Assembly: GCA_900323505.1 (NCBI GenBank)
Contig: OOIN01000029.1
Coordinates: 1-64,000 of the forward strand
DNA: 64,000 nt
Source of the DNA: Ustilago trichophora
Taxonomy: Eukaryota > Basidiomycota > Ustilaginomycetes > Ustilaginales > Ustilaginaceae
Direction: 5' to 3'
This document shows positions 1-64,000 of the stretch, piece by piece. The notes under the pieces are model-generated. The model was not told where the DNA came from, searched no databases, and was given only the letters and a program-made list of their open reading frames with translations. Both the position numbers and the translations under genes were made by a program. Position 1 is the stretch's first letter. Each line of letters starts with the position of its first letter.

Positions 1-146
1 CCTACCTAACCCTAACCCTAACCCTAACCCTAACCCTAACCCTAACCCTAACCCTAACCCTAACCCTAACCCTAACCCTAACCCTAACCCTAACCCTAAC
101 CCTAACCCTAACCTAACCCTAACCCTAACCCTAACCCTAACCCTAA
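1..146. repeat. Terminal telomere, (CCCTAA)n
   Basis: About 24 CCCTAA hexamers read inward from the left end, so the G-rich TTAGGG strand points outward as expected for a chromosome end. The first bases (CCTACCTAA) and one unit near 108-117 are a base short. The tract stops at 146 and abuts unit A directly, with no other subtelomeric filler. Confidence 0.98.
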
Positions 147-147
147 G

Positions 148-3089
148 TGCAGTGCGGACTGCAGCTGGCAGCATTGCTGAACGTGCTCCAGTCGCACCAG
201 CAGTAGGAGCGGGAAGAACTGGGACCGGTGCCGCTGATGGAAGCATGTGCTCCAGCTTTTGCTTGATGCATCGTACATCCTCCTGAAGGGAATCGAGCTG
301 CCGTTTCACAGCAGATGACATGGTTGTTGCCTCTGCTCTGCTGTTGGCTCCAGTGAGCTGATGGAGTGGCGGAATATCAGCTTGAAAGCAGGAACGCATG
401 CGCCAGAAGATATGCCACCGCTCCGAGACTTCCAACATAGCCGACATGCTCTGCTGATTCAACTGGTACAGCATGCTTGCATCAAGGCCGTAGTGCTGCT
501 CTGCTGTGTTGGTGGAATGACCAGCTTGAAGATCATGGACGTGATCCTCTGTATCTTCAGCATCGGCTTTCCTGGGCCGGATCAGTGTGCGGTCGATGCT
601 TACAGCCAGCTGCCGCCAAGTCCGCATTGTCAGGCCGCCAGAGGTTGAGCTGATGTATTGCTTGCAGAGACCTTGGAGCATCTTGCTGATGGTGTTTGTA
701 TCCCAAGGCTGTCCTGCATGATCCACCAAGAGCATTGCGCTAGCCTCACGGGGCTTGACAACCGAGTTGTAGAGCAGGTGGACGAATGGCACTACCTGGC
801 AGACGTAAAGCACCACAAGACAACCCACTTCATGCGGCAGGAACCGAGGGATGATCTTTTGACGGCCAGTACCTTTGTTGCTGGGAAGTGCCGTAAAGAG
901 CCGGCCGTCATGGACAAAGAGATTGCGAGGGCCGCTGAGCGTGTTTGTGTGCTGCAATTGGAGCAGCTCCGTACCACGTGCTGGCAGACCGCTTCCAAGC
1001 TCAATGAGCACCGCAAGCAGCTTGGTGAACTCATTGTGAATGGCAAAGTAGGAGCGGGCAGCATTGGTGTCAAACTCTAGCTCGTCAGAGTAGGGATCCA
1101 TGAGCGGCTGAGCAGCCGGTGCACCACCTGCAACTGCTCGGCAAAGGATGCTGGGTAGGACCGGCGGCTCCAAGCAGGCTCTGGCAAAATTGAAGCCTGG
1201 CTGCATGTTGCAGTGGTTATCGGTGATGCGGCTGAGGTCCATGATGTGAATGTCCTTCTCCTCTGCCAGAAGTCGTAGCTGCGTGAGCAGCTTCTCTGCT
1301 TGCTGTTGCGCTCCATGCATGAGCTCTTGCAGGCGCTCCACTGCTATCTCCTCCAAGCCAAACATGACTCTGCTAAGATCCTTGCTCCAGCGGAATTTGA
1401 AGCTGCTCCCATCATCGTGTGCAAGTGCTTCACCAAACCGGTGAAGAGACTGCAGATGTGAGCTTGCAGAACTGCTATCGTGATGCACATAGCGCTTCAG
1501 TGTCTGGATCACTGCAGCTGACGTCTCTGGTGCAGACATGCCTTGGAGTGCACCGTCCTCAGGATGAAGGAGGTGCTCGTGCAGCACTGCCCGGAGACAA
1601 AACTCCAGACTGGCAATCTCCGATGTGCTAGTGCTGACCGGCTTGGGAGTGCCGTCCCTGCTGACGCAAAGGTGCAAAAACATCCGCACAAGTGCAAGCT
1701 TCTCGATCTGACCGTATTCCTCTGGCTCTTGCGTGACCAGGCTATGCGATAGTTCCAGAAGCAGTGCACTTGTCTTGGCCACCACTGCAGGATCCTTGTA
1801 GATGTCCAGGCCAACGTTGATGATCGTGTTGTACTGTTCACGTAGGTCCAGCAGCGCAGAGTAGATCTCTTCATTGACACCGATGTGATCTTCCGGGTCG
1901 TCCTTGCCAAAGTAATCCAGAGAGCCACCGTCAAAGTAGATGTGGAACAAGAGCGCCAGTAGCCATGCCCAGAGATCAGCACGTTTCTTGACGGTTGGCG
2001 GACTGAGATCGTACGGCTTGCTTGGAGCGTCACTGTAAGCGTGGAACGTCTGCTGCACCTGACGGCCAGCCTTGAGCAAGCGGTTCATCCAGGTCGCAAC
2101 TACGTCTTTGGCAACCACAAAGATCCAATGTGCAATGTCGCAGTGAGCACCATCCCAGTCCTCAGGAATGCGGCCAAGCATGCCAATGGCCACCACCGGT
2201 TTGCCAGCCCAGTAGCGGTGCCAGTTGAGCTGACGGGCCCATGGTGTGACGTTTCCGCTGACTACAGCCGGCTGAATGCCAGGCTGCACAAGACCGGCCT
2301 CTTGCATGCGCTCTTGATCTTTCTTGATGAAGGCATTGACCTTGGCCTTGGTGACATCGTCCAGCTTGTCAGCATCCATGGCCGTGGTCAGGATGGCAGG
2401 TGGAGGAGTCGGCTCCAGAGATGGATTGCTGACGTAGAGGTAGCGACGGCTCTGCCCATTTTCATAGAAAAGCTGGACCGGAACAGGGTGAAGATACTTG
2501 CTGTCGCTATCAGCCTTGCCATGCTCACATACATGATTATTCATGGATGAGCGGGCCATGATGCTGTACGAGCACATGTTGCAGTGACGGCCTTGATAGT
2601 TGATGTCCAGCTCCTTGATGATGGGCACCGGCAGCAGATCCTTGTTGATGGTGACGGTGGCAGGGTGCTCCAGGTCCAGTCGCTCCAACAGATCCTTGAG
2701 TGCTTTCTTGGATGATTCGACCATGGCGTGCATGTGGGATTTCTTGAGATGAGCGATGACATCCTTGAAGAACGGAGGAATGGCAAGCCGGTGAGTGCAG
2801 TCAATGCGGGTGCAGACAAGAATGCGGGGATGGTCCACCAGATGGAGGTGGAAGCGGCCAAGCTGAGCGGCAAGCTTGGGATCCACCGCAGGAGAACAAG
2901 CATCCTGGTTGGCGGGGGGAAGCGCAAAACTGAAAAGCATAGAGAGTGTCAGTAACGTATCCCCATTACAGCAAGAAGCTAGCAGAGCTGAACGTACCTC
3001 TCCACATGAGCAGTAGAGACAGACTCAGCGGCAAGAGAGTTGTTGTCATTGACAACGGCACCAAGAGAGCGGGCAGAAAGCTGAGACAT
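148..3089 (-). CDS. C2H2 / tyrosine-recombinase-like protein, copy A, open into the telomere
   Basis: Two exons: 3089-2998 (ATG, 30 codons plus 2 nt) and 2929 downward, with a 68-nt GTACGT...TTTCAG intron. I read the exon 2 frame codon by codon and found no stop as far as the telomere boundary (958 codons). There the frame continues into TTAGGG repeats as Arg-Val, so the gene has no stop codon in the window. The protein has two zinc-finger-like Cys/His pairs near the N-terminus. The C-terminal recombinase-like block has ARGTELL, a KGTGRQK lysine, RTWRQ, then AGHSTNTAEQHYG. Past the point where copy B ends it adds about 85 residues with a short coiled-coil-like stretch. Fungal telomere-linked RecQ genes carry a similar N-terminal module, so a helicase part may have been lost; that is inference. 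No function has been shown for this protein. Confidence 0.8.
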
Positions 3090-3200
3090 TGTAGCGTAGA
3101 GGTTTTGGGAGGTTGCAATGGAAAGTGAGAGTTGTACGGTGAAGATATACTGAGATGGAAAGATGTAGTCAGAACGGCAGCAACAGGCCGCAAGATGGCC

Positions 3201-3210
3201 AGTATATATG
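3201..3210 (-). promoter_or_regulatory. TATA-like element of copy A
   Basis: TATATAT lies about 115 bp upstream of the copy A ATG. Copy B has the same AGTATATATG string at nearly the same distance from its ATG. Conservation of sequence and spacing between diverged copies supports a real promoter. Confidence 0.55.
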
Positions 3211-3296
3211 CACAAACACCTCAGTCTCACACATAGCAGAGTTGCACAGCGGTACGGTATGCCAAATGTCTTTGCCGTCACAGAGATCCTGAAGTT

Positions 3297-3335
3297 GCTA
3301 GCGGTAGCGGCTAGCGGTAGCGGCTAGCAGTAGCG
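3297..3335. repeat. 13-bp tandem repeat, three units
   Basis: Three adjacent copies of GCTAGCGGTAGCG, the third with one substitution. Each unit contains an NheI-like palindrome (GCTAGC). The array is upstream of copy A and was not seen upstream of copy B. Confidence 0.9.
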
Positions 3336-4257
3336 GCTGGAACAAAGCAGAGACAGGGGATGAGAGCGCCGCTGTGAGCGGTGCTGAACAGAAAGCACAG
3401 ACTGGTAGAGATGTTGTATGGTACACGCAGAGCAGCATTGGCAAGGAACAAAGCATTTACCTATGTGTTCTGCTTGCTTACATTGTTGCTACGCAGCATG
3501 GGAGCGGCACAGGTGAGAAGAAAGCGATCAAATGTGCTGGCCATTGGCATTAGTGGACGGCCGTGTGACAGGAACAATGCATTCAGTGAAGCCGGCATGA
3601 GTTGCCCAAATGTGGGAGAAAGGACTCAAAATTGTTTGCGGTGACTGAATGGTCACGTCAAGTGAGCAACGCTTTGTGCTTGAAATTGACGTGTATGTGT
3701 AGGCTGTCACAAAGCGTCAGCCATTTTTCCCATCAAGTTGTGAGGCGTATTCACAGTGACCGCTGCCTTTGTTCAACAGCTGTCAAAGGGCATCGTGAAT
3801 TGTGGGAGCCGCTCAGTCTGCACATTTCAAGGCATTTTGCAGTTGCAAAAGATAATGGTGCTGGTGGGCTTTCATTGACGTATGGATGATTTCTCTTTGC
3901 TTTGACCGGTAGCCGTGGACAATTCAGAGACGGCCGGTGGCCGCTGCTTGACCAGAATGAAAATGCCAACCAAATTTTCACATCAGCTGCTGACCACGAC
4001 GCGTCTGCCATCATTATCACGGTCATTTTCATACCCCATTTTTTGGAACAATTTGTAGCATCAACACATATATTGTTTGTCAAGCATGTACACGCTATTT
4101 TCTGTGGTCATTCCTGCCAAGATTCACCTCTACTGAAATCACTGCTACCAGGAAGCTGTCGCTGGCTCACATTTGCAGTCGTAGCAAGGCTAGTTGTGTG
4201 CTGGCTGCTGGAGTTGTCTATTGCATGCGGAGCGCTGAATGCCTAGCAATGGCTGCT

Positions 4258-4397
4258 GCTGAGTGACGGACGGCAACAGCAGGATGCTGAGTGCTGGATG
4301 GCGACAGCACGATGCTGAGTGACGGACAGCAACGGCAGGATGCTGAGTGCCGGACAGCGACGGCAGGATGCTGAGTGCTGGATGGCAGGCGCAGGAT
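4258..4397. repeat. 28-bp tandem repeat, five units
   Basis: Five head-to-tail units at 4258, 4286, 4314, 4342 and 4370, each beginning GCTGAGTG and ending (A/C)GAT, with alternating ACGGAC / CTGGAT variants inside. Units are directly adjacent with no spacers, so this is a minisatellite. Similar GTGACGGACAG strings are scattered upstream of copy B without a regular period. Confidence 0.92.
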
Positions 4398-4621
4398 GCT
4401 GACCGCTGGGCACTCTGTCAGTGTCTGGGAATTGAAATAATTTCTGAGAATTTTGACGCGTCTCTTGGATGCTGGGCCGCTGCCTCAGCCAAGGAAAATT
4501 TCAAACCGTTGCGGCACTTGGCCAGTGTCTTTTCCGGTGTCCGCTGGGTTCAGCAGCCGAGGCCCGACGCGTCCATTTGGCAGAGCGGCCGTGTCCGCTG
4601 CCGGCATTGGAGAACCCACGG

Positions 4622-4633
4622 CCTAGGGCTAGG
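4622..4633. repeat. CTAGGG telomere-like boundary of unit A
   Basis: CCTAGGGCTAGG closes unit A. It differs from TTAGGG by one base and is oriented opposite to the terminal CCCTAA tract, so unit A is bracketed by inverted telomere-like sequence. Unit B ends the same way. Confidence 0.7.
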
Positions 4634-5424
4634 ATAAAGCTTGGAAGCATAGGTTGCTGCTGAAGTTGAACTGTACGGGTACATATGCTGTGGCCGTTTG
4701 ATGTAGGATCAACTGAGGTGACCAAAAGCTCAAGTACCTTGTCCAACTTTACTGTACCTTTTTGGTACCTCAATTTCTGCCTCTCTCTTCAGGTATTTCT
4801 TTTTTCACTGAGGATGAAGTACTCTTGACCAACTACAACTGCAGTTCAACCCAAACAACCACCTCAGTATACCAGGGACTGTCAAAGTTGACCCAAGTCT
4901 TCTGGAGTAGTGGACAAGTTGACCCTTCAGCAGTTGGAACTTCATCTTGAGTGGTAGTATCCTTGGGTAGCTCCAACTGCAGGGTTGCCTTGCATCAGGT
5001 CCAGTACAGCTTGGGTGGCTGGACCTTGATCAACCTTTGCGGTACTTGACCAAGGTTGAACGCCATTGCTGCTGAAGTTGCACTGAGGTGCTTCTGTAGT
5101 TTGCTTAAGATGATGAGATGTGACCTGTAGTCAGCTGGAGATGGAAGCAGTTGCTTGAACTTGAACTGCCTTCAACCTTTGGAGACTTGCGGTGGAGCTG
5201 TAGATGATCCTAGATCAGTACCTTGTACCTGGTAGACCCTCAGGTGAACGTTGGGCCAAGTTCCGCTAACTTCGAGTTGGAAAATTCGCATTTTTGACCC
5301 TTTCATTCTTTTAATTTGCATCTTCCCTTCCTATTTATCACTCCATATTCACCCAACTTCCTCCTGAACTTTCCCCCACTTCAACTGCACCTCAACCTCA
5401 CCTTTCGCTACCTTGCTGGCAGTC
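4634..5424. other. Left flank of the OTU block, no gene
   Basis: Sequence changes character sharply after CTAGG: CpG becomes rare and strings such as ACTTG, CAAGTT and GGTACC recur, as in the OTU gene. I see no coding region. Pyrimidine-rich sequence from about 5300 to 5424 probably holds the promoter and leader of the OTU gene. Confidence 0.55.
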
Positions 5425-7464
5425 ATGCCACCTTCATCTGCACCAGATTGGTACTGGCAACTTCAGGAACTTGGATTACTGGAGTTCCCAGCACCTTCAG
5501 CCCCACCTTACCCCAAGTTACCCCAGGATCTAGATGGGTTCTCCTTCACTACAAGTCCCTATGTCCTTCAGATCCTGTTTGGTACCCTCAGTCAAGTTAC
5601 CTTGGCCTCACATGCACCCAAGATAAGGGACCATAAGTACTACAGCACTTGGGTATACCTAGGTACTGGCCCCTGTGTTCTGAAGATCCATCCTCAGTAC
5701 AAGGAACCTCTCCTTGGGGCATTCCAAGTTACCCACAGTTTACAGCCCTCTGACTACCCTATAACTATGATAGAAGGTACCCAGCATGTTACCATGTGGG
5801 ACCTTGTGGATAAGTTGGATGAAGTTGGTTGCACTTCAGTCCGGGTTCAAAGTTATGGGATGAAGTTTGACCTCAGTGACCTTGGGCAATACCAGCTGGA
5901 GGACATAGGTGATCCTGAACATCCCCTAGGTTCAACCAACTTCTTTGATGTTGGACAGAACTACCCCCAACCTCACATCACCTTGGCCCTAGCTCCCAAC
6001 CTACCCAAAGATAGTTGTACTACCTACCCCATGCTCATGAGGTTAGGGGAAGGGCATGGTTCACTTCAGATCAACCTCAGGTACCGAGGGGATACCTTCA
6101 GGATCAAGATCTACCCCCTACTTGTACATTGCATGAAGGCAACTTCAGGTAAGTTCAACAACTACACACCCAAGTTCATCCAAGGTATGAAGCTCAAGGA
6201 AACCAACTTGATGAACAGGAGACTCAAGTTGGCCAAGTTCCCTGCACTTAAACTTGGTGGACTGAGGGTGGAAGTTACTGCTTTTGGAAGGTGTCTTCAG
6301 GAAGCCAAGGCAAAGGTGGATGATAGTAGGTTGTTGGACCTTCACCAGTGGTTGAACCCCACTTTACCTCACATGGCCAACTGTCAACTTAGGGTCAAGT
6401 TCATCAAGAAGAGGGACTACTTCAGCAACTTCAGGGAACTCCTCAGTAAAGCTCAACACCTTGGGGTCTTCAGAGGTGACAACTCAAGGAAACCCGGGAA
6501 GGTACGTACCTACATACTCCAGGACTTGTTCAATGCCCTAGGTTGGAACTCAGGAACTAGGACCAATAGGTGGGAGAAGGACCTTGGACCTTGGTGGACT
6601 TGGGTACCAACCAAGGCTGACATAGACTCAGCTTTGGAGAAGGTGGTTGAACCTGAGGCCAACTTCAGGAACCCCTTACTTGAAGATGTTCATGTGGAGG
6701 AGATCCTCAGGTGTACCAAGATCTACAAAAGGGGAACCAAGTTCAGGGCGGTTGTACTTGATGAAGATGGGAAGCATAGGAACTTTGGCTCCAGTACAAC
6801 CAAGTTGGAGTTGGCCAAGATCCTTTTTGCCAAGTACAAGTACCATTGGACCAAGTACTGCTACCTTGTGGAGGAACCTTTCCCAAGTTCCCAAAGTACA
6901 CCTACCTTGGATGCGGAGTTGGAGAAGTACAACCTCCTTGGAACCTATGTTATTGGTCCTTTGGAGCTCTTCCATGAACTTAAAGGTTCCAACAACTACA
7001 GGGTCACCTCAGGATACATCAGGGGAGATGGGAATTGCCAGTTCAGGGTACTTTCCAAGGTAGTTTATGGTCACCAGAAACATCACCCAAAGGTCAGGCA
7101 ACTGGTGGTCAAGTACCTACAAGAGAACAGAGATAAGGTGGAGGCGGTTGTAGCTGCCAGTGATCTGAGGCAAACTGCCTTTACTCCAGCTAGAACTGTA
7201 GATGCCTATCTTCAAAGTATGGCCAACCTGGGTACATGGGGGGATGATGCTACCTTATCTGCAGCAGTCCATGTGTTCAACCTCTGCTTAGTGGTGATCA
7301 ACACAGACCTTACCCACTTTGAACTTAGGAAACCTGGTACACCTGCAGATGATGTGCAGTGGCATGCAGTTTACTATACTGGCAACCACTATGAACTGGT
7401 GTACAGGTTACCTTTCCTGATCCCAGCCCAAGCTGCTGCCCAAGCTGCCAGACCTTCATCCTAG
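5425..7464 (+). CDS. Large protein with C-terminal OTU-type cysteine protease domain
   Basis: An intact 679-codon reading frame from the first in-frame ATG; no intron is needed. The C-terminal 150 residues look like an OTU domain: GDGNCQFRVLS with the predicted nucleophile Cys538 and nearby Asp535, a middle WGDDATLSAAVHVFNL segment, and YYTGNHYELVYRL with the predicted catalytic His655. OTU proteases cleave ubiquitin or related linkages, so deubiquitinase-like activity is the family expectation. The first roughly 500 residues resemble nothing I recognise. The gene sits between two telomere-like boundaries and has about nine CpG dinucleotides in 2 kb, counted by eye, very unlike the chromosome-arm genes. 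An intact frame in such biased DNA suggests a mobile or recently selected subtelomeric gene. Confidence 0.8.
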   Translation: MPPSSAPDWYWQLQELGLLEFPAPSAPPYPKLPQDLDGFSFTTSPYVLQILFGTLSQVTLASHAPKIRDHKYYSTWVYLGTGPCVLKIHPQYKEPLLGAFQVTHSLQPSDYPITMIEGTQHVTMWDLVDKLDEVGCTSVRVQSYGMKFDLSDLGQYQLEDIGDPEHPLGSTNFFDVGQNYPQPHITLALAPNLPKDSCTTYPMLMRLGEGHGSLQINLRYRGDTFRIKIYPLLVHCMKATSGKFNNYTPKFIQGMKLKETNLMNRRLKLAKFPALKLGGLRVEVTAFGRCLQEAKAKVDDSRLLDLHQWLNPTLPHMANCQLRVKFIKKRDYFSNFRELLSKAQHLGVFRGDNSRKPGKVRTYILQDLFNALGWNSGTRTNRWEKDLGPWWTWVPTKADIDSALEKVVEPEANFRNPLLEDVHVEEILRCTKIYKRGTKFRAVVLDEDGKHRNFGSSTTKLELAKILFAKYKYHWTKYCYLVEEPFPSSQSTPTLDAELEKYNLLGTYVIGPLELFHELKGSNNYRVTSGYIRGDGNCQFRVLSKVVYGHQKHHPKVRQLVVKYLQENRDKVEAVVAASDLRQTAFTPARTVDAYLQSMANLGTWGDDATLSAAVHVFNLCLVVINTDLTHFELRKPGTPADDVQWHAVYYTGNHYELVYRLPFLIPAQAAAQAARPSS

Positions 7465-7525
7465 TTCATCCTACCTCATCTGTACATACACTCCACTTGT
7501 AGATAGTTGCTCCTAGCTTGTAGTT

Positions 7526-7550
7526 CCTCAGACTTCATCTGAGGTTTTTT
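7526..7550 (+). terminator. Hairpin plus T-tract downstream of the OTU gene
   Basis: A perfect 7-bp stem (CCTCAGA / TCTGAGG) with a 5-nt loop is followed by six Ts, 62 bp after the stop codon. The layout resembles a bacterial intrinsic terminator or a Pol III stop, which is unexpected behind a fungal protein gene. Its function is not known. Confidence 0.45.
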
Positions 7551-7553
7551 CAT

Positions 7554-7584
7554 CTCCAGTAACCCCCAGTTGCTGGAGGTTTTT
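7554..7584 (+). terminator. Second hairpin plus T-tract
   Basis: A 10-bp stem with one mismatch (CTCCAGTAAC / GTTGCTGGAG) around CCCCA, followed by G and five Ts. It starts three bases after the T-tract of the first hairpin, giving a tandem pair. Confidence 0.4.
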
Positions 7585-8128
7585 CCTCACAATGAAGTAC
7601 CTTTCTCCATCTTGCCTTCAGTTGATCTTGAGTGTGTCGGTACTTGAAGGTAGTGTTGACTGAGGTTGCACCCATGTTCACCCAAGTTCATCTCCAGTTC
7701 CTGAACTTTGCCCCATGTTACCGGTACTTGACCACACTTCCCTCAGTTCACCCCTAGTTTCCTCAAGTTCACCCAAGTATCCACCCAAGTACAAACCTAC
7801 CATCCAACCAGGGATGAAGTGCCTGAGAATGCCAACTTTGGACCCGTCTACCACCGTGACCAGCCATCCTGGAGCACTCATACTGTGCAGACACTATCTC
7901 CTAGCACTTCTCCACATATCTCATTAAGACACAAACCACTTTGGAGGTGATCAAAAACTTTTTTTTTCTCCCCGGGTGATCACCCCTCCGCAACTTTGAC
8001 GGCCCATAGCTCGGTGACCGCGGTACGCGGTAGCGTCAGACTTTGCATACACCCCCCTCTAGGGTATTCCTACATATCTCATTAGTACAGATTTGCAGTT
8101 GTGCGGCACCTTGGTGGGAGTACCCTTG
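7585..8128. other. Right flank of the OTU block, no gene
   Basis: Still CpG-poor up to about 7960, then a T-tract and the 12-bp palindrome GGGTGATCACCC (7974-7985). The string ACATATCTCATTA occurs twice, near 7913 and 8074. The block ends in CCCTTG directly against the internal telomere. I see no coding region. Confidence 0.5.
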
Positions 8129-8166
8129 TAACCCTAACCCTAACCCTAACCCTAACCCTAACCCTA
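8129..8166. repeat. Interstitial telomere, about six CCCTAA units
   Basis: TAACCC repeats in the same orientation as the terminal telomere, joined at 8166/8167 to the coding sequence of copy B. Orientation and junction fit a former chromosome end that was later extended by the OTU block and unit A. Direct insertion of telomere repeats is the alternative. Confidence 0.93.
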
Positions 8167-10870
8167 TGCATGCCACCGCTCTGACACTTCCAACATGACA
8201 TCCATGCTCTCTTGCGTGAGCTGATGCAGCATGCTTGCATCCAGGCCATAGTGCTGCTCTGCAGTCCGTGTTGAATGTCCAGCTTGAAGATCGTGAGCGC
8301 TGTCCAACACCTCTTCTGCAGTCATGGACCTCGGACGGATGAGCTTGCGGTCAATGCTCACTGCCAGTTGCCGCCAAGTGCGCATGTTGAGGCCAGCCGT
8401 GATGGAGCTGATGTGCTCCTGGCAGAGTGCTTGCAGCATCTTGGTGACAGCATTTGTCTCCCATGCATTGCCGTGATGGTCCACCAAAAGCATAGAGCTG
8501 GCCGCACGGGGCTGCAGCACTGCATTATGTAGGAGATGGACAAATGGCACCACCTGAGCTACGTAAAAGACCACCATGCATCCCACTGGGTATGGCAGGA
8601 AGCGTGGAATCACCTTTTGACGTCCAGTGCCTTTCTTGCTGGGCAGAGCGGTGAAGACACTGCCATCATGCACAAAGAGGTTGCGTGGACCAACAAGCGT
8701 GTTGGTGTGCTGCAATTGGAGCAGCTCTGTACCTCTTGCAGGCAGACCGCTACCAAGCTCAATGAGCACCGCAAGCAGCTTGGTGAATTCATTGTGCATG
8801 CTGAAGTACGCATTGGCAGCATCTGCATCGAACTCCAACTCATCAGAGTATGGATCCATGAGGGGTTGCGCAGCAGGTACGTTACCAGCAGCAGCACGGC
8901 AGAGAACACTGCTGATGCTCTGCAGCTCCGGAGAAGCAGTCACAAAGCTGAAGTCTGGTTGCATGTTGCGGTGATCATCCAGAATGTGCTTCAGGTTGAG
9001 CGCAAGTGATGCATCCTCTGGCAAAAGGCAGAGCTGACGTAGCAAAGCTTCTGCCCGCTTTTGCGCACCATGCATCAGAGCTTGGAGACGGTCCACTTGG
9101 ATGGTCTCTGTTCCAAACTTGACGCTCTTGAGATCTTGCTGCCAGGAAAAGTGGAAGTTGGTGCCATCATCTTGCGCAAGTACTGTGCCGTACCGGTGAA
9201 GGGATTGTAGGTATGAGCTGGCGGAGCTGCTGGTGCTGTACAGATAGCGCTTCATCTGTAGATCAACCTCGGCAGCAATCTCCTCAGCAGAGCGCTCAAT
9301 GAGCACACCGTCTTCTGGATCCAACAGCCACTGCCAGAGCACTGCACGGCAGCAGAACTCCAAGCTGGCAATGATGGACGTAGCGGCATTGACTGGAATG
9401 GGAGTGCCATCTGCACTGACGCAGAGGTGGAGGAACAGCCGTACCAAAGCAAGCTTGTCATTCTCACCATACACCTCTGGCTGTTGCGTGACCAAGAGGT
9501 GAGAGAGTTGGAGGAGGAGCGGCACTGCCTTGCTTGCCAGATCTTCATCAGTGAGCGGATCAATGTCTGCATCTGCACCGTAGTAAAGATCATGCAGATC
9601 TTGCAGTACAGAGTCCAGGTGTGCGCTGAGACCAAGATGCTCAGTCTGGTCACTGTCACCGTAATAGCCAAAAGAGACACCCTCAAAGACCGCATGGATA
9701 AGCAGAGCAAGTAAAAAGGCCCACATGTCCGCACGTTTCTTGACTGTTGGTAGGCTGAGGTTGTACGGCTGGCTTGGTTCAGGACTGTAGGCACGGAAAG
9801 TCTGTTGCACCTGCCTGCCAGTCTTGAGGAAAGCCGTCATCCATGTTGCGGCTGCTTGCTGTGTCATGACCAATACCCAATGGACAAAATCTATATGAGC
9901 ACCAGGCCACACCTTTTTTGACTTGCTGAGTGCACCAATGGCCACAATAGGCTTGCCGGCCCAGTACGCATGCCAACCCAGCTGCTTGGCCCAAGGACCA
10001 ATGTTGCCGCTGGCAGCTTCAGGCTGAATGCCTGGCTTGAGCAGGTCTGCTTCATGGAGGCAATCTTCATTCTGCTTGAGGAAGGCATCCACCTTTGTCT
10101 TGATATTGGCGCTGATGGTGCTGGCATCCAGAGCGGTGGTGAGAATGGCAGGAGGCGGTGTGGGATCCAATTCTTGATTGCGGACGTGAAGGTAGCGGAT
10201 CTTCTTGCCGCACTTGTGCAACTTCTGCATGGGAACAGGATGGGTGTATGATGCTCTGCCTTTAGCATCAGGATGCCCATGCAGATGCTCATAGAAAGCA
10301 GACTTGGCTTGGACAGCATAGGAGCACAAGTTGCAGCGGTAGCCTTGGAAGAGCTCACCCAGCTCAGGAATGATGCGCTCTGGCAGAAGATCCTTGTTGA
10401 TGCAGACCGTGCCAGGAGACGGTACATCCAGTTCATCAAGGAGGCTACGCAGCATCTCCTTGGCAGACCCAACCAGCGGCTTCTTGTGGACCTTCTTGAT
10501 GTGAGCCGTGACGTGCTTGAAGTCTGGGATGAGCGGCAATTGAGGACAACAGCTGTCCAGGGTGCAGAGCAGGATGTGGGGATGGTCCACCAAGCGTAAG
10601 TTGAAGCGTGCCAGCTGAGCGGTGTGCTGAGGATCCACTGGAGTGGAAATGGCGGTTTCTTGATTTGCGGCTTGGTTGGCAGCAGGGAGAGCGTGACTGA
10701 ATTCAAAAAATGCAAATAGTGATGTCAGTTGCTGATCATTGATGATGTGTGGTGATGATTGCCCAAACATACCTGTCCGTATCACTGACTGCGTCAATTG
10801 TGTTGATGCCTGCATCAACAAGTTCAGCAGCAAGTATGCTGTCATCAGGATGGAAAGATTGCTGAGACAT
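8164..10870 (-). CDS. C2H2 / tyrosine-recombinase-like protein, copy B, truncated by telomere
   Basis: Two exons, 10870-10773 and 10696-8164, with a 76-nt GTATGT...TTCAG intron at exactly the same place and phase as in copy A; 876 aa. Zinc-finger-like pairs start at Cys77 (CTLDSC...HIKKVH) and near residue 152 (CNLC...HLHGH). The recombinase-like set is Arg687 in ARGTELL, lysines near 720 (KKGTGR), Arg805/Arg808 in RTWRQ where a His would be usual, His840 in AGHST and Tyr849 in EQHYG, nine residues apart as in tyrosine recombinases. The last coding bases join the internal telomere, and the stop is the first TAG of TAGGGT. The roughly 85-residue tail of copy A is therefore missing. A 929-residue reading of the same frame ignores the intron and is unlikely. 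Confidence 0.85.
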
Positions 10871-12202
10871 GGTTGAAGAATTTGCTGGCGGTGGATAAGA
10901 GTGGTAGAGTACGGTAGAGAGAAGCTGGAATGGATTGTTGGATTGATGAGCAATGACGGTCAGCAACAGTCAGAAAGGCACAGTATATATGCTTCAGAGG
11001 AGACAAGGAGCGCACATAGCAAGCACAGTCAGATGTACACTGTCAAACATTCCAGCAAGCGTAACGGGTTGCAGCAACAGCCACTTGAAGCACTCAATGT
11101 GTCCAAGAGGGAAACGTACAAAGGTAAGATGGTTTCACTTGCGCTCACGCTCATACAGACACACACTGTCACTGTAAAGCAATCAAGTCAAGAAAGGATA
11201 GCGCAGATCTGTGAGCGGTGTGGAAAATTTTGTTTCAGTGACGGACAGACAAAGCTGTGCGGTGAGCAACAAGCAGACAAAGATCTGTGGTGTGTGACGG
11301 ACAATGGACAACAGACAAAGGTGTACAGCGTGTGAAGGACAGACAAGCATGTGGGTGCATGGTGGACAAAGGACAAGTACGTCAAAGTCAAGCTGTGAGA
11401 AAATCTGTCCGTCAAACACAAAGCAAACTCAAAGCAAAGGTCCACACTTGGGAGCATCTGAGTTAGCTTTGTTGGTTCCAGCCGTGAGAGTCATTGAAGG
11501 ATGTACACGCTGCCAAGATGAAATTACTGAAATTTGACGCGTCTGTCAGTCAGTCAGCGCAGAGTCAAATTGTGTGCGGTGCAATGAGAGTCCGTCTACT
11601 CATACCCAGACGCGTCACGCTCCTTGCTCCAAGGACACATTCCACTCTCAATTTTGAGGCCAGCATTCTGATCAGATTTTTTTGGCAGGCATGATTTTTG
11701 ACATTGTCTGTCAATGTTTGTATTTGAGTTTTGTCCATCTGCTGCAGTCCATGGGTACACATTGGTCACCGTCACACATCTGATCACTGCATATGTCTGC
11801 AGCAGGAATCACTTCCTCAATCATGTCTGCCAGTCAGTCACGTCTGTCACTTCACCAAGTCAGTCAGTCAGTCATGTCCGTCACTCATCCTGTCTGCCAG
11901 TCAGTGAAGTGACGGACAGCTCAGTGAGTCTGCTGGGTGAGTGGGCCACTCAGCCAAAAAGTTGGATTGGTCTGTCAGGCACTAGAGCAGTGTGGGTGAG
12001 CGTGTCTGTCACACTAGCAATTTCCCTGAATTTTGACGCGTCCATCACCCACCTGTCCGCTGCCCAGCCAAGGAAAAAGAATTTTCCGTTGCGGCACTGC
12101 ACCAGTGTTTTTTGACGCGTCCCTCAGGCTGACGGAGCGCGGTCAGGTTGGCCATTTTGGCAGGACGGACTGGTGCTTCTCCTGCGGCTGGCACACTGCG
12201 GC
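10871..12202. other. Upstream region of unit B, no gene
   Basis: This region holds many irregular direct repeats of GACGGACA, CAGTCAGTCA and GTCTGTCA (densest at 11230-11350 and 11820-11930). It also has four GACGCGTC palindromes (11536-11543, 11609-11616, 12035-12042, 12114-12121). From about 12030 to the end it aligns by eye with the end of unit A. No convincing open frame was seen. Confidence 0.65.
10982..10991 (-). promoter_or_regulatory. TATA-like element of copy B
   Basis: AGTATATATG, identical to the element upstream of copy A and also about 115 bp from the ATG. Confidence 0.55.
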
Positions 12203-12220
12203 CTAGGGCTAGGGCTAGGG
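12203..12220. repeat. (CTAGGG)3 boundary of unit B
   Basis: Three perfect CTAGGG hexamers end unit B, against two in unit A. They are inverted relative to the CCCTAA tract at the other end of the unit. The 240 bp between here and the next gene contain no feature I recognise. Confidence 0.8.
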
Positions 12221-12462
12221 ATTTGCTAACAGCATCTGTAAGGGCCTGGTAGATGCATGTGTAGTGTTCTCATCATCCACATCTGTAAGTGTTGGTTTGA
12301 CCAATATGCTAATGCAGCAGGTGACCATGTATTCCAAAACCTGAGCAGTGTCCTGTCAGTGGCCTCTCTGGCCACATGGACTGTGCTCTGGAGCATGTTT
12401 TGACTGGATGGACTTGTCTGCCCCACGCGGCTGACTGCGCATGGGCTATGGTCAGGGAGAAG

Positions 12463-15400
12463 CTAATCGACGTCCATGGCTTGCTCCGCCTCTTCCACAG
12501 GATCACTGAATGAAGAGCGCTCATCGATATAACCCGGGTCATGAATACGCTTGCCTAAATCGAGGGGCATGTTCCACCGATTGCCCTCTTCATACGCTGG
12601 GCGGCTGATGGCTCGCTTCAAAGAGACAAGTTGTGCCACAATCTCGACAACGACGGTGCGGATGTCAAGAGAATCAAGGCACGGATAGACGTCTGGGCGA
12701 CGTACACCCCTGAGTTTGACCAAGACAAATCCTTTCTGGCATGCAGACGGCACATGCACAGTACTAGGCGGAGCGACCGCGCTGTCTGGCACCTTTCCCT
12801 CTTTGACGGTTTCCTTGCCGGACACTTCCCTTTGAGGGGATGTCCTTGTCTTGGATGCTGCCTTTCGAGATGTGCTCGGTGATGATCCTCCTCCTCCTTC
12901 CCTTGTAGCTGACTCTGCCATTGACGGGGCGCGCTTTCTCTTTTTGGCAACCGGACCTCCAGGCACTGCGAGAGCTTCTGAGACCGGATCTTCTGGCCAC
13001 GGCAAGACTTGGGCCCTTTTGTTCGAGCTAGTGCTCTGCTGAATGCTCGATTCCGTGCCGAGTTCCATCCAAATCGTGAGCAACGCCTTTTCAGTAAGAG
13101 CCTGTTCGCCCTTCTTCCACGCGACGAGGCTGGGACCGCGCAGAGTCTCAAAGAGACGGGCGGTCGAGGTCGTTTCCTCTCGGTTCTTGGCTTGCCAGGA
13201 TACAAAGGTCATGTGGCGTGCGGCTACGGCCTCGGAAGGGTGCGCTGGCATCTCGTCGGTGCCAAAGTCGCGCTCCAAATCGCCGACAAAGACGGGGATG
13301 ATGCCGTCGATACCGCCTTGTTCGTGGACCGTCTGAATGGCCACGCCGCGCTTCCAGCAATACCAGAGGAATTGGCTCGAAATGTCTTGAATGTTGAAAT
13401 TCACCAAGTCAAAGTGAGTGAAGTTGGTCCAAGCATCGACGTTGTTGTTCTTGTTGTTGTTGTTGTTGCTGGCCACGTCGAGCCCAGCAAGACGTTTCCG
13501 TACCCAATCGATCCTTTGATCCACCAAATTCCAATACTCGGGGGTGAGGCTGGACATATTGCCGAGTAGATCTCGTAGTCGCAGTGGACTACAAAACTCT
13601 CGAGTGCGTTGGTCGTTGAGCGGCAGTGGCGCCGAAATTGGTGCGGTCTGCGTCGACGACTCTGCAGCAGCGGTTTGGCTTTGGGCAGCGTCTTGGTTGC
13701 GAGCTTGAGGGCCGACGGATGACAAGAGGGGCAATTTTGCAGCATCCCAGGCCGCCATGAGGATCAGACGGGCGACAAACTCGCCAATGGTACCCTTGAG
13801 TACATCTTTGGCGTACAGCATGGGGAGGCATCCTTGCTGAAAACCTTCGATGATTGTGCGGTACCGTTTCTTGATGAGACTCTCGACGTCCTGATTTGAG
13901 GAGTTCTCGGCAAAAGGCATCATGACCAGTGCTGCAGCAATGGCAAGCACGGGCTCGGAAGGAGACCAGATGTCTAGACGGTACCCATCAACGACTTGTC
14001 CGAGGATGCGCATGTGCCTGTCGACAGAGCCTGTGGCGAGCTTGTCATGTTTGACTCCATCGGGATGGATCTGGCCTTTGACGGGAAGAAAAGAGAGGGC
14101 AAGTCGCGAAGCCAAGATGTTGTAGTTGAGGTGTTGGATTGCTTCAATGTTGGGTAGGCCGCCTAGCTTGTCTATCTTTCGGCACTTTACATCGTACGAG
14201 TCAGAGGAATCGAGCAGTTTCAGTTTGGCGTCCTCCCAAAAGCTGGTCGGCCGGAGCGTTGTCCATAGAGGACGGCCGTACTTTTGGAGATGGTCGCGCT
14301 CGCTTACATTGGCAGCGCGTCTTAGCGGCAAAGCCTCTTGGCGGATCACATCAAAACCCAAGGCAACAAAGGTAGGAGCAGTCTGCATGCCTTTGGCTCG
14401 ATCCGAGCCCCTGGTTTCGCTTTTTTCGATGAGGATGGATGCGGCACTGTTGGTGCTCAGCAGAACCAGCCAAAAACCTGGCGTACCTGGAGTACCGTTG
14501 CACTCATGACGATTGATAAAGTTCCAGGCGCGACGAAGACTGTTGAGCTGGTGATCGGTGTTGACTTTGCCAGTAAACGTTTGCACCAAATCGACACACT
14601 CATCGATTGCGACAAGGATGGGAGGTTTTGAAAGCTTGGCACCGCTCAAGAGGAAGTGCTTGTCGTCGTGGGAAATATGATGATCCCAGAGATAATCTCG
14701 GACCTGGTGAAGTTGCACTGCGAGCGCGCCCATGGGTGTCTTGAGACAGTATTCAAAGGTGGATTCGGAATTCTGCGACGCATCGAGAGGTGGGGCATGC
14801 TCAAGGAGGCTGAGAGCTGCCTCGCAGACCTTTTCGAAAAAGTCGTGGCGGACTTGCATGGTCTGAGAGGTGCCTGACATGGTGAGGCTGGCGTTGGCAT
14901 CGGCATTGGTGTTGGCGTTGGTCGAGGAGGAGGAGGTGCTGCGAGCTCCATAGCGGATGAAACGGAGAAGATGATCGTGTTTTGCCTTGGGAGAAGGTTT
15001 GTCAGCGAGTTCGAGAGCAAGCTGTTGGAACCATGCGCCAAGGAAGGCGGCTACCTGAAGGTCGCATGTGTACTTTGGCTCTGGCACTTGTTCCGTGGGA
15101 AACGATTCTGGAGTAGTCTTTCGGGTAGTTTTAAGGACGGTGGAAAAGTAGTTGACGAGACCCGAGTCGCTTTCGGGGAAACCATGGAGTGCACGGCTGC
15201 CTTTGGATCGAAGACAGATGTACAAGAGGGGAGCATACTTTGCCACCTCGAGGACCATGCGAGTTTTGCCTGTACCGCTGGATTGAACGATGGGAGTGGC
15301 TTTGAAGTAGAGGTCGCGATTGGAGGAACCGTCAAAGTGAGCCTGTACGTCGAGGACAAACTTGAGAAACCGAAGCGGTGCATTGCCTCTTAGAGGACGA

Positions 15401-16077
15401 TTGAACTGTTGAGAAAAGTGGAGGCTGACTTCGACGTCTTCGACAGTGGGGGAGTGGCGAGGTGGAGATGGTTTGGGGGGAAGAGAGAGGCTTTGAAGCC
15501 AGGCAGAGAGTTGAAGTTGGTTGGTGAGAGGAGACCAAGTGGAAGCGACTTGATCGAGCTTGGGTCTGAGGTGGTTGATGCTCACGTCCGAGAGGAAAGG
15601 TTGGTCGAGAGAGGAAAAGTTGGCAAAGACAGTGTAAAAGGCAGCATCACGAGTCAGAGCATCGAGGCGGCTGATGATGTGGGCAAACATATCTTCGCGG
15701 ATGTCGTCCTTGACTTGGGGATCCGGGTCCGCTTGGGCACGCTGGCAATATAGGTCAAAGTAGTAGACGAGGTGACTCCACTTCTTTCCAAGCTGAGCTT
15801 GTGCAGCTTGTGCAGCTTGTGGCGCCTGTGCAGCTTGAACAGATGGATTTGGTGCCGCCAGATTGGTGGACATGGCGGTGGCGGCACTATGAGCAGCAGT
15901 GATGATGACGGGTTGAGCAGGGTCAAGATGATGAGAAAGGCTAAAGGAAGAAGAGGTAGACACTGGCGCTGCTCCTGGGTTCGACTCGGCAGTCGGAGAA
16001 GCCAAACGGGCTGAGGAAGGCGAGGAAGGCGGGGAAGTGGAGGCGGCCAAGGGGGCCGGGGCTTTATGCTCGATCAC
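12463..16077 (-). CDS. P-loop NTPase with PD-(D/E)xK-like nuclease region (Crinkler/CR-like)
   Basis: Single 1204-aa frame. After a low-complexity Ala/Ser/Pro/Gln N-terminus (1-95), a Walker A motif SSGTGKTRM lies near residue 267 and a Walker B-like ILVAIDECVDL near 488. Around residues 924-961, GIDGIIPVF followed by FVSWQAKNR looks like the D...QxK core of a restriction-endonuclease-fold nuclease. The C-terminal 150 residues are low-complexity and basic (KKRKR). NTPase plus nuclease is the arrangement described for the CR/Crinkler class of eukaryotic effectors and selfish elements, which fits a location 240 bp from the subtelomeric units. There is no obvious secretion signal. The NTPase is well supported, the nuclease moderately, and the biological role is unknown. 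A later start at MSTNLAAP is possible. Confidence 0.75.
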   Translation of the reverse strand: MIEHKAPAPLAASTSPPSSPSSARLASPTAESNPGAAPVSTSSSFSLSHHLDPAQPVIITAAHSAATAMSTNLAAPNPSVQAAQAPQAAQAAQAQLGKKWSHLVYYFDLYCQRAQADPDPQVKDDIREDMFAHIISRLDALTRDAAFYTVFANFSSLDQPFLSDVSINHLRPKLDQVASTWSPLTNQLQLSAWLQSLSLPPKPSPPRHSPTVEDVEVSLHFSQQFNRPLRGNAPLRFLKFVLDVQAHFDGSSNRDLYFKATPIVQSSGTGKTRMVLEVAKYAPLLYICLRSKGSRALHGFPESDSGLVNYFSTVLKTTRKTTPESFPTEQVPEPKYTCDLQVAAFLGAWFQQLALELADKPSPKAKHDHLLRFIRYGARSTSSSSTNANTNADANASLTMSGTSQTMQVRHDFFEKVCEAALSLLEHAPPLDASQNSESTFEYCLKTPMGALAVQLHQVRDYLWDHHISHDDKHFLLSGAKLSKPPILVAIDECVDLVQTFTGKVNTDHQLNSLRRAWNFINRHECNGTPGTPGFWLVLLSTNSAASILIEKSETRGSDRAKGMQTAPTFVALGFDVIRQEALPLRRAANVSERDHLQKYGRPLWTTLRPTSFWEDAKLKLLDSSDSYDVKCRKIDKLGGLPNIEAIQHLNYNILASRLALSFLPVKGQIHPDGVKHDKLATGSVDRHMRILGQVVDGYRLDIWSPSEPVLAIAAALVMMPFAENSSNQDVESLIKKRYRTIIEGFQQGCLPMLYAKDVLKGTIGEFVARLILMAAWDAAKLPLLSSVGPQARNQDAAQSQTAAAESSTQTAPISAPLPLNDQRTREFCSPLRLRDLLGNMSSLTPEYWNLVDQRIDWVRKRLAGLDVASNNNNNKNNNVDAWTNFTHFDLVNFNIQDISSQFLWYCWKRGVAIQTVHEQGGIDGIIPVFVGDLERDFGTDEMPAHPSEAVAARHMTFVSWQAKNREETTSTARLFETLRGPSLVAWKKGEQALTEKALLTIWMELGTESSIQQSTSSNKRAQVLPWPEDPVSEALAVPGGPVAKKRKRAPSMAESATREGGGGSSPSTSRKAASKTRTSPQREVSGKETVKEGKVPDSAVAPPSTVHVPSACQKGFVLVKLRGVRRPDVYPCLDSLDIRTVVVEIVAQLVSLKRAISRPAYEEGNRWNMPLDLGKRIHDPGYIDERSSFSDPVEEAEQAMDVD

Positions 16078-17207
16078 GGCTTGCAGGCGGTTGAGCAGTG
16101 AGGGGAATCCTTTAGAGTTGCGATCAAGAGCAAAGTGTTTTCAAAGTGGCAAGACAACCCTCTGCCTCGCTTGGAGCAGCCTCGTGTCGTAATACGGTCG
16201 TGGTGGTGGTGGTGGTTGTCGTGGTTGTCGTGGTTGTCGTGGTTGTCGTGGTTGTCGTGGTTGTCGTGGTGGTGGTCGTGGTAAAGGCGCAAGAGAGAGA
16301 AAGGGGAACGAACCTGTCAAAAGGCTAATCAAGACTCGATTCGGCTATGCCCGATTTCCGCTCGCAAATTGGTTTGTGACATTATAATATAAGAGAGCGT
16401 GTGCAGTAATTTCCCTTTTTCCGATTTCGGATTTTGGATTTTGTCACCACAATCATCACACAGAGGCAGCACCAGGTTGGAATCGCTTGCTTGTGTACCT
16501 CACGCAACGGATCGAAGCAACGCACCGCCCAACCAGCCACGGTGAACAGAGTCGAGATTTGAGTTGCCGAGTCTTGGCCTACCACATCTTTGCGGCTGGG
16601 CTGAATGAGGCTGGCACTAGGATCTGTCTTGTTGATGATATGTACAAGATGCTGCCAGAGAGACTCGAAGTCGGTGCCTTTGATGGGGCGCGACGGATGC
16701 TGAGATTCCATGCTGCTGATGATGATGATGATGATAAAAACGCTCAGTTGGCCCCTGCATGCCGAGTGCAGAATGCAGTAACTCGGAAGTCGGCCTAAAT
16801 GGGTTTGTGCGTGTTAAATTTGTCAGTTTCTCAGTCTTGAAAAGGCTGGACGAAACTGTTCCGAACAAGAAGCTACCAATGTCACGGTCTCGCACCATAG
16901 TGAGTAGGAGAGGAAAGGTGAACTGCATTACGAAGCGTGGAACGGTGAAAATGAAGACTATTTATGCTCATCATGAGTCACATGGATACCGATCTAAGAG
17001 ATGGGATCGTGAGGATTGTGACACCAAAACAATGAGAAAGAATATCAATTCCGCTCGACCCAAATACAAAGTGTTAAAGATTGCTCTCGGAAATCGGAAG
17101 TGAAGGTAAAAGTGTTGACTGATGTTCTTGTTATCGCCGCTACCCATCCAAGGCCTTTTACCATCACCAATATCCACCATCACGACAACTTCGGCCTAGC
17201 ATTTGAT
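16078..17207. other. Divergent promoter region with a 9-bp tandem repeat
   Basis: Lies between the minus-strand NTPase gene and the plus-strand WD40-cyclophilin gene. At about 16198-16283 the plus strand is built of TGGTTGTCG units preceded by TGG triplets. Open frames through it encode Val or His/Asp/Asn runs and are artefacts of the repeat. A short (GAT)n run is at 16716-16736. No gene is supported. Confidence 0.7.
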
Positions 17208-19703
17208 ATGTCCACAGCAGGTGCGTCCGATGGAGCGGGCTCTGGCTTTTCGTCTCGCTCTTCGACTCCTGTACCTGCTGTGCGAGATGATACGGCGACA
17301 AGGGCGGGCCGATCGAGAAGAAGAAGATCTCAATCTTTCGACACAAGCGATTCAGACTCGGAGTCGGATGAAGCTCCAGGACCTCAGCCCGCCACTGCAG
17401 CCGATGAGAACAGCGAGAGCGGCGATGATGATGTTGGCCCTCCACCACCGCCTTCAGCGCGCGCTGATAACAGCGAATCATCCGCATTATTGGCAACTGA
17501 TGACCGTCCCTCCAAGCGACCACAGGATACACAAGATGATTCTCGTCAGCCGTCGCACAAGAAACGGAGATCTCTCAACCTCCCACACGAAAGCCTATAT
17601 ATGGCCAATCTCCCCTCTGCAGATCGCTACTTCAAGTCGCTGATGCACAGAGATACAGTGAATTCGGTCACGGTCACACCACGTTCCAACTTTGTCATCA
17701 CCACTAGTGTTGATGGATGGGTCAAATTCTGGAAAAAATCGGCCCTTGCATCTTCGGCTGCCGTAGCCCCAGTATCGTCCAACCCACAGAAAGACTCTGC
17801 CTTGGCGTCTTCGCTCTTCAGTGGCTCTTCGATTGTCGAGTTTGTCAAGCAGTATAGAGCACATCTTTCTCCCATCATCTCCTGGAGCTGTTCGGCAGAC
17901 GGTTCGTCCTATGCAACGCTCGACGCTGAGGCCAATGTCAAGGTCTTTGACGTGGACAACTTCGATCTCATCAACATGATCAAGTTGCCATACAGGGCGC
18001 GCACGCTGGCATGGGTACATCGCCCCGGAAGTGCTCGCACATTACTTGCCGTTTCTGACGAGGAATCCTGCAATATCCGCATCTATGACGGAAGGAGTAC
18101 ACCTTCGCAACAGCTTCAGGAAGAAGAGCCTGCTGTCGAAGATACCGTAAGGGGCGAAGCGGACTCGGGAAGGGCATCAACGGAATCAAACGCGGGGCAT
18201 CAACCCATCTTCACAGCTTCAAAGGTGCATCGAGCACCCGTCCACATCTTATCCTTCAATCCACAGCATAACGTTGTGATCTCGTGCGACGTGACAGGCT
18301 TTGTCGAATACTGGGTTCCTGAGGAGCCATTCGCAGCACCCTCGCCAACAAAGATCCCTGGCATATTCGAGCTCAAATCCAAGACGGATCTGTTCGAGTT
18401 CAAGAAGACCAAAACGGTCCCCACCACTCTCACCTTTTCAAAGGATGGCGAAAAGTTTGCCATTTTTTCCATCATTGACCGGCAGATACGTGTCTTTGAC
18501 TTTCGTAGCGCCAAGATTGCGAGGAGGTACAACGAAAGCCTTGAAGCTCTTCAAGCTGTGCAAGCCTTGCCGGCGCCTGAATTTGCCACTGCATCGGTGC
18601 GGGGGGAAGGCGGACTTCAAGACGACGATGGCACGGATGCAGAACAGTCCGAGATCGATCTCAAGCTAGATCAGATGGAGTTTGGACGCAGAATTGCTTT
18701 GGAGCGAGAGATTTCAACGTCGAGTGCATCGGGTCCGCACTCGGGACTTGCCAATGCAAGCTCAGCCGCTCTCTGGAACGTTCTCTTCGACGAATCAGGC
18801 CACTTCATCATTTTCGGCTCTCTGCAGGGTATCAAGTTTGTCAACCTCATCACAGACCGGTGCGTTCGCCTTCTCGGTAAGGACGAGAGCGTCCGATTCA
18901 TGCATCTGGCTCTCTTTCAAGGCGCGCCAGACAAGAAATTTGGCTCGCTCGCTGCAGCCGCGTCGGAGAATCCCTTGTTGGCAAAGCAAGGTCTGGTCGA
19001 CCCTACACTCTTCGCGACGGCGTACGGCCGTGCGAGGTTCTACATGTTTACAAGAGTGGACCCGGACGCGATGACCGGATCCGGGGATGGTGGTTCAACC
19101 AGCGAGAACCGCGATGTCTTCAACGAGCGTCCTACACGTGAGGAGCAAACAATTGCATCAGCTACAGCCGCCATCGGCAGCAGTCGCAACCGTGCTGCTG
19201 CCGGCAGTGCCGATAGTAGCGCCATGAATGTCAAGCACAGCACTGCCACTCTTCACACCACTCTGGGTGACATTCATCTAACTCTCTATACCGAGCTTGT
19301 ACCAAAGACGTGCAGGAATTTTGTTGGGCTGGCAAAGAAGGGCTATTACGACAACATCATCTTCCATCGAATCATCAAGAAGTTCATGGTTCAGACAGGT
19401 GACCCCTTAGGCGATGGGACCGGTGGTGAGAGTCTCTGGGGCGGTAATTTCGAGGATGAATTTCATCCAAGCCTCAACCATTCGAAACCTTTCACGCTGA
19501 GCATGGCGAACGCTGGACCCAACACGAACGGCAGTCAATTCTTCATCACCACGGTCCCCACGCCTTGGCTCGATCGCAAGCACACGGTCTTCGGCAAAGT
19601 TTCAGCTGGGATGGACGTCGTCAAGCGCATTGAGGATGCAAAAGTGGACAAGAACGACAAGCCTCGTCAAGATATCCGCATCATCAACGTCAGCCTTCGA
19701 TGA
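17208..19703 (+). CDS. WD40-repeat cyclophilin, peptidyl-prolyl isomerase (PPWD1-like)
   Basis: 831 aa from ATG 17208; the frame is open further upstream but that part is unlike the family. Residues 1-115 are acidic and Ser-rich. The region starting [18 protein letters not shown] and [11 protein letters not shown] matches the start of the PPWD1 WD40 domain (about 125-480). The C-terminal cyclophilin domain (about 675-831) has [31 protein letters not shown] and [10 protein letters not shown], so the active-site Arg, Gln and Trp are present. Cyclophilins of this type catalyse prolyl cis-trans isomerisation and are linked to spliceosomes in other eukaryotes. It converges on the next gene with 108 bp between the stop codons. 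Confidence 0.93.
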
Positions 19704-19811
19704 AAGAGCATGAGTCTAGACAGAAGCAAAATACATGTTTACCATGAACGAGATCAAATGCAATGGCAGTGTCCGAGAGTATAGTGTCAAGTGGTGTCCG
19801 TTGCAGAACTC

Positions 19812-22800
19812 TTAGGAGAGGGTTTTGATGCCGGCGTCAAAGGAGCCGAGGAAGACAGCGCCTCCCAAACCGATCCACATGGTGCGTGGCAAAAATCCGC
19901 TGAACAGCGTCTTGATGCCTTCTGTACGACCAATGTGGAGCAGAGTTGGGATGATGTTGGTGTTGACACCGCGTGGAAGTGTTTCGGCTGCTACTGCAGC
20001 AGGAGCAGCAGAGGCTGCCGGAGTACCGGCGGCTGCCTGTTTAGTGTGCAGCATGATACGCGTCTTGACCACGTCCAAAGGAGTAGTCAGACCGGCAGCG
20101 ATGGCACCTGCGATGCTTCCAGCAAGACCGGCTTGCCAGGTCGGTAAAGTGCGCACCAGCTCCTGGTCGGAGACAGATCGTGGACAATCCACAGTGTCAA
20201 ATGGAGCGGTTTGCGACTTTGCCCTGGACCGGGCCATCTCAAGCTTGAGCCTCTCGTACAGAGGGAATTGAATGCAAGTGAACGGAATTTCACGACCGAC
20301 TGTGCTGCCGAAGCCTCGATAGTAGCCACGAATACCTGCTTCCTGGAAGACCTTCTTGAACGCTTGGAAGGTAGTGGTTCCCTTGCCGTACGTCATGGTC
20401 TGCTGACGTGACTTGATGACCTCGGTAGGCACGCGGATCAAGCATGCAGCCACTTCGGCGATCGATGCTGATGCCATGTGAAGACCAGCAGGACCAAGTG
20501 CGCCTTCGAACCCAAAGACGCCTGGCATCCAGCGCACCAGCGCTGGTTTCATCGACTCATAGGTGGTGAAGAAGACAGCAGCGCCTGGAGCAGATCCCAC
20601 TGCGGTCGAAGCCAGGCCACGGTAGACACCCGAGAATCCACCGGCTGCCCAGAAGCCCTGTGCCGACTGCAGCCGCGTCTTGATCGTATCGATGGGAAAG
20701 AAGAGCAAGTCGACAGTCAGGCCAGAAAGAGCACCGGCTGCGAGCGCCGACGTGAAAGGAGGCCCGGACGCCGCAAGAGAAGTGGTGACCGTTGTCGCTT
20801 CAGCGCCTTCCAGCACCGAAGGAATTGATTGATGCGAGATGCGCGCTTGTGTGCGTTCCACAGCAGAGTCGGCGGATGCATTGTCGTATGGCTGCGAAAC
20901 GCCGAAAAGGCCTGTTAAGTAGCCCTCATAGTCGTACACAGCATCTTGGACGCCTTCTGCTCGGACCTGAGGCATGGCGGCTTTGAGATAGTCGATAGAT
21001 CCCTGTGGCAACAGAGCCAGACGCAGATCGAGTTCAGTGACGTAGGGCTTGTCGCCTGCCAAGCCCTGGAACGCCTCAAGAAGTTGATCTGGCGAGGTCG
21101 TGTCTTCGGTGATTTCTCGCAAGAATGTGAGAAAGGCGTCGTAGGAGACAGCGCCAAAAGTCTCGCACAACTGGAGATGGATCTGTTCGATATCGTCCTC
21201 AGTGTAGATGATGCCGAGACTGGCCAGCGCAGCGCCGAGCTCTGGTACGGTGAGCGTGTTGGAGGCGTCCTTGTCAAAGTAGCGGAAAGTGGATTCGAAC
21301 TCTTCGAGCTGGGCTGGGGTGAGATTGGTGTGCTGTCGCGAGACGATTTGGTTTTCGATGAAGGCTAGCTTCTTGGAAACGCTGGCTCGGACGAGCTCCC
21401 ATTCAAAGGCAAGGTCGCTGACGGTAAAGATGGTGTGGTCGTTTTCCTCGACCTTTGCATCGGTGCATTCCTGTTCGAGCGAAGTGATCAACGTGAGGCG
21501 CTCCTTGATTGGGTCGAGTTGTGCCAGTAGGCGCTTTACGACCTCCAATTGCGCCTCGAGGTCTCCTTGGAGCTGTCCAATCCCACCTGCTACTTCGCGC
21601 AAGTGACGCTCAAATTCGTTGGCGGCACCGGCAAACTTGATACGCAAATTTTCCTTTGCGTTACGGATCTCGGCATTGATGGATCGACTGCGACTCGCCT
21701 CGGCTAGAGCCAGAGTGGACCAGGCAGCGTCGAGGTCGGACTGTCTGAGGCCTTGTTGGGGGACCCATTCGGGAAGATGATACGTCTTGAGCTTTGTTTG
21801 AATGTTGCCGAGCAATGCTGCCAGGTCTGTCCTTTCACGAACGAGCTCGCGCTTGACACCGATCTTGTAATCATTGAACTGTGTCAACTGAGCTCGGGCG
21901 TCCGCATAGGTTCCGGCAAACGTTGCTGCGGTCCAGCCAGCTTGCAAGGCGTCCATAGTGTCAACGAGCTGATACACAGATGATCAGAGGGAAAAGGGTG
22001 ATGATAGTCAGGGATGGGCGATGAGTTTGAGATGATAGCGATCAGAATACGTGAGGTCGTCTTTGTCGAATGGGTGATGATGCTGAGTGGAGATGTTGTG
22101 GTACTTACCTGACGAGCCCTTGATTCGTAATCTTGCTGCATGAGCCAAGCGCCTTGCATGACATCGGCAAAGGTGGCGACGCGACGACTGACGACTTCTG
22201 CCTGTTCCATGGAGCTGAAAGCATGGAAGTACTGAGCGACATAGGTCATTACACTGCGTTCGTCTGGTTTGGGACGGTCGCACAAGTCCTCGACGTCGAG
22301 CAGCTGGGGTATACCGAGATGTTGTTCGGCTACTTGAAAGGCGGTTCGAGTGCAAGCATGAGGGTCGTTCTTGGGCAAGGCGTCGTAGTTGAGAAGATCT
22401 GGACGATGCCGATGAATCAAAGCGCACAAGGCAAGACCATCGTTGAAGGATGTTGTGAAGTTGGTAACATCGACCTCTTGATACGGAGCCGTCTTTCTTT
22501 GGCACCAGAGGAGTAGGCCCTCCTTGGCAGTGACACCCTCCTCGCTGATATCGGCAATGGTGAAGCGAAGGATCAAAGTCCAGATCATGCCGAGGATGAG
22601 CTTGAGGTTTCCGTCGACAATGTCTTCTGCTCCGACGTTTGTGAGGACGACGCCTCTGCTCTTGATAAACTCCAAGGCGAGGTTGACGTTTTCGGCCTTT
22701 TGGACGCGCATGCGCGGGTTCATGTAGAATCGACCGAGGGTAGTATCTCCCATGATTTCCATGAGCTGTACCAGCTTGACTCCATCCGAGAGGTCTGTAG

Positions 22801-23035
22801 CGAGTGAGCGCATGGGAGCGATCTGCCTGGATTCGAGTTTGGTGTTGAGCCTGTGTGATGAGAGAGAATGGGCGGGAAGAAATTGTGAGATAAGTGAGTA
22901 GATAGACAAGAGAGGAAAGAGCGAGAGGCAAGGAGTTTCAACCAACCATTTTGTAAACGTCTTTGCTTGTACTTGTTCCCATCCTCGATCCTGGTCGGGC
23001 AAGCCGACGAGAACGGAGGATCTCTTATACGCCAT
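19812..23035 (-). CDS. Alpha-actinin fused in frame to a mitochondrial S-adenosylmethionine carrier
   Basis: Three exons: 23035-22947, 22850-22109 and 21968-19812, with introns of 96 and 140 nt; 995 aa. Residues 1-250 are two calponin-homology domains (WEQVQAKTFTKWLN; LLLWCQRKTAPY...FNDGLALCALIHRHRPDLL), which bind actin. A spectrin-like helical rod follows, then EF-hands (FRYFDKDASNTLTVPELGAAL) ending at YDYEGYLTGLFG, the usual alpha-actinin end. Instead of a stop the frame continues through about 50 residues into a three-repeat mitochondrial carrier with FFPIDTIKTRLQS, IRVPTEVIKSRQQT and TTPLDVVKTRIML. GFWAAGGFSGVYRGL and GSAPGAAVFF match Pet8/SAM carriers. No in-frame stop or ATG lies between the two parts. 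An unseen alternative splice could still separate them. Confidence 0.85.
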
Positions 23036-24241
23036 CTCTGAGCGCTGTGCGCCAAACCAACAAGAGCAAGCTGCGGTGCTACGGTGTGAAGCGACTTGAG
23101 GCGATTCAAGTGAGCGAGTGATGAGATTGTTAACAAGGGACCAGAATTGATGAAAGGAAAAGGATGTGAGCGTGGATGATGGTGACTTTGTTGAAAGAAG
23201 GTGACATCTCCACCTTTGCACAGCTTGGGCCGCATGTTGTGTGTTACTTTTCTGTGGATTATTATATTATTTTTTTTGGTGGATTCGAATCTCGGCTTGT
23301 GCGCGCAGCACACCAAGGAGACCCCAAATCGCGGCAGGAAATTGAGCCAGACACAACGCGTGAGAGCAGCGACCAACACCTGACCCGCGTCTCTCTCTTC
23401 TCTCTCTCTCTCGGAAAAGCATCGGCCTCTCCCGATAAGATCAGAGTGAGCATCGATATCAGATGAGGCTCAAGCCGCTCGAGTCGCAGTGGGCAGATGC
23501 AAGGCTCCATTGACCTGCATCGCACCACGAGATCTCATTTTTCCAGCCTGGCTTGTTTAGTGGCGCCCGCTATCAACTGCGATCCACCGCCGCCAAGAAC
23601 AGAAGTCCCAAAAGCGAAGCAACACCACCCTACACTGACAAATGCCGACCCGTTCACCTGACTCTCTGGTTGCAAGCAAAAGTGACACAGAGATGGTGTG
23701 TCGGAATTTCCGGGAGCCGACGCGTGTCAAGCTGCGCTCTTTTGGGTGTGGTTCAAGGTACGATACAGAACAGTACAGTACAGTACAGCACAGTACAGTA
23801 TGGCACAGTTCTGTGCTGCGCTGCGTGCAACAAAGCTTGAATCGCCTTTTTTGACTCATTACAGTACTGAACAGTACACTCACTCCTCCTTCTTCGCTTT
23901 GCCCGGTCGCAAAAGCGCTCGTCCCAATTCACTTTTCCTCCACCATCGCACCGGCAGGCCCCGGTTGACATCGTACTCTCCCTCTCTGCTTGCGCTCGCC
24001 AAATCGACACAGCGTTACCGTACAACATTGCCTCCGCCACCACCTCGTTTCAAATTGCCCAGGTGCTGGCGCCACTGTTGTCCTCACAGCCGCACCTCTA
24101 TAAGCCTAATCAGCCATCATGCTTCCTACTTGACCCAAAGTCTCGCTTTTCAAAACCATCTGCGGCTCTCAAATCGCTTCCTCTGATTCCCAACGCCCAC
24201 ACACCACACTCACTTGGACAATCCACGTTGAAACAAACGCC
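23036..24241. other. Divergent intergenic region with CAGTA repeats
   Basis: Between the actinin-carrier gene and the next plus-strand gene. It holds a (ACAGT)n-like run at about 23765-23800, a second GTACTGAACAGTAC cluster near 23864-23878 and a CT-rich run at 23390-23412. The last 200 bases are C-rich and look like a leader. No coding region was recognised. Confidence 0.6.
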
Positions 24242-26224
24242 ATGAGAGCCATCTTCTCCAGCTTCGGCAGGCGCGCCAACGTGGACAGACGAGAATCAGC
24301 TTCACAGACCCCGGACCAATCCAAATCGTCCTTTCCAATCTCTTCTCGAGATCAACCTCTCTTGCAGCCCACTTTCTCATCTATCGACAATGCCGGACGA
24401 GCCATCGGCGATGCTCCTCCAAACTTATCCGACCCTGTCAAAATTCACCATCCCAAGATGCGCACCAATTATGCACTCACCACTAGTCCTTGGGCGTCCA
24501 AGCTTTCTGGTTCGCTTCGAGCCAACCCCAGTCGACGCAAGGGCTCCGTAGCCACTTACGCCGATACTGATCATGCGGTCATCGCATCGTCGTCATCAAG
24601 TCGTCCATCTCACCCGCCGTCCAGCTATCGCGACCCTTCACCGCAAACTACCCATGCCAATGCCACCGCTCGTCACCTTGTCAGAAAAATTTCCGCAACT
24701 AGCACGAGGCGCGCTTCTCCAGACGACTCTCACCCTGCATCGCAATCACATCTCAAACAGCTTTCATCCGCGCCCGACCTTGGCTCTTCCCCTTCTGGTC
24801 TAGTTGCTGCCTACAAGCTTCCGCGATCAGCCGACGCGACCCATTTTCCTCAGCCACTCTCGTCGGCTCCCTGCTTGGCCTCCAACACTGCCATCTCTCC
24901 AGATACCGACATTTCTGCTATGACCTCAACAGAACTCGCAGCCAGGTTGAACGAGCTGGCCGTAGCCAACGCCGATGGACTTCTCACTGATGACGAGTAT
25001 CGTACGCTCCGCCAAGCTGTCTTTGACCGCATGATGCAAGCCGACAATCAATCCATGACTGCACCCACGGCAGCTGATCTGACTGGCCATGGTTTGCCTC
25101 AACACGTGCGTCATTCACATGCCGCACCTACCGACAACGCGCTAAGCAGCAACGCGCAATCCTTGACTGATCTGCTCACCGTCAAAGCCGGCCGATCCAT
25201 GTCTTCCCTCGGTCACCCAGATCCACAACCATCTTCCATCCGCAGCGGCAGAAGCGGCAAAGCTTCGAGCTTCCAAAACGTCACCGATCTCTTCCGAAAA
25301 GCTTCAACTGGCTCAAAGCCCATGCATCATCACAATAGTCAAGACTCGCATTCCAGCTACGATCCGACCAACCATGAAACGAGCTACCGAGCCGTTCCAA
25401 CTCGCCGCGACTCGGAAGGCGTCTCCTCGCAGCTATCTAGCGGCGATGGTCACTCGCAGCGTGCTCTGTCCTTCCGTACACATCAGTCGTCTGCTGCAAA
25501 GTCCTCGCGTGTCTCGACGCTTGGACGTCTCAGAGCAGGCAGCCTAGCACGCCGCGCGCAAGCAGAGACCGCCGCACGCGACATGGAAGAATCCGTCTCC
25601 GCCGAAAGGACTGCACGCTCTCTCCGTGCCCTCTCCCTTTATGATGCCGGCAGCGCCGATCTCTCCAACCTCAGTGGCAGCACCTACGACCGATCTCCCA
25701 CCTCGCTGCGTGCAGAAACGGCGCCATCCACCATGTTCGGGGCAGAGTACGTGGACAAGTCTTCCTCAGAAATACAGGCCGAGATATTTGTGGTGCAGGC
25801 CGAAGGCAACCGCATGCTTGCCACCTTTACAACGCTCGAGGAGACGCTTCTAGCCAGACAAGCCGCACTCGAACCATACGCCATCAGCAGGGTCACAGAG
25901 AGGGTGCGAGACACAATTCCATCAGCATGCATCCTCCGTCTCGAGGGTTATGGCCGCGGCGCTTCGGGCAATCGCGCCTCAAAGCAGCCACCGCCCTCTT
26001 CATATCGAACGCCTCGACAGGCAAGCACTTTGTCGGGCTCCCGCAGTCATGACGCTTACTCGGAACACGAGCAGGTCTTGCTCTCGCCCGATATTGCCGC
26101 TTTCGAGGCAGAGCTCACGAGCATCTACACACAGAAGGCTGCTGTTGTCAAGCGTTATCAGGATCGACTCGGCTTTCTACAAAGCAAGCTTCGATCCGCT
26201 GCTATCCGCGAAGGTCTCAAGTGA
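24242..26224 (+). CDS. Conserved-looking protein of unknown function, Ser-rich with C-terminal helices
   Basis: 660 aa, intact. I do not recognise the family. Residues 1-220 are Ser/Pro/Arg-rich and probably disordered. Residues 227-265 (ELAARLNELAVANADGLLTD, then EYRTLRQAVF) form a compact amphipathic segment resembling a SHOCT-like helical pair. A second Ser-rich stretch follows. The C-terminal part has two helical segments, EIQAEIFVVQAEGNRMLATF near 507 and FEAELTSIYTQKAAVVKRYQ near 620, likely coiled coil. The ATG lies two bases after a C-rich leader and starts MRAIFSSFGRR. The composition suggests a cytoplasmic scaffold or regulator, but that is only inference. Confidence 0.75.
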   Translation: MRAIFSSFGRRANVDRRESASQTPDQSKSSFPISSRDQPLLQPTFSSIDNAGRAIGDAPPNLSDPVKIHHPKMRTNYALTTSPWASKLSGSLRANPSRRKGSVATYADTDHAVIASSSSSRPSHPPSSYRDPSPQTTHANATARHLVRKISATSTRRASPDDSHPASQSHLKQLSSAPDLGSSPSGLVAAYKLPRSADATHFPQPLSSAPCLASNTAISPDTDISAMTSTELAARLNELAVANADGLLTDDEYRTLRQAVFDRMMQADNQSMTAPTAADLTGHGLPQHVRHSHAAPTDNALSSNAQSLTDLLTVKAGRSMSSLGHPDPQPSSIRSGRSGKASSFQNVTDLFRKASTGSKPMHHHNSQDSHSSYDPTNHETSYRAVPTRRDSEGVSSQLSSGDGHSQRALSFRTHQSSAAKSSRVSTLGRLRAGSLARRAQAETAARDMEESVSAERTARSLRALSLYDAGSADLSNLSGSTYDRSPTSLRAETAPSTMFGAEYVDKSSSEIQAEIFVVQAEGNRMLATFTTLEETLLARQAALEPYAISRVTERVRDTIPSACILRLEGYGRGASGNRASKQPPPSSYRTPRQASTLSGSRSHDAYSEHEQVLLSPDIAAFEAELTSIYTQKAAVVKRYQDRLGFLQSKLRSAAIREGLK

Positions 26225-26636
26225 AGGGCCAAACGTCACCACAGATATACCAACCACGCTTATGCTTTCCGATTCTCGCCGCAGCAAATCGTGGCATCCT
26301 GTTAGTCATCTCGACAGCGAACTTACTCCCCGCATTTGATCTCAATTGTACTTTTATTCGTTCTTCAAAGAACCAAGAGATTCCTTTTTGTTGCAAAGGC
26401 TTGTTCGAGGCGAGTCTGCATGTGTGGGTGCACGTGTACGATTCGTGCAGAGGTTGGCAAGCAAGCGCAGATGGGACTGGGAAAGGCTGCAGTGCCAATG
26501 GTGTGATTTTGTGAGCTTGTGCATTGGTCAATTGCATGAGTGGGCATGATGGACATTCCTGAGCTGCTGTAACCAAACGGAGGCTGTTGAGCTTATGCGC
26601 GTCGCCCAGCATGTGAGAGGCCGGGTGGAAATGCAT
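26225..26636. other. Convergent 3' region, no gene
   Basis: 412 bp between the stop codons of the preceding gene and cofilin. It probably contains both 3' ends. No element was recognised. Confidence 0.6.
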
Positions 26637-27252
26637 TTAGAAGGTGGATCGGCTGACCTTTTCAAGGACAGTCTCGTAGCTGACTTCCGAAAAGTCGGTA
26701 CCCTGGATCTCGGCAGAAATGCCGACGAGTGCCTTCCTGAGAGCATCTTTGGAGGAAGCGAAGACCATCTTCTGCTTGATCTTTGCGTCATCGGGCGACC
26801 AGGTAAAGAAGCAAATCTTGTTCCTTTTGCCCTCGTCACCCTTCTCGTACTCAAAGTCGTAGATGGCGTATCGGCACTCGGCCGGGGGCAGCTCAGAGAT
26901 AAAGTCGTCGTACGAAGACGACGTCGAGGTGTTCTGGACGACGATCTCGGTGTTGTTGGCGTTGAGGGTGTAGATGATGTACTTGATCTTCTTGCCGAGC
27001 TTGAGCTCCTGGAACTGAGCCAGGCACTCCTGGGAGACTGCAACACCGGAGGACTGTGGTTGACGAGCAATTTCAAAACAGTGGAGTTGGAAATCGATGA
27101 TGTACCGCAGACGGAGGAGCCATGGTCCAAGGTGTTGTAGATGAGAGAACCGAGCCGCAAGTCGTACATGGGAAGCCAGTGTAGGAGCAAGTTTGGATTG
27201 TGGTCAGCATCTGCATTGTGTTGCTAGGCCAATCGGCGTTCAGACCTACCAT
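26637..27252 (-). CDS. cof1: Cofilin / ADF actin-severing protein
   Basis: Two exons: the ATG alone at 27252-27250, then 27053-26637, separated by a 196-nt GTAGGT...CCACAG intron; 139 aa. The product begins [12 protein letters not shown] and contains [11 protein letters not shown], the ADF pattern [28 protein letters not shown] and [14 protein letters not shown], all diagnostic of cofilin. Length matches the family. Cofilin binds and severs ADP-actin filaments and speeds up turnover. Yeast cofilin also has an intron close to its start. Because exon 1 is a single codon, simple ORF prediction misses this gene; open frames overlapping it on both strands are shadows. Confidence 0.94.
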
Positions 27253-30200
27253 TTTGTGAAAAGAGGACAATGAGACGACGGAGAGAACGAAGATGAAAGG
27301 TGGATGGAGGTAGGAAGAATCAATGTCGTAGGATCGAAAAAGGCAGCTGTTGCGTGTGCCAGGCGATGCACTGTTGTAGATAGCGCGAAGGCGGACGTGC
27401 GCGCAGTGTCGGCTGCGTGCTGTGAGGGTGTTGCGCCGTCAGAGTGGAGTGCGCTTCGCTGGCTGGCCATGGCGATTAAAGACCAACACCACAGCCAGAG
27501 AGGCTGAGAATGGCTGTGTTGACGACGCTCAGGGCTTCTCAGCTGCACGATCGTATCACCGATTCCAAAACGGAATTCAAATCTTGAATTTGTTCACGCG
27601 TCGAGTGAATTCGATCGGTTCAAGTGGCTTCAGCAACTTGTAATCAAAGTGGAACGACGCCCAACTCCAAAATAGGGGCGGAGAAGAAAGTGCCGATCTA
27701 TCGTCACAGACGGCAGAGAACACCGTCATAGGATCTAACACGTTGGTTTTTGTCTTACATAGATCTGAAGCTGCTAGAGCAAGAATTCAACGTAGAATGC
27801 GGCAAAGAGGAGAGCTGTTGATGTCGAGGTGGATGTCAGAGCATTCGAAGCGCTGTACTCGAGAGAACAAGAAAACCTCTTCATGTTAGACTCGAGCAAG
27901 TTTTGCTTCAATGACCACTTTCCAGATGTGCAAAAGTGTCGTCCGAGTGATCGAGAGACAGTCGATCCGGGTCCGAATCTGGTCACCAAGAACAAAAATC
28001 TACGGGCGGAAAATCGTGTTCTTCCGAGAACACTTTCGGCAAGGGACGTGATCTCCTGACGACGGCGTGATGGCGGTGAGAAAAATGATGCGCGTTCTCG
28101 TCGGTCTCGCTTGCGAAATTGGTATCCATTTCTCAGCGAAAAAGCAAAAAAAGCATACTCATACCCTCGTAGTCAAATAGATCGTGTGAGTCTTTAAAGA
28201 AAGAACAGCTTCATCGGCGTTCCCTAGTTCGTTCATGTTAAGGGGCGAACGCATCTCGACTATCATATGTTGTGAGTGTTTGGCTTGCAGGGTCCGGAGT
28301 GCCGCCAACGCCAGCAAGTGCACCCTCTTGGCAGCAATTGAGCAAAATTGGCTGTGAGAACAAGAAGAAAATTAAAGAACAAAAAGGACCCGAAATCTGG
28401 GTGAGGTCAGCTTCGTTAGACCGCCTCTACACCGTATCTCGATCCGAGAGGCTTGCAGCGGAAGAGCCCAGCCAGAGTCGATCTAACTGGTCGGAGTCCG
28501 TGGGATCCCATCTGCACACTCCCCTCCGCATGCAAACAGAGCAATTTCGCAAGCTACTTGATCCATTGTTCTCCTCGAAGATGTTCAATGTGCAGCTCTT
28601 TTCAGTGTACGACGGACTTTGTGTGCTTCTACAACCGTACAATTGAGCCTTGTGCTTCAATGTACCATCATTGCCCTGCTGTTGCGACCGAACGTGGACG
28701 GATCTCGGTCCGAGGCACCCGCTCGAGCTGCATAAAGTGGCGTGTGTCCAACGAAACGGATTCACGACCGCCTAATTACCAGAGCGGGCGCAAGTTTGTT
28801 GATGCCAGTGATTGTGATGAGCTGGGTTTCAGCTTGTGTTGCCACATATAGGTTGTGTGGATGCTTGGTGAACCCGAATCTCAATCTTTTTCCACTTCCC
28901 GGTACAGAAAAGATCATATGTGATGTTTGTTTTGATGAGGTAATCTCGAACCTCGCCGAGGCTGCCTCTACACATGTATTGCAATGATTGCGTTGCCCAC
29001 TTAAAGAGGCGTGACCTACTATGATTGCATCCGGAGGCAGCCCTGTACCCTTCGCTTGACTTGGCGAGAGGGCGTAAAAGTAGGCAAGGCTCTGCGGACG
29101 AACGCTTCCGACTTGCTAACCACTTCCATGGGCCCGTTTTAGTTCAAATTGGGCCCTTTGGCGAGTCAAAGAAATGCAGTATGCCTTGCACCTGCTTCAA
29201 CGATTCAACAAACTATCCGGTTTGCGAGTGATATCATGCAGCCCGCCTGTCCAAAGATGGCCCGGCAGTGAAGTGGTCCTCATTGTACCTAAGTCAATGT
29301 CAGCTGTAGAGAGGATCAACAATTGATGACACACAATCAATGCTGTCTGACCCTGAGCCTCGTGCTTTTCGTTGGACCCTTTCATGCGATCACTCTTCGG
29401 CAAGTAGTTAGGATTAGAAAATGCTATGAGTACGACGCAGGGAACTGCCTCGCCATAACACCAAGCACATGTTCATCAGCATGCGACCGATCTGCAGCCA
29501 AGTCGCCTCTGACAGGCATGTCAAGGCCAAGATCCCCGAGAGGAGGAGTGCGCTTCAGCACAAGTCACGGTTTGACGGGATCGATTCATCTATGTCGTGT
29601 GTCATCGGGTGCTGCGACGCAGCTTCCGTCGGATTGGCTTTTACGCGCCCTTGTCGCAGGTTGTGGTAATACAGCATACAGAAAATGCCCAGCACAGCCG
29701 CTTGCAGACCGCCTGGATCCATGCCCGAGCTTCTTCAGGCAATATTCGTGCGGACCATGAACGACATCAACTACACTCATGATTATAAACACACCTCTCT
29801 AGGCTTTGCGACATCTTCTTCCTGAGACGCTGCCGGGGGTCACCATGTAGATGGAACCAGCTTACATTGGCACGATACAGAATCTGCGATTTCTGAAACA
29901 TGAAAACAAGAGCTGATCAATATCACTCTGAGTCGACAAACTAACGACCCTTACCGTAGCTGTCACACGCCGTGTCCAGTACGTACTGTAGCTATTTGAC
30001 GACGCTGAGAATGATGTTGACGAAGGCTGTACGCAACTTACAGATTTGAATTGGGAGAGAATTTGCCAACCCGGATTTTGGTAGAAAATGGATCGCTCTT
30101 TTCGGCAATAATTGAAATGAGATTTCCGAGTAGAAGCTAGAGAAAGTGCGAGTTTGCGGGTTCGGCTATCTCAAATTCCCAGATCATGTGAGAGGAGAGA

Positions 30201-33200
30201 CTAGGCATGTGCCAACTGTCGCTTTGATTCTCTGACTTCAACTCCGTCCCTTTTCTTGTGTAATTTTTCCAAAAAATAAAAATAAAAATAAATAAAAATA
30301 AAAATAAATAAAAAGACATCGGCTGTGCGGGTATGTAACTCTACAGTATACACTTGTCGACTGTGAGCAGACGGACAGTGAGGCATGCATGAGATCAGAC
30401 TCAGCGACAAAGCATAACGATGCAAATCGTACATAGTTGGAGGGTTCGGGTTCCTGACCGAAATCCCTGCACACTGCTGTACACACTGTGCAGTATTCGG
30501 ACTTTGCCTCGAACCGCAGAGTGACAGAGTCCAAGGCGGGAAAAACGCTCCGAGCGCACCGAACGGCGCAATTCACACAATGAAAGAGTCGTCCGACACT
30601 TTTTCTCGCCGTTGCCTGTCCGGCTTGATTCGTGGAGTGATGGCGCCATCCTTTTCGATGGTTCTGTCGCCCTGCTCCAGCCGTTGGACCTGTCTACATG
30701 ATCAACAAGTCTGCGCCGCTGGGTTCGAACTTACGCGCTGGACATTTCAGCCGTAGCTGTTTCTCGCCAGCAAGCACTGTTGACCAAAAGGAAATTGCTC
30801 AATCAAGTTCGTCCATGACATGACGGACTACGTTGGGGATCCTCGGCAATTAGACGGGAAGCAAGGCTTTTCTAGAAGAAAATCAGGCTTCCCGATGGTC
30901 ATGAAGCCAGTTGATGTTTCGGCCAAGGTCCATGTGGCATTCAGGTCAGCGCGGAACGAACTGATCCGAGGGGTCGAATGGCGTGCTACCAATCGGATCG
31001 ACGTTAAGGCACGCAGAAAAGACTGCAGCGCAGCGCAGAGAATGGTCTCAATCTGGTCGTGAAATGCAAATGGACAGGACCTTGGCTGGCTGCAAACGCT
31101 TGTCAAGCCATCCGGCAGTAGCTGAGTGGCGCACCATGACTCAAACACGTACAGAGTGACGTGTCCATCCGGATCAAGCAGCGGCTCTACTCAATCAAGC
31201 ATGCTCTTGCGTGCGACGTACGATGGCCGTGGCTGTTGGCTGTTGAAACAATATTTTTCAACTCCGTCTGCCTCGTGGCTTTCCGACGCCTACATCCACA
31301 GAATCTGGCTATGGTACCTGCATAGCATGGAAATGAGGCTGTACAGTGTACTCGTTTGCTTACGAGGACATCGCATCACCCCGATTTTTTTGTTCTATCT
31401 GTTTCTGCATTGAAAATAATAGGCAACGCTTCTGATACGTTGAAATCTTCGGTCAATTTCCTTAGCCTTTTTCCCGAAGATGCAAGGAGAAATTCGTTTC
31501 CTGTCTAGTTAGAATGTCCAGAGGGAGAGAGCGTAGCTTCCGTGGTTCCAAAAGGAACGGCCGGGGCCGTGTCAGCTACCAATTGTAGACAAGATCTTGC
31601 CCAGAGCCATGATGCAAAGTGCTCTACATTACAAAGATCCGACTCCAGGATTTGCTCAAAGACTCGAGGTAAGGATCAACACAGGGCTGGCAAGCCAGGT
31701 AGGAGATATAAGTGGGACAATTGATTTGAGTTATCACGGCCTCGATTTCAAAGCCAGCTAGGGTTTCAGCACATACTGGCCAGATTGAAATAGGTTCCCG
31801 AGAGTATCATGGCATTTTCGTCAGCAGGTCTCGCGGTGGTCCCGTGCAGCCGAAGACCAGAGAGAAAGGGAATGACAGTGTTGCAGCAGACTCATGTGGT
31901 GGTGCAGAAAGCGGGGAGTGAAAAACCAAGTCTCGGTAGATTACGAGGCGATTGGTGCGCGCCCATCTGCGATCGAGCTGCATGCGTCTTGCAGTCTGTA
32001 CCGCAACAGCCATGCTTCTTCTCAAGGTTGCATGAAAGCATCCAAGGTTCTCTTTGCCCCGTGTGCTAAAACAAAACAATCAGCAACTCTGATGCATATT
32101 GAGTCACATTCACCGCGGGCACTGCAGTCATTCACAGGCCACATTTGCATTGGATCCAGCAGCCCCTGGTAGCCAAATGTGCGCTTGCCACCGCCAGACT
32201 CAACATCACAATCCCGGTCTTGCGTTCACTTTGCGGAAAAGACTATACAAGGAGATCAAGGCGGGTACTCGTGCAGTGGTAATGGATCGCAGCTTTTGGT
32301 CGCGACAGGGTCAAGATGCCCTAGATTTGCAAAACAGTCGATAGACACATTGTCGTCGTCCATCATTGATCACAAAATCTTGGTTGGCAGAGCCTGCGGC
32401 TACATTGAATGACAAGACGGCGTTAAGAGGGTCTTTGGGGCAAGATCGTAACAGAGACAGATATGGAAAGTGTTGCTGCATTCCTTTCCAAGTGACTCTA
32501 CCCGCTGCGACAATAAAGATTGTCGGTACAAGATGCTACATTTACAGACCACTTTGAGCTGCGAGCTGCAAGATCTGGCTGCATGGTTTGAATTTTTGCG
32601 TGATGTGAAAGTTGAGATCCAATAATGGCAGCAAGAGCTACTGAACTGTACGTACAGGACAAAGAGGCTTGCAGGGCGTCCGCAGAGCCGCTAGCTACAG
32701 GGACACATGCCAGCGGGCCATACAGGTCTACGAGTAACTAACGCTGGGCTTAGGTCTGAACCACTAGCTAGGAACGGGGGTCGGAGTGTCAATCTTTGCA
32801 TCCATCGTTCGACCCCACCTGACAACAAAATCGCAGAGACGTCTCCAGTACCAGTACGAATTCATTCACGCTAAACGTCGCAGGGCCGGAAACCCGATAT
32901 TTGGAAGAAAAATGTTTTCGAGAGAAAATCGACTTCAAGTCCGCATAGACCAAAAAGAAAACAACGAGCGTCGACTACTGTTTTTTTTCCATTAAGCTGC
33001 TAGTCTGAGAAGAAGATCTCCGTTTGAAAGATTGTTGAATGCCATGGGTCAGTAGTAGGCTTGAGCCGTTTTGTCTGCATGCAGCGCCACGCTTGACATC
33101 CAACAAGTGTCACCTCTTTAAGCCCGGCGGCAGACTAAGGACGGCCAGGCCGAGTCAAGATCAGTGTCAGTCGCACTCTTTCCAATTTGTGCAAGTGGAC

Positions 33201-36200
33201 GAGGCGCCGGGTCACAAGCAGCCGGTATCAAGGCACATGTAAACAAAGCTATGTGTAACATCTCATCAAGCCGACTCATCAAAGAGAGATCGGTCCCAGA
33301 ATACAACCGTGCAGAGCATTCGAGAACCTCTCGGGAACGGTACTTGCAAGGTCATGGGAAACCAGCCCCTTCGGCAAAGGTCGAGCTCCGGGCAGTCTCA
33401 GATGTCATGCAAGACGTTCGCTATCCCTGTTGAGAAGATACTGTCCCTCTCAATCCGGGACTGACGCCGGGCAGATCTCGATGAAAGCAAACACAAACCG
33501 TCTGTCGGAAAAGCAAGGGTCCTAATCTGGCAGGTTCGGCGGCCTCGCTTCTGCTGTTGCGGCAACTTGCTTTCGGTACAGCATTTCATTGGGAAACTTG
33601 AGGTAGAGGCCAAGGGACGCTTGCGTCAACATCTTCACAGAATCACCTTGTTCCAAAGTCAATTTTTTGAGGCTGGTCGGCGAGTCAAGTGTGGCGAGTC
33701 AAGTGTGGAACGTGTACTGCATCCGCCAAGGACGCAAGGGTGAACTTTTTGGCGCTAACTTGTTCGGGAAGTTTTGATGAACGCAGAAAGAGAGGGCGGA
33801 GAGTGAAAGGGCAGAAGTTGTAGATTAAAGTGACCAACCGCATGGCACGCGTGGCTGCTTCCATGGCCCTCGTCGTTCCATGGAAAGAGGGCCAAGTTTT
33901 TCTAAGTAGGGTCCAGGTTCCATTTGGGGCCACGCACTCTGAGTCTGTCCCAGCCAGCCAGCGTTGGTTGCTGCACGTTCGACGTACATTTGCCGCGGTC
34001 AACGGGGAAACCACGATTGTGTTGAGATTTGTGCTTTGTATCGACTCCGCTCTCCGCTCCCAGTCGTGTCTCGGACTCGAACGGAGTGTGAGCATTGCAG
34101 TGCTGTGCTGTGCTTCTCTCTGTGCTTTGCCCTCTGGAAATTCTGTCACCTGCCAAGTGCCATGAGCTGATTGCCTCGGTTTCACTTGAAGAGCTCCGAA
34201 TCGCATGAAACGCAGCTGAGGTTGAAGGCGAAGTGAAAGAGAGGCGCCGGGTGCGGCATTCGAGACTACGCTTTGCGGGAACACACGCGCACATGCACCA
34301 ACAGTACATCTCAGAGTGTGGATTGCCGTTAAGTAGATTTGATCACAAGTCGACGGTGCCTGGTCGAAACAACGTGCGTTTCGATGCTTGTTTCAACGCA
34401 ATTTGCACGTCAACAAGTGGGTTGCAACGATTGGATTTCCAGTCGCTTGGCTTTGCAGATGAGTGTAGTGTGTAGGGTCGATTCGCAAATCTCTGACCCA
34501 AGATCGAAGCCTTCTGCATTGGCGGCCTGGAGCGGTGTTGATTCCCAAGCGAAGTCAGATGTCGGACCCTTTTCCGGGCATGTGAAGCGAGCACTGCATC
34601 AAAGATAGCAAAGCAAGTAGTACGTAACAATGGATCGTACAGCTCGGCAGCACTGTGAAGCACAACGGCTTTCTTAGAGGAGACCAATAGAAGGGATCCA
34701 ACGGGAATCTCGGCGCATGAAGGTGGCGGCTGGCGGAGGAGTTGAACAAAGGAAGGGGTGGCGTGTCGAGCCAAGCGAACGAGACACACCTCTGACCTAC
34801 AGTCACTTCCTTCCCAATATAGAACTCGGTTGTGCCTTTGAAATTGCTGCATCGCGCTTGCTTCACAGCCAGCTAGGTTTAGCTGCACACTTGCATCTAC
34901 ACTGTACGTTTTGCTCTCTCTTTTTGTTCTGGATTTCGAGTTGGCAATTAATGCACCATCTCAGCCGGATCCCGTCGGGGGGCTTTGTATTCGGTTGTCT
35001 GCCAAGCTCAAGAACCGAGAAGAGCCGAAAGCCCACTCACTTGTACAGCATGTATTGCATACTTGTCCTCTTTTCCAACGCTTGTCGCCTCACCTTGCCT
35101 CTACCCTCCCCTGCCTTCTTTCCTTCTCTCTCTTGCCTGCGTAGATTGGGGACATATACTCTCTGATCCTCCGGAAACTTGGCTCGTTCGGCTTTACCGA
35201 CTCGAGTTGTGATTGGCGTGGTTCATTTCGGATTGCTCAATTCTGTGAATTGAAAATAGAAAAAATAGAAAGATCGGTTGCGCTTCGAGATCCGCAAGAT
35301 TGACCCAGATTTGATGCGGATGCAACCAATGCATCCCTTCTGCCATTCAGACGCCATCTAGTCAGCTCAAGTTTTTAGCTGCACTTCCGTCCACAGTTGC
35401 CGCCTTAGTGCGGTATCCCTCTCTCCGTTAACCATATTTTCGGGTCCCTCGCCGCTGCATGAATCATCGTTCCCATCTGACCAGACCACGCCGCTCATTC
35501 CCGCGCGGTCCCACTGTCTTTTCTGTCGGTCTGTCTCTTGTTTTGCATGCAGTAAGCACCACCATCCCCATCAATTTAGCAGCGACACTCAAATGCCACT
35601 CGGGCTTTGCGCTTTCTTTTTTTTTTTTTTTTTTCCTCATGTTACGATGGGGGTTTTTCTTCTGTTCTACCTTCTTCCTTCTTCGAGCCGAGCAAGAGCT
35701 TTGCCGTTGCGCCAAAGAGATGCTTTTTTTGGCCGCCCTTCGGCCATGTCATCCTGGGTGTTGACTCTCTCGCCGTCCCTCTCCCTCTTCCTGGCCGTTT
35801 CTGTTTCAGTGTCTCGCACTCGTGTTCCTGCTTGGACGTTTGTCTAACCTGACTGACCGACTGGCTGATTGACTGACACAACCGGTGCTTCCGACCTTGA
35901 GTCTCGGCATGAACGCTGCTGTCGTGCTGGGCGAAAAAGAGTCTTGGCTTGCTGTCCTTTGTGTCGAAATAAGGTCCAGCTTTCGCTCGCTTTCCGAACA
36001 TCCTCCTCGCTCCTCGCCTCCTCACTCACACTCACTCGATGCTTCTACGCTGACAAGCCCTCACCTTCGCCCAACCTCTTTCTCTCTCTTCGCCCTTTTT
36101 TCTTATGTTGATATCATTGTCGTTTTCTACATCGCAACTCCTCCTTCCATCACCAATCACAACTACTGCCCCAACCATCATCACCATACCAACCTAAACG

Positions 36201-36568
36201 CATCGCCATCTTGCCGGTCCCACGTTCTGTTCAACGAGACTCTTCCTGCCACGAGAACTCTGTCGCTCTGTCCCGTCTCCCACGTTGTCAGCGCTATCAC
36301 AACCGTTCTCAAAAAAGTTGCCAACAGCTTTGCCCCAATTTGACCCATCGGCAGTCAATCTCGAGGAGCCCTGCACAGCTCTCTTTTCCGGAGCCACAAA
36401 CAACGTACCCTGCACATTCGCCAGCAGAGCATACGGCAGAAGGGCCGATATCAAGGCCAACCGAGGCATACGAAGGCCCACATAGGTCCCGCACCCACTC
36501 CGATTCTTGACTCACCCGCACATCCCACTACAGACTTGAGAAGCAGTGCATATCACCGCATAATCATC
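27253..36568. other. 9.3-kb gene-free stretch
   Basis: No frame over 200 aa and none with a recognisable domain on either strand; gene spacing elsewhere averages about 3 kb. It includes an A-rich AAAAAT/AAAT tract (30271-30314), a perfect 14-bp tandem duplication (33681-33708, CGAGTCAAGTGTGG twice) and a poly-T run near 35618-35634. The last kilobase is pyrimidine-rich and likely holds the promoter and leader of the bHLH gene. Possible explanations are a large regulatory region, decayed transposons or non-coding transcripts; I cannot tell which. Confidence 0.6.
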
Positions 36569-38356
36569 ATGTTTCCCACACGAGCTTCCGAAGGCGACCG
36601 CAATACTCTGCCCCCCATCTCTTCCTTGTCCTCCTCGCACGAACCCTTGCGTGATTTGCGACCATCTTCAGCGCACGACCATCACCGATCTCCACCTGCC
36701 GGCCTGCTTCCCCGCCCTCCTCGCGAGATGGAGCCTCTCCGCCCTGGTCCTTTCCCCCGTTCAGCCGAAGAAGCCTATACAACGCCAACAAATCCAAACT
36801 TTGCGCTCAACGGACCACCTCCGCCCTTCCGTCGCGATATGGAACGCGGCTCACCCGTATCCGACGAGAGCGTTTGGCGCTCGTACGACCGACCTGATCC
36901 ACGCTTCGGCGCCAAGGAGGGCTACAGCCCGCACGTGTCATCTGCACCCAACGCTGCCAGAGATGATGGCAGAACAGCACCATGGCAACGCCCTTCCGAT
37001 GATTCACACCGACCTCGCATGCCTGCACCCCCCGCAGGAATGCGTGACGATGGCCCGTGGAGACAGGCTTCCACATCGCGCGACCGTGCTGATCTGCATC
37101 CCGAAGCGTTTGGTCACGAACGCGCAAGGGAGGAAGAGAGGTGGCGTGAAGAGCGAGGCGGGCGACCCATGCATCCTTACGACGCCGCTCCAGGTTATCC
37201 ATCCGTGGGTCCCTACGGTCAGGATGTCCGTGCTGGTGTGCGCCCCCTCGATGCAGATTACGCCGATGGCGCCCGTCGTATTCGCAGACGCGCTACTTCG
37301 AGCTTGGTAGAAGAGGAACAGAATGCTCAGAGGTACCCAATGTCAGGCGCACGTCCCCACGGTCTTACAACATACAGCCCTCCCGGATCTCGAAGCCAGA
37401 GCGCAGCACCCAATCAGGCACCCATGAGGCCCGGCATGATGGCCGGCATGGAACCGCCTAGGCCTGCCTCCACGCTCGGCGTCATGCCCAATGCCCCCAC
37501 CGCCGCTTCTGCTGCATCCGCACAGGTGCCCACGACCACCAACACAGTCAATGCTAACAGGCGAGTAGCGCACCTCTTGTCGGAACAAAAACGTCGCGAG
37601 TCGATCAACACTGGCTTTGAGGATCTGCGCCAGGCCATTCCAGCTTGCAGAGACGGCCAAGACAGCAAAGCTACCATTCTAAAGCGTGCTCTCGAGTACA
37701 TCCGTGAGCTAGAGAGCGTCGTCGAGCGACAGCACCGACCCCCTCTCGAGAGTCCCGCACTCGATGGCTACAATAACCGAAGTCCACCCGACGACAAGGA
37801 CGACATCCGCCGCTTCAGCCGCCCTGGTGGCGACGAAGACCGCCGCGGTAGCACCAGGCAGATCACTGGTGGTAGCGGCAGCAGCAGTGACGCTGGCAGC
37901 GGTCCCAGGATCGGAGGCCTGCCATCCAACGCCTTCGGTGGAGCTCCGAACGGCTATCCCTCCGCTCATGCTCCTCCTCACGTGAGGGCGTACCCGCCGT
38001 TTGGTTCGCACAATCTGCCACTTGCTGCACACAACCTGAATATGGAGGCAGCCAGAAGCACGGTAGATCAGACCAGATCCGGACCCATAAACAGCTACCA
38101 TGGTCCCAACGGCTCAGTGGCCAAGCGTTGGGCCGAAGATTCGAACGAGGACCAGCGCTCGCCCTCTCGCCGGAGAGTTTCCGATGGCGATCAGGATGAG
38201 GTTCAGCGCTCACCCACTGGCTCCAATTACCTGATTGCTCCTGGTGCTCACTCTCGATCTACTCCGCTCATGCGTTCCGCCCATTTCGAAAAGCCGCGCG
38301 ACTGGCACAGCCGCCTCGATAACAAGACGCTAGTCGACTCTGCTGTCCGTGTCTAA
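36569..38356 (+). CDS. bHLH transcription factor
   Basis: 595 aa from ATG 36569 (MFPTRASEGD). Residues 1-320 are Pro/Arg/Asp-rich and probably disordered. The bHLH lies at about 326-390: basic region RRVAHLLSEQKRRESIN, helix 1 GFEDLRQAIP, a short loop, then KATILKRALEYIRELESVVE. The His-Glu-Arg spacing in the basic region predicts binding to E-box (CANNTG) DNA. The HLLSEQKRR string resembles the Mlx/Mondo type more than the SREBP type (no Tyr in the basic region). The rest is Ser/Gly-rich. It is preceded by 9.3 kb without genes. Its regulatory target is not known. Confidence 0.88.
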   Translation: MFPTRASEGDRNTLPPISSLSSSHEPLRDLRPSSAHDHHRSPPAGLLPRPPREMEPLRPGPFPRSAEEAYTTPTNPNFALNGPPPPFRRDMERGSPVSDESVWRSYDRPDPRFGAKEGYSPHVSSAPNAARDDGRTAPWQRPSDDSHRPRMPAPPAGMRDDGPWRQASTSRDRADLHPEAFGHERAREEERWREERGGRPMHPYDAAPGYPSVGPYGQDVRAGVRPLDADYADGARRIRRRATSSLVEEEQNAQRYPMSGARPHGLTTYSPPGSRSQSAAPNQAPMRPGMMAGMEPPRPASTLGVMPNAPTAASAASAQVPTTTNTVNANRRVAHLLSEQKRRESINTGFEDLRQAIPACRDGQDSKATILKRALEYIRELESVVERQHRPPLESPALDGYNNRSPPDDKDDIRRFSRPGGDEDRRGSTRQITGGSGSSSDAGSGPRIGGLPSNAFGGAPNGYPSAHAPPHVRAYPPFGSHNLPLAAHNLNMEAARSTVDQTRSGPINSYHGPNGSVAKRWAEDSNEDQRSPSRRRVSDGDQDEVQRSPTGSNYLIAPGAHSRSTPLMRSAHFEKPRDWHSRLDNKTLVDSAVRV

Positions 38357-38738
38357 GTTTTGCGCAATAGCATCACAACGGACTTTGGTCTCAACGATTC
38401 AATTTGCCTTCCCGACTCTGTTGTCGCCATCGTTCCGCCTTGCTTGTTCCTTCCTCGTTTTTGTTTTCTTCTTTCCCTTGCTCTTTCTTACATGACTCCA
38501 TGGATATACGCTAGACCTTTCTTCACTCCTAATCGCCTCACTGCTGACCTGCTAATCATGTAGACTATCATCGCTTCTGGGATTTATCCCCCCATAATTA
38601 CCAACGGGGATCACGTCACCTTTAACAAAGTATCTTTGCTCGTCTATTGTCGCGTGGAACGTGTCGAGAGTCAAGAATCGTACAGCCACTACTGAGTAGC
38701 AATTTCAAGAACCCTTTTTGCGGGCCCCCTTTTTCCAG

Positions 38739-38782
<44 letters not shown>

Positions 38783-39177
38783 CTTTTTTTTTGAAGAGAG
38801 AAATTGTGGGCTTGGCTCAGCCTGCGCGAATTCACGGGCAATTAACAGTACTGCACAGCTCAAGAGCACATGGACTACCGGCTGGACAGTGCGCAGGCCC
38901 CTGCTTCGGACCCTGACGAAATCAGGTGGAGCTGCAATCCCCAGGTAGTTACTTGTTGCCCTCAAGCTTCATCTCTGCTTTCATCCTACTCCCCGCTTTC
39001 CGCATCGGATCGATCTCACGATCAACAAAGAAAGGATTCGTGCAAAACATGACCCAGGGCTAGCCCCTCTGTAGGACCGCTTTGAACATAGGCTTTGACA
39101 CTCGACTCGGTACCTCCCAGAGTTCACCAATATCGCCCTATCGCCGTGATACTCGGCTATCGATCCAGTTCGTCACG
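38357..39177. other. Intergenic region with long poly-T
   Basis: Contains a T40 run (38743-38782), one C, then T9 (38784-38792). The rest is the probable 3' end of the bHLH gene and the promoter of the oxidase gene. No gene. Confidence 0.75.
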
Positions 39178-41061
39178 ATGATGAGACGCTCACTGCTGCA
39201 TCAGCTGGGCTTGTTGCTTGCTATCCTCCAAGCAGTCTCCTATATTTCCGCCGACCAGCTCGGTGACACTTACGACCCCCCTGACAACATCGTCTGGAAC
39301 TCCATTCACGCCAAACCATCTTACCTTGAACCGAATGAGCCGCAATTCAACATCGAACCGTCGGAAGGCCGCACTCGCAGAATCGCCATCATCGGCGCCG
39401 GGCCCTCCGGCACCTCAGCAGCATACTTCCTCAAGCATGCCCAAGATCGCCTCGCCTCCACCAACGCATCCAGCGACAAGCTCGATATCACCCTTTACGA
39501 ACGCGACACGCACATTGGCGGGCGCACGGCCGTCGTCTACCCTTACGATGACGAGACGCAGTCCCCCATTGAGCTGGGTGCCAGCATCTTTGCCGATGTC
39601 AATCTGAATTTGCGCCGCGCCGTCAAAGACTTTTCGCTCGAAACGGGCGCTCCCAACGGTCTATCGGGCCAGATGGGCATCTGGGACGGTCAACAGTTTC
39701 TCTTCGAAGGCGATCAGAGCAGCTGGTGGACCAGTGCCAAATTCTTTCTCCGCTACGGTTACAGCGCCATCACCACCGAGGCGGTGGTCAAGAAGCAACT
39801 TGCATACTTCTTGGGTCTCTACCGACCTAGCTTCCTCCACTCCCGCACCAAAACCGGCCGGAGCGTTTCGGGCTACCCGTGGAAGTCAGTTGAGGGCCTG
39901 GCGGATGCGGTGAACGCGACCTCGTTGGTGGGCATGACGGGAATGCAATTCTTTAAAGAGAAGCGGGTATCGGAGCTGTTCATAGAGGAGATGGTGGAAG
40001 CGGCGACACGAGTCAACTATGCGCAGAATACTGATCAGATCCATGGCTTCGGTGCGCTAGTCTCTCTCGCTGCTTCGGGGGCGACGGGAGTGAAGGATGG
40101 CAATTATCGCATCTTTGAACAATTTGCCCGACGAAGTGGAGCCAGGCTGTTCACCGGCGTCGAGGGGCAAGTGACCGGTATTGTCCGGTTCCATAGCGCC
40201 ACCCGTTCCACACGGGGCCAACCCGAGGTAGACCTCAAACCCGCCGAGACCCAAGTCCAGTGGTACATCGGTACAAAGAGCGGCGAAGGCGAAATTTACG
40301 ACGCTGTCATTATCGCTACGCCCTGGCACAATTCCGATATCACCCTTCTTAATACTCCCGAACGGGTCAAAGGTAAACCATTTGTTCACCTCCACGTGAC
40401 TCTGTTGACGACGAGTCGCCCAAGTCCAAACCCCGAGTACTTTGGGCTGGGATCGCAAGATGCGGTGCCTACCACCATTCTCACCTCTGATGAGAGCGTG
40501 CGCAGGGCGAGCAACAAGAAGAAGCCTGAGGAAACCGACCCGCAGGATAATGGCCAGGAACCACCAGTGGTTCAGCAGCTCAAGAAGCCAAGTTTGGACT
40601 TTTTCTCATTGAACTACTTGCGCAGCGTCATACCCACCAACTCCTCTTCTTCAGCTTCTCCTTCCAAGCGGGAAGATTCTTCTTCGAAAGAGAAAGAATA
40701 CGTGGTGAAAATCTTCTCGCACACCCGAATCTCTGATGATCTCCTCATCCAGCTCTTTGGCGACACTATGTCCTGGGTACGACGACACGAATGGGACTCA
40801 TACCCCTATCTCGCCCCTACGGACCGCTTCCCCCGGATAGAAGTCGATGAGAATCTCTACTACTCGAATGCGATGGAAAGTCTCGTTTCCACCATGGAGA
40901 CTTCCACGGTAGCGGCAAAGAATACCGTCGCCTTGCTTCTGAGCAAGTGGTACGGTGACCACTTTGTAAACGGCGAGGATTGCCAGTACGGGATCGAGGA
41001 CGAGCTAAAGGATCCGCTCAAGAATAAAAATTGGGCTGGTTGGGGTTGCGATTCTGGTTAG
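39178..41061 (+). CDS. Prenylcysteine oxidase / lyase-like FAD enzyme
   Basis: 627 aa from ATG 39178, which places a hydrophobic signal peptide (LLHQLGLLLAILQAVSYISA) at the N-terminus; the upstream in-frame extension would bury it. The FAD-binding Rossmann motif IAIIGAGPSGTSAAYF lies near residue 72, followed by ITLYERDTHIGGRT. The stretch from TRVNYAQN to GALVSLAASG near 280-300 and the C-terminal region fit the prenylcysteine lyase domain. Family members oxidise farnesyl- or geranylgeranyl-cysteine released when prenylated proteins are degraded, in a lysosome- or vacuole-like compartment. A charged, Ser-rich insert near 440-510 is longer than usual. Other secreted amine-oxidase-like flavoproteins are less likely. 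Confidence 0.85.
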   Translation: MMRRSLLHQLGLLLAILQAVSYISADQLGDTYDPPDNIVWNSIHAKPSYLEPNEPQFNIEPSEGRTRRIAIIGAGPSGTSAAYFLKHAQDRLASTNASSDKLDITLYERDTHIGGRTAVVYPYDDETQSPIELGASIFADVNLNLRRAVKDFSLETGAPNGLSGQMGIWDGQQFLFEGDQSSWWTSAKFFLRYGYSAITTEAVVKKQLAYFLGLYRPSFLHSRTKTGRSVSGYPWKSVEGLADAVNATSLVGMTGMQFFKEKRVSELFIEEMVEAATRVNYAQNTDQIHGFGALVSLAASGATGVKDGNYRIFEQFARRSGARLFTGVEGQVTGIVRFHSATRSTRGQPEVDLKPAETQVQWYIGTKSGEGEIYDAVIIATPWHNSDITLLNTPERVKGKPFVHLHVTLLTTSRPSPNPEYFGLGSQDAVPTTILTSDESVRRASNKKKPEETDPQDNGQEPPVVQQLKKPSLDFFSLNYLRSVIPTNSSSSASPSKREDSSSKEKEYVVKIFSHTRISDDLLIQLFGDTMSWVRRHEWDSYPYLAPTDRFPRIEVDENLYYSNAMESLVSTMETSTVAAKNTVALLLSKWYGDHFVNGEDCQYGIEDELKDPLKNKNWAGWGCDSG

Positions 41062-41456
41062 ATTTTTTAGGATTCGGATTTTGTCATGTAACGAAATCAG
41101 CTTTCGTCTTTGTATCTTGTCATTGCACCATTCAGTTGACAAGCTTTTTGTTTCTCGTCACGCAGGACTTCAGCCCCGGCTGCGATCCGGACACCGTGTA
41201 TCTGTGCACTCGTTGGGGGCCGCTTCTTCGACTGCAAAGACGGCATTTCGAACAGACAGACAAAGCAGGTGTGAGCTCAGGTGGACAGCGATGGCACTTT
41301 GTACGTGCGAGCAACATACAGAGATCAATGTGTATTGCGGAGTATCATAATGCTGCGGTGATATGGTGGTATATGAAGAGGTCATTGCAGAGTCGTGTAT
41401 AAGCGTGGTAGGAGTCCGGAAATTAGTGCTCTTTGCTACCCTTGTGTTGCGCGCAA
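41062..41456. other. Convergent 3' region, no gene
   Basis: 395 bp between the oxidase stop and the antiporter stop. Nothing recognised. Confidence 0.6.
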
Positions 41457-44400
41457 TCACTGCTGAGTAGCCTGCACAACAATCGCACAGGACCTCAACG
41501 ACTGCATCAGCATACCTTCCGTAACGGCGCCCAAGCAGTTGCCAACCGTTCGCAGCTCCTCCCTTACCTCATCAGGCAAAGTCGGAGAAGGGAGATCGGT
41601 GTGCATCCGCTCGACCTCTTGTCGGAAATCTTTCGGTCGCTGATTCCATTTACCGCGGCCGATGAACAGCATATCCTGCAACTCGTCTAGGAGTGGGAGG
41701 AGGATCTTGCTCATGGTTCGGATGGGGTTCGACGTGGTTTCCCGGGTCGAGGGAAGGGTGAGGAAAACGATCCCTGCATCTGTGCGCGATTCCGAATTTT
41801 GGATGGTGTCTTGCTTGAAAGGTTCCTCTTCTGCTTGTGATGAAGCTGATCCGAGTTCGGTGCGTGCCGCAGCGGCTGCGACAAACTCCTCCGGGATAGA
41901 CTTGACAGTCGCCGCGGCAATCGATGCATCTTGCTGATGGAACAAGAAGCGGGCATCCACTCGAGCTGCTTCCTGCTGGTGAATAGTCTGCAAATTGATC
42001 GAGTTGATATTGTCATCATCCGTCGTCAAGTGCTCGATTGGCAACGTGGGCGGTCGCAGCTTTTCCTGCGCAACGTGCTCGTCTATTTTGCTGCCCTTGG
42101 CGTCGCCTCCATTTGTGAAAGTAATCACCAACCCTTGAACGCTGCCAGATGAGCTGATCACGATCTTGCGCAGGAACTCTACTGCTGCTCGATCATCGGC
42201 TCCACCGAAAAAGGGGACAATGATCCTTCTGACGCCAGGGCGTCTTTGCAGTCCGTGACTGTGCTCCAGCTCGCGTCGCAGCGCCGCCATGGTCTGCTCG
42301 CTCTGTCGATCAGCGAGCGGGGCACCAGAAATACGAGACATGCTTGGGTCTAGCAAGACACCCGTTGCACATTGCCTGCGCAGATTGCGGAAGAGACGTG
42401 ATGGAAGCGACTGGGCATCCGAATTGGCCTGCCAGAAGCTGACGGCAGCATCTTCTTCGTTTAGCGTCTTGGAGAACGAGAGTCCGCTCGCAGCAGCAGC
42501 AGCACCGAGCCAGGAGAGTCCTCGACCGTACGAATTGTGAGCCTCCCAAGTTACAAGTGCCATACCTCGTCCAAGTTCGGACACCGTTTGCTCTGCGTTT
42601 CCGAGACGATGTCGTGCTTTTGCGTTCTGCTGCCCGATGGTCTTGATCATGTCGTGGCGTGGTACAATAAAGGTGTCCGGCGGGACTGAATAGGCAGCGT
42701 CAACGGTCATCGCCGCGCCAGGTGTAGTCACTGTGGCAGTGAAAAGGCCGAGCTTCCTTTCGCGTGCCAGCATGACTGAAGTGGGAACTTTACAGAGTTG
42801 CTGGACCTTCTTGAGACTTTCCATCATTTCATCACGGTGTCGTTCCTCGGAGTAGTTGATAAGCTGCATAATGGACGAAGTTGTGTACTCTATGGGTAGC
42901 AAGCGGAGCAGATCGACGGCGACCTGTCCGGCTGTGCTGTCATTGTCGCCCGTGTCGGATGTAGATCCGCGTTCAGCGCCGTGATGCTGGCCTAGAAGAT
43001 TGAGGAGGAACATGAGCGTCTTGGTGGCTGGACTCGGCGAGGCTATTGCGATGGTGATTGGAAAATCGGCAGATTCCGCTTCTTGGCCAGAAGCAGCAGC
43101 GGGGCTTGCATCCTCCGTGTTGTCCATGTGCTTCTCGTCCTCGTCATCTGCTGCACCTGCCGCACCTTGCTGAGCCAAGCTGGAAAAGTAGACATACCTC
43201 GACAACGGTCGTACCGACATGGTAGTGCAAAGGAAGCAGATGACAAGCATGGCAAACACCTTGGGGCTGACAACTCCGAGTTGAAGCGCCACATTGAGGA
43301 TGATGATCTCGATGATACCTTTGCTCTGCATGAGGCTTGCCACGCACATGGCTTCGCGCCAGGTCATTCCAGCCAATTTTGCAGAGGCAGCGGTCGCTCC
43401 AAACTTGCTGACAAAGATACCGACGACAAGTAAGCAAATGAGACCCCAGGTTGTACCATCGCTCAACAGCTTGAAGTTGGTGCTGAGACCGCTGGTGACA
43501 AAGTAGAGCGGCAGTAGAACCAGCATGACTAGCGTTTCGATGCTCTCGGTGACCTTGACAGCAAAGTTACCATGAGGGCAGCATACGCCAAAGGCAAAGG
43601 CGCCAACAATCGGATGAACGCCCATCGAGTCGGTGTAGAAAGCGCTGATGAGAGCGCCGCAGAGGGCAATGACGAGGAGATGCTCAGGAACACGATCTTC
43701 TGCTCCCGTAGTCATGTCGAATCCACTGCGGATGATTAAGCGGTTCATGAAAGGCCTAAAGACGAACCAAAGGATGGCAATGTACCCGGCGGCTGCGAGT
43801 AGTTGATAAAGAGCATCGATCTGCTTGCCTCCTGTACCCAAAGCCGAGCCCAGTGCGAGGAGAACATATCCGATGAGGTCGTTACACACGCCTGAAGCGA
43901 TTGTGATGCAACCCAATCGTGTGCTGAGGATGTTCATCTCGGCCATGATGCGAGATAGGACTGAGAGAGAGGTGACAGCCATGACTGTGCCCACGAAGAG
44001 GAAGAAAGTGGTGAAGTTGACGGTTTGGTCGGTCTCGAGCTGCCAGATGAGCCTGGAAATGCCGACAGCGATGCCAAATGGGATGGCCATGCCTGGGAGT
44101 GTGATGAGAAGGACTTTTTGCCAGTACTTTGCCATGAGGTCGGTGTCAGTCTCCAATCCAATCAGGAAGAGGAAGAGGGAGAGACCAATGCCGGCCATGA
44201 GCTTGAGCAGACCCAAGGCTTCTTTCGGAACAATTGTTTCGGTGAAGCCTGGTATATTGCCTAAAGCTGTAGGACCAAGAAGGATGCCAGCTAGCAGCTC
44301 ACCGACGACAGCTGGCTGGCCGATGAGCTTGAAGAGCTTGCCGAGCATTTGACATAGCAAGATGATGATGATGACCTGGGTCAAAAAGAGACCAAACCCA

Positions 44401-44477
44401 TTTGTGGTGAGGATGTAGTTGTTCGGGTTGAAGGCGAGCGGATCGCTGTGGCTAAGGAAGCCATAGTTGAAAGGCAT
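41457..44477 (-). CDS. kha1: KHA1-like K+(Na+)/H+ antiporter, CPA2 family
   Basis: 1006 aa, intact, single exon. Residues 25-435 are a Na+/H+ exchanger domain with about 12 hydrophobic segments. GQPAVVGELLAGILLGPTALG and FLFLIGLETD are typical CPA2 signatures, and GVCNDLIGYVLLALG near 210 probably carries the transport Asp. The long C-terminal half (about 450-1006) is hydrophilic, with acidic and Ser-rich stretches and a conserved-looking segment VRRIIVPFFGGADDRAAVEFLRK near 755. Length and layout fit fungal Kha1 proteins, which act in endomembranes in potassium and pH balance. Confidence 0.92.
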   Translation of the reverse strand: MPFNYGFLSHSDPLAFNPNNYILTTNGFGLFLTQVIIIILLCQMLGKLFKLIGQPAVVGELLAGILLGPTALGNIPGFTETIVPKEALGLLKLMAGIGLSLFLFLIGLETDTDLMAKYWQKVLLITLPGMAIPFGIAVGISRLIWQLETDQTVNFTTFFLFVGTVMAVTSLSVLSRIMAEMNILSTRLGCITIASGVCNDLIGYVLLALGSALGTGGKQIDALYQLLAAAGYIAILWFVFRPFMNRLIIRSGFDMTTGAEDRVPEHLLVIALCGALISAFYTDSMGVHPIVGAFAFGVCCPHGNFAVKVTESIETLVMLVLLPLYFVTSGLSTNFKLLSDGTTWGLICLLVVGIFVSKFGATAASAKLAGMTWREAMCVASLMQSKGIIEIIILNVALQLGVVSPKVFAMLVICFLCTTMSVRPLSRYVYFSSLAQQGAAGAADDEDEKHMDNTEDASPAAASGQEAESADFPITIAIASPSPATKTLMFLLNLLGQHHGAERGSTSDTGDNDSTAGQVAVDLLRLLPIEYTTSSIMQLINYSEERHRDEMMESLKKVQQLCKVPTSVMLARERKLGLFTATVTTPGAAMTVDAAYSVPPDTFIVPRHDMIKTIGQQNAKARHRLGNAEQTVSELGRGMALVTWEAHNSYGRGLSWLGAAAAASGLSFSKTLNEEDAAVSFWQANSDAQSLPSRLFRNLRRQCATGVLLDPSMSRISGAPLADRQSEQTMAALRRELEHSHGLQRRPGVRRIIVPFFGGADDRAAVEFLRKIVISSSGSVQGLVITFTNGGDAKGSKIDEHVAQEKLRPPTLPIEHLTTDDDNINSINLQTIHQQEAARVDARFLFHQQDASIAAATVKSIPEEFVAAAAARTELGSASSQAEEEPFKQDTIQNSESRTDAGIVFLTLPSTRETTSNPIRTMSKILLPLLDELQDMLFIGRGKWNQRPKDFRQEVERMHTDLPSPTLPDEVREELRTVGNCLGAVTEGMLMQSLRSCAIVVQATQQ

Positions 44478-45474
44478 TATAACAGAGTGGCTCTCTGCTC
44501 ACCGAGTGCGATTCGAAATGCTTGGTTAGTGGCTATGCGATTGTGTTGGTCTTCCTTGAACCTGTTCGCCGCTGTTATCTACAAAGTCATCAACGGTCCC
44601 GAGAGCGGAAGCGATATTGACGCTATTGAGCGGAGGAAGGTGCGTCCATCGCTATGGTTGTGATTATGGGACAGAGCGTGGCCAGAAGGTGGGAGGCATA
44701 TTGGTCGAGGGTGGTTTGATCGTGTTGTGGCAGAGGAGAAGAGAATGTATGCGTGCGGTCAGGGGCTGAATGCTCAAAAAAATGGCTCAACTTCAGGGTC
44801 TACTGCTGGTGGCGTAAGTTAACCGAAATGCCAGCTGTGCAACACATACAATACACACACACACGCGTGCCTCCAGTCAGATTTTCATGCAAGTGTCACT
44901 TTGCACAGCGCGCGTGTCTCTCCACATGTGCCCTGATTGTCCTTCACCGTTCTAGAAAGAGGGATTCAGCCCCACATGCACAAGATTGGTTCAAGCCTTT
45001 ATTGAACCTAGTCAGGTGTTCACAGCTACTTACGGCAGGAACAAGAGGCGTTCATTCTGCTCCATTGACGTCTTCATTGCGTACATTGTGCTCTCCCTTT
45101 CCTCCTCGCTCACAGGTGAGTGTTCTATGGCTCTGCCAGGCACACTTCAGCCCACCTTCTCCACCGCCTATCATGTCGCAGAATGTCACAGGACAGATTT
45201 GTACAGAGAACGCAATTGAGTGTTGGCATTTCCGCGTCGTCTCGTGCAGATGGCAAAGCTGGTATCGTAGTGTCTACAATGTCAGAACCCGCGCAGAGGG
45301 ATGGTTCAAATGTTTTGGGGAAAAGGGGGAGATGCTCGCGAGACTGAACCATATGGAATCGTGGGGGAAAGGGGAAACGTGTGTGATGCATACCTGTCGT
45401 AGCGTGCCATTTCGACGAAGACGAGCTCCTTCTGAGCTCCTTGAGGTATTCTGTCTGTCTGGATTTGAGTCGAC
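44478..45474. other. Upstream region of the antiporter, no convincing gene
   Basis: About 1 kb between the antiporter start and the phosphatase stop; both genes are on the minus strand. A 241-codon plus-strand frame (44753-45478) overlaps the phosphatase C-terminus antisense and lacks any domain, so it is not called. Confidence 0.55.
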
Positions 45475-47110
45475 TTAGGCGTCTTTTGGCTTTGCCGGCG
45501 CCTCGGTCTCGTTGTCCACCTCCATCTTGTCCGATTCCTCTGTCGAGTTGGCCGCCTTGGCGTCCATACGAGGCGACTCGTGGATCTTTGGCTCTGTCTC
45601 GGTGGTGGTGGTTGCTTTGGCTCCAGACTCGGATTGGTCGTCTCCGCTATCGTCTTCGTCAACGACGTGTGCTTCGTACACCACCTCACCTCCGTCCGAG
45701 CGTCCACCGGGTCGGAAGACAATGCCTGCGCCGCTCAGCGCACCCGCCAAGCCGCCTGGCAGTCGGAGCGCGCCTGCTGCACCGTCCTCGCCATCCTCGC
45801 CGCGCGCCAATCCTCCCGAAAGGAGCGACTGGATGCTCACTGTGCCGTCCATGCCACCGTCCTGTCCGCGCGAAGATGGCTGTGTGTTCTTGAAAACGGG
45901 AGCAACGTCCTTGGGAGTGGTGCGGTTCCACTTTGGTACCTCAATGTTGTCCTTGATCCAGCTGTACCACTCGTCCTTGGTTCGGCCGTTCAGCAATGCG
46001 ACGATGCAGACTGTCATGTTGTCGCAACCAATGCCACCAGTATCAGAGTCCGGTGCGAGACAGCGGTCCATGAGTTCCTCGCAAATGTCTTTGAGCTCCT
46101 TGCCATTGGCGACGGATCGTCGCACAATGTCAACCACGTCCTGACTGCTGAGGCAGTCCCAAATACCGTCGCAGGCCAGCACGAGGAATTCATCCTCGGC
46201 TTCAAGGATCTCCTTTTCGAGAACCTCGGGGAATGCGGTGACAATCTGCTGCTCTACCGGAAGTTCGAAGGTTCTCTTGAACTCGAAATCTCCGATAGCT
46301 CGGCTAAGAGCAAGATTACCGTTGACACGACCCCAACTGACGTAGCCACCTGCGTTCTCGATACGTGCTCGCTCCGAGTCCAATGTGGGCTTGTGGTCGT
46401 TGCTCATGTCAAGGACCGATCCGGCTCGGGAGAGGACACATCGCGAGTCACCTGCATTTGCTACAAAGACCCTTTCGACGCGCTTGGAATCCTTTTCGGC
46501 TGTCTTGATGAAAGCGGTAACGGCGGTGCATCCAGAAGGGTCGTTGGTGTAGTTTGGATCTGTGATCAGTGAACAAGTCATGTTTCGAGACATTGCAATA
46601 GCGGATTCAAAAAGTCAGCAGCGTGTCGGAGAATGAGCTCGTGCGGAAAGCAGACTTACCTTTCTTGAGATCCTCGTCAACATTCAAAAAGGCCTTCTGT
46701 AGCGCCTCTGTATAGTCGCCTTGTTTGAACTTGTCTTCGGCTACGAGCTTGGTGTGCAGATTACGACCACTGTACTGAGCGATGGAGGAACCTGTTGGTC
46801 ATGGCAAAAAAAAGAAAGAAAAAAAAAAGAAAGAAAAAACAGATGGGTGAAAAGTCAGATGGGTTGTTGGACGATTGCAAAGGGTGGACAGGGAAGTGAG
46901 CGAGCAAGACATACCTCCATGGCCATCGTAGACCCCGAAAAAGTTTCCAACGATCTGGTCGGCAGCATTCTTGATGTCGAGAATGGTAGCGTGCGAGTCC
47001 TCCATGCTAATTCGCCAACCCTGCATCTCGGAGATGGCGTAAAGAACCGAGTCATTGCCGCCGGAGGAGGTGGTCTTGTCCGTGACGGGCTCGGAAAGAG
47101 TCTGACCCAT
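45475..47110 (-). CDS. PP2C-type protein phosphatase (PTC2/3-like)
   Basis: Three exons: 47110-46915, 46791-46660 and 46559-45475, with introns of 123 and 100 nt in consistent phase; 470 aa. The metal-binding PP2C motifs are all present: SMEDSHAT near 35, FFGVYDGHGG across the first splice junction near 57-66, NDPSGCTAV, VANAGDSRCVLS, GRVNGNLALSRAIGDFEFK, LACDGIWDCLS and GIGCDNMTVCIVAL. The catalytic domain ends near 330; the acidic Ser/Ala/Glu-rich tail (about 350-470) is typical of fungal PTC2/PTC3. These Mg2+/Mn2+-dependent Ser/Thr phosphatases damp MAPK and checkpoint kinase signalling. An N-terminal MGQTLSEPV suggests possible myristoylation. Confidence 0.94.
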
Positions 47111-47632
47111 GTTTTCGAGTGAATCTAGATCGCACTGTTCTGAAACAGTTTGCGATTAGATGGGGGCTGTGAGCGAGAGACCAGGCGACAAGACGTGTCG
47201 AGTGTAGGATGGAGAGTGATTCTGAATTTGGCTGAGCTAGGTCGGCTGAGTTCAGGTTGAGCGTGATGTAATTTGATGTGATGTGATGATCTTGGATGGG
47301 AAAGATGACGTGCTCGGCAGCAACTGTGGTTTAGGATTCGTGAGGATGAGGGCCGATGATGGGCGCTTGACCACGGACTGAGGCCACCGATCAAGATAAG
47401 CCGAGAACGAGGCGATTGAAAGGACGTGAGTGAGGAAGTGTATTATATCAAAAGTATAGAGAGACCCAAAAGAGGAGACGATGCTAGGGCGATGGATGAT
47501 GGTGATGGGCGGAGGGAGAGGCGAGAAGGAGAGAAAGGGGGAGGTGGATTCGATTGATGGAGCGAGAGAAGGAAACGAGGAGCGGCAGCGGAGCGCAGTA
47601 TCTGTGTAATCGAGAAAGAGAGTCCGAAAAAA

Positions 47633-47682
<50 letters not shown>

Positions 47683-49081
47683 CAGCAGTACCAGCAGCAG
47701 AAGCAGCAGAAGCAGCAGCAGCGAGCGGATGGAGCTTGGTCGGACTTGAAACCGCATCTGCTAGAGAGTCGAGGTCGTCGCATCTACTACAGGACTGCAC
47801 TCTTTGTGTATATCTTTGTGCACCACGTCTGTGTTGGCTTTTCTGGGCAGCGACGGCAGCAGATCCCAACCCTGACTTTGAGCCGGCCTTTCAATCTCTC
47901 TTCTGGAAAGCGATGATAATTTGTTGGACTTCTGGACTCTGGACTCTGGACTCAGCTCTCAGCTCTCAGCTCTCAGCTCTCAGCTGCTCCAAACCCACGC
48001 GACTTGCATTTTCCTATTCATCCAACACTACTACTCTTACAATTTCGAGATTGGGACGGTCGCTTTTGTAATTGGTCTTTTGCACCGACACAGTTGGCGT
48101 GGAGTCTATGAAAAATACAAAGTACAGTAACTTACTGTACAGTAAACACTCACCATTAGCCCAAAAAAAGAAACAAACGCCAAATCCTGACGCGGCCTTT
48201 GTTTCCCTACAGCACGCACAGGCACAGCAGATCAACAAGCTCAAGCTGGACTTGGGACCTCATCTTGCAGATCGGTCGTCTTTCTCTTGACGCACAGGCA
48301 CCGCTCATACACTGTACTGTACTGCACCTAGACCGACGGGATCCCACTTAAGAATGCAGTGCAGTGGTGAGCTACGAGCTAGTGACCCTAACACTACTTC
48401 AAGTGCATCTCATTTGGTATCGTCGCCCCGATCTCGAGCCGATCATACCATCACCAGACCGAGAGAGACCTCGCTCGCTCTCAGCCGCTTAACCTCGTTG
48501 TGACGTCCTCAGATGACCAGCCTCCTCCTGCATAGCCGCTACGCTACATGGTGTCATCCTTGACATGACATGCAATGTCCCTTCACACATTCAACAAGGC
48601 GTTTCGCACGAGTCTTTCTTCAACATCGAGCTCCTCAAGTCAATTCAACGACTTGAATTCAATTCCAAGTGGTGCTCCCCAAGTTGGATTCAAAAATTGC
48701 CAAATTGGCTAAAAAGGCAATTCAACTTTCGAATTACATCCCTACTTCCTTCAACTAAAGTGTGGCCACGCCAAGTACAAAGTGTTGAAAAAAAAAAAAA
48801 GGAGAAAGGTCAAGAAGAAGAAAACCCTTTCTCTGAGTGTCTGCTGCAGCACAGCACCACAAAAGGCACACACACGCTGCAACTATTCTGTACCCAGCCA
48901 GGCTTGTGGGTTGCTTGCTCGTTCTGCCCTGCCCTGCCCTGCCCTGCCCTTCCCTTCTCCATGAACCCGTTCGTCTAGGCAAGGCGTGCTAGAATTCTTT
49001 TCGAGATCTTCTCTTCGTTGTCGTTGATATCTTCCAGCTGTCCTCCACCACCTCTTCACCTAAGACCGCAGTCCATTCAAC
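47111..49081. other. Divergent intergenic region with several microsatellites
   Basis: Between the phosphatase and eIF3i starts. It holds (GCA)n at about 47634-47676 with imperfect copies to 47722, (TCTGGAC)3 at about 47931-47953, (TCTCAGC)5 at about 47953-47985 and (CCCTG)n at about 48924-48950. TACTGTAC/GTACAGTA palindrome clusters lie at 48122-48145 and 48312-48328. Frames through the GCA run encode homopolymers and are not genes. Confidence 0.7.
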
Positions 49082-50125
49082 ATGCGGCCCATTCTCCTCT
49101 CTGGACACGAGCGTTCGCTCACTCAGGTCAAGTTCAACCGTGAAGGTGACCTCCTCTTCTCGGTCGCAAAGGATCCCACCATCAACGCCTGGTTCTCCCA
49201 CAATGGCGAGCGTCTCGGCACCTACGAAGGCCACAACGGTACCGTCTGGACCGTCGACGTCGATTCCGCCTCCGAGCTTCTCGTTTCCGGTTCCGCCGAC
49301 AACCAGATGCGTCTTTGGGAGGTAGCCACCGGCAAGTGTCTCTTCACCTGGGAGTTCGCCACGGCTGCCAAGCGCGTCGCCTTCTCCGAAGACTGCACCC
49401 AAGTCCTTGTCGTCACAGAAGCCCGTATGGGTCACCGTGGTGCCCTTCGCGTCTTCCGAATCAACCGCGACCCTTCCACTTGGACTCAACAGGACACTGA
49501 ACCTACTCGTACTATCACCTTCTCCGGGCCCAAAGCAGTCGTCGCTGCTTTTGCCCCTTGCGACCAATACATCATCACCGGCCACGAGAACGGAAAGGTT
49601 GCGCTCTACTACCATGACGACAAGGAGCCCGAGAGTGGTATCGATGCCGAGCTCGAGGAGAACTCGACCAACGCACACTCCGAGGTCATCTCGGACTTGC
49701 AGATGAGCGCCGACCGCACATACTTTGTCACTTCATCCCGAGACAAGACCTCTAAATTGATCGACTCCAAGACCCTCCAGGTCATCAAGACATACGCCAC
49801 CGAGACCCCTTTGAACAGTTCCTCCATCCATCCAACCAAGCCTTTCGTTATTGTTGGTGGTGGTCAGGATGCTATGAACGTCACCACCACGTCGGCGCGA
49901 CAGGGTCGATTCGAGACCCGATTCTGGCACAAGGTGTTTGAGGAGGAGTGCGCCCGTCTTCCTGGTCACTTTGGCCCCATCAACACTATTGCCATTCACC
50001 CTGCCGGTACCGCATACGCCTCGGGAGGTGAGGACGGTTACGTCCGAGTCAACTGGTTCGACCCTGGCTTCTTCAACTCGAAGCTCTACGGTGCTGACCT
50101 CGAGCTCGCACTCGAAGACCAATAG
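49082..50125 (+). CDS. tif34: Translation initiation factor eIF3 subunit i (Tif34)
   Basis: 347 aa, the usual length for eIF3i. It begins MRPILLSGHERSLTQVKFN and shows a seven-bladed WD40 pattern: AKDPTINAWFS, EGHNGTVWTVDV, SGSADNQMRLWEVATGKCLFTWEF, GHENGKVALYY, SSRDKTSKLIDS and GHFGPINTIAIHPAGTAYASGGEDGYVRV. eIF3i binds eIF3b and eIF3g and helps scanning of the 40S ribosome. High CpG and C-ending codons suggest strong expression. A C-rich leader precedes the ATG. Confidence 0.96.
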   Translation: MRPILLSGHERSLTQVKFNREGDLLFSVAKDPTINAWFSHNGERLGTYEGHNGTVWTVDVDSASELLVSGSADNQMRLWEVATGKCLFTWEFATAAKRVAFSEDCTQVLVVTEARMGHRGALRVFRINRDPSTWTQQDTEPTRTITFSGPKAVVAAFAPCDQYIITGHENGKVALYYHDDKEPESGIDAELEENSTNAHSEVISDLQMSADRTYFVTSSRDKTSKLIDSKTLQVIKTYATETPLNSSSIHPTKPFVIVGGGQDAMNVTTTSARQGRFETRFWHKVFEEECARLPGHFGPINTIAIHPAGTAYASGGEDGYVRVNWFDPGFFNSKLYGADLELALEDQ

Positions 50126-51124
50126 ATACGCCATCGACACGATCGCAAAGTTGAGCTTGCGCACTAGATGCATGCCAAGGCGAAGCTCGTCTCCATTTGC
50201 CCGAAGCACAAAACATTGCCAGAGGCCACCAAAAACAAGGGTCGGAAACGTCCCGACATGACATGGTCTGACGCAGCACCGATGTCTTTTTTTCACCATT
50301 TTGTAAATTAGCCAGCTAGTCAACTCTTCACCCGCATCACCCGCATACCTTTTCTTTCGACCCATTTGTGCAGTCTAGGAGCGCAGCGCAGAACGGGCGA
50401 CCTCGAGCATGTCAGCGCAGACAAATCTCCAACGTGGAGCATGTTCTGCGTCCATGACGCCAGTACATGGAAGTTTTTGCACCGCAGCCTGGCTCAGCTG
50501 TCCAATGTCTTCCGAGAGCAAGTACTATGATCCGATGTCCCCAAACTATGTCCAGTGCCACAAGCGAGCACATGAGAATAGGACTGGACTGAGTAACACA
50601 ATCGGATTTGCCGACTGACCGTTTACAGGCAGTTGATCCTGAGCTTCAAGGCTTTCCCAAAGCAGTGCCATGTCCGTAAGATAGACAGACCTCTTTGATG
50701 GTTGCTGTCAGCTTAGCGGTGCTGATTCCCGACATCGGTTGAGGCGGCTGGTATTTCCAAGTCCAGAGAGTGGACAATCTTCATCGCGGGCCACAACCAA
50801 GGCTACAAGCTCCTTTAGGACACAGGTGAGATGGATCCCCAGCATCAGCGATCACGGCTCTTCATTATTGACACGACCGGGCGTAGCTCTTTCAACATCA
50901 CACAGCACGATGCGAAGCTCAGAGTAGCCAAAGCGCGAGATCAACACCGCGCAAATAATTAACAAAACTAGAAAAAATTAAAGTTGTGACGATTCTGATC
51001 TTTCGAAACACTATGCAATTGCCAGGACTGTGTCCTTCTGACAAGGGTATATGACTAGGGTATGATGATGATGATGATGATGATGAACAATGAGCGCTTA
51101 CGCCAAAATGATGTTAATGACGAA
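50126..51124. other. Convergent region with (ATG)n microsatellite
   Basis: Between the eIF3i stop and the stop of the small Ser-rich gene. About eight ATG/GAT units lie at 51062-51085. No gene recognised. Confidence 0.6.
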
Positions 51125-51688
51125 TTAAAGATTCTTTGGAGAGTTTATCGGGCTAGTACCAGTGCTGGACAAGGTAGGGCTTGATGAGCGCCTACTTTTA
51201 TCTGAGTCCTTGCTAGCTCTTCTGATCCAATTGCTAACCAGCGTCGGGGAGAGAGAGAGCTTGTCTAGTGAGTTGGACGAGTTACGTTTCTTCTTGGATG
51301 AGCGAGATGCGTCAATGTCCAAACTTGGCAAGTCTACAGTGGGGGCTGCTGTGGAGCTGGTTCTGGATTCTCTTTGGGAAGAAGATCTCGAAGCGGATGG
51401 CGCGTGCTTTTTCGAGGTGCTAGATCGTGTGCTGCGAGAGGATGAAGATGAAGTTGTGTTGGGGTTGGCGGCAGTGGAACAGGGCTTGACGCCGTTCTCC
51501 AACAAGTGTAGCGGCCAGGGCTTCTGAATTGCCTGGGCCATCTCGTAGCGTGCTCGTAGCTCAGCGGCTTTTTGAGACGAGCTATGACCGGTGCGGTGGG
51601 ACGATGATGCCGACGAACGGGAACGGAAGGATGGAGCTAAGGACGACTCCGCCTCTGGTGACTGCTTGCGCGACATGAGTAACGGCAT
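51125..51688 (-). CDS. Small Ser-rich basic protein of unknown function
   Basis: 187 aa from ATG 51688 (MPLLMSRKQSPE); an upstream in-frame extension (to 51775) is His/Asn-rich and less plausible. A short segment AAELRARYEMAQAIQKPWPLHLL (about 45-67) looks like a conserved helix with an aromatic/proline end. The rest is Ser/Arg/Lys-rich, includes KKKRNSS and is probably disordered. The name of the family is not known to me. The reading frame is intact and Ser codon use resembles neighbouring genes, which favours a real gene. Confidence 0.55.
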   Translation of the reverse strand: MPLLMSRKQSPEAESSLAPSFRSRSSASSSHRTGHSSSQKAAELRARYEMAQAIQKPWPLHLLENGVKPCSTAANPNTTSSSSSRSTRSSTSKKHAPSASRSSSQRESRTSSTAAPTVDLPSLDIDASRSSKKKRNSSNSLDKLSLSPTLVSNWIRRASKDSDKSRRSSSPTLSSTGTSPINSPKNL

Positions 51689-53905
51689 GGCTAAATATCT
51701 AGGCTCTGAAATGTGCTCTTGGAAGCGACTTTGTCGATTACGATGGAAGTTGTGATGGCGATTGATGATGAACACAGTGGGTTTGGTGAAAGAGAATGGT
51801 GACAGAGAGGGAGAGGGAGAGAGAGAGCCTCGGTGTAAGAACAGAAGGGTGTCAAGGGTAGTAAAGATGATGAAAAGTCAACCTCTCCATCAGCCTCGAA
51901 GAAAGGGAAGGTGAAGGGATATATATCTTCTGCCACGACATGAATCCACAAACGGTTTCGGAAAAGCATACCTGCACAGGCATGAAAGGAATTGCTACAC
52001 CCATAGGCGAGCAAAAAGAAATGCTTCATCCTCATCATGGCATGGCATAGCATACAAAGCAACAACCCTACACTACCACCAGCAAAGAGGAGCAAAGGAC
52101 ATTGCGAGAGGGATCGTCGGCTACACTTTTTCATTGGCAGACCAATTTTTCTTGGCACCTCAGAGAGAAAAGCGATGTTTTTTGAGAGGGGGCACTACTG
52201 GAGCAGACAGAGTGCACAGTCCCGAGAAAAAAAATAATAATAAAAAAGAATTGATTTTCTCCGTCCTTTCGCCGAACCAGGTCGAACTGTCCGAATTGGC
52301 ACGCACAGAGTGAAGGCCCGGGCTGGAACCCAAGCTTCTTGGCATTCAGTATCACAACCGCTCGCTCGAGAAGGCTCTTGGCAGCATCGCCCTCTTGGCA
52401 GTTCTGTCGTTCCTCCACCAATCAACCTTGATTCAAGCATGCACTGGACTGTATACCCGTGTACAGCACAGTACTGTACAGTAGAGGCCAACAGGAGAAA
52501 GTGATGAATGTGCTTGAAACATCTATCGTTGTTCAAACATCAGCGTGTGCCTTCAGGGTCTTGGATCTTTTTTTTTTCCTGTCGTGATGATGTGTCCACG
52601 CCTGTGACGCTTTCAAGCTCCGCTTTGTTGTCGTTCAATAGCATCTCTCCATCACCAAGTCATTTGTAGATCTCTGTGATGAGTGAGTGAAGGACTGAGG
52701 GAATGTGTGCGTATCACAGGCTGGCTCCATGTACCGACCAGGACGTCCGTCCGCCTTTCGTTGAGCGGGGCATGTATACATTACAGTCTCTGCCATTTGC
52801 CACCCTCTATTTTGTGATATACATGTTTTGCATCCACCGTCATACACTTTCTGGTCATCAAACCATTCTATGTTGCTGAAGACAATCATAGTGAACCCAT
52901 CATTTTGATTCCAACCGCATCTAAAACCAGATTGTGAGCGCATCATCACAGCCAACCGAGGCCCGCAGTCCGCACTAGACCTTTCAAGCCGGCAGTGCTT
53001 GTCAAGAGGGGCCGAGAAATTCAGCGAGCCTTTTTGAGCCCGTTTGCCAAGAAGGGTTCTGTCTCGCACATGTTGCTCTCACAATCATTTAAGCTTGCCC
53101 AGATTCTCGTCGTCAAAGCTCTACCCCAAAAGCACTGAGTGTGACTTGACATTGTTTTTTTCAACCGGGCGATCCCATGGGAAAGACCTCTCACACCTTT
53201 CTGAGCTGCCTAGGGTACTGAAAAATACCGTTCAAGTACGGTGCGATGCGGTCGGCCAAGGAGGTCTTTATGCAGGCCAAGCTCGCACTAAAATTTTCCC
53301 ACCAAAAGTGTTTTGTGTGGAGGTAAAGTCGAAAAGAAAGAAAAGGTTGACACTGATCAAACGCCTGTAACGTGTACAGACACTTTCCATGATTTTGACA
53401 GCTGTGCGCCCAGCTTCTGCTTGGCTTGTCTTGGCGCCACTCTCACGCTGCGCTTAATCTTCAACATCATCTCTTGATCTCAACCCACCCTATACCCTCT
53501 CAGCTCTTCAGGGTTCAACACCAAAAACAGCGGAGTTACACCCCATAATCCCACCCCATCCGATTTTCACCTGTTGAGAGGCGTCAACAGCCGGTATCAT
53601 TGTTCCTCCGCCGTGCCAGCACAACTCGCGTCGGAAATTTAATCACTCATCCTGCTTGGCACGCAGCACAGCTAAGCCCCAATCTCATCCACTGGTGAGG
53701 CATGATCACGCTGAGCTGCTTGGCTCTTTCTCTTATCAGAAGACAAGGAAGGTAGTGTAGCATCAACGAATGTGAATATTCCACGAGAACAAAAACCCAA
53801 AAAAGAGTGTGAGCTGCCGAGAGTGAGAGGGTATCTAGCGAGTTCTAGTCGTCTCGCTTAAAGGTGAATTGCAAAAGGCTCTACCAGAAATCCAACACCT
53901 AACGC
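51689..53905. other. 2.2-kb intergenic region, no gene
   Basis: Upstream of the small Ser-rich gene and downstream of the scaffold gene. It holds a CT/GA-rich run at 51805-51830, an A-rich AATAATAAT tract near 52230-52250 and a GTACTGTACAGTA cluster at about 52470-52483. Longer frames show no domain. Confidence 0.6.
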
Positions 53906-56900
53906 TCAACGCATGGAAGCGAAAGAAGCACTCCAAGCGGTAAAAGCCGCCGCATTGTCATCTCTAAAGTAGAGATACTCGGTATCTGTACGTGTCGACC
54001 AGGCCTTTTGATCGCGCAGAATCATAGCCTGTTGAGCACCGAAATTGCGCCCGTCCCGATCAAAGGACGAACGATGTTGGTGCTCCAACCCTTCGCTAAG
54101 AACATCGAGATCAGACATCATGGCCATGAGCGAAGAGATGGTGCGCTGGTTGGCCGCCTCCCGCACGCGACGCTGGTTGGAGCGGTGGACGATCAAAGAA
54201 CGGCGCTTGGATTGATTCGGGCCGTTGAGCGCCTGTACGACCGTATCGATGATGCGCCGGGTCTCGGTGATGACCTTGAGCGCTTGACCGTAGTTCTTGC
54301 GCGAAATGAGGAGGAGTGAGCGCGTGATCATTTCCGAGACGAGCACTTCGAGTCTTCGTCGCGTCACAGTGGGTTCGGCTACGATGGCTGCCAAGCCGGG
54401 AGGCCCGTTGGTGAGCGGATCGGTGGAATGAGTGTCGATCTCGAGCGTCAAAACGCCCGGATTGGGAAGACGCGAAGTGATCATTCCAGTAGCCGGATCT
54501 TTGAAGCTAACATCAGCTTCAAAGACACCAATCTCCTCAACCATTTGCTCCAGGAATCCATCCGCGCCGTCCGAGTCGGCCAGGCTGAGGTCTTGGATGC
54601 CCATCCTCTGCATAAAGTCGTCTAGTGCGCTTCCCTGCTCGATGGGGCCAGGTCCGATGCTCTTGCTGTCCCGCCTGTTCTCCGACAGTGTCGGCAGCAG
54701 GCTCGCCAAATCCAGCTCGAGCTCAACCAGTAGATCCTTGGCCTCGCCAAACTTGATCTCGCCAATATCAATATCAACATCCTTGCCAGAAGAAGCGATG
54801 ATAGCACCAGGCAAGCCAGCAATCTTGCGAATGCGGAAACAGTTGTCCTGAGGTACGCCGATGTGAACCTTGACATCGGTCAGCGCGACCGACATCGTCG
54901 AGCCGAGACAACCCGCCAGACACTCTCTCAGCTGGTACCACTCCCTGACAAACGTATATGAGCCCCTCGTGTGGTTCGAAATCAGCCAGAGCGACGAAGG
55001 ATCGTGGGTCTTGCCATAGCCAAAGCAGTGAATGGCAACGTTGGCAGCTTCGGCTCGAGCCATGACCAGATCCATTTGGTTGCGCTTGGGCCCGTCCGAG
55101 GTGTCGTTGACGAGCATCATGCTCGTAACCGGGTTCTTGGCTTTCCTGCCCAGCACCACGTCGAGCCCAACATTGACGGCAGTGACCGAGTCGATGCGCT
55201 CGCTCGATCCGCCAAGCTTGCTCAGGTCGACACTGAACGGGTCCAAGTCCTGGCTGTCGCAAGGACGACCGATGTTTTGCACAAACTCCTCGAGAAGTTG
55301 CCGACTTGCATCACGGTGCGGGTTGAGCAGTCCTGTCCTCTTGACTTCGCCGTCAATGCCGACAGTGAAGGCGACCAGCGAGATGCGGTCATTGGGTCCG
55401 AGGCTGTGGATGACAAAGTCGAGCGACGAACGGATGAGGCGCAACTTGAGCGCTGCAGATGAGCTGATGGAGCCAGAAACGTGCTCTGGCAATACCGATG
55501 GCACCGAGATCATAAGAACCACATCGATGGGCGTGTGCGGCAGCATACTGGGAGGAGGCACGCGGGGATCGAGACCACCAGAGCCAGACCACTGCTGATG
55601 CGAGGGCACTGTGTCGCTCGAGGTAGAGACACGGCGAGATGCCGATCCATTGCCATGGTGGCTGTGGTGACTCGAAGAGACATTTGACAGTCTTCGGCTA
55701 TTACGAGACGGGAGCGTCGCACCTCCTCCATGATGAGAGCCAGACTTGCCGCTCAAGACGGAAGCCGAGCCACTGGTGAGCGGCTGAGCTGCAGAAGGTC
55801 GGTAGGGGCTCAGACCAGGTGCGGTCGGAGCGTCGGCAGTTGTGGTGGCCGACTTGTGCTCGAGCGAGCTGGGCGATGTCTGCACAACGGGACTTTGATG
55901 CGCGGGCGAGCCTTGCGCTGTAGACGCGGCCGGTGAATCTTGCTGAGGCAGAGCAGGAGATGTGCCTACCCATTCGGTGAGCTCCTTGAGACGCGATCGC
56001 CATACGTCCATGGTACCAGTCTCGCGGAAGCAGAGCACGAACTGATCCAGATTCTCATCGTCCATGGTGATGCTGAGGCTGTGCTCACCTGCAACAGACG
56101 AGTCGAGCACCCTTCGAATGTGACGCAAGTAGATGCGTCCCTTGAGCTTCAGTGCGGGCTTGCCTGTCTCGGCCTCGATGGCTCCTGCTGCGCCTGCGGG
56201 ACCGTTGGCGATGAAGCGACCGAGACCCTTGCGTCGCTCCTCTGTGACGCAAAGAAGTGCCTCTTGGAAGAGGTAGACATGGAACTCGCGGATCACGGAA
56301 TCCTGTCGAATGTTGAGGAGGTCGTGCAGAACGAGAGGACCAAAGTGCTCGATGGAGTGACCCTTCCAGTCGGCAACGCGCTGTTGCAGATCATCGAGGA
56401 TGGCGCGCGTAGGGTCAAGAGCTGGTAGACCAGCGGGAGTAGCGCCAAAGGAGAAGCCTTGCTCTTCGGGAGATTCGATGCGCGCCATGACATTCTGCGT
56501 GTCGCCTTGTTCGGTGAATCCGACGCGAGCCTCGGGCATGGGGCTACGGCTGCGGTCCATAGGAGCCAGGCCATCTACGCCGTTGGCCTCCCATCCCGAG
56601 CCGCTACGTTTGAGATCGTCGGAGTACGAGTCGTCGTCCTCGCGCACGCCGTTTGCGCTGTTCTCTTCGGCGTATTCGTCCGAAATGGTGTCGAGCGCAT
56701 GGTCGCGAATGTCGGCAGGAGAGCGACGGCTGGGCACCTCGATGGACAGCACCGAGACGACATTGAGCTTTCCATTTTGCTTGCCATTGGGCTTGCAGTA
56801 GATGATAGGGAACTCGGGCTTTGCTCGAACGGTTGGGAGCGTGTTGCTGTTGGATGAGGAAGACGAAAAGGAAGCGGCTGAGCTCATGATGTTTCTACCT

Positions 56901-57847
56901 TTGGTCGACTGATGCGACTCGAGCGGATCGTCGTTGTGCGCTTGCGGGTTCTCGTCATCGTCAGCAAAGGAAAACGTGGATCGGATATTGGCAGAATCGG
57001 ACGCCTTGGCTTTGATTCCAGCGAGCTTGTGAGATTTGCTCGTGTTTCCTTCGCCCAATGCGATGGGCTTTCGGCACACACCGCACATTCCGGGGGGACC
57101 AGCGGTGTGTCGTGAAGCGGCTGCAGCGCCACGCAATCGACTGCCAGGGTTCTGTGCAGCCAACAGCGCTTCGGGAGGGCCATAGATGGCAGTGAAGCAG
57201 GCATTGTGAAGAGCGTGGCCGCAAGAGGGGACGACGTGGGGTTTCTCGCCGGCTAGTCGGTGCGACAGAGGCTCGAGACAGACGGGACAGTCGACTTCAG
57301 ACATTTGAGTGAAGGTGGTGGCTCCTGCGAGGGTGTTGGAGACATCGGTCGAGAAAGTTCTTGAATAGGAAGAATGGGCTTCGCTCATCTCTGATACCGA
57401 CTTGGTCCTGCTCATGGCTGCTGGGCTGCGCACGTTGGAGGCAAAGTGGTGGTTGCGGTGTTGGTGGTGCGACTCAATGGAAGGTGGTGCTTGCTCGACA
57501 ATGGCGGAGGGAGTGCGTCGATCCTGGCGACCGACGACTTGAATTTGAGGAACTCCTGCGCCCATCATTCGCTCAAGCTTGCTCTGCCTGGCTGCATCGC
57601 GTGGAGCCATGCCAGAGACGCTGCGCTGTGCGTGGAGGCCGGCAGGAGCAGCGGCGTGTGAGACGGAAGCCTGGTTGGCGGAAAGAGAGCGTGTCGAAGC
57701 ACCGTGACGGGCGTCCGAGTAGAGTCCAAGGTTGGCTGCCAGTCTGTCGTCATTTTGACGTCGCAAAGCTTGAGCATCGCCATTGAAGAGGTCTCTGTTG
57801 CTCGAAAGCTTCTTGACTCGGAGAGAGCCAACGTCGAAAAGCCCCAT
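53906..57847 (-). CDS. RING-PH-VWA protein, Ste5/Far1-like MAPK scaffold
   Basis: 1313 aa from the ATG giving MGLFDVGSLRVKKL; a further 15 in-frame upstream codons are His-rich. A RING finger lies at about 187-260 (DCPVCLEPL, then VPSCGHALHNACF, then MCGVCRKPI). A PH-like domain is near 515-625 (REFHVYLFQEALL to RLKELTEWVG). A von Willebrand A-like domain is near 770-965 (VVLMISVPSVLPEH, NDRISLVAFTVG, SMMLVNDTSDG). The metal site of the VWA is degenerate: the usual DxSxS reads SVPSV. RING-PH-VWA order is that of Ste5/Far1 and of the ancestral basidiomycete Ste5-like scaffolds of the pheromone MAPK pathway. A generic RING ubiquitin ligase with a VWA domain is the alternative. Ser-rich linkers fill the rest. 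Confidence 0.8.
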   Translation of the reverse strand: MGLFDVGSLRVKKLSSNRDLFNGDAQALRRQNDDRLAANLGLYSDARHGASTRSLSANQASVSHAAAPAGLHAQRSVSGMAPRDAARQSKLERMMGAGVPQIQVVGRQDRRTPSAIVEQAPPSIESHHQHRNHHFASNVRSPAAMSRTKSVSEMSEAHSSYSRTFSTDVSNTLAGATTFTQMSEVDCPVCLEPLSHRLAGEKPHVVPSCGHALHNACFTAIYGPPEALLAAQNPGSRLRGAAAASRHTAGPPGMCGVCRKPIALGEGNTSKSHKLAGIKAKASDSANIRSTFSFADDDENPQAHNDDPLESHQSTKGRNIMSSAASFSSSSSNSNTLPTVRAKPEFPIIYCKPNGKQNGKLNVVSVLSIEVPSRRSPADIRDHALDTISDEYAEENSANGVREDDDSYSDDLKRSGSGWEANGVDGLAPMDRSRSPMPEARVGFTEQGDTQNVMARIESPEEQGFSFGATPAGLPALDPTRAILDDLQQRVADWKGHSIEHFGPLVLHDLLNIRQDSVIREFHVYLFQEALLCVTEERRKGLGRFIANGPAGAAGAIEAETGKPALKLKGRIYLRHIRRVLDSSVAGEHSLSITMDDENLDQFVLCFRETGTMDVWRSRLKELTEWVGTSPALPQQDSPAASTAQGSPAHQSPVVQTSPSSLEHKSATTTADAPTAPGLSPYRPSAAQPLTSGSASVLSGKSGSHHGGGATLPSRNSRRLSNVSSSHHSHHGNGSASRRVSTSSDTVPSHQQWSGSGGLDPRVPPPSMLPHTPIDVVLMISVPSVLPEHVSGSISSSAALKLRLIRSSLDFVIHSLGPNDRISLVAFTVGIDGEVKRTGLLNPHRDASRQLLEEFVQNIGRPCDSQDLDPFSVDLSKLGGSSERIDSVTAVNVGLDVVLGRKAKNPVTSMMLVNDTSDGPKRNQMDLVMARAEAANVAIHCFGYGKTHDPSSLWLISNHTRGSYTFVREWYQLRECLAGCLGSTMSVALTDVKVHIGVPQDNCFRIRKIAGLPGAIIASSGKDVDIDIGEIKFGEAKDLLVELELDLASLLPTLSENRRDSKSIGPGPIEQGSALDDFMQRMGIQDLSLADSDGADGFLEQMVEEIGVFEADVSFKDPATGMITSRLPNPGVLTLEIDTHSTDPLTNGPPGLAAIVAEPTVTRRRLEVLVSEMITRSLLLISRKNYGQALKVITETRRIIDTVVQALNGPNQSKRRSLIVHRSNQRRVREAANQRTISSLMAMMSDLDVLSEGLEHQHRSSFDRDGRNFGAQQAMILRDQKAWSTRTDTEYLYFRDDNAAAFTAWSASFASMR

Positions 57848-60800
57848 GATGAAGATGGTTGTACGATGGTGGTTGTGATGATTGTGGGACAAGAAGCAAG
57901 TGTTGCCAGAATTTGTTGGAGGATGCTGCCTCGGAAGGGGAAGGGGGTGAGGCGATGTTGGCGCCGTCGACGGTGCGAGCGTCGCTAGTGACTAGCAGCA
58001 GCAGAGTCTTGGCTGGCTGTTGTGCGCCAAGCCGAGCTTGAGATGCGCCTCTTGAGACAAAGACGATGTGAGTGTTTGCCGTGAGGAGAGAAGCTAACTC
58101 TGTCAGGTGACGGCTATGGCGACGCGAAGCGAAGCGTTGCGATGCTTGAACGGGAGGACCTCGCTTGAAAGATTGAAGCAACGACGCGAAGAACGAGCGA
58201 TCCTAGCGTCGATCTGGGTGGGGATCCGAGCTTGAAAGTGGCGTTGTGGAGAAGTCAAAAGCGAAGGGTGCGTTGTGCGGATTGATGTTATGGTCCGATG
58301 CTGATACAGTTTCGGTGCTGACGAGAATGCGAATGCGAATGCCGATGCAGATGCAGGACGCTCGAGTCTCGGTTTTCGCAGACGACAAGCCCAATCTTGA
58401 GCATGTAATACTGATCAACCGGCCTTGATCAAAGTGATGCAGCAGAGAGAGTCGAGTTGGATGACCGAACTGAGCCCAAATGTGGGTTGACGCTCAAACC
58501 AAAGCGGGGTCGTGATAACCAGAAGCTGAATCGGGATGCTTCCGAACAAGATGGTGTTGAGAGGGAAAGAGCAAGCGATTCGAGGGCAGGTTCGGGAGAT
58601 GCGACATTCACAACAGCGAGGAGTGCGAGGAAGGTGAGCCTGAAAAGGCTGCACTAGAGTAAAGTTTAGGGTTAGCGCAAATATGCGAAAAAAGAAAGCG
58701 GACCAGGGCTGAATCTTGCTTTCGGCTTCCTGAAACCAACAGCAAGGGAACGTCTGTGTTTGCCTTTCTGCACCTCATGGACAGAGTGTCACACCACACA
58801 GTCGCTTGGACCGCCAGGCAATGCAGACAGACAGACAAGAGACGTACACTCACACATGCTCGACGGCGATTGATTTCTCTCAACTTCGGCTTGGGCTTGG
58901 CTCGCTTCCACACGAGCTGCAGCAACAGAGTCAGGTGAGTTGCAGACCCGCTTCCGCCTCTTTTGTCCTTTTTTTGTCCAAGGGCTTCCCCTGCCCCCGA
59001 TTTTTTTTTTTTTCATTTATTCTTTATTCTTCTTGCATCTCGCCTAAGAAGAAAAGGAAAAGGGCTTGGAGCTTAAATGCGAAGTACGGCAGCAGTGCCA
59101 ACATATAGTACACTCGATGTACAATCAGTGCGGCGACTCCGCCTAATCCAAGCCGACACGGCTCCTGCATCCTCCCCTCCATCCTGGGAAAGGGTGCGAA
59201 GGATGCGAATTCCCAAGCCCAAAATTGTCATGGGAACGTCGATATCTATGCAACTTTTCTCTCGCATTTTTTCTTCTCAGGGTGGGAGGTGAGCCATCGG
59301 AGTGGAATCTTTCTTCTTTTTCTTTTTAGGGATTTTTTTTTTTTGAGATAGAAACTAAATAAATTGACCGAACGAGAGGAATGAAGGTGCGGATGCAAGT
59401 GATGCAAGATCGTGCGCCTCGTCCCCATCAAGCATTTCTTGTCGTTGTGCAGAGACAGACGCTGCGGCATACAGCTCAGCTCGTCTATGGCTTGAGTGCT
59501 TGAGTGCTCGAGGACATGAGGGGCTTGAGCCGATGCATAGATTGCGTGGCGTCCCTGTTGTCCGCCCGGGACCAGCCCGTTCGACAGGAGTGGATGGTTT
59601 GGACCTGGCAGCCTGTCAACTTTGCATTGGAAATCCGTCTTGATGAGTGCTTGATGAATGCTACATACAGAACTGTACTTGCAAGGCATGCAAACGCCAT
59701 ACTGTGCTTCCACGGGATTCAGACAATGCCTACATTCAAGCAAACGTGCGAAGGACGCCAATCGAGTATGCTGCTGTGCCGTGTTCGATTGTGGCTACAA
59801 TCCGCCTCCCGTTGCTCGTTTGCTTCCACCGTTGCATGTCGGTCAACTCTTAAAGGAGCAGAGGCTTGGTTCGCCCACAGCGGTCACTTTTTCGAGGCTT
59901 GACACTGCAACATTGAACAACCGACCGTCGATCCACAGACATCATTCAGCTGTGGCGCGAGCCCACCCAACCACCCCCACCCGGCTGTTGTCGAAAATGA
60001 AAAGCTGTTGGTTGCATTGTCGCTGCTCGAATGCGTTGATTCACCGGGTACCCGAAACATCGTTGCCGGTATTTTGGTGTGCAAAGTGTCGACACACGAT
60101 CCGAAAGAACCATCGGACCTGAAAGCGGATGTTCAAAAAAAAAATCAAAAAAAAAAATCTGCAGTTGGCGCCGAAAAACGCAGCCCGAGCTGGGAGTCCG
60201 CTCTTCGACACCTCTCAACTTGCTCGCCTCGTGGCTAACCAGAGACGCTTTCTCTCACCAACCAGTCTCGTTGGTTGTCGTTGCTGCTGCTGCTGCTCGA
60301 GCGGAGTTGCCAAGACCAATGAAGGGTTCAAGTTTTCATGCTGCTTTGTCCCCAATATGTTTCAACATCTGCTCGTTTCTAGGCCTGAATGGCATTCCAG
60401 CTCCAACTCCTACATGAGCACTGATGGGTTCAATTCGCAAAAGTTCCTTTCCACCGAGCGTTCGATCTGCGTTTCAAAGTGGGTGGGTTGCTCGCCTTTG
60501 TTGGCTGCGAATGTAAATCCTGTGAATCGGCCACATCAGGGCCATCAGCTGCCCTATTAAGCGATCCAAGTGAGCATCCGAAGCCTTGTGCTCTTTGATT
60601 GCTAGAAAGCAGACGACTCTGAGGTAGCGAGCCTCGCATATGCATGTTGTAAGCGCGGTGGCAGGCTTCCACGCTACGCGACATCGCGACGAGCGAAGAG
60701 AAGGACAAATAGAGCACGCGAGCACGCAACCTTTGCTCGCTGAACCCTCACTTTACCCACTGGCTCGGGGCAATTTCGCGAACTTCTTTGATCTTGAGAT

Positions 60801-62744
60801 CCAAATTCTGAGACATTGACGGCAAAAATCAGGGGAAATTTGCACCAACTCCTTCCATATGGCTCACACACTGTCGCGCAAAGAAGCCCACAGCATCTTC
60901 TCGAACCTCTTTTTCTTTGACTTACAGTGCGAACAGACTCTCACTGTAAGGCTCATGGCTGATTGAGTGATCTGTTTCGTCGTGCGTCCGAAGGAATCGG
61001 AAGATATCAGCAGCAGCGTAGAGTTCAAGAGGATGCAAGGGGCTGCGACGTAGCAGTCTAACCGCGGTAACACAAGCTCTCGGTTACGGACTCTGGTCAC
61101 CGAATGCTTTTGCGAGCTTCTTGTCACCACGTCTCCTGGCAGCTTGCAAGCCCACTTTTATGCTCGACAATGGTCGGATCGGAGGCAGTCTGGTATCGGT
61201 GATTCCGGGGTGGTTGCAATGCCATCTTGACCAAACTTGACGTTGCATCAACTTTAACATGTTTGACCTTTTTTTTCAACTCGAACTCGAAGATTGGATC
61301 CTTTCGCGCGAGATGACGCAGCTGCGAGTTGATGTGATCGTGGCTAGACAGACGGCTCAAGCCCCATCTGATATGATCTTGGCCACCCACGACGGTCTGA
61401 TGTTCGACGGATAAGTGGCTCACATGGCTCAATGTACGGCATACTCCTTGATCGCCTCACGTCTTGACACGTTGAGATGATAATACGAGGTAGTAGATGA
61501 AGGCAGAAGGCGGCGGTTAAAGCCAGCTGCCCGATCCAGCCGATACGGTAAAGCTGATCGGCGCTAGACAATACTATACTGAATTTGGTTGCGTAATGCC
61601 TTGGTGTATGCCTCGGCGTAGAGGCATGGACTGGAAGGAGATGAAACGACGAACAAGCCACAGTACAGTACTCTGTTGACAATGCATAGCCGAGTTGCTG
61701 AGGCTTTCGCTAGGTAATGCCGATCAACACGGATGCCGTTGAAGTGTGTGTGCTTTCGATCGTGTGGGATGCGTCTCCCGACCTGAGACAGGGACGCGCT
61801 TTACACGGTCTGATCTGTGAACAGACACGCGAAGCTGTAAACAGCGTTTGAATGCCTTGTACCCAACGCGCTCGGGGCGGAGAGCAGGCGTGCATCCCTC
61901 CGTGTTGTGCGAGCGTGTGCCTGCAGCCAAGAGAACGATGAGTGTAATTGAGAGAGACTTGCAAGGTGTTGGTCTCTTGGGCGCCAAGTTTCAGTAACTC
62001 CGAGCGTATTCGCTCGTCTGATCCAGCACTTTACGCGCAATACAAACGCGTCTCACTGGAGAGGAGTTGTGAGAGTGTGAGTGAAATTGCGGCGTTTCTT
62101 CACGACTCTCTTGGACTGCACAAAACTGATTTGTCTGTTTGCCATGCGAATACATTTTCTGTGTAAGAGAGCTTGGCGCGTTGACTACAAAGTGGAGTTG
62201 TTCAGTTCAAAAGAGTCACGTCGTCTCTTTCTCTGGCTCAAGACCGAAGATTTTGGAAAGCGCGTCGGTCGTCTGGTCGTCTTGTGCTCACACGAACAGC
62301 AGGACTAAGAAGAATCGCGCCTTGTTGGAGCAGAGCGCGACGTGGAGTTGGTGTAAATGAGCACACAGAACGCGCAAAAGGCTCAGTCAGAGCAACACCT
62401 ACTGTGCACGAAAACATGAAATTTTCCGCTTCAGCACCTGACCAGCACCAGCACCAGCCAAACACCCTCAATCACATATAATGCTCAGCTCAATTTCCAT
62501 CTAGCTTCTGTCCTTCTTCCTCCATCGTCGCACTGGTCTGCTCTCCATCATACCCCCTATCTTCTAGCATCTTTCCTTTCCTTGACATCCTCGTCCATAC
62601 CGTGCGCACGTCTCTGTACACTTCTGCTGCGCGCTTTGCATTCCATCTCATCGGCGTCGCCATCAAACGTTTCACCACGCCTTCCATATACCATCTGGCC
62701 AACCACCAGCACTCCGCACGCTCATTGCGGTCCATCAGCACAAG
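57848..62744. other. 4.9-kb divergent intergenic region, no gene recognised
   Basis: Lies between the scaffold and ribonucleotide reductase starts. It holds a GCGAAT/GCCGAT/GCAGAT hexamer run (58323-58356), poly-T near 59000-59011 and 59332-59344, A-tracts near 60136-60157 and an ACAGTACAGTACT cluster at about 61662-61674. No frame over 175 aa and no domain. The last 300 bases are C-rich and are the likely leader of the reductase gene. Confidence 0.55.
62046..62051. promoter_or_regulatory. Possible MBF/MCB site (ACGCGT)
   Basis: ACGCGT lies about 700 bp upstream of the reductase ATG, with TTGGCGCG at 62173-62180. Fungal ribonucleotide reductase genes are classic G1/S MBF targets, but the distance is long and the hexamer is not rare in this genome. 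Confidence 0.25.
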
Positions 62745-64000
62745 ATGATCTACGTATACAAGCGAGGTGAGTACACTACTTCTAGCACCATCCTGACATG
62801 CGCATCTCTTGACATGCCCCCGACGTGTTGACTAACTTGGCTCGCACTATCTTCTCGAATGCCTCTTTCTCAGACGGTCGCAAGGAGGTCGTCAAGTTTG
62901 ACAAAGTCACAGCTCGTATCTCGAAGCTCTGCTACGGTCTCGACCAGAACTATGTCGACCCCATCGAGATTACCCGCAAGGTCATTGACGGTATCTACGA
63001 GGGTGTCACCACCGTAGAGCTTGACAACCTTGCTGCCGAGACGGCTGCCTACAAGACCACAACCCACCCAGACTACGCCGTCCTCGCAGCGCGTATTGCT
63101 ATCAGCAACTTGCACAAGGAGACCAGCAAGAACTTTTCCCAAGTCGTTCAGGATCTCTACGAATACATCAACCCCAAGAATGGCAAGCACAGTCCCATGA
63201 TCTCGGACGCCACCTACAAGGTCGTCATGGAGCACAAGGATCAGCTCGACTCGGCCATCATCTACGAGCGCGACTTCCACTACAATTTCTTCGGTTTCAA
63301 GACCCTCGAGCGCTCCTACCTCCTCCGTATCAACGGCAAGGTCGCCGAACGTCCCCAGCACATGCTCATGCGTGTTGCTGTTGGTATCCACGGCCAGGAC
63401 ATCGAGAGTGCCATCGAGACCTACAACCTCATGTCGCAAAAGTACTTTACCCACGCTTCCCCCACCCTCTTCAACGCCGGTACTCCCCACCCACAGCTCT
63501 CGTCGTGTTTCCTCGTCACCATGAAGGACGACTCGATCGACGGCATTTACGACACTCTCAAGACCTGCGCCATGATCTCCAAGACCGCCGGTGGCATTGG
63601 TCTCAACATCCACTGCATTCGAGGTACCGGTTCCTACATTGCCGGTACCAATGGCGTCAGCAACGGTATCGTACCCATGCTTCGTGTCTTTAACAACACG
63701 GCTCGCTACGTCGACCAGGGTGGTAACAAGCGTCCTGGTGCCTTTGCCATCTACATTGAGCCTTGGCACTCGGATGTCTTTGAGTTCCTCGACCTGCGTA
63801 AGAACCACGGAAAGGAGGAGGTGCGTGCCCGAGAGCTCTTCTACGCCCTCTGGGTCCCCGATCTCTTCATGAAGAGGGTTGAGCAGAACGGTGACTGGTC
63901 GCTCATGTGCCCCAACGAGTGCCCCGGTCTCGCCGACTGCTACGGCGACGAATTTGAGCGTCTCTACGAGCGCTACGAGGCCGAGGGTCGCTCCAAGCGC
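62745..64000 (+). CDS. rnr1: Ribonucleoside-diphosphate reductase large subunit, 5' part
   Basis: Exon 1 is 62745-62766 (MIYVYKR plus one base), then a 107-nt GTGAGT...TCTCAG intron, and exon 2 from 62874 to beyond the window end. The ATP-cone covers about residues 1-95 ([20 protein letters not shown]). The catalytic barrel follows with [20 protein letters not shown], where Cys219 matches the redox-active Cys218 of yeast, and [17 protein letters not shown]. The frame is open at 64000 after about 383 residues, with the active-site Asn/Cys/Glu segment (MCPNECPGL) near the edge. The enzyme makes deoxyribonucleotides for DNA synthesis. Minus-strand frames over this exon are shadows. Confidence 0.97.

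Follow-up and report, generated by a model that had tools for sequence, protein, structure and literature searches.

The first 64 kb of contig C28 of Ustilago trichophora (assembly of 38.8 Mb in 45 contigs), the whole stretch of DNA analyzed here and called the window, begin with two similar gene-bearing units that lie one behind the other, each cut off by telomere repeats. Their genes belong to the telomere-linked helicases (TLHs), which are found at the chromosome ends of many fungi and whose role has long been unclear. The locus raises the question of whether such units are mobile DNA or the products of repeated breakage and healing of a subtelomere, the rival that a first-pass annotation had thought simpler than its own proposal of a telomere-targeted element with exact CCCTAA and CTAGGG borders. 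We conclude that units A and B belong to a family of one-ended mobile chromosome-end elements built on a TLH gene, a reading to which we assign a probability of approximately 0.6; taken separately, the mobile, fixed-end nature of the TLH units is very probable.

Truncated TLH genes and their tyrosine recombinase domain

The units and their genes are arranged in the window as follows.

1..146, plus strand: terminal telomere repeats (CCCTAA, at 5-146), which truncate unit A
147..4633, minus strand: unit A, a truncated TLH unit that groups with type 2 (A-like), its gene reading towards the telomere
147..3089, minus strand: TLH gene A; exon 1 at 3089-2998, intron at 2997-2930, exon 2 from 2929 to the telomere junction
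490..978, minus strand: catalytic span of the tyrosine recombinase (YR) domain of gene A, R682 (976-978) to Y844 (490-492), placed by motifs, alignment, and the fold from the gene B model
4634..8128, plus strand: segment between units A and B, with an OTU-domain ORF at 5425-7464
8129..8166, plus strand: interstitial telomere repeats, which truncate unit B
8167..12219, minus strand: unit B, a truncated type-1 TLH unit
8164..10870, minus strand: TLH gene B; exon 1 at 10870-10773, intron at 10772-10697, exon 2 from 10696
8248..8736, minus strand: YR catalytic span of gene B, R687 (8734-8736) to Y849 (8248-8250)

Unit B is thus capped by telomere repeats, and the OTU segment and unit A now lie outside it; the OTU segment adjoins telomere repeats at its right end. 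The telomere 12-mer used to call these repeats was absent from 100 of 100 shuffles of the sequence. Searches with Rfam at the gathering score and for tRNAs returned no matches, and 16 pattern matches were obtained among viral contigs, but no relative by tblastn.

As the first-pass annotation had recognized, the two units agree in orientation, gene, intron, and TATA spacing: the intron occupies an equal place in both genes, and a TATA-like box, AGTATATATGC, starts 112 bp from the ATG in each (3201 versus 3089 in A; 10982 versus 10870 in B). Their aligned coding blocks share 73-79% DNA identity. Gene A is truncated after 959 codons and has no stop of its own, its frame remaining open into the telomere and its helicase part being gone; gene B is truncated after 876 codons, and its stop codon is supplied by the telomere repeat. 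Both are 3'-truncated front parts of a TLH, a protein in which an OrsD-type zinc finger is followed by a helical region, a YR domain, and a RecQ helicase. The OrsD-type N terminus was matched in gene A with an E value of 2.1e-5, just under the curated cut-off, and weakly in gene B (E value of 0.024). The RecQ-type helicase is absent from A and B, which end before it, and is present in the full-length relative P0003 (1637 aa), where a profile search of solved structures grouped it with RECQ5, BLM, and other RecQ proteins. In the U. trichophora genome the family is subtelomeric and multicopy, and its proteins fall into type 1 (B-like), type 2 (A-like), and type 3 (on C12), with 47-60% identity between types.

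A tyrosine-recombinase-like protein had also been proposed, and both fold and motifs bear this out. The YR motifs are complete in genes A and B, and the R, K, R, H, and Y by which Cryptons are judged to encode a tyrosine recombinase are all present, the H-x-x-R box having R first here. The YR part had no Pfam matches at an E value of ≤1, including DUF3435 and GCR1_C, and Foldseek by itself gave no match at an E value of ≤0.001 with either model; the assignment comes from a second look at the Foldseek matches with VIA-align, together with the sequence motifs. Judged from these models, TLH genes hold a real YR fold with conserved catalytic residues, and recombinase activity is predicted.

The fixed proximal end and the AGG target

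The promoter-side terminus of each unit, CGGCCTAGGGCTAGG, faces the chromosome interior. It is accompanied by a short inverted repeat.

4515..4527, no strand assigned: inverted repeat CACT-N5-AGTG of unit A, inside the fixed end
4619..4633, plus strand: fixed proximal end of unit A, CGGCCTAGGGCTAGG
12095..12107, no strand assigned: inverted repeat CACT-N5-AGTG of unit B, inside the fixed end
12199..12219, plus strand: fixed proximal end of unit B, starting at 12199 with CGGCCTAGGGCTAGG and carrying one extra GCTAGG copy

Of the two exact borders first proposed, the right one (at 4619 and 12199) is exact and the left one, at CCCTAA, is not; since telomere repeats truncate the units at many different places, a second exact border there is unsupported. 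The 15-mer occurs 54 times in the genome (31 forward, 23 reverse; reversed control, 0). To escape the bias towards perfect ends, a probe of the sequence just inside the end was used; it located 40 places for type 1 (reversed control, 2), four of them internal and without element continuation, and 24 places genome-wide for type 2. The fetched copies stop at one identical base, with slight variation in their last 15 letters; the exceptions to the shared end base are L010, which ends at AGA, and L108, which ends at AG|T. In total, 73 unit ends were counted, 54 exact and 19 variant, with one of the latter (C29 right) counted by its place alone. The number of CTAGGG copies at the unit end varies.

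The last 140 bp of the three families share the blocks GCGGCACT...CAGTGT and TTTGGCAG..CGG and the final 15 letters, in a comparison of five sequences, one of only 123 letters. The CACT-N5-AGTG repeat falls within the first of these blocks. Of 17 distinct ends, 16 have it at a distance of 102-104 bp from the final 15-mer, compared with a background of 12 in 5000 random 140-bp stretches of the window; this region looks like a putative protein binding site.

Beyond the fixed end, the first 40 letters distinguish 61 flanks, near-duplicates included (C5 right and C30 right, for example, are 98.7% identical). An uninterrupted copy was present in the fetched sequence for 24 of them, which became 21 independent sites once F26, F32, and F56, all one minisatellite, were merged to one and F55 was left out as a poor match to a minisatellite inside its own locus (its left letters, GAAG, being a miss). 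The letters just before the join are AGG at 20 of these 21 empty sites and AGA at the other; for comparison, 2.2% of positions in the flanks begin an AGG. Of the 21 bases that precede it at these sites, 12 are C, 5 are T, 3 are A, and 1 is G, and the base after the join is G in 36 of the 61 flanks; these counts indicate a preferred site, (C/T)AGG(G), which resembles the telomere repeat in shortened form, with any further preference not clear. In occupied flanks the join follows CTAGG in 59 of 61, L010 and L108 being the two that are not at AGG. Four empty sites lie in the window.

6045..6047, plus strand: AGG within the OTU ORF, empty here and filled by a TLH unit on C18
8061..8063, plus strand: empty AGG site, occupied on C22
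8875..8877, plus strand: AGG within gene B, empty here and filled in the nested C16 unit
12241..12243, plus strand: empty AGG site in the unit B flank, occupied by a TLH unit on C7

Some empty copies are short (27-30 nt in F23, F28, and F38) or diverged (77-88% in F50, F34, F45, and F30). In F12, CAGG stands in the closest copy (99.3%) and CAGA in copies at 96%; for F11, two 73% copies read TTGG. The 84 observations behind the empty-site table count some places repeatedly because the loci overlap. Alleles were set aside as a source of empty sites after the 487-bp unit B flank had matched itself and one 97% copy on C7, itself an occupied site, and 40 of 239 candidates had been scored for 30 other flanks searched together.

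The empty sites that had been predicted therefore exist; however, those found are AGG in genes, other units, and repeats, and the idea that TLH units insert into telomere repeats, as telomeric retrotransposons do, found no support, no such insertion being seen.

Distribution, stacking, and the open telomeric side

That the unit recurs at many chromosome ends and has a single exact border was confirmed: all 73 unit ends lie ≤16.3 kb from a contig end, and 59 of the 90 contig ends, which are not always telomeres (C9 left is not), are occupied. By script, 72 of the 73 face inwards; the remaining one, on C22, also faces inwards, since it lies past the middle of a 27.9-kb contig whose left end is the telomere. 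Two decayed internal copies lie in C43, near 110.5 and 120 kb of 168 kb, with worn ends that are recognizable and face each other.

Stacking, as first suggested from the window, also occurs elsewhere. On C16, the join of a unit with a complete TLH gene lies within the TLH gene of the unit next to it, and the severed remainder of the interrupted gene was not found distal to the nested unit; C2 and C30 provide a further case at one common site. All of these cases are consistent with a new unit having replaced the distal end and are also compatible with insertion followed by loss. Nested units cannot separate the two, because the telomere truncates the outer unit as well and the distal part would be lost either way.

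On the telomeric side the units are variable. The 14 mapped cuts all differ: on the C16 copy they fall at 153 (C16), 294 (C7), 510 (C29), 699 (C4), 2066 (C11), 2380 (C23), 5128 (C19), 5654 (window B), 6133 (C30), 8039 (C16 right), 8493 (C32), and 8659 (C9 right), and on the C30-right copy at 242 (C22) and 713 (C39). Two further cuts, on C2 and C18, were placed inexactly and stand outside this set. The joins share ≤2 letters with the telomere run and have ≤4 letters of partial repeat. C37 keeps only approximately 36 letters of the unit, and C21 right and C30 right have a common cut, with 99.9% identity across the compared 1.4 kb. Among the copies examined, no unit with an intact distal end was found. 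Variable cuts of this kind are the pattern given by telomere addition to broken ends.

Proposed mechanism, rival explanations, and known systems

A unit whose junction next to AGG always falls at a single point of its own sequence, and whose other side is cut by the telomere, behaves like mobile DNA that makes new chromosome ends. We postulate that the promoter-side end joins AGG in chromosomal DNA through a site-specific exchange of chromosome arms, in which the TLH's own YR would cut and join at AGG, perhaps assisted by the RecQ part. Exchange between the unit terminus and an AGG elsewhere would swap the distal arm, so that the DNA formerly beyond AGG is gone and the unit becomes the new chromosome end; telomerase would then add repeats that maintain or heal the open distal end, and later units could join AGG sites within earlier ones, giving rise to stacks. 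The unit would thus replace the distal arm rather than insert and be trimmed later, although insertion followed by distal loss is a possible alternative.

A fixed end common to diverged families, a very short target, and an adjacent conserved YR together point to site-specific joining by the element's own YR; even so, we name the YR as the joining enzyme only tentatively, at slightly less than even odds. At 3 bp, the shared target falls short of the overlap typical of well-studied YRs, and the two non-AGG flanks of 61, the one AGA empty site, and the two internal decayed copies all count against the explanation that we prefer.

The main rival to YR joining is primed copying, which we consider unlikely. 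Here, the CCT-3' strand of a broken or nicked chromosome would pair with the 3'-terminal AGG of an element strand or antisense RNA, and telomerase, another reverse transcriptase, or a DNA polymerase would extend the paired chromosome strand, with a variable stop and a telomerase cap, as in terminal retrotransposition. Such copying would account for units that are fixed at one end and variably truncated at the other, for the three letters common at the join, and for the varying number of terminal CTAGGG copies; however, no reverse transcriptase domain was found in the TLH, OTU, or three distal ORFs scanned (a complete unit may extend further), the terminus folds as RNA no better than shuffles (z of -0.59 to 0.72, four sequences), the template would have to run antisense to the TLH gene, and the conserved YR would be left without a role.

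Less probable again is ordinary subtelomere turnover, in which breakage, microhomology joining or break-induced replication, and telomere healing would carry TLH genes as passengers. The breakage-and-healing account holds for the telomeric side, where variable truncation and added repeats fit it exactly; the near-identical sequence present at many chromosome ends fits end exchange, and the joins shared by C2 and C30 and by C5 and C30 right show that ordinary end duplication occurs too. It does not hold for the proximal side, since neither one base-exact terminus over 61 flanks and three diverged families nor AGG at 20 of 21 empty sites is expected from random break points, and the single terminus already strains it. 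Ordinary segmental duplication with variable borders, which had been named as the observation that would count against a mobile element, is likewise opposed by this terminus, because variation is confined to the distal border. A linear extrachromosomal element with telomere-like sequence at both ends (CCCTAA outwards and CTAGGG), captured by end joining with AGG microhomology, would explain why the G-rich strand points outwards at both ends, as in a small linear chromosome, but it has no known free form and end joining should trim variably, yet 59 of 61 flanks join after CTAGG, so that we regard it as very improbable.

The preferred reading, a one-ended element carrying its own YR, sets the TLH units apart from the mobile elements that they most resemble. 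Cryptons and Starships are YR mobile elements of fungi that insert as two-ended elements, and in Starships the YR gene comes first, reading inwards from one end. TLH units share the tyrosine recombinase with them but are one-ended, their other end being the chromosome end, and their YR is fused to OrsD and RecQ, without a Pfam match to DUF3435 or GCR1_C. Crypton-type target repeats lie at two ends, whereas TLH units show AGG at one end, with no intact distal end among the copies; as for DUF3435, the Starship captain domain, a distant relation to the TLH YR is possible despite the lack of a Pfam match at an E value of ≤1. The Y' elements of budding yeast resemble TLH units as a subtelomeric helicase-coding repeat that spreads between ends; they differ in doing so by homologous recombination, and to our knowledge they have no YR. 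HeT-A is a telomeric non-LTR retrotransposon living at chromosome ends. Like TLH units, MoTeR, FoTeR, and HeT-A lie at chromosome ends, stacked, with one regular and one truncated end (for FoTeR, the parts of PMC12857005 compared here). All three encode retrotransposition proteins, which in MoTeR and FoTeR include a reverse transcriptase; none was found in the TLH-unit ORFs scanned, and the FoTeR junctions described in those parts are telomere repeats (PMC12857005), whereas the targets of TLH units are AGG in other sequence.

The TLHs themselves are known as a multicopy subtelomeric family (PMC10532341, in part). In U. maydis, UTASa carries RecQ, and UTASb carries a conserved core, an OrsD domain, or both; the TLH units have in common with these genes the subtelomeric multicopy state, the OrsD part, and the RecQ helicase, and neither a YR domain nor a base-exact proximal end at AGG appears in the descriptions compared (parts of PMC10532341). 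Copies A and B of the window have lost the helicase. The sections consulted report 35 helicase genes at 22 chromosome ends of S. scitamineum and one RecQ paralog family of 61 members (PMC4466345), and FoTeR retrotransposons beside TLHs in Fusarium (PMC12857005). A review of fungal telomeres, in the portion consulted, mentions TLH once and names neither Cryptons nor tyrosine recombinases (PMC8381367). Within the open literature, which leaves most subscription journals outside the search, no paper was found that pairs "telomere-linked helicase" with "tyrosine recombinase" or that joins RecQ, tyrosine recombinase, transposable element, and subtelomeric; among the matches listed for titles on Crypton and telomere and on OrsD and recombinase, no such element appeared.

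A conserved YR within TLHs, together with a fixed terminus that selects its site, makes it testable whether these genes are selfish end-adding elements or serve in telomere maintenance. If our reading is correct, a recombinase type of chromosome-end formation and arm exchange would exist in addition to telomerase, homologous recombination, and telomeric retrotransposons, which could account for the fluid subtelomeres of smuts. It can be envisioned, as a more doubtful extension, that fungal TLHs in general are the transposition proteins (YR plus RecQ) of a one-ended element rather than host telomere genes, joining (C/T)AGG(G), replacing the distal arm, and using telomerase as a second end, and that ascomycete TLHs, such as that of Fusarium, are of the same kind. 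The Fusarium protein P0028 retains most of the YR residues.

OTU-related ORFs at chromosome ends

Between the two 3'-truncated telomere-linked helicase (TLH) units A and B lies an OTU-protease ORF:

Window, 5425-7464: OTU-protease ORF, inside the inter-unit segment 4634-8128

A copy of this ORF (97%) was found on contig C18, and 11 further subtelomeric ORFs are related to it, with 31-32% identity across residues 33-438 or less; these relatives are located at the contig ends of C1, C6, C8, C14, C15, C20, C27, C40, and C43. The Pfam scan gave no match for a C15 member. These ORFs constitute a second gene family of chromosome ends, besides TLH.

A further recurrent end

Another recurrent end, ACCCTTGTAACCCTAA, is present six times in the genome, in every case close to a left contig end:

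Window, 8122-8137
C2, 6720
C5, 1350
C18, 2894
C22, 15247
C22, 15772

This sequence contains a normal telomere repeat, and what follows it varies between copies, where read; it may mark a further telomere-joined element.

Distal ORFs, a possible host-gene join, and internal relics

The longest unit, at the right end of C30 (L092), carries ORFs distal of its TLH gene:

L092, 902-2398: weak Tet_JBP dioxygenase match (E = 7e-5)
L092, 5886-6863: weak Tet_JBP dioxygenase match (E = 0.047)
L092, 2572-3651: no Tet_JBP match in the domain scan

Both matches fall below the curated cut-off, and these ORFs are possibly element cargo. At the left end of C11 (L041), the unit seems to have joined within a host gene, because the flank at the join encodes, in one frame, ASIRDNILFGLDF, which we take to resemble an ABC transporter. 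Finally, two decayed unit ends (L116 and L117), oriented towards each other, lie mid-contig on C43 (168 kb), at about 110.5 and 120 kb; they may be remnants, left either by one-time chromosome ends or by an ancient insertion.
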